From a virus, in IMG/VR virus record IMGVR_UViG_3300010885_027546, positions 1 through 34,091 of that record: a stretch of 34,091 nt of DNA, one strand, 5' to 3'. This document shows positions 1 through 34,091 of the stretch, piece by piece. A program made the translations under genes and the position numbers. A model generated the notes under the pieces. The model saw only the letters and a list, made by a program, of their open reading frames with translations. It was not told where the DNA came from and did not search any database. How positions within the stretch are numbered: the first letter of the stretch is position 1; each line of letters starts with the position of its first letter.

Positions 1-1
1 C

Positions 2-157
2 ATGTGGCCCATCCGCCACCAACGCGGCTGCAAGACCTACTCAGCATGGTGCTCGGACTGCAACGCAGCGCTGTTCCCAGAAGTTGTTGGCAGGTTCCCG
101 CGCAACGTCCAAGAGTTCAACGATTTTGAAGATACCCAACAAAAGGAGAACGTATGA
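2..157 (+). CDS. Small cysteine-containing protein, possibly 5'-truncated
   Basis: An open frame of 51 codons runs from an ATG at the window edge to a TGA that overlaps the next start codon as ATGA. That overlap is the usual operon junction in this window and supports translation. Three cysteines (one CxxC pair preceded by a single Cys) suggest half of a zinc ribbon or knuckle. The ATG at base 2 may be internal, so the protein may begin outside the window. An AAGGAG ribosome site for the next gene lies inside its last codons. I do not recognise a family. Confidence 0.5.
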   Translation: MWPIRHQRGCKTYSAWCSDCNAALFPEVVGRFPRNVQEFNDFEDTQQKENV

Positions 158-1389
158 CCTCAGTAATGCCACGCAAGGCAGCCCCTCCCCCGCCTACACA
201 GGCAGAGCTTGACGCCGCTCGCGCTGCGTCCAAGAAACTCATCGAGAAGGCTCGCGCCTTCATCGTGCTCGACCATCCGTTCTTTGCCACCATCATGCTC
301 AAGCGCCCGTTCGTTGAGCGCCTTGATGTGGGGACTCTCGCCGTGACCACCAGCGGCACCATCTACTACAACCCGCTGTTCGTCGCGGAGCAAACCACCG
401 ACAACATGGTGTGGGCCATCTGCCACGAGATCATGCACTACGCATCAGGCCACGGCATACGCCGCCAGCACCGCGACCCAAGGAAGTGGAACTACGCCGG
501 AGACATGTGGATAAACGATACCTTAAACAAGGCACAAGTTGGCCAGAAGATCGAAGGGTGCATCGACATACCAGGATCCGCCGAGCGCACCTGCGAGGAG
601 ATCTACGCATCATTCCCGCCAGATGATGACGGCGGTGACGAGGGTGACGGTCCAGGCCAAGGCCCCGGCAAAGGTCGTGGCCAAGGCAACGGCGAGCCCA
701 ACCCCGACCCTATCGGCGACGACATGGAGGACGATGCACCGAGCGACAGCGACAAGGCCGAGATTGACGCCAACCGCAAGATCGAGGTGTCCGAGGCCGC
801 ACAAGTTGCCAAGATGAAGGGCAAGCTGCCCGGTGTGCTGCAAGCGTTCGCCGAGGCGACCGTCGAGAGCAAGACCCCATGGTTCGATGTGCTTGAGCGC
901 TTCATGACCGAGAAGACCACGGTCGACCAAAGCTGGGCGCGCCCCAACCGCCGCTACGTTCCCGATGTGTATCTGCCCACCAACGCCAGCGAGGGTGCCA
1001 TGGGCGAGGTTGTGATTCAGGTCGACATCTCAGGGTCAGTCAGCCGCGAGGAGATACGTCACTACAACGGGCACATGAAGCGCATCGTCGAGCAGTGCAA
1101 GCCCAACAAGGTACACGTTATCTACACCGATACCGAGGTGCAGCACCACGACGAGTTCGACAAGCCCGAGGACGTGCAGATCAACTTCCACTCAGGCGGC
1201 GGTACGCACATGCCAGCAGGTATGGATTACATACAGGAGAAAGGTATCGACCCTGCCGTGTTCATCACACTGACTGACGGGTACACAAGCTGGGACGAGG
1301 AGCCACCGTTTCCCACCGTGCACTGCATCAGCAGCGACCAAGAAGCGCCCTACGGCACCAACATCCACTTCGACCTCAACGCGGAGTAA
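154..1389 (+). CDS. Phage metallopeptidase-like protein with C-terminal vWA-like domain
   Basis: The 411-residue protein has an N-terminal zincin-type motif HEIMHYASGH (residues 91-100), giving the HExxHxxxxH zinc ligand pattern of the DUF2201 'putative metallopeptidase' family. A disordered Gly/Pro/Asp-rich linker follows (about 156-205). The C-terminal part resembles a von Willebrand A fold with a MIDAS-like DISGS at 291-295. In bacteria and phages this family usually sits beside a MoxR-type AAA ATPase; that partner would lie left of the window. AAGGAG sits seven bases before the ATG. The biochemical role in phages is not established, so peptidase activity is inferred from the ligands only. 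Confidence 0.85.
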   Translation: MTSVMPRKAAPPPPTQAELDAARAASKKLIEKARAFIVLDHPFFATIMLKRPFVERLDVGTLAVTTSGTIYYNPLFVAEQTTDNMVWAICHEIMHYASGHGIRRQHRDPRKWNYAGDMWINDTLNKAQVGQKIEGCIDIPGSAERTCEEIYASFPPDDDGGDEGDGPGQGPGKGRGQGNGEPNPDPIGDDMEDDAPSDSDKAEIDANRKIEVSEAAQVAKMKGKLPGVLQAFAEATVESKTPWFDVLERFMTEKTTVDQSWARPNRRYVPDVYLPTNASEGAMGEVVIQVDISGSVSREEIRHYNGHMKRIVEQCKPNKVHVIYTDTEVQHHDEFDKPEDVQINFHSGGGTHMPAGMDYIQEKGIDPAVFITLTDGYTSWDEEPPFPTVHCISSDQEAPYGTNIHFDLNAE

Positions 1390-1392
1390 ATC

Positions 1393-1800
1393 ATGGGCTA
1401 CAGAACAAACGGCAAATGGATAATCACCGGCCCTGTAGACAAGGTGATAACAGCACTGGTCAGTATGAGGTTGGAAATACCAGAGCACAAGGAGGCTGGC
1501 TTTGACAGCTTTGAATCATTTCAATCAGATGGTGTGGGGTACGTACGCTTTGAGTTTGAGGACTGGAAGTGGTACCCAAGCTACGGAGACGTTCAATGGT
1601 TCGAGAGTGTATGGAACTGGTTAGATGCGCATCATGAAGACTTCGAGCTTTCTGGCAAGCGAGTCCATATCGGGGAAGACAGCGAAGTAGAAGCACACGA
1701 GTTCGGGACTGATTCCATAGACCTTTATGTGTCTACCAGTTTCAACGACGAGGAACCTGCGAGCGGAGAGCCCTTGATTAAAGAAGAAAGCTGGTCATGA
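1393..1800 (+). CDS. Acidic hypothetical phage protein (MGYR-type start)
   Basis: A 135-residue acidic protein, rich in Glu, Asp and aromatic residues, follows the vWA gene after three bases. Its opening MGYR resembles a loose group of phage proteins that start MGYRS and are of unknown function; this is recalled, not searched. GGAG lies within the end of the upstream gene. Its stop overlaps the next start as ATGA, so it is part of the same transcript. The high negative charge would also fit a DNA-mimic or inhibitor, but nothing specific supports this. Confidence 0.75.
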   Translation: MGYRTNGKWIITGPVDKVITALVSMRLEIPEHKEAGFDSFESFQSDGVGYVRFEFEDWKWYPSYGDVQWFESVWNWLDAHHEDFELSGKRVHIGEDSEVEAHEFGTDSIDLYVSTSFNDEEPASGEPLIKEESWS

Positions 1801-1985
1801 CCGCCGTCACCCAATGGGAGCTGCACCTGCGTGTCGTTGAGTTCGAGCACAAGACACATATCGAGCTGCGCAATAAATGGTCGAGCCCTGCACCGGAGCC
1901 GATTGTTGTTGATCGACGAATTGCCATGAAGGAAGTGCTTGACCTTGTACTTGCCCAACAAGTAGCCAAGAGAATGAGCGGTTGA
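1797..1985 (+). CDS. Hypothetical protein
   Basis: A 62-residue protein begins at an ATGA overlap with the preceding gene and ends one base before the next start. It is mixed charged with a predicted C-terminal helix (residues about 42-60). There is no strong Shine-Dalgarno sequence, so translation is probably coupled to the upstream gene. No family is recognised. The main support is the tight operon placement. Confidence 0.6.
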   Translation: MTAVTQWELHLRVVEFEHKTHIELRNKWSSPAPEPIVVDRRIAMKEVLDLVLAQQVAKRMSG

Positions 1986-1986
1986 T

Positions 1987-2313
1987 ATGGCGATGGCAAA
2001 TGAAACTTTTGCTGAACATGCCAAGTGGCTGGCCTTTCAACGCAACCGATTCAACTGGCCCAAGCACTGGCAGGTTGTGATCTTCAAGATTCATCGGGAG
2101 CAGAATGTTTTGGATTACACCGGCAGGTACCTAGTGCTGCCGTCCAACCCGGACTACAAGCAGTACCTGGACGAGATGGAGATGTCATGGGCAGCCCCCC
2201 AAACAACCCTGAGAACTTTTCCAGAACCACCGCCCATGCACCTAGGACCCGTCGAGTTCGACTCGATGGAAGACATTGACAAATGGGCAGCAGTTGCCCA
2301 CAGACTTAGATAG
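1987..2313 (+). CDS. Hypothetical protein
   Basis: A 108-residue protein starts two codons before an alternative in-frame ATG (position 1993); either could be used. It is rich in Trp, Phe and Pro, with no signal peptide or membrane segment. It sits directly between two other phage genes on the same strand. I do not recognise the family. Confidence 0.65.
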   Translation: MAMANETFAEHAKWLAFQRNRFNWPKHWQVVIFKIHREQNVLDYTGRYLVLPSNPDYKQYLDEMEMSWAAPQTTLRTFPEPPPMHLGPVEFDSMEDIDKWAAVAHRLR

Positions 2314-2321
2314 GAAAAACC

Positions 2322-3155
2322 ATGGACTACAAATATTTCAACGACCTGTTTAACACCAGGAAAAAAGGGCGCGACTACAAGGTATTTCACCAATACCGCG
2401 CACTGTGCAAAGATGAAAACGATAACCTGCTCGTGACAGGAACTACTTGGAATTACCCAGTAACTAAGGTTAACGGCGAGAATAGAACGAAGGCCGAACG
2501 TGTACTGGCGCGGGACAGGGTGTACGCCACGATCTCCCCGGATAGCGTGATGACGTTGATGCGGGATGTGGCCGACCAAGGCGTATACAACCTGTTCAAC
2601 AAGCTCATTGCCTGTGCTTATCTTGAATGCGACAACAACACCTACTCCCGCACAGCCAAGTATCGTATTCTGAAGCGAGGAAGCAAAGCAAGCGTAACTA
2701 AATGGGACGTGCCAGCAGTCAAGGGTCTTCAGATCAATCTGGCAACAGGCACCATCGTTACTGCGCCAGCAGACATGAAGAAAGTCACAGACCGGAAAGC
2801 AGCAGCACCCATCTACAAGCGCGTCGATGAAGTTGTCAAACTCATGACCGTACTGCGCCGTATGGGTGATATCAACGACGTAGACTTGAAAGGGTGGGGT
2901 AACTACACAGCCTTGATGAAGGTTGACAAGTCTATGGACGATGCGAACATCGTTGCTCTGGCCGAGGCTGCTTACAGGAAAGCAAAGTCAACTACCAGTG
3001 GGACTCCGGAGGCGTTTGATGGGGCTACCCGAACGTGGGTTCCCTCCGTTGAACAAGCCGCTAACTTCGAGAAGCGCCTCATTGCCAACGCCCGTAGGCA
3101 CCTGACCAGAGTCCTGAAAGAAGAACACGGCGGCTTTGCGCTGGTGCCGAAGTAA
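2322..3155 (+). CDS. Hypothetical phage protein, 277 residues
   Basis: A soluble Lys/Arg-rich protein with an AGGAAA ribosome site before its ATG. The C-terminal third (about residues 165-275) is strongly helical and basic, which would suit nucleic acid contact. No catalytic motif stands out. It lies between small accessory genes and an unrecognised 228-residue protein; the pair may be functionally linked because they are the two largest genes of this accessory stretch. No family assigned. Confidence 0.75.
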   Translation: MDYKYFNDLFNTRKKGRDYKVFHQYRALCKDENDNLLVTGTTWNYPVTKVNGENRTKAERVLARDRVYATISPDSVMTLMRDVADQGVYNLFNKLIACAYLECDNNTYSRTAKYRILKRGSKASVTKWDVPAVKGLQINLATGTIVTAPADMKKVTDRKAAAPIYKRVDEVVKLMTVLRRMGDINDVDLKGWGNYTALMKVDKSMDDANIVALAEAAYRKAKSTTSGTPEAFDGATRTWVPSVEQAANFEKRLIANARRHLTRVLKEEHGGFALVPK

Positions 3156-3198
3156 CCCATCAACCACAACACTAATTTTCAACACAAAGGAAACCACT

Positions 3199-3885
3199 AT
3201 GGCCTACGCAGCAATCACAGACACCCTCAAGAACGACGTCACATCAAAAATACGCAGCCTGAAAGTTGCTGAGGTGAACACCATGCCCGCCCCGGATACG
3301 GTGATGACAAAGATCAACGAAAACACCGAGCTGTTCGAACACGCAGTGAGCCTTCTATGGGCAAATACCGAGCCCGACCTACGCCCTCGCTTGGAGAAGT
3401 ACAACGCGACGGCAGCAATTAGATTCAAGTTCCATGTACCCGCCGAGTACAGCAAAGATGGCAGCACAACGCGAGAGGTTCAAGTCCGGTTCCCCTGCGT
3501 AAAGAGAGTGCCGTGCACAGTAGCGACAACCACCGGTTATGGCGCGCAGACTGAGGGTGTGTTCGAAATCGACTTCGCTGCATCCCCGCTGTTCACCGAG
3601 TACGCCGAGGTTTTCAAGAACTATGTGGAATGTGTTAACCGATGGGACGAGGTAGCCAACCAGGTCACCAACTTCCTGGACAGCTGCAAGTCGGTCAACG
3701 AGGCGCTCAAGCTATGGCCTGATGTCGCGCGCTACTTGCCGAAAGCAAGCATCGCCAAAGTCAACGAAAAATCCGTCAAGCAAACCAGAGACGCGTCTAC
3801 TGCCTTGGCAGCGCTGCAAGCCATTAACATGGACCAGGTCAACACGTCCACCGTCCTGGCACGGATGGCTGGGGCCACCGTCTAG
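3199..3885 (+). CDS. Hypothetical phage protein, 228 residues
   Basis: I chose the ATG preceded by AAAGGA rather than an upstream in-frame ATG that overlaps the previous gene. The predicted product starts MAYAAITDTL, is soluble and mostly helical at both ends, with a beta-rich middle (about 75-130). There are no recognisable active-site motifs. A 68-base gap with a promoter-like sequence follows, so this is probably the last gene of its transcription unit. Confidence 0.75.
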   Translation: MAYAAITDTLKNDVTSKIRSLKVAEVNTMPAPDTVMTKINENTELFEHAVSLLWANTEPDLRPRLEKYNATAAIRFKFHVPAEYSKDGSTTREVQVRFPCVKRVPCTVATTTGYGAQTEGVFEIDFAASPLFTEYAEVFKNYVECVNRWDEVANQVTNFLDSCKSVNEALKLWPDVARYLPKASIAKVNEKSVKQTRDASTALAALQAINMDQVNTSTVLARMAGATV

Positions 3886-3910
3886 GGTTTAACCTAATAT
3901 CTCCATAGTT

Positions 3911-3925
3911 GCTTACACGTATACT
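3911..3925 (+). promoter_or_regulatory. Inverted-repeat operator-like motif overlapping a -10 box
   Basis: GCTTAC-AC-GTATAC is an imperfect inverted repeat, and its right arm forms TATACT, a good -10 hexamer. No convincing -35 lies 16-18 bases upstream, so the promoter may need an activator. The next start codon is 29 bases downstream. The same motif recurs near several other gene starts in this window, which is why I list it. Confidence 0.45.
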
Positions 3926-3953
3926 AATAATTTAATAAAACAAAGGTGCTTAC

Positions 3954-4409
3954 ATGAACACAATGACTGCTGCCTTGCGGGAAGCCGGGGCCCCTATCCC
4001 CCCGCTCAAGTACCGTATCTGGCACTGGCTTAAAGACCATCCAGAGCACACAGCCAAGGAAATCACGGCGGCTCTGATGCTGACCTACGAGCCCGGCCAG
4101 GCCATTCTCGACTTGGAACGCGCCGGTGTTATCAAGGCGTACTCAGACATCACCAAGCGCATCAACCCGGTGAGCAAACAACCTTGGAAGATCAAACGCT
4201 ACAGCGTCACCAACCACCGCGAGTATGTACAGGCCCCGCGCAAGCATCAGGTGCCAAAAAGCAAACCACCAACACTGGTCAGCATACCCGCGCATACACC
4301 TGTGCCAACGCCAGCGGCAGATGACTTTAGCCCAGAAAGTTTGGTGAGCAAGCTCACGCTGATGCAAGTCAAGTCCCTGTACGTCTATCTACACGGAGTA
4401 TTCAAATGA
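3954..4409 (+). CDS. Hypothetical protein with probable winged-helix N-terminus
   Basis: In this 151-residue protein, residues 18-60 (IWHWLKDHPEHTAKEITAAL followed by a second helix and the LERAGVI turn) read like a winged helix-turn-helix used to bind DNA. A Pro/Lys-rich linker (about 90-125) leads to a short C-terminal helix. The leader contains AACAAAGGTG then TTAC abutting the ATG, an arrangement also seen before the gene at 11649. It overlaps the next gene as ATGA. It could be an early regulator; the target is unknown. Confidence 0.7.
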   Translation: MNTMTAALREAGAPIPPLKYRIWHWLKDHPEHTAKEITAALMLTYEPGQAILDLERAGVIKAYSDITKRINPVSKQPWKIKRYSVTNHREYVQAPRKHQVPKSKPPTLVSIPAHTPVPTPAADDFSPESLVSKLTLMQVKSLYVYLHGVFK

Positions 4410-4606
4410 AATGGATTAAACAACTGCTGCGCCACCCAACGCCGCTTGAGCTGGCGACCAAGGAGCTTAACGAGCTGGAGCACAGCAAACTCAAAGCCAC
4501 GGCTGAGCGCGAGTGGGCGTATCACCGCATCAAATACACCGAGCAGCGTATCGGCTTCCTGCAAACCTACATAGAAGATCAAGTGCAGCCGCAGTCGCAG
4601 TCCTGA
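4406..4606 (+). CDS. Small coiled-coil hypothetical protein
   Basis: A 66-residue protein with a long charged helix (about 12-58) of coiled-coil character. GGAG lies upstream of the ATG, and the start overlaps the preceding stop by four bases. No family is recognised. The location in a run of small early genes suggests a host-modulating or accessory role, but this is inference from context only. Confidence 0.65.
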   Translation: MKWIKQLLRHPTPLELATKELNELEHSKLKATAEREWAYHRIKYTEQRIGFLQTYIEDQVQPQSQS

Positions 4607-4630
4607 GAACCCTCAAGTCAGAGGCAGTGT

Positions 4631-4774
4631 GTGAAGCATGACGACGACCCGTTTCTTAAAACAGAACAGTTTTTCGACTGCCTCGATAGGTGGATGCGCA
4701 ATGCGCAGTGTGTTTGTTTGGCGCTGGCGCTCATTGCAATTGGCTTTCTTGTCTATGTTTTATTGATGGGGTGA
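4631..4774 (+). CDS. Tiny single-span membrane protein (GTG start)
   Basis: A 47-residue frame starts at GTG with AGAGG six bases upstream. The N-terminal part is charged and acidic; residues about 28-46 (CVCLALALIAIGFLVYVLLM) form one transmembrane helix. The stop is five bases before the next small membrane protein. It was found by reading the gap between genes. Phage early regions often carry such peptides; the function is unknown. It should not be called a holin without lysis genes nearby, and none are visible here. Confidence 0.5.
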   Translation: MKHDDDPFLKTEQFFDCLDRWMRNAQCVCLALALIAIGFLVYVLLMG

Positions 4775-4779
4775 CTCCA

Positions 4780-4896
4780 ATGTTCTTAGACCTCGTTTGT
4801 TTGTTCCTCATCCTGTCTGGTTCGCTGGGCTGGGTGATGTTTTGTTTTTTCTATTTTTATATCTTGCTGACACGGCCTAGGGGGTTAAACAAATGA
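4780..4896 (+). CDS. Tiny membrane protein
   Basis: A 38-residue product starts at an ATG preceded by GGGGTGA. Nearly the whole chain (residues 2-32) is hydrophobic and aromatic, ending in a short positive tail, consistent with one inner-membrane helix. Its stop overlaps the next start as ATGA. An in-frame upstream ATG would lengthen it but overlaps the previous membrane protein, so I prefer the short form. Confidence 0.5.
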   Translation: MFLDLVCLFLILSGSLGWVMFCFFYFYILLTRPRGLNK

Positions 4897-5003
4897 CACA
4901 GCAAGAATTTGACCGACTCGTTGCGTTGGACATCCAGCGCTTAGTTGCAAAGGCACAAGCGGAATACGAAGCTGCACAAGACGACGAAGGAGAAGAAGCA
5001 TGA
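4893..5003 (+). CDS. Tiny acidic helical protein
   Basis: A 36-residue frame is bounded on both sides by ATGA overlaps and preceded by a GGGGG-rich ribosome site. The predicted product is a single amphipathic helix ending in an acidic run. An AAGGAG for the next gene is embedded in its last codons. No family recognised. The evidence is operon geometry, not homology. Confidence 0.5.
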   Translation: MTQQEFDRLVALDIQRLVAKAQAEYEAAQDDEGEEA

Positions 5004-5314
5004 CTGTATGGTATGAGTGGGACTGCGAATTGCAGACCGTAGTTGACAGCGAAGAACATGAGGCAGGTGAGGTGTTAGACCACCGATTTCAGGCAAGCTA
5101 CCAGCGCGTCAAAGACTACATTGAAACAACAGTACCGGACGAGGGCTGCAAATTCGTTGCGGTGCTTGTCCTCACTGACGACAACAACAGGGCATGGGCT
5201 TACGTTGAGGACGGCAAGCTGCCTGAGTTTTTCCTCGACGCATACAACAGTGAGTACCGAAAGGTTCCGAAGATGTTCCACGCTGAGGTAGCGAAGGCTA
5301 AGGACGAGGCATGA
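5000..5314 (+). CDS. Hypothetical acidic protein
   Basis: A 104-residue acidic soluble protein with AAGGAG before the ATG and ATGA overlaps at both ends. It has alternating hydrophobic strands around residues 43-75, suggesting a small alpha/beta fold. No catalytic motif or family is recognised. Confidence 0.65.
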   Translation: MTVWYEWDCELQTVVDSEEHEAGEVLDHRFQASYQRVKDYIETTVPDEGCKFVAVLVLTDDNNRAWAYVEDGKLPEFFLDAYNSEYRKVPKMFHAEVAKAKDEA

Positions 5315-5517
5315 AAGTCACTAAAGACCAGACCCGAAAGGACGGGGTACGTACTGTCACGGTGCAGCTTGACGAAGATGAATTTTTCCGTGCGTTTAAA
5401 GAGGACCGCTACTACCGCCTTGGCGGGCAGGTAGATGATGTTGTGAAAAGCCATGTCATCACCGAATCCGAGCGCGTGTATTGGTGCAGCATTGAACAGA
5501 AGTGGGTGAACGCATGA
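5311..5517 (+). CDS. Hypothetical protein
   Basis: A 68-residue protein translated from an ATGA overlap with good AAGGA/GAGG upstream. It is mixed charged, with Tyr- and Arg-rich turns around residues 28-40, and no membrane segment. It is flanked on both sides by overlapping genes, which supports real coding. Family not recognised. Confidence 0.6.
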   Translation: MKVTKDQTRKDGVRTVTVQLDEDEFFRAFKEDRYYRLGGQVDDVVKSHVITESERVYWCSIEQKWVNA

Positions 5518-5741
5518 AGCAAACAATAAAACCCTGTTACTTTGCAAGCGGTACTTGCATAAACTGCGATGCGTCCGAGCGTGGGGTTTGCGAGGGATGG
5601 GTATGCTCACCCAAGCGCCCGTGGGTAGGTCTGACGGATGAGGAAATCCAAGCAACCCACGACACCTATCACAAACGCATGGGGCCGATGGAGTATGCCC
5701 AAGCCATTGAAGCCAAACTCAAGGAGAAGAACAATGGATGA
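5514..5741 (+). CDS. Small cysteine-rich hypothetical protein
   Basis: I start this 75-residue protein at the ATG that overlaps the preceding TGA. An alternative start four codons upstream is less consistent with its neighbours. Five cysteines lie in residues 8-32 (C..., CxxC, then C...C), a pattern that could bind zinc. The C-terminal half is a charged helix. No family recognised. Confidence 0.6.
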   Translation: MKQTIKPCYFASGTCINCDASERGVCEGWVCSPKRPWVGLTDEEIQATHDTYHKRMGPMEYAQAIEAKLKEKNNG

Positions 5742-5913
5742 CAAAGAACTGCTCGATTTTGTTGAGCAAGAACTGTTTTACGTAATGTTGAATGGCGTTG
5801 CAGTTTTAGACCATCTTGGTTATACCGAATTTGAGGCTGGCTCTTGGTCAGTGTCGTTCCGCGCAGACGAGGTTTCCCGGTTGTTGGACATGGCGAGAGG
5901 AAAGAACACATGA
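5734..5913 (+). CDS. Hypothetical acidic protein
   Basis: A 59-residue protein beginning at an ATG eight bases inside the previous gene, with AAGGAG upstream. It is acidic and helical at both ends. Its stop overlaps the NrdR-like gene start as ATGA. No family recognised. Confidence 0.55.
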   Translation: MDDKELLDFVEQELFYVMLNGVAVLDHLGYTEFEAGSWSVSFRADEVSRLLDMARGKNT

Positions 5914-6149
5914 ACTGCCCGCACTGTCAGATCGAATCCAACGGTAATGTGCTGGAGACGCGCAAACAAGATGGCGAGATCATTCGCAAGCGCAGCTGCG
6001 GTAAGTGCGGCAAGAACTTCTATAGCCGTGAAGCACCCGACGCATCGCTCATCATGAAGCGCGCCAGGCCCGACAAGATCGCAGCGCGGGCTGACGTGGA
6101 GCCCGGCCCGAAGGTCACAAGCTTAGAAGCATTTAAGGCATGGCGATAA
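5910..6149 (+). CDS. NrdR-like zinc ribbon protein without ATP-cone
   Basis: Residues 1-40 carry two CxxC knuckles (CPHC and CGKC) around a TRKQDGEIIRKR segment, very close to the zinc ribbon of the ribonucleotide reductase repressor NrdR. NrdR itself is about 150 residues with a nucleotide-binding ATP-cone; this 79-residue protein stops before that domain. It could bind DNA but should not sense dATP in the NrdR way. The start overlaps the preceding gene as ATGA and has a strong GAGAGGAAAG leader. It may be a phage regulator of host nucleotide genes; that is inference. Confidence 0.75.
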   Translation: MNCPHCQIESNGNVLETRKQDGEIIRKRSCGKCGKNFYSREAPDASLIMKRARPDKIAARADVEPGPKVTSLEAFKAWR

Positions 6150-6211
6150 AGATTGCTACCCCATTCTGGACACACTGGTGTCCGCTGCCAAAGAAACCAA
6201 AGGAAAATTAA

Positions 6212-6568
6212 ATGTCATTTTTTCAAGACCCACGATCAATTGCCAACCAAAGTGCAGAAGCACAAGCGGTAGAAGATAAATACGACCACGCCGTAGACGC
6301 AATGAGGCAGTCACAGATGTACAACGGAGCACCAAATGTGATGGGCGCAGGTGCATCTTTTGGGGGCCTCAGCAATTACGCAATCGTGAATTCGAATTCA
6401 CCATGGTTGGGGGTTAGAGATGATTTCTTAGGCAACTTCAAGGTGAAGAAAGCCTACAACGGGTTCACTATCGAGACAGCAAAAGGCGAGGTCATCCTCT
6501 GCCCCGAAATGTCGGACATTGGCGCGCAGATTGTTGCTTACCTCATAGCAAATAGATTGGAGACGTGA
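6212..6568 (+). CDS. Hypothetical protein preceding the DNA polymerase
   Basis: A 118-residue protein with AAAGGAA before its ATG. It has a charged N-terminal helix, a Gly/Asn-rich middle (about 40-65) and a small alpha/beta C-terminal part. It ends four bases before the polymerase start, so the two are very likely co-transcribed. I do not recognise it. Confidence 0.7.
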   Translation: MSFFQDPRSIANQSAEAQAVEDKYDHAVDAMRQSQMYNGAPNVMGAGASFGGLSNYAIVNSNSPWLGVRDDFLGNFKVKKAYNGFTIETAKGEVILCPEMSDIGAQIVAYLIANRLET

Positions 6569-6572
6569 TTGC

Positions 6573-8468
6573 ATGACCCCCCTAACACTTGACTTTGAAA
6601 CCTTCTGGTCGACTGACTTCTCACTGTCCAAGATCAACTTCATGCAGTACATCCAGTCGCCCCAGTTTGAGGCTATCTCGGTGTCAGTGAAGATCGGCAA
6701 CGGCGACACCAATGTGTATTTTGGTGATGCGGTAGGTAAGACACTTAAAGAGATTGATTGGTCCGACAAGATTGCGATTGCACACAACGGCAATGAGTTT
6801 GACTTCCCGCTGCTGGTATGGAAGTACGACGTTCACCCGAAGCTATTTGTTGACACGTTAGCAATGGCCAAGGCCAAGTACCAGTCCGAGGTGGGCGGTT
6901 CACTCAAGGCACTGAGCGAAAAGTTCGGGCTACCTGCCAAAGACAACACCGTACTGATGAACACCAAGGGACGCTACCTCAAAGACTTTACGACCGCAGA
7001 GATCGTTGCGATGGAGCAATACAACAAGACCGACACCGACAACACCTACCAGCTGTTCCTGCAGATGTTCAAGGACACGCCCAAGGTAGAGCTGCAGTTG
7101 ATGGACATGACCGCCCGCATGATCGTGTACCCCCAGTTCGTCTGCAACACCGAGCTGCTCCAAGACACCTTGGCCAAGGCAAGCCAAGCCAAAGAGGCTC
7201 AGCTGCAAGAGATCGCTCCCGCACTGAACCTGATGACCGCCGACGAGGTACGTACCGAGTTGGGGTCCGCGCCCAAGTTTGCCGCCGCGCTGGTGGTGCT
7301 GGGTATTGACCCGCCCATGAAGACCAGCAAGACCACCGGCGAGCCTTCCTACGCCTTTGCCAAGACCGACGAGGGGTTCACCGCGCTGCTGGAGCACGAC
7401 GACGAGCGGGTGCAGAACATCGCCGCTGCACGCCTGGGCGTGAAGTCCACCTTATTAGAGACACGACTTGCCACGATGCTCAATTGCGCTGAATGGATGG
7501 GCGGTTGGATGCCCGTGCCGCTGGCCTACCATGCGGCCACCACTGGTCGATGGGGCGGGCGGGTGTGGAACCCTCAGAACCTGCCGCGCATACCGCGTGA
7601 CAAGCAGGGCAACCCGATACCCAAGCTGACCAACGCGCTGCGCGACTCACTGTGCGCCCCTGAAGGCAGCCTCGTTGTCGTGTCCGACCTGTCCGGCATC
7701 GAGCTACGAGTCAACCACTACCTGTGGGACGTGCGCAGCACACAAAAGCTTTACGACAGCGACCCAGAGGCAGACCTGTACAAAGAGTTTGCCGCAGCCC
7801 TGTTCGGCATCCCCAAGCAGGAGGTCAGCAAAGACCAGCGACAGTTGGCCAAGGTAGCGCAGCTTGGGTTGGGGTTCGGTGCGGGTGCGGCCACCTTCAA
7901 GCTGGTGGCGAAGTCTATGGGCGGCTTGGTGCTAGACGACGCTGAAGCAGAGCGGGTAAAGAACGCGTGGCGCGTAAAGTACCGAGCCATTGTGCTCGGC
8001 TGGGCAAAGTGTCAGGACCTTATCAAAGCCATGCACCAAGGCGATTCTTACAGCCCCGACCCTCGCGGGCTGGTCACAGCAGAACCCAACGCCTGTCGCT
8101 TGCCCTCCGGTCGCCGCCTGTATTACCCCAACCTGCATAAAGGCACGGCGGACAACGGCAAGCCGCAGTACAAGTACGGCGTCGGGCGCAAGCTGTCCAA
8201 GGTCTACTCTGGTCTGATGGACGAGAACTTGGTGCAGGCCATTGCGCGGGACGTCATCGCAGAGCAGGCACTGGCCATCCGAAAAGCCACCGGGCTCTCC
8301 CCTGCCTTGATGGTGCACGACGAGCTGGTCTATGTGTCACCAGAGGGACAGGCGGCAGAGCATCTGGATGCAGTAAACAGCATCATGCGAACCCCGCCAA
8401 GCTGGCTGCCCGGCATCGTGTTGTGGTCAGAGGGCGACGTAGCCGCGAGCTACGGCGCGGCAAAATAA
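6573..8468 (+). CDS. Family A DNA polymerase with 3'-5' exonuclease
   Basis: This is the 631-residue phage replicative polymerase. The N-terminal DnaQ-like exonuclease has motif I DFET (D7, E9), motif II NxxFD and a YxxxD motif III near residues 148-154. The polymerase palm has motif A DLSGIELR (D372, E377), the finger helix starting at K427 (KVAQLGLGFG) and motif C HDE at 582-584. All catalytic residues expected for pol I-type enzymes are visible. The last 87 bases are also found, decayed, downstream (see the pseudogene entry). It probably acts with the primase-helicase at 16020. Confidence 0.96.
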   Translation: MTPLTLDFETFWSTDFSLSKINFMQYIQSPQFEAISVSVKIGNGDTNVYFGDAVGKTLKEIDWSDKIAIAHNGNEFDFPLLVWKYDVHPKLFVDTLAMAKAKYQSEVGGSLKALSEKFGLPAKDNTVLMNTKGRYLKDFTTAEIVAMEQYNKTDTDNTYQLFLQMFKDTPKVELQLMDMTARMIVYPQFVCNTELLQDTLAKASQAKEAQLQEIAPALNLMTADEVRTELGSAPKFAAALVVLGIDPPMKTSKTTGEPSYAFAKTDEGFTALLEHDDERVQNIAAARLGVKSTLLETRLATMLNCAEWMGGWMPVPLAYHAATTGRWGGRVWNPQNLPRIPRDKQGNPIPKLTNALRDSLCAPEGSLVVVSDLSGIELRVNHYLWDVRSTQKLYDSDPEADLYKEFAAALFGIPKQEVSKDQRQLAKVAQLGLGFGAGAATFKLVAKSMGGLVLDDAEAERVKNAWRVKYRAIVLGWAKCQDLIKAMHQGDSYSPDPRGLVTAEPNACRLPSGRRLYYPNLHKGTADNGKPQYKYGVGRKLSKVYSGLMDENLVQAIARDVIAEQALAIRKATGLSPALMVHDELVYVSPEGQAAEHLDAVNSIMRTPPSWLPGIVLWSEGDVAASYGAAK

Positions 8469-8480
8469 ATATTTTCCTTA

Positions 8481-8534
8481 TGTTCTGTAGCGTACATATG
8501 TTGTGTAGCGTACACATGTTGTGTAGCGTACATA
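8481..8534 (+). repeat. Three 18-base tandem repeats
   Basis: Three head-to-tail copies of TGTTSTGTAGCGTACAYA occupy the gap right after the polymerase. Copies differ at only two positions. Each contains TGTA-GCG-TACA, a small inverted repeat, as expected of a tandem operator or protein-binding site. The third copy runs straight into the duplicated polymerase tail. Confidence 0.75.
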
Positions 8535-8621
8535 TCATGCGGACCCCACCAAGCTGTCTTTCCCGGCATTGTTTTGTGGCCGAAGGGGGGTGTTGCCGCG
8601 AGCTATGGCGGGGCAAAATAA
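8534..8621 (+). pseudogene. Decayed duplicate of the polymerase gene 3' end
   Basis: These 88 bases align with the last 87 bases of the polymerase gene (8382-8468), including the stop codon and the preceding AAAATAA, at about 80 % identity by hand. A one-base insertion breaks the frame, so the tail residues MRTPPSWLPG become MRTPPSCLSR and then diverge. It has no start and no other polymerase sequence, so it is a remnant of duplication or recombination, not a gene. Confidence 0.8.
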
Positions 8622-8627
8622 GTGTTT

Positions 8628-8676
8628 TTGGGGTGTTAAATATCTGTGGTATGCTTCCATGTGCTAACGTGTACTC
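8628..8676 (+). promoter_or_regulatory. Candidate promoter with downstream operator-like motif
   Basis: TTGGGG, a 16-base spacer and TATGCT preceded by TGG (an extended -10) form a plausible sigma-70 promoter. Just downstream, around the expected start of transcription, lies GCTAAC-GT-GTACTC, a divergent copy of the recurring inverted motif. It would drive the gene at 8734 and the nuclease genes behind it. Confidence 0.4.
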
Positions 8677-8733
8677 TCATATAAACAGTCAAATTCCTGC
8701 AAATGCTTACCACCAAACCCAAAGCAGAACCAC

Positions 8734-9318
8734 ATGGAACTTAGAAAATCTACCGCCTTTTTACTTGGCTCCCCAGACATTGGCCGATGGCTTCGGCGCG
8801 CCGACAACTACATTCAGGCGTACAACAGAATGAGCGACGGTTTCACGCTTCCCTCGGAACACGCGGTACTGCGGGTGGTCATTGAGGCCTTCGCAACTGA
8901 CGCAACAGCCTGGGCGGAATATATCCGGGCACTGAGAGACGCCAGAGAAGGCACCGCTTACGACGACTTGCATGACCTTTACCGCACCACAAGTATTAGG
9001 GCGCTGCAGGTTATCCGGCGAACCCGGCTACGGAAGGCCGTGCTGTTGCTGCAGCCAAAGATTGAAGCGCTGCTGGGGCGCACGATCAATTACACCGAGC
9101 AGACACAGGCAGCCACGGGGCTGGAGCAGATCTGGGGGGCCGCACGAATGGCGCTCATGAGCCGTGAGCGCAAAGAAGTGACAGCAAACCGGTTGTCTTC
9201 TGAGGAGCGAGCAGCTATCCTTAATGCCTTCTGGAAAGACATCGAAAATAAGTTAGACAAAGGTGTTGTACCCTTGTTCGATAGCGATTTAGACACCGTA
9301 CTGAAAGCCATCAAGTGA
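8734..9318 (+). CDS. Hypothetical helical protein
   Basis: A 194-residue, almost entirely helical protein with no cysteine or membrane segment. Its ribosome site is weak. The stop overlaps a GTG start of the PD-(D/E)XK nuclease gene (GTGA), so the two are probably made together. It may be a partner or DNA-binding subunit of that nuclease. No family recognised. Confidence 0.75.
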   Translation: MELRKSTAFLLGSPDIGRWLRRADNYIQAYNRMSDGFTLPSEHAVLRVVIEAFATDATAWAEYIRALRDAREGTAYDDLHDLYRTTSIRALQVIRRTRLRKAVLLLQPKIEALLGRTINYTEQTQAATGLEQIWGAARMALMSRERKEVTANRLSSEERAAILNAFWKDIENKLDKGVVPLFDSDLDTVLKAIK

Positions 9319-9992
9319 CTTACCAACAACCGCCATGGTCGTACTCGGCGCTGACCTCTTTTGAGACCTGCCCCAAACGCTACTTTCACATCAAGGTAGC
9401 CAAAGATGTGCACGACCGGCCAGGCGAAGCTGCTCTGTGGGGCAGCACCGTACACAAGCACCTCGAAGATCGAGTCCGGGATGGCACTTGCTTACCCGAA
9501 AGCATAAAAGCGTACGAGAAAATTGTGGCCCCTTTGGTCAACAGCAGCAGCACAAAATTGGTGGAAGAACAAATGGCCGTCAACGTCAACTTGCAGCCGG
9601 TGGCATGGACCAGCCCCGATGCTTGGTGCCGAGGAATCGTCGACCTAGGGTTAATGAGTATTTCAAAAGATAAAGCGCTGCTGATAGACTGGAAATCAGG
9701 GAAACGCAAACCTGACAACGACCAGTTAATGCTGTTTGCTGGTTTGGCCTTCGCCCACTACGCCGAATTGCGTATAGTGCGCACGGCCTTCGTTTGGCTC
9801 AAAGACAGCAAGATCGATACGCAGTACTTTGAACGGAAGGACACTGTCAAGATATGGACCGCATTTATTCCGCGCGTCCAACGACTTGAGCGCGCTTACG
9901 AGAAAACAACCTTCCCCCCCAAGCCTTCCGGCCTTTGCGCTAAGTACTGCCCGGTTTCCAAAACCAAATGCGAATTTTCAGGAACAGCATGA
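9315..9992 (+). CDS. PD-(D/E)XK nuclease, RecB/Cas4-like, probable Fe-S cluster
   Basis: A 225-residue nuclease of the RecB-type PD-(D/E)XK superfamily. An N-terminal YSALTSFETCPKRYF segment, the conserved GSTVHKHLE helix (metal-binding His) and LLIDWKSGKR (D and K of the core, about residue 118) are clear, followed by a Q-rich motif. One Cys near residue 16 and three near the C-terminus (CAKYC...C) match the spacing style of Fe-S-containing AddB/Cas4-like nucleases. It starts at GTG, coupled to the upstream gene. Likely roles are phage recombination or DNA end processing; there is no CRISPR array here to suggest a Cas4 role. Confidence 0.85.
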   Translation: MTYQQPPWSYSALTSFETCPKRYFHIKVAKDVHDRPGEAALWGSTVHKHLEDRVRDGTCLPESIKAYEKIVAPLVNSSSTKLVEEQMAVNVNLQPVAWTSPDAWCRGIVDLGLMSISKDKALLIDWKSGKRKPDNDQLMLFAGLAFAHYAELRIVRTAFVWLKDSKIDTQYFERKDTVKIWTAFIPRVQRLERAYEKTTFPPKPSGLCAKYCPVSKTKCEFSGTA

Positions 9993-10210
9993 ACGACTTA
10001 CTCCCTTTTTCCCATCTTACGGATACCGAACTTCTTGCCCGTGTGTACATCACCTCTGAGCTGCCCGCCTTGGTGCTAGAGCTAGCAGCCCGGCTGCAAC
10101 ATGCGCTTGACGAACTTCGCGGTAGACCCAACCTCGAGGCACTCCTTGCACGGCACGATATGGACTTTGCAGGGCCCGTAGAGGCAGATAGGGGTGGGGG
10201 TAGCACTTGA
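9989..10210 (+). CDS. Hypothetical protein
   Basis: A 73-residue helical protein that begins at an ATGA overlap with the nuclease gene, with AGGAA before the start. I chose this start over an ATG seven codons upstream because of the overlap and ribosome site. No family recognised; it sits between two nuclease genes. Confidence 0.6.
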   Translation: MNDLLPFSHLTDTELLARVYITSELPALVLELAARLQHALDELRGRPNLEALLARHDMDFAGPVEADRGGGST

Positions 10211-10244
10211 CCTATTCAGCGCCCTATTCAAGACAAAGGTACTC

Positions 10245-10532
10245 ATGAGCACACCAGAGGGCAAGGTCAAGGATGCCGTGAAAAAGGTTCTGAAAACCCA
10301 CGGCGTTTTCTATTACATGCCGGTCCAGAACGGCATGGGCCAGGTCGGTATCCCAGACTTCATCTGCTGCTTCAACGGTAGGTTCTGGGCTATCGAAACC
10401 AAAGCACCCGGTAAGCGCGGCAACACCACAGCCAACCAAGACCGGGTACTAGAAGCGATCAACGCTGCGGGCGGCGTCGCAGTGGTTATAGACGATGCCA
10501 AACAACTGGAGGAGTTAATCAATGAGCACTGA
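10245..10532 (+). CDS. VRR-NUC domain nuclease
   Basis: The 95-residue protein matches a stand-alone VRR-NUC domain. It has an N-terminal EGKVKDAVKK helix with the catalytic Glu, QVGIPDFIC with the metal-binding Asp, and AIETKAPGK carrying the E-x-K pair, then a C-terminal helix. These phage proteins are thought to be Holliday junction or branched DNA nucleases. I start at the ATG preceded by AAAGGT; a longer reading frame begins upstream inside the previous gene and is unlikely. Confidence 0.9.
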   Translation: MSTPEGKVKDAVKKVLKTHGVFYYMPVQNGMGQVGIPDFICCFNGRFWAIETKAPGKRGNTTANQDRVLEAINAAGGVAVVIDDAKQLEELINEH

Positions 10533-10692
10533 CGCCCCGCCACCGGCAACAGACTTCAGGGCGTGGAATCCAACAACGCTGGCCAAGCTGGCACAAGAAC
10601 TGAAAGACGAGAACGACATGCTGCACAAACAAGTCAAAGACCTGCTCAACGCGCTGCGCCGAGAGTGGACAAAGGAGAACCCACATGCCTAA
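10522..10692 (+). CDS. Small helical hypothetical protein
   Basis: A 56-residue product with a GGAGGAG ribosome site. It overlaps the VRR-NUC gene by 11 bases and the following gene by 8. Residues about 19-50 form a single charged helix with heptad-like leucines. No family recognised; operon position and the strong ribosome site are the main support. Confidence 0.55.
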   Translation: MSTDAPPPATDFRAWNPTTLAKLAQELKDENDMLHKQVKDLLNALRREWTKENPHA

Positions 10693-10957
10693 ATCATCAA
10701 CCACAAAACTAGCTTACCAGAAAGCATTTAATGCAACCCCTGCTCAAAAAGCCCTTGGTGTCGAGAGACGCCGCGAACGCCGTCATGCTATCGCTGATGG
10801 AAAAGTTGCTATCGGTGACGGCAAAGACCTGGCACATATCAAGCCCGCCGACAGCGGCGGAAAAACCACCCCAGCCAACCTCAAAGTTGAGCCAGCCAGC
10901 ACAAACCGTGACTGGCGTAAAGGTCGTAAGGGGTACAAAGTTGGAGTAGATAAATAA
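10685..10957 (+). CDS. Small HNH-like phage protein
   Basis: The 90-residue basic protein has the arrangement of small phage HNH-type proteins: a KAxN-type N-terminal helix, a basic ERRRERRHAI helix, GDGKDLAHIKP with the first His, SGGKTTPANLK with the Asn, and EPASTNR where the final His would be. The last catalytic position is Asn (an HNN variant). Family resemblance is from memory of phage proteins with GDGKHVDHxKPLSKGG. AAAGGAG precedes the ATG. Nuclease activity is uncertain. It is the last gene before the structured repeat array. Confidence 0.65.
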   Translation: MPKSSTTKLAYQKAFNATPAQKALGVERRRERRHAIADGKVAIGDGKDLAHIKPADSGGKTTPANLKVEPASTNRDWRKGRKGYKVGVDK

Positions 10958-11015
10958 ATAGTCTGGGCAAGGCCGGGTTAGGCGTGGCGGGGCATGGCAG
11001 GGCGTGGCAAGGCAA

Positions 11016-11075
11016 GGGCTGACAACAGCGGATTGTGGATAGGCAACTGTCTGCTCTCCGGTGTCGTTAGGCATC
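11016..11075 (+). ncRNA. Array module 1 (type A)
   Basis: Hairpin P1 is GCTG-ACAA-CAGC. P2 is an 8-pair stem (GTGGATAG with CTGTCTGC) closed by a GCAA tetraloop. P3 is GGTGTC-GTTA-GGCATC. Several pairs are G-U and work only in RNA of this strand. Confidence 0.5.
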
Positions 11076-11132
11076 GCGGTTCGGCCGGGCGTGGCAAGGC
11101 CTGGCAGGGCGTGGCGCGGCAGGGCGAGGTTA

Positions 11133-11192
11133 GGGCTGACAACAGTGGATTGGGTATTCGCAACAGTACCTTCTCCGGTGTCGTTAGACATC
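11133..11192 (+). ncRNA. Array module 2 (type B)
   Basis: P1 is as in module 1, but with a G-U outer pair. The type B P2 stem pairs GGGTATT with AGTACCT; a C-C mismatch enlarges the GCAA loop. P3 ends GACATC, turning a U-G pair into U-A. Confidence 0.5.
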
Positions 11193-11264
11193 GCGGTCCG
11201 GTTCGGCCGGGCACGGCACGGTGAGGCAAGGCGCGGCAGGGCGTGGTATGGCAAGGCTTGGCAA

Positions 11265-11324
11265 GGGCTGACAACAGTGGATTGGGTATTGGCAACAGTA
11301 CCTTCTCCGGTGTCGTTAGGCATC
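11265..11324 (+). ncRNA. Array module 3 (type B)
   Basis: The best type B copy: P2 is GGGTATTG-GCAA-CAGTACCT with eight pairs. P1 is GCTG-ACAA-CAGT, and P3 is GGTGTC-GTTA-GGCATC. Confidence 0.5.
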
Positions 11325-11381
11325 GCGGTCTGGTAAGGTCCGGCAGGGCTGGGCAAGGCAAGGCGCGGCAAGGCAAGGCAA

Positions 11382-11441
11382 GGGCTGACAACAGTGGATT
11401 GTGGATAGGCGACTGTCTACTCTCCGGTGTCGTTAGGCATC
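11382..11441 (+). ncRNA. Array module 4 (type A)
   Basis: Type A P2 with the loop changed from GCAA to GCGA, which is still a GNRA tetraloop, and one U-G pair changed to U-A. P1 and P3 are intact. Confidence 0.5.
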
Positions 11442-11483
11442 AAGGTTCGGCTGGGCAGGGCGGGGCTAGGCTGGGCACGGCAA

Positions 11484-11543
11484 GGGCTGACAACAGTGGA
11501 TTGGGTATTGGCAACAGTACCGTCTCCGGTGTCGTTAGACATC
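11484..11543 (+). ncRNA. Array module 5 (type B)
   Basis: Type B P2 with GCAA loop and seven pairs (the outermost is G-G). P1 has a G-U outer pair, and P3 ends GACATC. Confidence 0.5.
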
Positions 11544-11605
11544 AAGGTCCTGCTGGGCATGGCTGGGCTCGGTAGGGCACGGCAAGGTATGGCACGGCAA
11601 GGTAT

Positions 11606-11626
11606 GGGCCGACAACGGCATTTTTT
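11606..11626 (+). terminator. Truncated sixth module forming a weak terminator-like hairpin
   Basis: GCCG-ACAA-CGGC, then A and six Ts. It equals module hairpin P1 with a compensatory U-A to C-G change, followed by a T-tract instead of the rest of the module. The stem is only four pairs, so termination may be partial. Confidence 0.45.
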
Positions 11627-11648
11627 AACTACAAACAAAGGTGTTTAC

Positions 11649-12221
11649 ATGAAAGCATTAAAAGTCAAGATTACAGGTACAGCTCCACTTCTTATGCACT
11701 CTGACAGGTTTGCGAATCCGCTAGACCCGTTAACCAAAGCGCACAAAGAGTTGACGGCAACACGCAAGAAGACTGACGAGACGCACATCGCCATCGCAAA
11801 GAGTGAGTTCATTGGCTCTTGTTACTGGGCAGAAAAGCACGGCGTATTTATTCCCGCGCAGAACCTTGAGTCCTGTCTCATCAACGCTGCGAAACTAAAT
11901 AAGTTGGGCGTGAAGTTCAAGCAGGGGGTTCGTGTGTTGGAGGACGTGCTGGCTATCGACGGCCACACAAAATCAACCCCAGAGTCCTTGTGGGTCATCC
12001 CTGACCACGTAGACGTGCGCGGTGTCAAGGTGACCACCTCAAAAATCATGCGCTACCGTCCCATCTTCAAGCAGTGGGCACTGTCGGCAACAGTGGCGTT
12101 CAACGAAGAAATAGTAAGCGCAGGAGAGGTCAAAAAGGCTATAGCTGATGCGGGCGCGTTTATCGGCCTGTGTGACTACCGCCCACGGTTCGGTCGTTTC
12201 AGCGTGGTGGTATCTGAGTGA
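11649..12221 (+). CDS. Conserved phage protein, faintly RAMP/Cas7-like
   Basis: The 190-residue product starts at the ATG after AACAAAGGTGTTTAC; longer in-frame readings run into the repeat array and are rejected. It opens with a beta strand and TAPLLMHS, has an IPAQNLESCLINAAK helix about residue 75, and ends with IGLCDYRPRFGRFSVV. This layout reminds me of RAMP (Cas7-like) folds, which have an N-terminal strand, a conserved helix and a Gly-rich C-terminal loop. I also recall similar uncharacterised phage proteins. No catalytic residues stand out. It directly follows the structured array and may be controlled by it or bind it; both are speculation. Confidence 0.75.
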   Translation: MKALKVKITGTAPLLMHSDRFANPLDPLTKAHKELTATRKKTDETHIAIAKSEFIGSCYWAEKHGVFIPAQNLESCLINAAKLNKLGVKFKQGVRVLEDVLAIDGHTKSTPESLWVIPDHVDVRGVKVTTSKIMRYRPIFKQWALSATVAFNEEIVSAGEVKKAIADAGAFIGLCDYRPRFGRFSVVVSE

Positions 12222-12676
12222 TGAACAACATCACTTTATACCCAACATGGCGCGAGGCAGCCAAGCTGCTGCTGAACGACGGACTTACTTTTGGCAGTGT
12301 TATCGCCCGCGACACCCTCATTCGTCTGTGCGGTATAGCGCCAGCTACTTCCATCGAAGACGTGGACCGATTTGATCTGGAGGTGCTTCAGGCTATTGCG
12401 TCAATCAAGCAGCACTTACTGCAGAGTCACCGCATGTACATGTTCAGCAGCAAAGCGGGTCAATACACGGTCGCGCACCCTGAAGACCAGACCAGCTTAG
12501 CCCTCGACACAGGGCGCAAGGCCGTTAAAAAAGCCATGCTGAAAATGACAGACGGGGTCAGCTACATTCGCACAGACCTGCTTACTTCTTCAGAGCGCGC
12601 ACGTAACGCGGACGCGCAAGCCAAGATTAGCCAACTCGGCGGAATGATTAAGCATCAGGTAGCGCAAATACCATAG
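12221..12676 (+). CDS. Hypothetical protein
   Basis: A 151-residue mostly helical protein. The ATG shares one base with the preceding TGA (TGATG); an upstream GTG adds one residue and cannot be excluded. Residues about 10-50 carry two helices; the C-terminal half is basic. It ends five bases before the helicase gene, so a role with the helicase is plausible. No family recognised. Confidence 0.7.
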   Translation: MNNITLYPTWREAAKLLLNDGLTFGSVIARDTLIRLCGIAPATSIEDVDRFDLEVLQAIASIKQHLLQSHRMYMFSSKAGQYTVAHPEDQTSLALDTGRKAVKKAMLKMTDGVSYIRTDLLTSSERARNADAQAKISQLGGMIKHQVAQIP

Positions 12677-12680
12677 CAAC

Positions 12681-14306
12681 ATGCTCGTCTACCCAAGTAA
12701 AAAAGCGCTGGTCGTCAGACCCCGCAACCCGCTGCAGCTGCTCACCCTGATACCCACAGCCAAGCCGCTGATGGTTGGCGGTAAAGAGTACGTTGTGATG
12801 CCGCACCGGCTGGATGAAGTGCGCGTACTGAAGAACCTTGGTATGCAGCCGCCCTCACCCATCCGCTACCACTACAACTGGTCGGGGAGTTACGTCCCCT
12901 TCAAGGCGCAGATGGAAACCGCAGAGTTCCTAACCCTGCACCCACGGGCTTACCTGCTGTCCGAAATGGGCACCGGCAAAACCATGTCGGTTCTCTGGGC
13001 CTACGACTACCTGCGCTCACTCGGTCAGGTGCACAAGATGCTGGTGGTGTGTCCGCTGTCCACCATGGAGCGCACCTGGGCCGACGAGGTGTTCCGGCAC
13101 TTCCCGCACCTAGACTACAAGGTTCTGTACGGTGACCGCAAGCGGCGTAGCAAGCTGCTGGCGCATGACGCTGATGTGTACATCATCAACCACGACGGTC
13201 TGGACATCATTGCCGACGAGTTGGCCAAGCGCGATGACATTGACATCATCATTCCGGACGAGATCGGCCAAGCCGCGCGCAACGCCAGTACCGACCGCTG
13301 GAAGACACTCAACAACGTGGTCAACAAGCAGTTCAACGGCACCCGTTGGTGCTGGGGCGCAACCGGTACACCCACGCCAAACTCGCCGACCGACGCATGG
13401 GCGCAGTGCCGCTTGGTCACACCATCCACAGTACCGCTGTACTACGGCAGGTTCAAAGACTTGGTGATGAAGCAGGTCAACAACTTCCTGTGGGTGGCCC
13501 GGCCCAACGCGATGGAAAAAGTCTATGAGGTGATGCAGCCCAGCATCCGGTTCAGCCGAGCCGAGTGCACCGACTTGCCGCCCTGCATATTCCAAACCCG
13601 CCACGTCGACCTGACCGCCGAGCAGAGCAAAGCCTACAAAGACATGCTGACCAAGCTGAAGTTTCAAGCCGCCAATGGCGAGGTGCTGGCGGTCAACGAG
13701 GCCGTGAAGGCGTCCAAGCTGGTGCAGATTGCCTGCGGCGCAGCCTATGACGTCGACGGCGGCACGGTCGAGCTAGATGCCTCATCCAGGCTGGAGGTCG
13801 TCAAAGAGATCGTGGACGAGGCAGAGGGCAAGGTCATCGTGTTCGTGCCCTTCGTGTCCGCCATCAACAAGGTGTACGACTCTTTGGTAGAGCACCTCGA
13901 AGGCCGAGCCAACGCGGCAGCGCTGCAGCTGCACGGCAAAAAGTCAGACAAAGTAGAGAAGATCTTCGGGGCGGTGTCCAAGACAGAGCGTGACCGTATA
14001 TTCGGCGCGTTCCAGCAAGACCCTACCCTGCGGGTCATCGTCGCCCAGCCCGCTGCCATGAGCCACGGCCTGACGCTGACCGAGGCAAACACCATCATTT
14101 GGTACGCGCCGATCTTCAGCAACGACACCTACGACCAAGCCTGTGCCCGTATTACCCGCCCTGGGCAGACCAAAGCCCAGCTCATTGTCAACATAGAAGG
14201 AAGTCCTATTGAACAAAAAACTTATGAGCGATTGAAAAACAAACAAAAGATGCAAGGTATCTTGCTGTCGATGGTAGAAGATGATAGGATTGTTGCTTAC
14301 TCGTAA
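12681..14306 (+). CDS. SNF2-family (SF2) DNA helicase/translocase
   Basis: The 541-residue phage helicase has both RecA-like lobes. Motif I EMGTGKT is about residue 95, motif Ia is VVCPLSTMERTW, and motif II has PDEIGQ. GATGTPTPNSP is motif III, and lobe two has VFVPF, QPAAMSHGLTLTEANTIIWY (motif V) and RITRPGQTK (motif VI with the arginine finger). The wording of the last motifs is typical of SNF2-type proteins. It probably remodels or unwinds DNA in phage replication or recombination. Its stop codon lies in one copy of a 20-base direct repeat. Confidence 0.93.
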   Translation: MLVYPSKKALVVRPRNPLQLLTLIPTAKPLMVGGKEYVVMPHRLDEVRVLKNLGMQPPSPIRYHYNWSGSYVPFKAQMETAEFLTLHPRAYLLSEMGTGKTMSVLWAYDYLRSLGQVHKMLVVCPLSTMERTWADEVFRHFPHLDYKVLYGDRKRRSKLLAHDADVYIINHDGLDIIADELAKRDDIDIIIPDEIGQAARNASTDRWKTLNNVVNKQFNGTRWCWGATGTPTPNSPTDAWAQCRLVTPSTVPLYYGRFKDLVMKQVNNFLWVARPNAMEKVYEVMQPSIRFSRAECTDLPPCIFQTRHVDLTAEQSKAYKDMLTKLKFQAANGEVLAVNEAVKASKLVQIACGAAYDVDGGTVELDASSRLEVVKEIVDEAEGKVIVFVPFVSAINKVYDSLVEHLEGRANAAALQLHGKKSDKVEKIFGAVSKTERDRIFGAFQQDPTLRVIVAQPAAMSHGLTLTEANTIIWYAPIFSNDTYDQACARITRPGQTKAQLIVNIEGSPIEQKTYERLKNKQKMQGILLSMVEDDRIVAYS

Positions 14307-14313
14307 CCAAAAC
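14293..14313 (+). repeat. Direct repeat, left copy, with inverted motif
   Basis: The sequence TTGCTTACTCGTAA followed by CCAAAA is nearly identical to a second copy 206 bases downstream. It contains GCTTAC-TC-GTAACC, a member of the recurring inverted motif. It includes the helicase stop codon and lies 17 bases before the AlpA-like start. Confidence 0.6.
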
Positions 14314-14330
14314 GCTTCGGCGCAATCAAA

Positions 14331-14600
14331 ATGAACCTTCTAAACGTCAAACAAGTGGCAACTAAACTCAGCTGTTCTATCAGCTATGTTTGGAAATTGC
14401 CTAAAAGCGACCACACGTTCCCGAAGGCAATCAACATCGGTACGGTGGATGGAAAAACGCGGGCTACCCGCTGGGCAGATCAAGAGATCACCGATTGGTT
14501 GCTTACTCGTAAACAAAATACAACTGAGGTACTTAACAATGAAGATGGACGACCTGGTAAAGACCTACATAAAGCTGCGGGAGAAGAAGTCCCAGCTTAA
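14331..14600 (+). CDS. AlpA-like helix-turn-helix regulator
   Basis: Residues 4-60 match the AlpA/MerR-type excisionase-like domain: NVKQVATKLSCSISYVWKL forms the helix-turn-helix, then FPKAINIG, TRWADQEI and DWLLTRKQ. Such 60-70 residue proteins act as phage transcription regulators or recombination directionality factors. Here the frame runs about 30 residues longer than the family and overlaps the next gene by 62 bases, which is unusual; the tail may have been gained by recombination. The ribosome site is weak. It is bracketed by two near-identical motif-bearing repeats, probably its own operators. Confidence 0.75.
   Translation: MNLLNVKQVATKLSCSISYVWKLPKSDHTFPKAINIGTVDGKTRATRWADQEITDWLLTRKQNTTEVLNNEDGRPGKDLHKAAGEEVPA
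14499..14519 (+). repeat. Direct repeat, right copy, with inverted motif
   Basis: TTGCTTACTCGTAAACAAAA differs from the left copy at one position. It contains GCTTAC-TC-GTAAAC and is 24 bases from the next start codon, inside the end of the AlpA-like frame. Confidence 0.6.
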
Positions 14601-14925
14601 AGCTGAGTTCGACGCCAACACCGCCAGATACGACGAGCTGCAGGACAAGATCGAAGCCCTGCTGCTGCACAGATTCGGAGAGCTTGGAATTGACTCAGTC
14701 AGGACAGAAAAAGGGACGGCTTACTCAAGTGTTCGCTCCTCAGTTTCTATCGCTGACTGGGATTCTTTCCGAGCCTTCTGCGAAGCGCAAGAGGACCCAT
14801 TTACGTTCATCGACCGCAAAGCAAGCAAAACTGCCATCGAGCAGTACAAGAGTGCGAATGACGACCAACTGCCCCCCGGCTTAAACTGGTCTTCTACTCG
14901 CGTTGTCAATTTTAGACGTTCATAA
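14539..14925 (+). CDS. Coiled-coil hypothetical phage protein
   Basis: In this 128-residue protein, residues 1-45 form a charged coiled coil and the rest is a compact domain ending in RVVNFRRS. TGAGGT precedes the ATG; longer in-frame starts overlap the AlpA-like gene and are less likely. It lies next to the putative ssDNA-binding protein, and genes of this type often accompany phage replication proteins. Function unknown. Confidence 0.75.
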   Translation: MKMDDLVKTYIKLREKKSQLKAEFDANTARYDELQDKIEALLLHRFGELGIDSVRTEKGTAYSSVRSSVSIADWDSFRAFCEAQEDPFTFIDRKASKTAIEQYKSANDDQLPPGLNWSSTRVVNFRRS

Positions 14926-14950
14926 TCAATTAAATTAATAGGTGCTACAC

Positions 14951-15931
14951 ATGAGTACAAATATCGTTCCCTTTGATTCGGGCAAAGTCCCGGCTTCTAT
15001 ATTCGCCATTTTTGGTGACCCTTCTACCAACGACATCGTTGGCAACCGTGGCGGTGGTGGTGGCTTTCCGGTCGTCAGCATCAAGGGCAAGGTGTTTCAC
15101 ATCACCCGTGGTGGCGAGAAGACCTTGATTACCAAGCCCGGCGAAGATGACCCTGCGGCGTCCATCGAGGTGGTGCTGGTTCGCGCCAACCCATCTAACT
15201 CCAAGGTGTATTACGCCAACGGGTACCAAGAAGGCAGCGACGCCAAACCTGCGTGCTACTCCAACAGCGGGGTCAAGCCAGAAGCCGACGCCCAAGAGCC
15301 ACAAGCCAAGACCTGCGCAACCTGCCAGCACAACGTCTGGGGCTCCCGCATCACCGAGAGCGGCAAGAAGGGTAAAGCCTGCACCGACTCCTGCCGCATT
15401 GCCGTGGCAACCGTGGACACACCGAACGACCCGATGCTGATACGCGTCCCTGCAGCCTCACTGAAGGCCCTCACCGAGTACGGCAAAATCGTTGCCGCTC
15501 GTGGCGTTAAACCAGAAGCCTGCATCACACGCATTGGCTTTGACTACTCGGTGGCTCACCCCGCCCTGACATTCAAGCCAGTGGGCCTGATCGGTGACGC
15601 GGACACGCTTCAGGAAATCAAGGATGTGCGTGATGGTGATCTGGTAGCCCAGATTGTGGGTATCGCTGCCACCCCGGCTGCAGACGTTCCCGTCGAGGAC
15701 AACGCCGAGGCAGCAGCGCCCGCGCCCACCAAAGCCGTGACCGCGCCAAAACCCGCAGCACCCAAGCCAGCAGTACCTACAACTGCTGCAGTCGAAAAGG
15801 CCGTAGCCGCAGCAGCAACAACCAAGAGGGTCAGCGTAGCAGTCGAGGCTCCCGCTGCTGCTGCAAACGACAAATCAGGTCTGGAAGCCGAAATCGGTAA
15901 CCTGATAGACGGCATGGACTTCGACAACTAA
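14951..15931 (+). CDS. Probable phage single-stranded DNA-binding protein with zinc ribbon
   Basis: The 326-residue protein has an N-terminal beta-rich region (Gly-rich loop at about 32-38) and a zinc-binding stretch at about 115-145 with CATC and two further cysteines (CTDSC). A beta domain follows, then an Ala/Pro-rich flexible linker (about 225-300) and an acidic tail ending GMDFDN. A flexible linker plus acidic tail is the hallmark of phage and bacterial SSBs. Family identity is from pattern and context between helicase and primase, not a search. The start is at the ATG after ATAGGTG. Confidence 0.7.
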   Translation: MSTNIVPFDSGKVPASIFAIFGDPSTNDIVGNRGGGGGFPVVSIKGKVFHITRGGEKTLITKPGEDDPAASIEVVLVRANPSNSKVYYANGYQEGSDAKPACYSNSGVKPEADAQEPQAKTCATCQHNVWGSRITESGKKGKACTDSCRIAVATVDTPNDPMLIRVPAASLKALTEYGKIVAARGVKPEACITRIGFDYSVAHPALTFKPVGLIGDADTLQEIKDVRDGDLVAQIVGIAATPAADVPVEDNAEAAAPAPTKAVTAPKPAAPKPAVPTTAAVEKAVAAAATTKRVSVAVEAPAAAANDKSGLEAEIGNLIDGMDFDN

Positions 15932-15936
15932 GACCC

Positions 15937-15965
15937 CCGGCCCGGTCGGGGCAACCCGACGCCGG
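15937..15965 (+). terminator. GC-rich hairpin after the SSB-like gene
   Basis: CCGGC and GTCGGG pair with CCCGAC and GCCGG around a GCAA loop, with a three-base bulge. No T-tract follows, so it may be a transcript-end stabiliser or attenuator and not a Rho-independent terminator. Confidence 0.45.
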
Positions 15966-15989
15966 ACCCGTAACCGGCACAATTTTATT

Positions 15990-16003
15990 GTTTACACGTA
16001 AAC
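15990..16003 (+). promoter_or_regulatory. Perfect inverted operator-like motif
   Basis: GTTTAC-AC-GTAAAC is a perfect six-base inverted repeat and the clearest copy of the recurring motif. It lies 16 bases before the GTG start of the primase-helicase and leaves room only for the GGGGGA ribosome site, so a bound protein would block or position transcription right at the gene. Confidence 0.55.
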
Positions 16004-16019
16004 ATTGTCGGGGGACTCT

Positions 16020-19000
16020 GTGATTCTTAATTTTTATAAAAGCGTACTCCCCGCAATGGGCGTACGCATACTAGCCATCTTCAAAAGCGGGATGAAGAAC
16101 CCGCCCACGCATCAATTTTTTGAAACCGACGACGAGCTGCTGGACGCTGCCCAGACCTATGACGGATTGGGTAAAAACGTCTACCACGCTTGCGCGGCCT
16201 ACCATCAACCCACCAACAGAAGGGGTGACAATGTACAAGCGATTAAATCTCTCTGGTTAGACCTCGACGTTGGTGAAGGCAAACCATACGCTACCCAGAA
16301 AGAAGCTGCCCAACACTTTGAGCAGTTCAGGGTTGCCCTCGGACTACCGCTCACCCACGTTGTCTCATCTGGCAATGGGGTGCATGAGTACCTGCCCTTC
16401 ACCCAGCCCATCCCGCCAGCAAAGTGGTACCGCATCGCATCGCTGTTTGCACAGTGCCTTGACCACTTCGGTGTCAAGCATGACCCGTCCAGGACCGAAG
16501 ACAAGGCATCTATCCTGCGCATACCGGGTACGCATAACTACAAGACAGACCCCGCCAAGAACGTGACTCTCAAGCGTACGGGTGAGGAAGTCCCGGTCGC
16601 CGACCTGTGGGCAAAGTTGAAGGCTTACGCAGATGCCAACGGGATTTTCTTTGAAGCCAAGCCGCCGAAGGGCAAGCTCCTTGAGACCAACGACCTCATC
16701 GGCAATCGTCTGAACTACCCACCCTCCGTAGGTGAAGTGGTGGCAGAAAACTGCGAAGTGCTGCGTGATGTTGCAGAGTCCGGCGGGCACTGCAGCTACA
16801 ACACATGGTGGAAAGCCATGGGCGTTGCCAAGCACACCACCCGGCCGGAAGCCGTCGCAGTGTTCTGGACCCGCAACCGCGAAGGCACAGAGCACGACAA
16901 GTTCGACGCCATCAAGGCCATCAACGAGTGGGGCGCGGGTCCCACCACCTGTGTCAAGTTTGCAGAGGACGCAGAAGCCGCAGAGAAGTGTGGCGACTGC
17001 AGGTTCAGCGGCAAGATCACATCGCCTATTCAGCTGGGCACACCAGAGGAGGTGGAGGTCACGACCCTCGGCGAAGTGAAAAAAGCACAAGAGCCGCCCG
17101 GAGAATGGACGTTCGGTGCGCCGTGGATTCTGGCGCGCATTGCCGTCGAGACGCGTATCAGTGTGACGAAGGGTGAGGGAATACGCAAGATGACCCGCAG
17201 GGTCAAGCAGCCCGAAGGCCACTACAAGGACGAGCCTTTTTGCGACAGGTACTGGCAGGTCATGCGCCGCGTCCGTACCGCCGACAACATCTGGCAGCTG
17301 GAGATTGCCTACGAGCAGTACCCCAACAAGCCACCCAAGACTTTTTTGTTTGACAGCGCGGACGTCATGTCCGCAGACAAGTTACGCGCAGCCTTTTCAG
17401 CCCGAGAACTGCACATTTACGGAGGCAAAGCAGCTATGGAAAAAACACAACACCTCACACGGTATCTGCAAAGCCTGCAGTACACCCACCAACAAGAGAC
17501 CCTCACCTACCCCACCATGGGCTGGGCCACAGAGAACAACAGCATGAAGGGCGAGCTGACCGGCGAGTTCATTCTGGGCGACATGGTGTACCGCCCCAAG
17601 GAGGAGCCCAAAAAGGTTTTGTTGGCCGACACCGTAGACGTCACGCTGCGGGGCGACTTCACCACCAAAGGCACCATCGATGAATGGGTTGCGCTCGTTG
17701 ACCGCATCTACAACCGCCCCGGTGTGGAGCTATACCAGCTCACCGTCATGAACGCGTTTGCCTCACCACTGGTCAGGCTGATGGGTGGCGAGGGTAACTG
17801 GCACGGCATTCCGTTGGCGCTGGGTGGCCAGAGCGGTGCCGCCAAAACATCTACTGCACTGGTGGGCCTGTCGGTTTATGCACCACCTTCTGTGCTGGCT
17901 TTCAATGCGGGCGAGAAGCAGGGCGACACCATCAACGCACTCAGCATCAAGCTGGGGTCCCTGCGCAACCTGCCCTACCTGCTGGACGAGACAACCAACT
18001 CATCGGCAGACCGTATCTCGGAACTCATGTTCATGACCGCCAACGGTAAGTCCAAAGACCGCATGGGCACCAACGGAAAAATGATACCCAACCCCTACCG
18101 CTGGGACTGCTGCGGGTACATGACATCCAACGACTCGCAGCATGAGGTGATGTCCAACCTGAAGAACTCCAACACGGCTGACGCGGGCAAGCTGCGGGTG
18201 TTCGAGACCTCCTTCAAGAAGGGCGCGCTGGAAAAACTGTTCAAGGACGTCGACCGCACTGTTGTCGAGGATGACCTGCTCAAGAAGCAGTACGGCACCG
18301 TCGGGCGCAAGTGGATTCAGTTCTTGGTGAACAACAGGTTCAGGATTGAGAAGATGCTTGAGCAGCGCCGGGCAGAGTACAAGATCAGCACCGACGACAC
18401 ATCAGAAATCCGCTTCTACAAAGACCTGCTGGTCACTATCGCTGTAGCCTCTGAACTGGCGTATGCCAACGGGTTCATTCGCTGGGATGTGAAGAAGATG
18501 ATTAAGTGGGCCGAGGGGCAGCTCATCACCCTGAACCAAGGCGTGCAAGAAAAAGACTGGGACGGCAACATCAGCGACTTCATCGCCAGCCTGTACGGAC
18601 GCACCATCGTTACGCAGCACATGAAGCTCGGCCCCGGCAAGCGCACCAGCAGCCCAGAAATCCCCATGGACGATTTGCGTCACGCGGCGGTGGCACGCAA
18701 GGCCATCGTTGACCGGCGCTTTGTGGTGGTGGCAAGTTATCTACGGGACTGGGCACACAACGCCCGGATACAGCCCAGCACCATGCTGGCAGAGATGGTC
18801 AATCGCGGCTTCATGCTCGGCGTGGCCGGAGAAAAAGTACAGACCCGCCTCATCAACATCGGCAGCGCGACGTCAGTACCCCGCTCACAAGCACCCTGCT
18901 ACGAGCTGGACTACGCCAAGGTGATGGAGTTTGACTCGGACGGCTCGATTGATATGAGCAATGTGGTACTGATGCCGGTGGCTACCAGTTTGGTCACTGC

Positions 19001-19067
19001 CGGGGCGGCAGAAGTTGGTGAAGCCACTGTCAGTGCAGAAAGTAATGTTTTACAAGGACCCTTATGA
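16020..19067 (+). CDS. Primase-helicase (AEP primase plus SF3/DUF927-like helicase)
   Basis: I start at GTG, nine bases after GGGGGA; a TTG five codons upstream is in frame but has no ribosome site. The N-terminal archaeo-eukaryotic primase has WLDLDVG (D81, D83), SSGNGVHEYLP and RIPGTHNYK. A PriCT-like linker with the zinc-type CxxC (KCGDC) lies at about 245-325. The helicase part has Walker A GGQSGAAKTS (K609), Walker B LLDE (656-657) and a sensor-like YMTSND. The 1015-residue length fits two-domain phage and plasmid primases. It should prime and unwind for the polymerase at 6573. Confidence 0.92.
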   Translation: MILNFYKSVLPAMGVRILAIFKSGMKNPPTHQFFETDDELLDAAQTYDGLGKNVYHACAAYHQPTNRRGDNVQAIKSLWLDLDVGEGKPYATQKEAAQHFEQFRVALGLPLTHVVSSGNGVHEYLPFTQPIPPAKWYRIASLFAQCLDHFGVKHDPSRTEDKASILRIPGTHNYKTDPAKNVTLKRTGEEVPVADLWAKLKAYADANGIFFEAKPPKGKLLETNDLIGNRLNYPPSVGEVVAENCEVLRDVAESGGHCSYNTWWKAMGVAKHTTRPEAVAVFWTRNREGTEHDKFDAIKAINEWGAGPTTCVKFAEDAEAAEKCGDCRFSGKITSPIQLGTPEEVEVTTLGEVKKAQEPPGEWTFGAPWILARIAVETRISVTKGEGIRKMTRRVKQPEGHYKDEPFCDRYWQVMRRVRTADNIWQLEIAYEQYPNKPPKTFLFDSADVMSADKLRAAFSARELHIYGGKAAMEKTQHLTRYLQSLQYTHQQETLTYPTMGWATENNSMKGELTGEFILGDMVYRPKEEPKKVLLADTVDVTLRGDFTTKGTIDEWVALVDRIYNRPGVELYQLTVMNAFASPLVRLMGGEGNWHGIPLALGGQSGAAKTSTALVGLSVYAPPSVLAFNAGEKQGDTINALSIKLGSLRNLPYLLDETTNSSADRISELMFMTANGKSKDRMGTNGKMIPNPYRWDCCGYMTSNDSQHEVMSNLKNSNTADAGKLRVFETSFKKGALEKLFKDVDRTVVEDDLLKKQYGTVGRKWIQFLVNNRFRIEKMLEQRRAEYKISTDDTSEIRFYKDLLVTIAVASELAYANGFIRWDVKKMIKWAEGQLITLNQGVQEKDWDGNISDFIASLYGRTIVTQHMKLGPGKRTSSPEIPMDDLRHAAVARKAIVDRRFVVVASYLRDWAHNARIQPSTMLAEMVNRGFMLGVAGEKVQTRLINIGSATSVPRSQAPCYELDYAKVMEFDSDGSIDMSNVVLMPVATSLVTAGAAEVGEATVSAESNVLQGPL

Positions 19068-19339
19068 ACACCGCTTTTTTACTCATGGCGCAGTACAACG
19101 CCATCGCCGTGATACCGGTGGCATCCGTTGTCAAAGACTACTTTCCGCACCTGACAACTGAAAATTTCCTACGCAAAGTTGCCATTGGCGACATCAATAT
19201 TCCTTTGGTGCGAATTGAGCCAAAGTCACAGAAAGGCGCACGTGGCGTTCACTTAACAGACCTGGCCCAGTACCTGGATGACCGCCGCGCGGCTGGTGTG
19301 AAAGAGGCCAAGCAAATGGCCTCAATAGCAGTTGTTTAA
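19064..19339 (+). CDS. PrtN-family (pyocin activator-like) DNA-binding protein
   Basis: The 91-residue protein matches PrtN family members along its length: MNTAFLLMAQY, a PVASVVKDYFPHLTTENFLRKV helix-turn-helix and a PLVRIE...KGVHLTDLAQYLDDRR end. In Pseudomonas aeruginosa PrtN activates pyocin genes. Here the gene overlaps the primase-helicase as ATGA and sits directly before the att-like region and integrase, where phages usually carry the excisionase. It may serve as directionality factor, activator of int, or both. Confidence 0.88.
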   Translation: MNTAFLLMAQYNAIAVIPVASVVKDYFPHLTTENFLRKVAIGDINIPLVRIEPKSQKGARGVHLTDLAQYLDDRRAAGVKEAKQMASIAVV

Positions 19340-19348
19340 GTGCTGTAG

Positions 19349-19648
19349 TTGCTACATGGCAAACACAGAGTTGCTACAAACTGAGGCGAAAATAAGGACA
19401 AACATGCTACATAAATCCTACACGGCATAAATCAAACCAGAAATGTATTTGATTTATAAAGATATTTTTCTTGTGTCCGTCCAATCCATCATCGGCGCAA
19501 CCATTATTTTGTGTCCCCTCTGAAAACGGGTTTTCTCCTCTGTAGATGATGCTTTATTGCTTGTTAGATTCACCTTGAATTTCCGTCTTTTTAGTTGATT
19601 TGGTGCTACAAGTGCTACAATCAGTGCTACAAAAACTTCATGTAGCAC
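19349..19648 (+). other. Candidate phage attachment site (attP) with arm-type repeats
   Basis: This 313-base gene-free stretch contains TGCTACA six times in one direction (19350, 19372, 19405, 19604, 19613, 19625) and once inverted just before the integrase start. The left copies are spaced 22 and 33 bases apart, so they face the same side of the helix. Between the two groups lies an AT-rich inverted repeat that could be the core. Three arm sites, a core, three arm sites and then int is the classical layout of a tyrosine recombinase attP. The exact crossover cannot be told without attL/attR. Confidence 0.6.
19427..19457 (+). repeat. Perfect 10-base inverted repeat, possible att core
   Basis: ATAAATCAAA and TTTGATTTAT flank 11 bases. 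Inverted core-binding sites around a short overlap are typical for tyrosine recombinases. It could also be a weak terminator because a T-run follows shortly after, but the stem is all AT except one pair. Confidence 0.5.
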
Positions 19649-19652
19649 TCAA

Positions 19653-20723
19653 ATGGGCTCAATTGTCTCACGCAAGCGAAAAGATGGCACCGTCGGCCAC
19701 ACCGCCCAGATCCGTTTGAAAGAAGGCGGCAAAGTCATCTTCACCGAGACGCAGACCTTCGAGAAAAAGACAGTGGCGCAGAACTGGCTGAAAAAACGAG
19801 AGGTCGAACTGGCCGTGCCAGGGGCGTTGGACAAACCCCGAGACCCACCGCTCAGTGAAGTGATCGACCAGTACAACAACGACAAGCTGCGTGCACATGG
19901 TAAGACCAAAACGCAGGTACTACGCACCATCCAGGCCGCTGACATTGGTGGTATGAAATGCTCTGAAATCACCAGCCAGACCGTGGTGAAGTTTGCCCAG
20001 AGCATTGACGCCGAGCCATCTACGCGCGGCAATTACATAAGTCACTTAGCCAGTATCTTTGTCGTGGCTCGTCCGGCTTGGGGCTACCCGCTCGATAAAC
20101 AAGCGATGGAAGATGCCAAAGTGGTGCTCAACAAAATGGGCGTGATCGGCAAGTCTAGAGAGCGCTCGCGCCGCCCCACGCTTGATGAGCTTGACCGGCT
20201 GCTGCGCTACTACACAACAGCAGAGCGCAAACGCTCTAACGCCATCCCCATGACGGCAATCATCCTGTTTGCTATTTTTAGCACGCGGCGGCAGGAAGAA
20301 ATTACGCGCATGGTTCGCAAAGACCTTGACAGGGCAAACCTAGAAATTATTGTGCGCGACATGAAAAACCCAGGCGAAAAAATCGGCAACGACGTGACGA
20401 CCAGCCTGACGCCTGAAGCCCTACAGCTGATTGACCTGCAACCAGTTACCAAGGGCCAGTTATGGCCTTTTAATGCCGACTCTATCAGCACCTCATTTAC
20501 CCGTGCCTGCAAATTCTTGGGGATTGAAAACCTGCATTTTCACGACCTGCGGCACGACGGCATCAGCCGGTTGTTTGAAATGGGCTGGAGTATTCCGCGC
20601 GTGGCCACCGTATCAGGACACCGATCATGGTCAAGCCTCAAGCGCTACACCCACATGCGCCAGACCGGCGACAAATACAAAGACTGGCCTTGGCTAACAA
20701 AGGTGATGGGCTCGCCAGTCTAA
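19653..20723 (+). CDS. Tyrosine recombinase (phage integrase)
   Basis: The 356-residue integrase has an N-terminal DNA-binding strand region (about 1-60), a SAM-like core-binding domain (about 65-150) and a catalytic domain. Catalytic residues visible are the first Arg in STRRQEE (R213), HDLR (H297, R300), GH (H323) and the nucleophile Tyr in KRYTHM (Y332). No ribosome site is evident; an inverted TGTAGCAC element lies 5-12 bases before the ATG, so integrase binding there could repress its own translation or transcription. It is the last plus-strand gene before the convergent virion block. Confidence 0.95.
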   Translation: MGSIVSRKRKDGTVGHTAQIRLKEGGKVIFTETQTFEKKTVAQNWLKKREVELAVPGALDKPRDPPLSEVIDQYNNDKLRAHGKTKTQVLRTIQAADIGGMKCSEITSQTVVKFAQSIDAEPSTRGNYISHLASIFVVARPAWGYPLDKQAMEDAKVVLNKMGVIGKSRERSRRPTLDELDRLLRYYTTAERKRSNAIPMTAIILFAIFSTRRQEEITRMVRKDLDRANLEIIVRDMKNPGEKIGNDVTTSLTPEALQLIDLQPVTKGQLWPFNADSISTSFTRACKFLGIENLHFHDLRHDGISRLFEMGWSIPRVATVSGHRSWSSLKRYTHMRQTGDKYKDWPWLTKVMGSPV

Positions 20724-20754
20724 GGGGCACTGTATCTGCTCCAGCGTGCAAGCG

Positions 20755-20781
20755 AAAAAAAGCCCCCCGTGAGGGAGGCTT
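20755..20781 (-). terminator. Rho-independent terminator for the leftward virion operon
   Basis: Read on the minus strand, AGCCTCCC-TCAC-GGGGGGCT is followed by seven Ts. It is 59 bases past the stop of the giant gene. On the plus strand no T-tract follows, so it mainly ends minus-strand transcripts. Confidence 0.85.
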
Positions 20782-20817
20782 GAACCACAGTATTTGGCAA
20801 CAGCGTGGAGGTTAGGT

Positions 20818-20831
20818 ACTTACAGGTAAGC
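20818..20831. promoter_or_regulatory. Inverted motif copy between convergent genes
   Basis: ACTTAC-AG-GTAAGC matches the recurring motif with one arm mismatch. It lies between the terminator and the stop of the giant gene, where no promoter is expected, so its role is unclear. Confidence 0.3.
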
Positions 20832-20839
20832 ATTGTATA

Positions 20840-23800
20840 TCAGTTCGTGAAGTCTGCCAATTGGTTGTAGACCGCGTTCTTCTTGACACCCATCTTCACG
20901 CCCGCAGCGTTCCGGTTCTGCCCGGATTCCCGCGCTGCTTTGCGCCATTCCATTTCGTTTTTAAAGGTGATGCGGTGCTCCGGGTGGTCCTCGTTAAACT
21001 TGTCGATCATGCTACGAACAGGAGCCATGTCACCATCCCTTAAAGCCTCTTGGTACTTGCCACCAATGCGCCCCTCACGCTGCTTGACAGCAGATTCCAC
21101 ACCCTTGATGGCGTTGGTTCCCTCGAAGTAGTTGGACTCGGTAGTGGACGTGATACCCAACATCTTCTCAAACGCATTCCAGCCATTGATGTCGGCACCA
21201 GTAGGCGTGCCCTTACCGTCTGTCAAGCCGTCACCGAATCCATACCGGGTGCCCTTGGACAGGTCCGCGATGAACTTAGGCGACAACTTTTCGATACCCT
21301 TGACAAGGTCACCCTGGCTGATGCGCGTCATGCCGTCGAACATCTGTGCAGCTAGACCGCCCACCGGGCCCAGCGCGCTAAGCGCCAGTTCGCCCATATT
21401 TTCCTGCCCTGTGCGCCCCCGCATCTTCAGCATCGGGAACGGTGAAGCCACATCACCCAGACCGATACGCTGCGACAAGTCAGCGCCGAACAGCGCAGGC
21501 AGACCCTTGGCCAAAACATCTGCAGTCTTTGAATCACCAGTCATCTGCTTGAGCATATTGCGAAGCCGTACCTCTGCCTTACCTTCTGGGTCGTCGTCGT
21601 CGATACCCAGGTTAACCAGGAACAGGGCCAAGCTCATGAACGGCAGGCCCATCGTGCCCGCAGCCATACCGGACGACATGGCAAAGTAGGCCAAAGTTGC
21701 CAACGCCTCCTTGCGTTCCGCCTTGTTTTGGATGGCCCGTTTAATGTTGGTGCCCAGCACATACATCATGCTCTGCTGATACCGACGGAACTGGAACACC
21801 AGCTTGGCCAGCGGCACACCACCGCCCTCCCGCATTATCCGGGCCGTCCCTTCGGACGAGTAATCAAACTGGGTATTGACGGTGGTGTTGTAGGCGTACT
21901 CAACAGCTTCTGCATCTGTCTGAATTTTTGGGTCCGCTTTGGCCAGACGGTACGCTGCCAGCGCTGTTGCAACCCGGTTCGCAATTTCAATTTGCTGCGT
22001 CATGAAGCCCATATTGCGGGCTACTTTGGTACGCCAGTCGTTGGTACCTTCAGCAAACAGCGCTGAATCATTCTGCGCACCTTCAGACACGATACCGCGC
22101 TTCATCAGGTTGCGCAACATGGTGCGCTCATCGGTGTTCAGATAAGGCTTGCCATCCAGCCCCTTGTTGTCCTTGTCGATACCTGACCACGCGTCAAACT
22201 TACCGTCCTTGAACCGGGCCTCCTTCAGAATCAGCAAGGCATCTTTCGTAGCACCACCGAGCGCTCTGGTCGCTGCGCCAAAGCCATACTTCCCTGCCAG
22301 TACCGGGCCCGTCACCAGCCAAGGCTGTGTAGAGTTGATGAGCAGGAACGACGGCGATACGCCAAGGTGGTAAAGCCACGACATAGACGACAGAGCATCT
22401 TGCAAAGGGGTTTCGTGCTTGGCCATATCCAGGAATGCGCGCTGCTCCATCTCCCGGAAGATATGCTCCAGCTTGATGTCGCCACGGGATTCAGCCTTCA
22501 TGATGCGCAGCGCGTCGGTCAGTTCGCTGGCATGGGCCATTCTGGCGTTGTAGTACGAACCCTTCTGCCCAGCGGCAGCTACTGCCCGCTGCATGTCGTC
22601 GGTCGCACCCTCGATTCCCTGACGAGCCGCCTCGCGGCGCAGGGCGTGCATTTCTGGCAACGACTGCAACATCATGGCGGTGATCGCGCTGTTGAGCTGC
22701 CCGGCAGTCTCCTTGTCGAACTGCGAATCCACGACATTCATGAAGTTGGCCAGCGTTGCCTGAGAGGCATTGCCCATGCTGCCAGCAATGTACTGGTTAG
22801 CCAGCGTTGCTTCCGGTGTGAGGCCTGCCGCCTTGATGGCTGCCAGCGCAGAGTTCTGCTGCCCTTTGGTTTCGTGCAGGGACACGATGTAGTGCGCCTT
22901 GTCCTTCTTCAGCGTGTTGATCTGCTTGGTCATCTCGGTGCGCTCCTTGCCGGTAGCGTCTTTTACCTTTTGCTGCAACTCTTGGAGCTTCGCGGACTTG
23001 CCGATGGCAAGGTATTCACCAAACCGCGCCAGCGGGAAGTACGGCCCTTTCAGGTCGTTGATCTTCTTGTCATAGTCGTTCAGTGTCTCATCGCGCTCTG
23101 CATCCAGCTGCGCCTTCATGGCCGGGTCACCCTCAGCAGCGTTAAGCCGAACACTGTGCATGTAATCGACCAGCGTGCCGTACGCTTCGCGGCGTTTGTT
23201 CCAGTCACCCACCAGCGTTTCCTTGGTGGCTTGGTAGATCGCCTTGGCTTCCGGTGTCATGACTTTGTACTGCGCAGCCAGCGTGTTGTACTCGCCCAGC
23301 TTGGTCGGGTCCAGGTGCGCGTTGAGCGCGTCGTTAAACGCCAGGTCCGGGTGAATCTGCGTCATGGTTGCCTTCTTCATTATGGCTTCCATGGCGGTGT
23401 TCAGGGCCGGGGACTTCTTCTTGAACGCATCCCATTTAATCAACAGGTCATGAAACACTGCTGACTGCTCGTTGGTTTCCTGCGTCATGCGCTGCTGCAC
23501 ACCAACATAGGTTGGCAAAGACCGCAAGGCGACACCGTGCTGCTCAACCAGTTGGTGGTTCGTCAGAAACCTTGGCGCGTTTTTCTGCCAGAAGTCGGTG
23601 ACGTTGGCGAACCCTGCTTTGGCTGCGGGAGCCAGGGACTTGCTGATGCGCTCTGCTGCCTGCTCGTAGCGGTTGTTCTCGGCGGTGGCGGCGGACGTAG
23701 TTGCTTTGGAGAACTTCACCCGTGACGAGTCCGCGCCTGGGTTGGTTGCCACAGGCAAACCTTTTTGAACTTCCAGCCGTGCAGCGCCGTAGGCCAAGTT

Positions 23801-26800
23801 CACCACGTCCTGGGCGGTCAACTTGTCGGGGTTCATGCCCAGCTTGCGTACAGCCGTCTTGAACGCTGCGTACAGATCACGGAGCCATCTAGCAATAGGG
23901 GAGTTGTACTTGGCTACTGCGGGGTCGATACCGGCCTTGACAGCTTCCTCAACGAAGTACGCCAGGTGCTCGCTGGCGCGATCTTTCTTGTCCGTACCCG
24001 CAGCATCCACACGGGCCAGCGCCTTCTTTGACAACTTGCTCTCAACGCTATCGTCGTTCTTGTCAGCCCATTCTTGCAGCTTACCTGTAAGCCTTTTGAA
24101 TGACTCCGGCGTGAGCATCCGCTCCAGGCCCAGGTGCACACCGACTTCATGCAAGAACACAGCACGTTCATCGCCTTTGGCGATGCGGTCGGCAACAAGG
24201 TAGGCTTTCCCGTCACGGGCCCAAGCCACTGCATCTTTGGTGTTGTACGCCACCAAGTCACGTACGTCAGACAGGTCCGCTGCAGACTCAACAACAACCA
24301 CATTGCGCCCCAGCGCGTCGGCCCGGACGTAGTCCTTGAGGCTGTCCGTCAGCGACTTGGCGGTATGGGTTTCGCCGGAGGTTTGGCCTTTTGAATAGCT
24401 TACTTCGTCTTCGGTGTCGTCGTTCTCGTCGGACTCGGAGTAGTCGTATTCGGTGTCAGTTCGTCCATCAGGTCGAGCACCTGACTTAGACTTGGACCGG
24501 GATTTGGAAGATACAGCCTTAGCAGCGCGCTCGGCTTCTTCTGCGTTGCGCTTTGTGGCGTAGCCTTTGTAGTCTGACTCGTCATACTCCTTCTCCATTT
24601 CCCGTAGTATTTTTGCGGTGCCCGCCGGGTCGCTGAGTGACTTTTGCCGTACAGCGCCCATTATAAGACCGAGCACCCTGCGGTTCTTGTCGTCAAGATA
24701 GTCTTTGCCTTCAAAGGCAAGTTTTGCAAGGGTGCGGGTAGGTACGTCTTTGATCGACTTGGCTGCCCCAAGGGCGCGTGTGTACCAGTTTTGGTCGCGC
24801 AGTTCGCCTTTCTTGGTAGCCGCTATATCCCCAACAGAGCCCCCGACCGAACTTGCAGATCGGCGTTTTGGAGCATCAGGGTCAAAGTCGTCAATACCCT
24901 TGTACTGCTCTTTGTCAACTTCATCCTGCAAACCCACGGCGGTGCCTTCCTTGTCGGCAGTTTCGCTGTCGTCAATGAAACGGTTTGCTTCAGGGTTGTC
25001 GGCGTCGCCGACTTCATCGGTCGCAGATCCTTGCTCAAATCTGGCTTGGACTTCGTCGGTTATCCCCAGGTCCTTCATGGCCTTACTAAAGTTACCCTGC
25101 GACCCCGATTCCATTCCTGCTTTCTTCAGGGCTGTTGTCTGGCTCATCCTGCCTAGCGTGCGCAAACCCTCATCATCCACGCCAAGGTAATAGCGTATGG
25201 CCTTCAGCATTTTTGGGTGGTGCCCGGCTGCAGCATCCAGCATCTCAAGGTCTAGCTGCCCCCCGAGCACCGCAGAGCCCTCGGCCTTGAAGGCCACATT
25301 TTTAGCACCGGATTTGGTCTTCTCTGCCGCAGGTGACCCTGAGTCATTTTTGGCTGTAAAAAATTCATAAGGCAGATTGTTCAGGGCCTCCTCACGACTT
25401 GCCCCCAGAGGCCGGTCAGCCGCCCCGGCTGACTTGAGCACCCACTGCCCGTCAACCTTCTCGGCTTGCGCGTAACCGGCTTTACCCGCCATCTTGGCCA
25501 TGAGTGTCTCAGTGCCGTCAGCGCGAGAACCAAAAGTCACCAACTGTGGGTTTCCGGGAAGATTTTTATCCCCCCCGATATCGACCCGATTATTCTTTAC
25601 ATCGCGGGCTGCCGCCGTGTGAATCTTGCGCAGCTGCGCATCGGTCAGGTCGGGGTCTGTCTCCAGCATGTGCTGCACATAACCCGCAAAAGTATTGCCT
25701 GCTTTCTTCAGGTACAGCACAGCCAACTTGATGTAGTCGGGGAGTAGTTCAAGGAACCCGTCAGGTATGGGTATGCCGCTATTGAGCTGAATGATGCCCT
25801 CGTTGGCTTTGGCAGTTGCTGTTTTTTTATCCGCTATGACTTTACGCGCAGCAGCAATCTGCTCATCAATGGTTGGTGCTAGCTCTGCGGGTTTTGGCTC
25901 TACAGGTTTATCCGCCGCTCTGGTGAATACTTTGGGTTTCTTTACTGCACCCGGCCCTGCGTCGCTGACCACAGATTCAGCTGGCGCGGCGGGTGGAACC
26001 GTAGCAGTTTCTCCAACAACGGGACCTGCTGCGGGCGGCACTGCAGCTGCTTGCACAATCGGTGCTGGGCTTGTGTCAACCTTGGGGGCTTCGGCGTTGA
26101 TGACATTGGCGGGCTTGGTTGGTTTGATTGTTGCCTTCGGTGGCATGGCCGCTTCTGCGGCTTTTAGTTTTGCTGCGTCGGCTGCATCTTTGACAGCCTG
26201 TGCTGCATCTTTGGCAGCCTGTGCTTTGCGGGCGGTCTCAGCTTTGCGGGCCAACCCAAGTGCAGTCTGGCCAGCCTGGTGGCTTGTGTTCAAGGCTTCC
26301 AGAACACTATCAAGACCTTCTAGGGAGATAACTCCCGCTCTACTTTCCAACGCTGCGGAATCTGCAACTATCTTGCCTTTACGCGCATCTTGCTCGGCGG
26401 CTTTCTTGGTGTCATTAGCCGCTTTAACGGCTGGCTTAATAATCGAGTCCACAATGGCCTGGGGCGCTATAGGCGTAGAACTCAGTACCTGCCCAACCAA
26501 CTCGTCGGCCCGGTCTGCCGGTATAACGCCCTGCTCTACCGCTGCAGCAAGTTGCCGGAAAAATGAGGCCTGGTCTTTGTCGACGGGGTTCAACCCCTTG
26601 GCTTTCATCCTGTCTCCGAACTCCGTCGCTTGCCTCCGGCCCTCGGCCTGCGCAGCTTGCGCCTTGGCTTGCTCCTGCTGCTTCTGCACTGCTTGGTAGT
26701 CAGGGTGGTCCATGGCCGCTTCATCAGCCTGGTCGGGCAAACCTGCAGCGCGAAGCTGCCTCTCGTGCGTGGTTTCCGGGGTTTCGACCTGTCCAAGCGC

Positions 26801-28117
26801 CAGGCGCGGAATCATCAACCCGGTGGGTTCTAAGCGGGCGGCTGCAATATCTGCTGGGCTTACTTGCGTAGGGGGTGCAGTAACCCCGGATGTCTGGTCT
26901 ACCAAGGGTTGCGTATCTAAACCTGCACCCGCGCGCGCGGCATTCTGGAACGGCTGGTTCACCGCTTCCACATAACCCATCTGCTTGGCTTGCTCAAAAG
27001 TTATTTCGCCAGATGCGACAGCGGCTTTCAGCATGTCCTGGCGCTGCATGTTCACCGGGCTGCTGGGGCCTGGGCCACCAGAGTCTGGTCTATCCCCAAA
27101 AGTCGCTTGGTACTCAGCGCGCGTCATCGTGCTGCCGTCCGGGAACGAGACCATCTCGTTCGGGCTTCGTACGGACGGGTCCAAACCAACCTGCAGCAAA
27201 TTACCCTGACCACCAGACTCAATGGTGGGGGCTACGGCGGGAGCTTTACGACTCCGAACTCCGCCAAAACTTCCGAGCACACCTTCCACCAGACCGCCAG
27301 CAACGCCCGCGTTGAGGTAGTTGGACTGTTCTTGTTCCGGCGTCAGGTTGCCGTTGTAGGCGTTCTCCATGGCCGTCTGGCCAATTTCACTGGTTGCCCC
27401 AAGGCCCGCCTGCACGCCACTGGCTTTGGCCACGCGCATACCAAGACCGCCGTTGAAGGCGTGCCCCGCACCAAGGCGACCCACCAACATGGCCGTGGGG
27501 GCGGTCTCCAGCAACGAGTAAGGCACGCCGCCCAGCAGGGATTTTGGTCCCGCGTTCTCCATGTCGCCGCCTTCTTGGGCCGCTTGGTAGAGCGAGCCAA
27601 CCGACTGCCCGTAGTTCCATGCGGCACCGCCGACGAGCTGATCTGCTACTGTCTGCCCTGTTGCCAACGCGGCTTTCTTGGCCGCAAAACCTTCCGCTGC
27701 GCCTAGCGCTCCACCCCCCAAAAACTTCGGTGCATAGGCAAGCCCACGAGCCAGCGCCGCAGGCACAACGGCTTGCGGAACAACCATACCAGCAGCGATA
27801 CCACCAACAATATTGGGCACCTGTTTACCGACTTGGTAGCCCAGGTAAGGAAGCCACTGGGATGGTTTGTCATACACATCCTCAATCCGGTCCAGGTCAG
27901 CTCGGCCATTTTTCTGGCTCTCCCACTCGTTTCGCGCGGCCTGCTCATTGGCCCAGTCTTTAAACGTATCAGCCCCAACAGTGTCAGCAACCGCAGCGAT
28001 ACCGCTGTAGCCCAGACCTTGCAGGTCATCAAGGCCCGATGACAAGCCCGCCGCAATGGCGTTGCGCTTAGGAGCCTCGGTGGCGCCACCCGTGTATTTA
28101 TCCCATTGGCTTGCCAT
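20840..28117 (-). CDS. Giant internal virion/ejection protein with zincin motif (polyvalent-type)
   Basis: A 2425-residue protein with GGAGATAA before its ATG. The N-terminus has Ala/Gly-rich hydrophobic helices (about 97-150), then a long Ala/Pro linker (about 600-740) and a Ser/Arg and acidic low-complexity stretch (about 1195-1250). HEVGVH at 1323-1328 is a zinc metallopeptidase motif of the type found in large polyvalent phage proteins. The C-terminal third is helical with a further hydrophobic stretch near 2150-2185. Giants of this kind are the last and largest of the internal (gp14/15/16-like) proteins injected with DNA by podovirus-type phages. It is the distal gene of the leftward operon and ends at the terminator. 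Injection and proteolysis are inferred. Confidence 0.8.
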   Translation of the reverse strand: MASQWDKYTGGATEAPKRNAIAAGLSSGLDDLQGLGYSGIAAVADTVGADTFKDWANEQAARNEWESQKNGRADLDRIEDVYDKPSQWLPYLGYQVGKQVPNIVGGIAAGMVVPQAVVPAALARGLAYAPKFLGGGALGAAEGFAAKKAALATGQTVADQLVGGAAWNYGQSVGSLYQAAQEGGDMENAGPKSLLGGVPYSLLETAPTAMLVGRLGAGHAFNGGLGMRVAKASGVQAGLGATSEIGQTAMENAYNGNLTPEQEQSNYLNAGVAGGLVEGVLGSFGGVRSRKAPAVAPTIESGGQGNLLQVGLDPSVRSPNEMVSFPDGSTMTRAEYQATFGDRPDSGGPGPSSPVNMQRQDMLKAAVASGEITFEQAKQMGYVEAVNQPFQNAARAGAGLDTQPLVDQTSGVTAPPTQVSPADIAAARLEPTGLMIPRLALGQVETPETTHERQLRAAGLPDQADEAAMDHPDYQAVQKQQEQAKAQAAQAEGRRQATEFGDRMKAKGLNPVDKDQASFFRQLAAAVEQGVIPADRADELVGQVLSSTPIAPQAIVDSIIKPAVKAANDTKKAAEQDARKGKIVADSAALESRAGVISLEGLDSVLEALNTSHQAGQTALGLARKAETARKAQAAKDAAQAVKDAADAAKLKAAEAAMPPKATIKPTKPANVINAEAPKVDTSPAPIVQAAAVPPAAGPVVGETATVPPAAPAESVVSDAGPGAVKKPKVFTRAADKPVEPKPAELAPTIDEQIAAARKVIADKKTATAKANEGIIQLNSGIPIPDGFLELLPDYIKLAVLYLKKAGNTFAGYVQHMLETDPDLTDAQLRKIHTAAARDVKNNRVDIGGDKNLPGNPQLVTFGSRADGTETLMAKMAGKAGYAQAEKVDGQWVLKSAGAADRPLGASREEALNNLPYEFFTAKNDSGSPAAEKTKSGAKNVAFKAEGSAVLGGQLDLEMLDAAAGHHPKMLKAIRYYLGVDDEGLRTLGRMSQTTALKKAGMESGSQGNFSKAMKDLGITDEVQARFEQGSATDEVGDADNPEANRFIDDSETADKEGTAVGLQDEVDKEQYKGIDDFDPDAPKRRSASSVGGSVGDIAATKKGELRDQNWYTRALGAAKSIKDVPTRTLAKLAFEGKDYLDDKNRRVLGLIMGAVRQKSLSDPAGTAKILREMEKEYDESDYKGYATKRNAEEAERAAKAVSSKSRSKSKSGARPDGRTDTEYDYSESDENDDTEDEVSYSKGQTSGETHTAKSLTDSLKDYVRADALGRNVVVVESAADLSDVRDLVAYNTKDAVAWARDGKAYLVADRIAKGDERAVFLHEVGVHLGLERMLTPESFKRLTGKLQEWADKNDDSVESKLSKKALARVDAAGTDKKDRASEHLAYFVEEAVKAGIDPAVAKYNSPIARWLRDLYAAFKTAVRKLGMNPDKLTAQDVVNLAYGAARLEVQKGLPVATNPGADSSRVKFSKATTSAATAENNRYEQAAERISKSLAPAAKAGFANVTDFWQKNAPRFLTNHQLVEQHGVALRSLPTYVGVQQRMTQETNEQSAVFHDLLIKWDAFKKKSPALNTAMEAIMKKATMTQIHPDLAFNDALNAHLDPTKLGEYNTLAAQYKVMTPEAKAIYQATKETLVGDWNKRREAYGTLVDYMHSVRLNAAEGDPAMKAQLDAERDETLNDYDKKINDLKGPYFPLARFGEYLAIGKSAKLQELQQKVKDATGKERTEMTKQINTLKKDKAHYIVSLHETKGQQNSALAAIKAAGLTPEATLANQYIAGSMGNASQATLANFMNVVDSQFDKETAGQLNSAITAMMLQSLPEMHALRREAARQGIEGATDDMQRAVAAAGQKGSYYNARMAHASELTDALRIMKAESRGDIKLEHIFREMEQRAFLDMAKHETPLQDALSSMSWLYHLGVSPSFLLINSTQPWLVTGPVLAGKYGFGAATRALGGATKDALLILKEARFKDGKFDAWSGIDKDNKGLDGKPYLNTDERTMLRNLMKRGIVSEGAQNDSALFAEGTNDWRTKVARNMGFMTQQIEIANRVATALAAYRLAKADPKIQTDAEAVEYAYNTTVNTQFDYSSEGTARIMREGGGVPLAKLVFQFRRYQQSMMYVLGTNIKRAIQNKAERKEALATLAYFAMSSGMAAGTMGLPFMSLALFLVNLGIDDDDPEGKAEVRLRNMLKQMTGDSKTADVLAKGLPALFGADLSQRIGLGDVASPFPMLKMRGRTGQENMGELALSALGPVGGLAAQMFDGMTRISQGDLVKGIEKLSPKFIADLSKGTRYGFGDGLTDGKGTPTGADINGWNAFEKMLGITSTTESNYFEGTNAIKGVESAVKQREGRIGGKYQEALRDGDMAPVRSMIDKFNEDHPEHRITFKNEMEWRKAARESGQNRNAAGVKMGVKKNAVYNQLADFTN

Positions 28118-28120
28118 AAA

Positions 28121-28198
28121 TTATCTCCACGACTCAGCAACCGAACCGAGTGATTTCCAGTTGTCAGCCTTGCTAAGGGGTGTCCAGTTATCAGCCAT
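28121..28198 (-). CDS. Possible 25-residue peptide between virion genes
   Basis: A short frame fills almost the whole gap between two virion genes. The peptide starts MADNWTPLSKADNWKSLG with the ADNW block repeated, and its stop codon sits in the ribosome site region of the giant gene. The ribosome site is poor (GAGC), so it may act in translational coupling or be chance. Confidence 0.3.
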   Translation of the reverse strand: MADNWTPLSKADNWKSLGSVAESWR

Positions 28199-28205
28199 AT
28201 TTTGC

Positions 28206-30137
28206 TCACAGTCCGTAACTTTTCTTGATTGCACCGATTTCTGCCAAATACCCATTTGCTTCAACGGTCTTGCCGCGTCGGATGGCATCATCCTTTTTTG
28301 CAAGTAGTTTTGGAACTCTTGGGTCAGCGTTTAACTTCTCAGTTCCGGCGGCAACTTGCTTCTGTCTTTCCTTAAAAAAGTCTAGAGGCGGTTGATTAGC
28401 GCGGGTGGTATCTAAGCCTTGCGGCTGCGTAGTCCCCGCAGCCTTACTGCCTGGTGCTGCTTTTGGTACCTCTTTTAGCCACGGCACTTTACTGGCGTCA
28501 ATCGGGGTGTGGGAGAAAAGTCTATTGAAATCTTCAAGGTCTGCTGCGGTTTGTTTAGTTCCATCCGGCTTACGAGGGTTCATCAACTGGTTCACAGCAC
28601 TCGCAGGAGCAAAACCACGGCTTCCATAAAATGCGTCTTTGTCTGCTGGTAAATCTTTTACATTGCCGTCACCAATACGTTTCTTTTCTATATCAGCCCA
28701 GACGTTATCTATCTGGTATTTGATCGCTGCTGAACCGCCCTTGTTACCCCCTCCAACACCTGCAAGGCCCGCACCCGGTTTTGTATTTAGCATTTGAAGC
28801 TGTTTACGAATACCATCCCCTTCTAGGCCTGCTTGTTGCGGGGGGGTTAGCGCATCAAACCTGGTGTTCAAGTCCTGTATAGCTACTTCATTTTTTGCCC
28901 CCGCTTCCAACGCCGTGGTTCTGGCTTTGTTGTAGTCGCTTGTGCTTTGTGCGCTAATCACATGCGCACCTGCGCTAGTAACCGCCGCACTAGCTTGCTT
29001 TTCCGTCGCCTTGGTCGTACGCTCGTGTAAGTTGTCATTAAACTGGTTACGCGAAAAGCTATACAAAGCCAGGGGGTCTTTAAAGCTCATCAAACCGTTC
29101 AGCATCTCCTCACGCGACTTGAAGACGGTCGGGGCCATTGGTCTGCCATCCAGTGACTTGCGGTTCATGGTTATGCTGCCGTCTTTGTCTTGGGTGATAC
29201 CCGTAGACTGCCCGCCGTCTGGCACGTATTTGTTGTAGAAGTCCGCCACCCCTTGCCAGTTACCCGCCGCAAGATGCCCAGCAGCGACGTTTATGGCCTC
29301 GCCACGCGTCGATGCCTGCAAGGCAATCGTGGTCAGGGACTGCTGCGCAAACTCTTTCATCGTTGCGTTGGCAGCGTCTACCCGGCCTGCTTTGAGCTGT
29401 AAAGTCGCCCTGTGCTGCAGCGCGCCGGTATGGTCCTCCATCGTCAGCGCGCGAGGCGTGCCGTCTTTGTTTTGAGCTAAGCTTGCCAAGTACTTCCCAT
29501 TTTCAACCCCAATTTCTCGGTCAGTCTTTTCGTCAGCTGCGACTTGCTCCTCATGGACGTCTTGTCTTTCACCTCGTTTTTTTCTTAGGCCAAATTCGGC
29601 CTGCTCGTTTCCAAAAGTGGTCTGCGCGTTTCCAAACGTGGTTTGCTCATTTTTAAAACGCTGGGCGTCCCGCTCGCCCGCCGTGATCTGCTGCTGCAAA
29701 GCCATGCCGCGAATCGGGTCGGTCTTGGAAATTACGCCCGCCATGGCGCGGTTGCGCAAACCCTCCATGCGCTCGGGGCTCAACTCATTTGCGTTGTATC
29801 GCTGGCCTAAGAAGGTCGACATGCGCTGGGGCTGTATTCCAAATGCCGTGCCTTGGGGAACCGGTATGCCGTCGTCACCTTGGTACGCTGTGTTGGCACG
29901 CACGTTGTAGCCGCCATCAGTGCCGGGTTCCATGGTGTAGCGGGCAGTGCCATCTTCGTTCTTATCTTGCGCAAACTGTCGCAAGCTGTCGAGGTTAGCC
30001 TCGCTGTAGCCCTGAGAGTCTTCTCGGGTGGCTTTTTGGATGTCCTCAAATTCTTGTTGCTGCTTGGACGACTGATAGGTATCAATCAACCCTTTTGCAA
30101 ATTGCTGGCCTGCTGCAAATTTACTTGCAAAAGTCAT
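28206..30137 (-). CDS. Probable internal virion protein, 643 residues
   Basis: A long, mostly helical Gln/Ala-rich protein with TTGGAGAAG before its ATG, which overlaps the preceding stop as ATGA. Residues 161-183 contain three short TTFGN-type repeats, followed by a basic patch (LRKKRGER). No enzyme motif is visible. Size, helical composition and the place between a 267-residue protein and the giant match the middle of the three-protein ejection set (gp15-like) in podovirus-type phages. There is no sequence proof of that role. Confidence 0.7.
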   Translation of the reverse strand: MTFASKFAAGQQFAKGLIDTYQSSKQQQEFEDIQKATREDSQGYSEANLDSLRQFAQDKNEDGTARYTMEPGTDGGYNVRANTAYQGDDGIPVPQGTAFGIQPQRMSTFLGQRYNANELSPERMEGLRNRAMAGVISKTDPIRGMALQQQITAGERDAQRFKNEQTTFGNAQTTFGNEQAEFGLRKKRGERQDVHEEQVAADEKTDREIGVENGKYLASLAQNKDGTPRALTMEDHTGALQHRATLQLKAGRVDAANATMKEFAQQSLTTIALQASTRGEAINVAAGHLAAGNWQGVADFYNKYVPDGGQSTGITQDKDGSITMNRKSLDGRPMAPTVFKSREEMLNGLMSFKDPLALYSFSRNQFNDNLHERTTKATEKQASAAVTSAGAHVISAQSTSDYNKARTTALEAGAKNEVAIQDLNTRFDALTPPQQAGLEGDGIRKQLQMLNTKPGAGLAGVGGGNKGGSAAIKYQIDNVWADIEKKRIGDGNVKDLPADKDAFYGSRGFAPASAVNQLMNPRKPDGTKQTAADLEDFNRLFSHTPIDASKVPWLKEVPKAAPGSKAAGTTQPQGLDTTRANQPPLDFFKERQKQVAAGTEKLNADPRVPKLLAKKDDAIRRGKTVEANGYLAEIGAIKKSYGL

Positions 30138-30859
30138 GATGCTTCTCCAATTTCAAAGTCAAGTTCTGCCAGATGCGAACGCAGTGCCTCGCGTACGTCT
30201 TGAAGGCTGATGCGGTAGGCGTCTAGTCGCTCGGGGTGTTTGCTTTTCAAGTACGCGGCCTTGCCGTCGTCCCACCATGCAGTGCAGGATAAGCACTCGG
30301 GGGCGCTGATGCCTTGAAAGTGTTCGTAGATATCGTTTTTCGGAGCGCCCACTTCGCGCAGGTACGCAAAGACTTGCTCGTGGCTCCAGTGCTTTATTGG
30401 CAGCAGCACGTCATAGTGCCCGGTAGGCCCCTCGTGCGGAACCTGGCCGGTGTCGGCCAATTTGGTGCCCCGAATCACAGCGTCAACGCCATCCGCCAGC
30501 ATCCGCTCGTGCATGGGGGCCATCAGGTTCTGGTAGCAGCAATCAAATCGGTTGGACAGGCGCTGCTCACTCATGCCATACGCCACGCCTAGCCAATGAG
30601 CTTTTGCCGGAACCACATCAACGGGGTCGCCGTTAACTTTGCGCCACGCGCGCGCGTCGGACTGGACCTCTACAAAATGAGGCACCCAGGGGCGTATTTG
30701 TTCGACCACCGCCAGCGTCTCCGAGCAGCCATCCTGCGTGTTCAGCCAATAAACGGTAACACGATCCAGCTGATCGGCTAACAGATATAGGCAAGCGAGC
30801 GAATCCTTGCCCCCCGAAAAATGGAGAGCTGGGCGCTGGTATTTAGCCAAGTTGAGCAT
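30134..30859 (-). CDS. PAPS reductase-family (PP-loop) protein
   Basis: The 241-residue protein has the PP-loop SGGKDS at residues 15-20 and the overall layout of phosphoadenosine phosphosulfate reductase-like adenylating enzymes. Cysteines occur at FDCCYQN and PECLSC; the C-terminal ECGLH catalytic motif of true PAPS reductases is absent. The gene overlaps both neighbours (TGATG and ATGA), so it is translated with the virion proteins. Related phage proteins are known, but their substrate is unclear. Possible roles are nucleotide or RNA thiolation or sulfur supply; I cannot choose between them. Confidence 0.85.
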   Translation of the reverse strand: MLNLAKYQRPALHFSGGKDSLACLYLLADQLDRVTVYWLNTQDGCSETLAVVEQIRPWVPHFVEVQSDARAWRKVNGDPVDVVPAKAHWLGVAYGMSEQRLSNRFDCCYQNLMAPMHERMLADGVDAVIRGTKLADTGQVPHEGPTGHYDVLLPIKHWSHEQVFAYLREVGAPKNDIYEHFQGISAPECLSCTAWWDDGKAAYLKSKHPERLDAYRISLQDVREALRSHLAELDFEIGEAS

Positions 30860-31662
30860 CAGATGAACGCAGCGGCCATTGTCGCGCCCGCGCCAACAAG
30901 TGTCGCCGTCGGGTCGCTATCCGCTGCAATCTTGTCCTGCGCGCTCTTGTAGTTGCCTTGCGCGGTATACATGCCAGTAGCGTTTCTACCCATATCTGTT
31001 GCCATGCCACCAACCGAAACGTAGCTAGAGTTCTGCGCGTTCAAAGAGTTACTTGCTAAATTCGTGCTAAAGTTTGCCGCATTCAGTCCCGTGTTGACTG
31101 AATTTGCCGTCGATGTCGGGTAGCCAGAGAAAGCGTTGCTAGCCCGGTCGGTCAGCTGAAAGCCCTCCAGCCGTGCGGCTTGCCGGGTCTTGTTGGCGGC
31201 ACTGGCCGACGTTGCGGCCTGGTTCAGCATATTTTGGTTTTGCAACGCCAAGGACTTGCCCGAACCCACGTTCACGCCCGAGCGCTCCAGGCCCCGCTTC
31301 AGCTGGCCCGCTGAATTGTTATACGCCGACGTCACATCGGCTTGGGCCTCAGATGCCATTTGCTCTTGGCGTACGGGCTCGTTAAAGTTTTTTGCGTCAG
31401 TCACCAGCCGGTCCTGCAGCTTTGTCAACTCTCCACGCCGTTGCAGCCCATAGGTCCGGTCCTCCTGGCTCTGGTCGTAGACCGTTTTGCCGCGCGAGAT
31501 CGACTCTTCCAACTGCTGCTTTTGCAACGGGGCCATTTCATTGGCGTTTTTCATCACCTGCTGAATAGCACTGTCTTGCACCCCCATGGACTTGAGCTGC
31601 GCCTCAACTAAACGCGGGTCCGGCGGTGGGGCACTGCTGCTGTCGCCTCCATACATTCCCAT
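30859..31662 (-). CDS. Probable internal virion protein, 267 residues
   Basis: I start at the ATG after AAGGGG rather than an ATG 21 codons upstream, which overlaps the previous gene without a ribosome site. The protein starts MGMYGGDSSSAPPPDP, has a long Gln-rich helical centre and ends in a short hydrophobic helix (TLVGAGATMAAAFI). This fits the smallest of the internal or ejection proteins (gp14-like), which often carry one membrane-prone helix. It is first in the set of PAPS, 643-residue and giant genes. The assignment rests on order and composition. Confidence 0.7.
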   Translation of the reverse strand: MGMYGGDSSSAPPPDPRLVEAQLKSMGVQDSAIQQVMKNANEMAPLQKQQLEESISRGKTVYDQSQEDRTYGLQRRGELTKLQDRLVTDAKNFNEPVRQEQMASEAQADVTSAYNNSAGQLKRGLERSGVNVGSGKSLALQNQNMLNQAATSASAANKTRQAARLEGFQLTDRASNAFSGYPTSTANSVNTGLNAANFSTNLASNSLNAQNSSYVSVGGMATDMGRNATGMYTAQGNYKSAQDKIAADSDPTATLVGAGATMAAAFI

Positions 31663-31675
31663 AGCGATACCCCTT

Positions 31676-32122
31676 TTAGTTTTGGTCGTAAGACCGTGCG
31701 TCTTTGGTCGCCCGCATATGGGCAAACCCGCCTGTCAGGTACGCAACCATGTGGTACAGGTCTACGTCCCCACACCGGATGACCGTAGAGGCCATACGCT
31801 TGTACTCATCCGCCGACTGCTCCCACTCATCGCCATCCACCCAACGGTTAAACATCGACACGATCAATGGATACAGAAAGTCTTTGTTGGCGCAAAAAAA
31901 CGGGTTGTACAAAAACTCTGTCAACATAGCGATGAATTGCTCTGCGGCTTGCTCCGCCGTCACGGGCCGGTCGTTGTCCACCAAGTCGTCGTAAAGGTGC
32001 GTAAAAGACCAGAACACCCGCATGAACTGCTGGGCGTGGGCATTGCCATTGGCAATTTTGTCAATCCAAAAGTGTGCCTCTGGATTTTTCTGAATTTCTT
32101 CGGGTGATGAGCAATAGTCCAT
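31676..32122 (-). CDS. Hypothetical helical protein with DDLVD motif
   Basis: A 148-residue helical protein; the chosen start MDYCSSPEE is preferred because the 15-codon extension crosses an operator-like motif. FTHLYDDLVDND is an Asp-rich helix resembling the DDxxD metal motif of isoprenoid synthases, and NRWVDGDEWE follows about 50 residues later. The chain is half the length of such enzymes, so enzymatic function is doubtful. It sits in the virion operon between the tail fibre assembly-like and internal protein genes. Similar unknown proteins occur in phages, as far as I recall. Confidence 0.7.
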   Translation of the reverse strand: MDYCSSPEEIQKNPEAHFWIDKIANGNAHAQQFMRVFWSFTHLYDDLVDNDRPVTAEQAAEQFIAMLTEFLYNPFFCANKDFLYPLIVSMFNRWVDGDEWEQSADEYKRMASTVIRCGDVDLYHMVAYLTGGFAHMRATKDARSYDQN

Positions 32123-32149
32123 GTTGTACTTAATTTGATGGTTTATGTT

Positions 32150-32191
32150 GCTTACGTGTATGCACATTATGGGTTAAAAGTCAAGCTGCTG
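32150..32191 (-). promoter_or_regulatory. Candidate leftward promoter with inverted motif
   Basis: On the minus strand TTGACT is followed, after a suitable spacer, by a weak -10 region that overlaps GCATAC-AC-GTAAGC, a copy of the recurring inverted motif. The motif ends 27 bases before the gene start at 32122. It could fire or control the internal protein genes independently of the tail genes. Confidence 0.4.
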
Positions 32192-32202
32192 CAAGGCTAT
32201 TT

Positions 32203-32592
32203 TTATGCCGCGCCCGGCGCGCTGGGCCACACAATATTGAACGGGTCAGCCTGCACAGTAATGTCGCGCAGCGCCTGGCGGTAGGTCTGCCAGGCTTCAT
32301 ACACCTCAGTGCCCAAGCGCGCACGGGCTGACGCGGTGTCGGTCCAGTCACAGGCTTCTAAGCGTTTGCCGCGCTCCAAGCGGATGACCCGCCATTGGGT
32401 TTGTGGGGTTCGGCCGTCTAGCCACTGGCCCGTTGCGAGGTGGTACTGGCTGAAGTCGTTGGGTGCTTCTGGCGGGCTGTCTTGCGCCAGCACCGCTGTC
32501 AGGCCGGGTATTTCAGTCGGTATGGCTTCGTCCTGCAAAGTAGATTCAGACCGTACATAGCCTTCCGAAGTGATGTAGATGTATTTTTTCAT
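32203..32592 (-). CDS. Tail fibre assembly (Tfa)/tail chaperone-like protein
   Basis: The 129-residue protein ends with the family signature: RGKRLEACDWTDTA, then AWQTYRQALRDITVQ and a WP-rich end. This is the RxxLLxxxDWTQ...YRQALRDIP pattern of phage tail fibre assembly proteins. These help fold or attach distal fibres. The start overlaps the upstream tail gene stop (ATGA), and such genes are usually directly downstream of the fibre they serve, as here. Confidence 0.85.
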   Translation of the reverse strand: MKKYIYITSEGYVRSESTLQDEAIPTEIPGLTAVLAQDSPPEAPNDFSQYHLATGQWLDGRTPQTQWRVIRLERGKRLEACDWTDTASARARLGTEVYEAWQTYRQALRDITVQADPFNIVWPSAPGAA

Positions 32593-34091
32593 CGTTTGGC
32601 CGCAATCGCAAAAAGGGCCGCATTGGCCTGCACGCCCGGTTGCGCGGCTATAACAAAGCTACCACTTGCCCCCACCACTACGGCAATAGTGAAGCTATAC
32701 GCCGGACTAGATGCCATGTAATAGCCAGAGTTCAACCGGTTTGGCGTGGCGGCATCGTTTTGCAGCACAGTGGTGTTGTCAACGACCAGCTTGATAATCG
32801 CTGGGGCAACAAGCCCCTGGTCGTCAGTGCTAAATGCACCACAGTTAACGTGTATCCAGACGGGCTGCCCTTGCGTGCCACTGAGGGTGGTAGTCATCAC
32901 CGTCGTTTCGCGGTATGAGCTATCTGCTGACCCAAAATAATAGGCTCCATAAGTTCGCGCCCCTACAGGCACGGTAACCGCGTTGCCCGCAATGTTGATG
33001 GTGTCAACCGCATTGATGGCCGCTGCGGTGAGCAATCCTGCAAACGTGCCCGTCGCCGCGCTAAGAGCGCCCGCAAATGTCGCGTTACCGCCCGTGATAC
33101 TGAACTGCGGGGCCGTGATATTCCCCGCCGACGTGACCAAAAAATAAGAGCTTGTATTCCCATTGCCCAGTGCCAGGCCACTGGCCGACAAGTGCGCACC
33201 ACCACCTGATGCAGGCCAGGCATAGCCGTCAAAACTGCCGACGTTGATTTCGCCGCGCACTTTTACACTCCCAAGAAACGCGGAGCCGTTTGAGGCGATG
33301 ATCCAACCCGCTCCCCCCACGCCTTGGTTGCCGGTGTACTGGGGTGAATAGATGCCATCCACACTGATGTTGTTGTTGCCAATCACCCCGGCGTTGGCAT
33401 ACACCGTGCCGCGCACCACCACGTCACTAAACTCCGCCAAGCCACTGCCATTGATACGCCAACCGGCTGAGCCTGCCACGTAGCTGGTGGACTGAATGTA
33501 CTGCCCCACTGCAATACTGCCTGCTGTAAGTTTGCTCGCGCTCAGGTTGGCCACCTTGGCGTCGTCAATTGCGGCGTTGCCAATTTTGACGTTGGTGATC
33601 GTGCCATTCTGAATATAGGCGTCGGTCATGTACACACCCACCGGCACCACCACCCCATTGATCGTGGTCTGCGTGGTCCGCACAATAAACGGCATCGTAG
33701 GCGACACGCCCGGCCCGCTCGGGCTGGCAATATAAAAGCTGTCGGCCCGCACCGCAAAAGTGCTTGTCGGGGCTGCGTTGGTCGCTGTGCTGGCCAGGCC
33801 GTAGCCAGACACATAACCGTTGACATCGAGTTTTACCGTGTACTGGGCAAACAGTGTGCCGTCATCAGTAGCTCGGGTTGTCGCCTCGGTCTGCACCGCA
33901 GCATACGCCGCAGGCAGGCCAGTCGTTGCGTGGTTAACCTGAGCAGACAGCGTACTGATGCTGCTGGCGGTGGCACTGTCCCCGCTGGCACGCGCGGTTT
34001 GCTCGGTGGTGATGGCAGCCGTGTTGGTGCTGATGTTGCCTTCGTTAGTCGTCACTCTGGCGGCTAGCGTACTGATGCTGCTGGCGTTGGC
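32589..34091 (-). CDS. Tail tip/host specificity protein C-terminal part (DUF1983), 5' end outside window
   Basis: The frame stays open to the window edge, so only the C-terminal 500 residues are visible. The N-terminal visible part has repeated helical units (SSISTL...) with a 117-base period. Next comes DUF1983: YTVKLDVNGYVSGYGLAS, FAVRADSFYI and the ITNVKIGNAAID block, as in the C-terminus of lambda J-type proteins. A Gly/Ser-rich beta region follows, then a C-terminal beta domain that may bind the receptor. It is followed directly by its likely assembly protein. Confidence 0.88.
   Translation of the reverse strand, partial: ANASSISTLAARVTTNEGNISTNTAAITTEQTARASGDSATASSISTLSAQVNHATTGLPAAYAAVQTEATTRATDDGTLFAQYTVKLDVNGYVSGYGLASTATNAAPTSTFAVRADSFYIASPSGPGVSPTMPFIVRTTQTTINGVVVPVGVYMTDAYIQNGTITNVKIGNAAIDDAKVANLSASKLTAGSIAVGQYIQSTSYVAGSAGWRINGSGLAEFSDVVVRGTVYANAGVIGNNNISVDGIYSPQYTGNQGVGGAGWIIASNGSAFLGSVKVRGEINVGSFDGYAWPASGGGAHLSASGLALGNGNTSSYFLVTSAGNITAPQFSITGGNATFAGALSAATGTFAGLLTAAAINAVDTINIAGNAVTVPVGARTYGAYYFGSADSSYRETTVMTTTLSGTQGQPVWIHVNCGAFSTDDQGLVAPAIIKLVVDNTTVLQNDAATPNRLNSGYYMASSPAYSFTIAVVVGASGSFVIAAQPGVQANAALFAIAAKR

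Follow-up and report, generated by a model that had tools for sequence, protein, structure and literature searches.

The question raised by this locus is what occupies the gap of about 690 bases between a small open reading frame ending at position 10957 and the gene starting at 11649 in a 34,091-base IMG/VR virus record (the window, by which we mean this whole stretch). The first-pass annotation, made from the sequence alone, described the gap as filled by an array of hairpin modules that fitted no named RNA family known to it and offered as candidates a structured phage RNA, a replication origin and a recombination array. Taken as a whole, the array and its adjoining genes are best explained, almost certainly correctly, as a Viral Interference Programmable Repeat (VIPR) locus, in which pentanucleotide tracts lying 5' of the hairpins would be the guides of a Vipr protein for DNA silencing.

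The modules themselves are as described. Five of them, each exactly 60 nt long, lie on the plus strand in the order A B B A B: tail 1 (type A, 11016-11075), tail 2 (type B, 11133-11192), tail 3 (type B, 11265-11324), tail 4 (type A, with a GCGA loop replacing GCAA, 11382-11441) and tail 5 (type B, 11484-11543). All five start with GGGCTGACAACAG and end with TCTCCGGTGTCGTTAG-RCATC. They are not contiguous, being spaced at 117, 132, 117 and 102 nt from start to start, and rather than filling the gap they cover just 300 bases of it, less than half; the rest, between and before the modules, is nearly all tandem GGYNN pentanucleotides. The truncated sixth module does exist as a reduced copy (GGGCCGACAACGGCATTTTTT, plus strand, 11606-11626, consisting of stem 1 only, then A and T6), and what had been read as a module is really the last of six GGYNN tracts, with stem 1 and T6 after it. 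This stem, GCCG-ACAA-CGGC, is compensatory to the GCUG/CAGC of the full tails (a U-A to C-G double change), and the reduced tail looks terminator-like, its 4-bp stem lying below the threshold of the terminator scan; a consensus scan of 10600-11760 passed no sigma-70 promoter-like and no terminator-like site. The spacings are all multiples of three, and a protein-coding array was considered and rejected, as stops occur within the array in all six frames. An exact-pattern search of IMG/VR with the module start gave six matches to unrelated sequences lacking an array, a match to the module end (L012) was likewise to an unrelated sequence, and in blastn against phages the sole matches of the array were to mycobacteriophages Quico and Florinda and lay in the GC-rich pentamer tract.

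Six GGYNN tracts of 10, 11, 14, 11, 8 and 12 units (66 units in total) lie one 5' of each of modules 1 to 6, all on the plus strand. Guide tract 1 (10966-11015) has the NN series AA CG TA GT GG AT AG GT AA AA; guide tract 2 (11078-11132), TC CG GT AA CT AG GT GC AG GA TA; guide tract 3 (11195-11264), CC TC CG AC AC GA AA GC AG GT AT AA TT AA; guide tract 4 (11327-11381), CT AA CC AG TG AA AA GC AA AA AA; and guide tract 5 (11444-11483), TC TG AG GG TA TG AC AA. Tract 6 (11546-11605) has one TGCTG among its 12 units and a perfect 10-unit run from 11556. Positions 1 and 2 of the unit are constant apart from a single deviation, position 3 takes C or T and NN is close to random, the entropies over the 66 units being 0.11, 0 and 0.77 bits at G, G and Y and 1.78 and 1.98 bits at the two N positions. 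The array contains 64 GGY..GG steps, compared with a mean of 10 and a maximum of 22 in 1000 dinucleotide shuffles, and its longest run is 14 units, compared with at most 5 in the same number of shuffles; the rest of the window holds no GGYNN run of three or more units. The hairpins are real, and the first-pass annotation, in taking them for the whole feature, missed both the information-bearing tracts 5' of them and the partner gene at 11649.

On the plus strand the five modules fold with energies of -21.8 to -30 kcal/mol (z -2.1 to -4.5), whereas the minus strand of the three modules tried is unremarkable (z -0.1 to -1.2). Stem 2 carries the compensatory changes that distinguish type A from type B. 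Our preferred fold has three stems: stem 1 (GCUG/CAGC), a long stem 2 (with the GCAA/GCGA loop in the window) and stem 3 (GGUGUC/GRCAUC). In an alignment of 20 tails from the window and its relatives (L016, L020, L144 and L149-L151), 94.1% of cells pair and both sides change in 13 of the 21 pairs, G-U pairs included, in counts that are biased towards pairing at the ends by hand-trimming of the rows to the tail, stem 2 being independent of the trimming. The covariation score of this model is 0.578, compared with 0.195 for shuffled and at most 0.149 for slid alignments. The single extended hairpin chosen by minimum free energy shares stem 2 and pairs in 87.7% of cells. In isolation the three-stem fold is about 2-5.5 kcal/mol weaker; we nevertheless prefer it because it pairs better across the homologues, where several pairs unique to the extended hairpin break in 5-10 of the 20 sequences.

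A covariance model of the tail, run on 49 sources, found 54 copies, every one of them in a locus with an array or a Vipr; 20 of the 54 are sequences used to build the model or their like. All five tails of the window were recovered, tail 1 at 67.3 bits with a model built partly from it. Copies occur also in a Rhodoferax MAG (L141) and in Alcaligenaceae (L142 and L143); none was found in the loci of phages SUSP1 and wV8, in six array loci with a more distant Vipr or none (L028, L038, L083, L097, L131 and L133) or in 11 unrelated control loci. An Rfam scan of the window gave no match at the gathering threshold, in agreement with the first-pass annotation, which knew of no named family that fits; the reason is that Rfam has no VIPR entry and that the system was first described in 2026. 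The tail family of the window is a possible future Rfam entry.

The gene downstream of the array (11649-12221, plus strand) encodes a 190-aa protein of the phrog_4652 family, which we call vipr on the basis of homology and predicted fold. Over 192 aa its product shares 39.6% identity with the Vipr of SUSP1 (KT454805; E 5e-55), and a profile search of PDB sequences matched it to 36pp, 'SUSP1 Vipr protein', with an E of 2.4e-62. An AlphaFold2 model (pLDDT 93.1) has class 1 CRISPR effector chains as its best Foldseek matches, led by type VII Cas7 and Csm3, and VIA-align gave Z up to 11.3; on these matches the modelled product is a RAMP protein of the Cas7 fold. The Foldseek lists, from a library reaching 2026-04-08, contained no Vipr chain, and the Vipr structure was matched by sequence instead. 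The next gene (12218-12676, plus strand, phrog_5926) is a vap1 homologue, since the profile of its family recovers SUSP1 vap1 (E 7e-22). Within the genome collection, the Rhodoferax MAG encodes the nearest Vipr, at 71% identity.

VIPR is a phage-borne, CRISPR-related system of RNA-guided DNA silencing first reported in 2026 (bioRxiv 2026.04.26.720920, PMC13142463). It pairs a phage RAMP protein, Vipr, with a guide, the vrRNA, that is built from 9-16 YNNGG units and ends in a structured 3' tail. Double-stranded DNA is read through the variable NN dinucleotides, with one base skipped each time, and competing mobile elements are repressed in this way; the recognition code is reported to be noncontiguous and RNA-guided, and VIPR is proposed to be ancestral to class 1 CRISPR (PMC13142463). 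The SUSP1 and P. fulva VIPRs were studied experimentally and target DNA (PMC13142463). The window shares with these a Vipr homologue, GGY/NN tracts, structured tails after five of the tracts and a vap gene beside vipr; the tracts of 10, 11, 14, 11 and 12 units fall within the published range and guide 5, with 8, is one unit short. The homology of its Vipr to that of SUSP1, together with the vap1 homologue, identifies the window as a VIPR locus, to which we assign the function with high confidence from homology and architecture, and the same two homologies to SUSP1 may make it type II-like. By extension from the published experiments on the SUSP1 and P. fulva relatives, the array would be transcribed into vrRNAs of about 100-130 nt, Vipr subunits would line up on each GGYNN tract, gripping GGY and leaving the NN dinucleotides exposed, and the NN string would read double-stranded DNA with one base skipped between dinucleotides. 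With the help of Vap1 the bound complex would then silence a competitor, whether phage, satellite or prophage, at the level of transcription (PMC13142463), and the phage would carry five, or six, differently aimed silencers.

Comparison with known systems places the locus more closely. With the SUSP1 VIPR (type II; PDB 36pp) it shares a Vipr homologous over its full length, the order vipr then vap1, and GGY/NN tracts each capped with a structured 3' tail. It differs in that all six tracts lie upstream of vipr, whereas in SUSP1 the genes are preceded by one vrRNA and followed by three; in that Y is mostly C, whereas in SUSP1 it is mostly T; and in the tail, which is three-stemmed in the window and reported to contain a pseudoknot in the SUSP1 clade (PMC13142463). 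As the tail model is silent on SUSP1 and wV8, the RNA half appears akin in architecture and not in sequence. The same tail family as in the window is found in VIPR-like loci of Pseudomonas and Burkholderiales (LESphi2, L020; L143-L150; the Rhodoferax MAG, L141), whose Viprs are 48-71% identical to that of the window (LESphi2 48-49%) and in which the number and position of vrRNAs vary, several (L141-L148) having tails downstream of vipr instead; the P. fulva prophage VIPR of the preprint probably belongs to this group. Class 1 CRISPR-Cas effectors (Csm3, type VII Cas7) have in common with the window the RAMP fold and a variable guide joined to a constant structured handle. They use unique contiguous spacers, whereas all intervals between the tails of the window are GGYNN tracts, the window has a single RAMP, and no cas genes were found among the neighbour genes scanned around the array.

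The association of such tracts with Vipr was also recovered from the DNA pattern. A pattern-only scan of IMG/VR viral contigs for 8 consecutive GGYNN units yielded at least 120 loci (L021-L140), and the open reading frames flanking the listed arrays formed one dominant protein cluster, which is the phrog_4652 family of the gene at 11649. With a Vipr profile built from relatives picked by protein similarity, a homologue was found encoded in 87 of the 120 array loci listed, compared with 0 of 52 control loci. The association, recovered independently in 87 viral loci, lends support to the published claim that the system is widespread (PMC13142463). The other 33 of the 120 had no Vipr match in the fetched DNA (29 with a broader profile); truncated loci, divergent Viprs and arrays served by a Vipr encoded elsewhere are candidate reasons. 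The layouts of these contigs are diverse: L022 has a long repeated tail, the L131 array combines GGTNN units with a regular AAGGCTAATG block, and the L133, L097 and L028 arrays show a periodic GGCAGGC with 4-nt steps. A second family of about 160 aa, with the motif LH..F.WDD.EA...R..QAR.LI, lies beside many arrays (21 open reading frames clustered; loci include L032, L034, L077, L089, L113, L123 and L130) and probably represents a vap-like accessory gene from a different type of VIPR. In Escherichia phage wV8 (L216), the GenBank 'DR_4' repeats at 2259-2316 and 3652-3709 overlap the vrRNA tails flanking its vipr homologue.

The candidates of the first-pass annotation can be weighed on this evidence. 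Its structured phage RNA is borne out by the sense-strand hairpins and by their compensatory changes across homologues. The same data leave the replication origin and the recombination array unsupported: a hairpin element acting at the DNA level would suit the location of the array in the replication and recombination gene region of the window, and yet structure and folding energy are confined to one strand, the pairs covary as RNA does, with G-U pairs included, and unrelated contigs combine an array with a RAMP protein, so that we regard either element as extremely improbable. Even less credence is due to a type III toxin-antitoxin RNA of the ToxIN kind, with its repeat RNA, terminator and toxin gene. 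The layout of repeats, a short hairpin with T6 and then a small 190-aa gene recalls it superficially; the repeats, however, are not near-identical processing units, and the downstream protein is not a ToxN-like endoribonuclease, having instead a Cas7/RAMP fold that matches the solved Vipr.

A less distant alternative accepts a VIPR locus and takes the array beside vipr to serve mostly as a leader that regulates Vipr or as an RNA sponge for it, instead of as a set of DNA-targeting guides. In keeping with this are tract 6, which stops 41 nt short of the vipr start codon and is without most of its tail, the similar reduced vipr-proximal tracts in L150, L151 and L153, and the target searches described below, which gave none. 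Against it, five tracts bear full conserved tails, their NN positions are near-random as guides should be, and relatives target DNA (PMC13142463), and we therefore consider it very unlikely for the array as a whole. The vipr-proximal tract taken by itself is another matter. A GGYNN run lies directly before vipr in eight loci; this nearest tract tends to carry a shortened tail or none, in arrays whose remaining tails are full. Directly before vipr, the tail is complete in L013 and L016; shows stems 1 and 2 by eye, without stem 3, in L020 and L149 (the covariance model scored L020 weakly, at 24.7 bits, and reported no copy in L149); is cut to stem 1 in the window and in L150 (about 4940-5000); is a different short hairpin in L151 (about 1955-2026); and is absent in L153 (about 4924-5000). 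We tentatively suggest, as a possibility that we rate well below even, that this tract is an autoregulatory leader and not a guide, with free Vipr binding the repeats in the 5' region of its own mRNA and holding its own production down until enough tailed vrRNAs are present to absorb it. Such a leader, if real, would be a built-in sensor of guide supply, a feature that the preprint's main text does not mention (PMC13142463).

With the tracts read as VIPR guides, the decoded guides were searched under the one-base-skip rule, and no convincing target was found. Guides 2 and 3 (10 units, exact) had no match in IMG/VR. The eight-unit core of guide 1 matched nine IMG/VR stretches, three of which match all ten units (20/20 bases); these three are near-identical contigs (up to 107 kb) of an AT-rich phage and represent one locus, where the skipped base is off the wobble position of the open reading frame. 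As the chance of such a match is estimated at roughly 2-10%, we do not claim it as a target. The eight-unit core of guide 6 matched 43 IMG/VR stretches and was discarded, since the flanking units agree at roughly chance level. In 301 Rhodoferax-family genomes, guide 3 (11 units) with up to 3 mismatches gave one match compared with about six estimated by chance, and the searches in the Rhodoferax family and genus produced nothing exceeding chance. In 1.4 Mb of fetched loci, with skips of 0-3, the array itself was the sole match.

The locus is a compact six-tract environmental example of VIPR whose guides can be read directly, and it leaves knowledge of how VIPR works unchanged. An integrase gene (19653-20723) indicates that the phage carrying the array is temperate, which agrees with the report that most VIPRs are located in proviruses (PMC13142463). 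Elsewhere in the window, a phosphoadenosine phosphosulfate reductase auxiliary gene is present at 30134-30859, and an 18-bp direct repeat, TATGTTGTGTAGCGTACA, which appears iteron- or operator-like, is present in 3.2 copies at 8479-8535, between the DNA polymerase gene and the one that follows.
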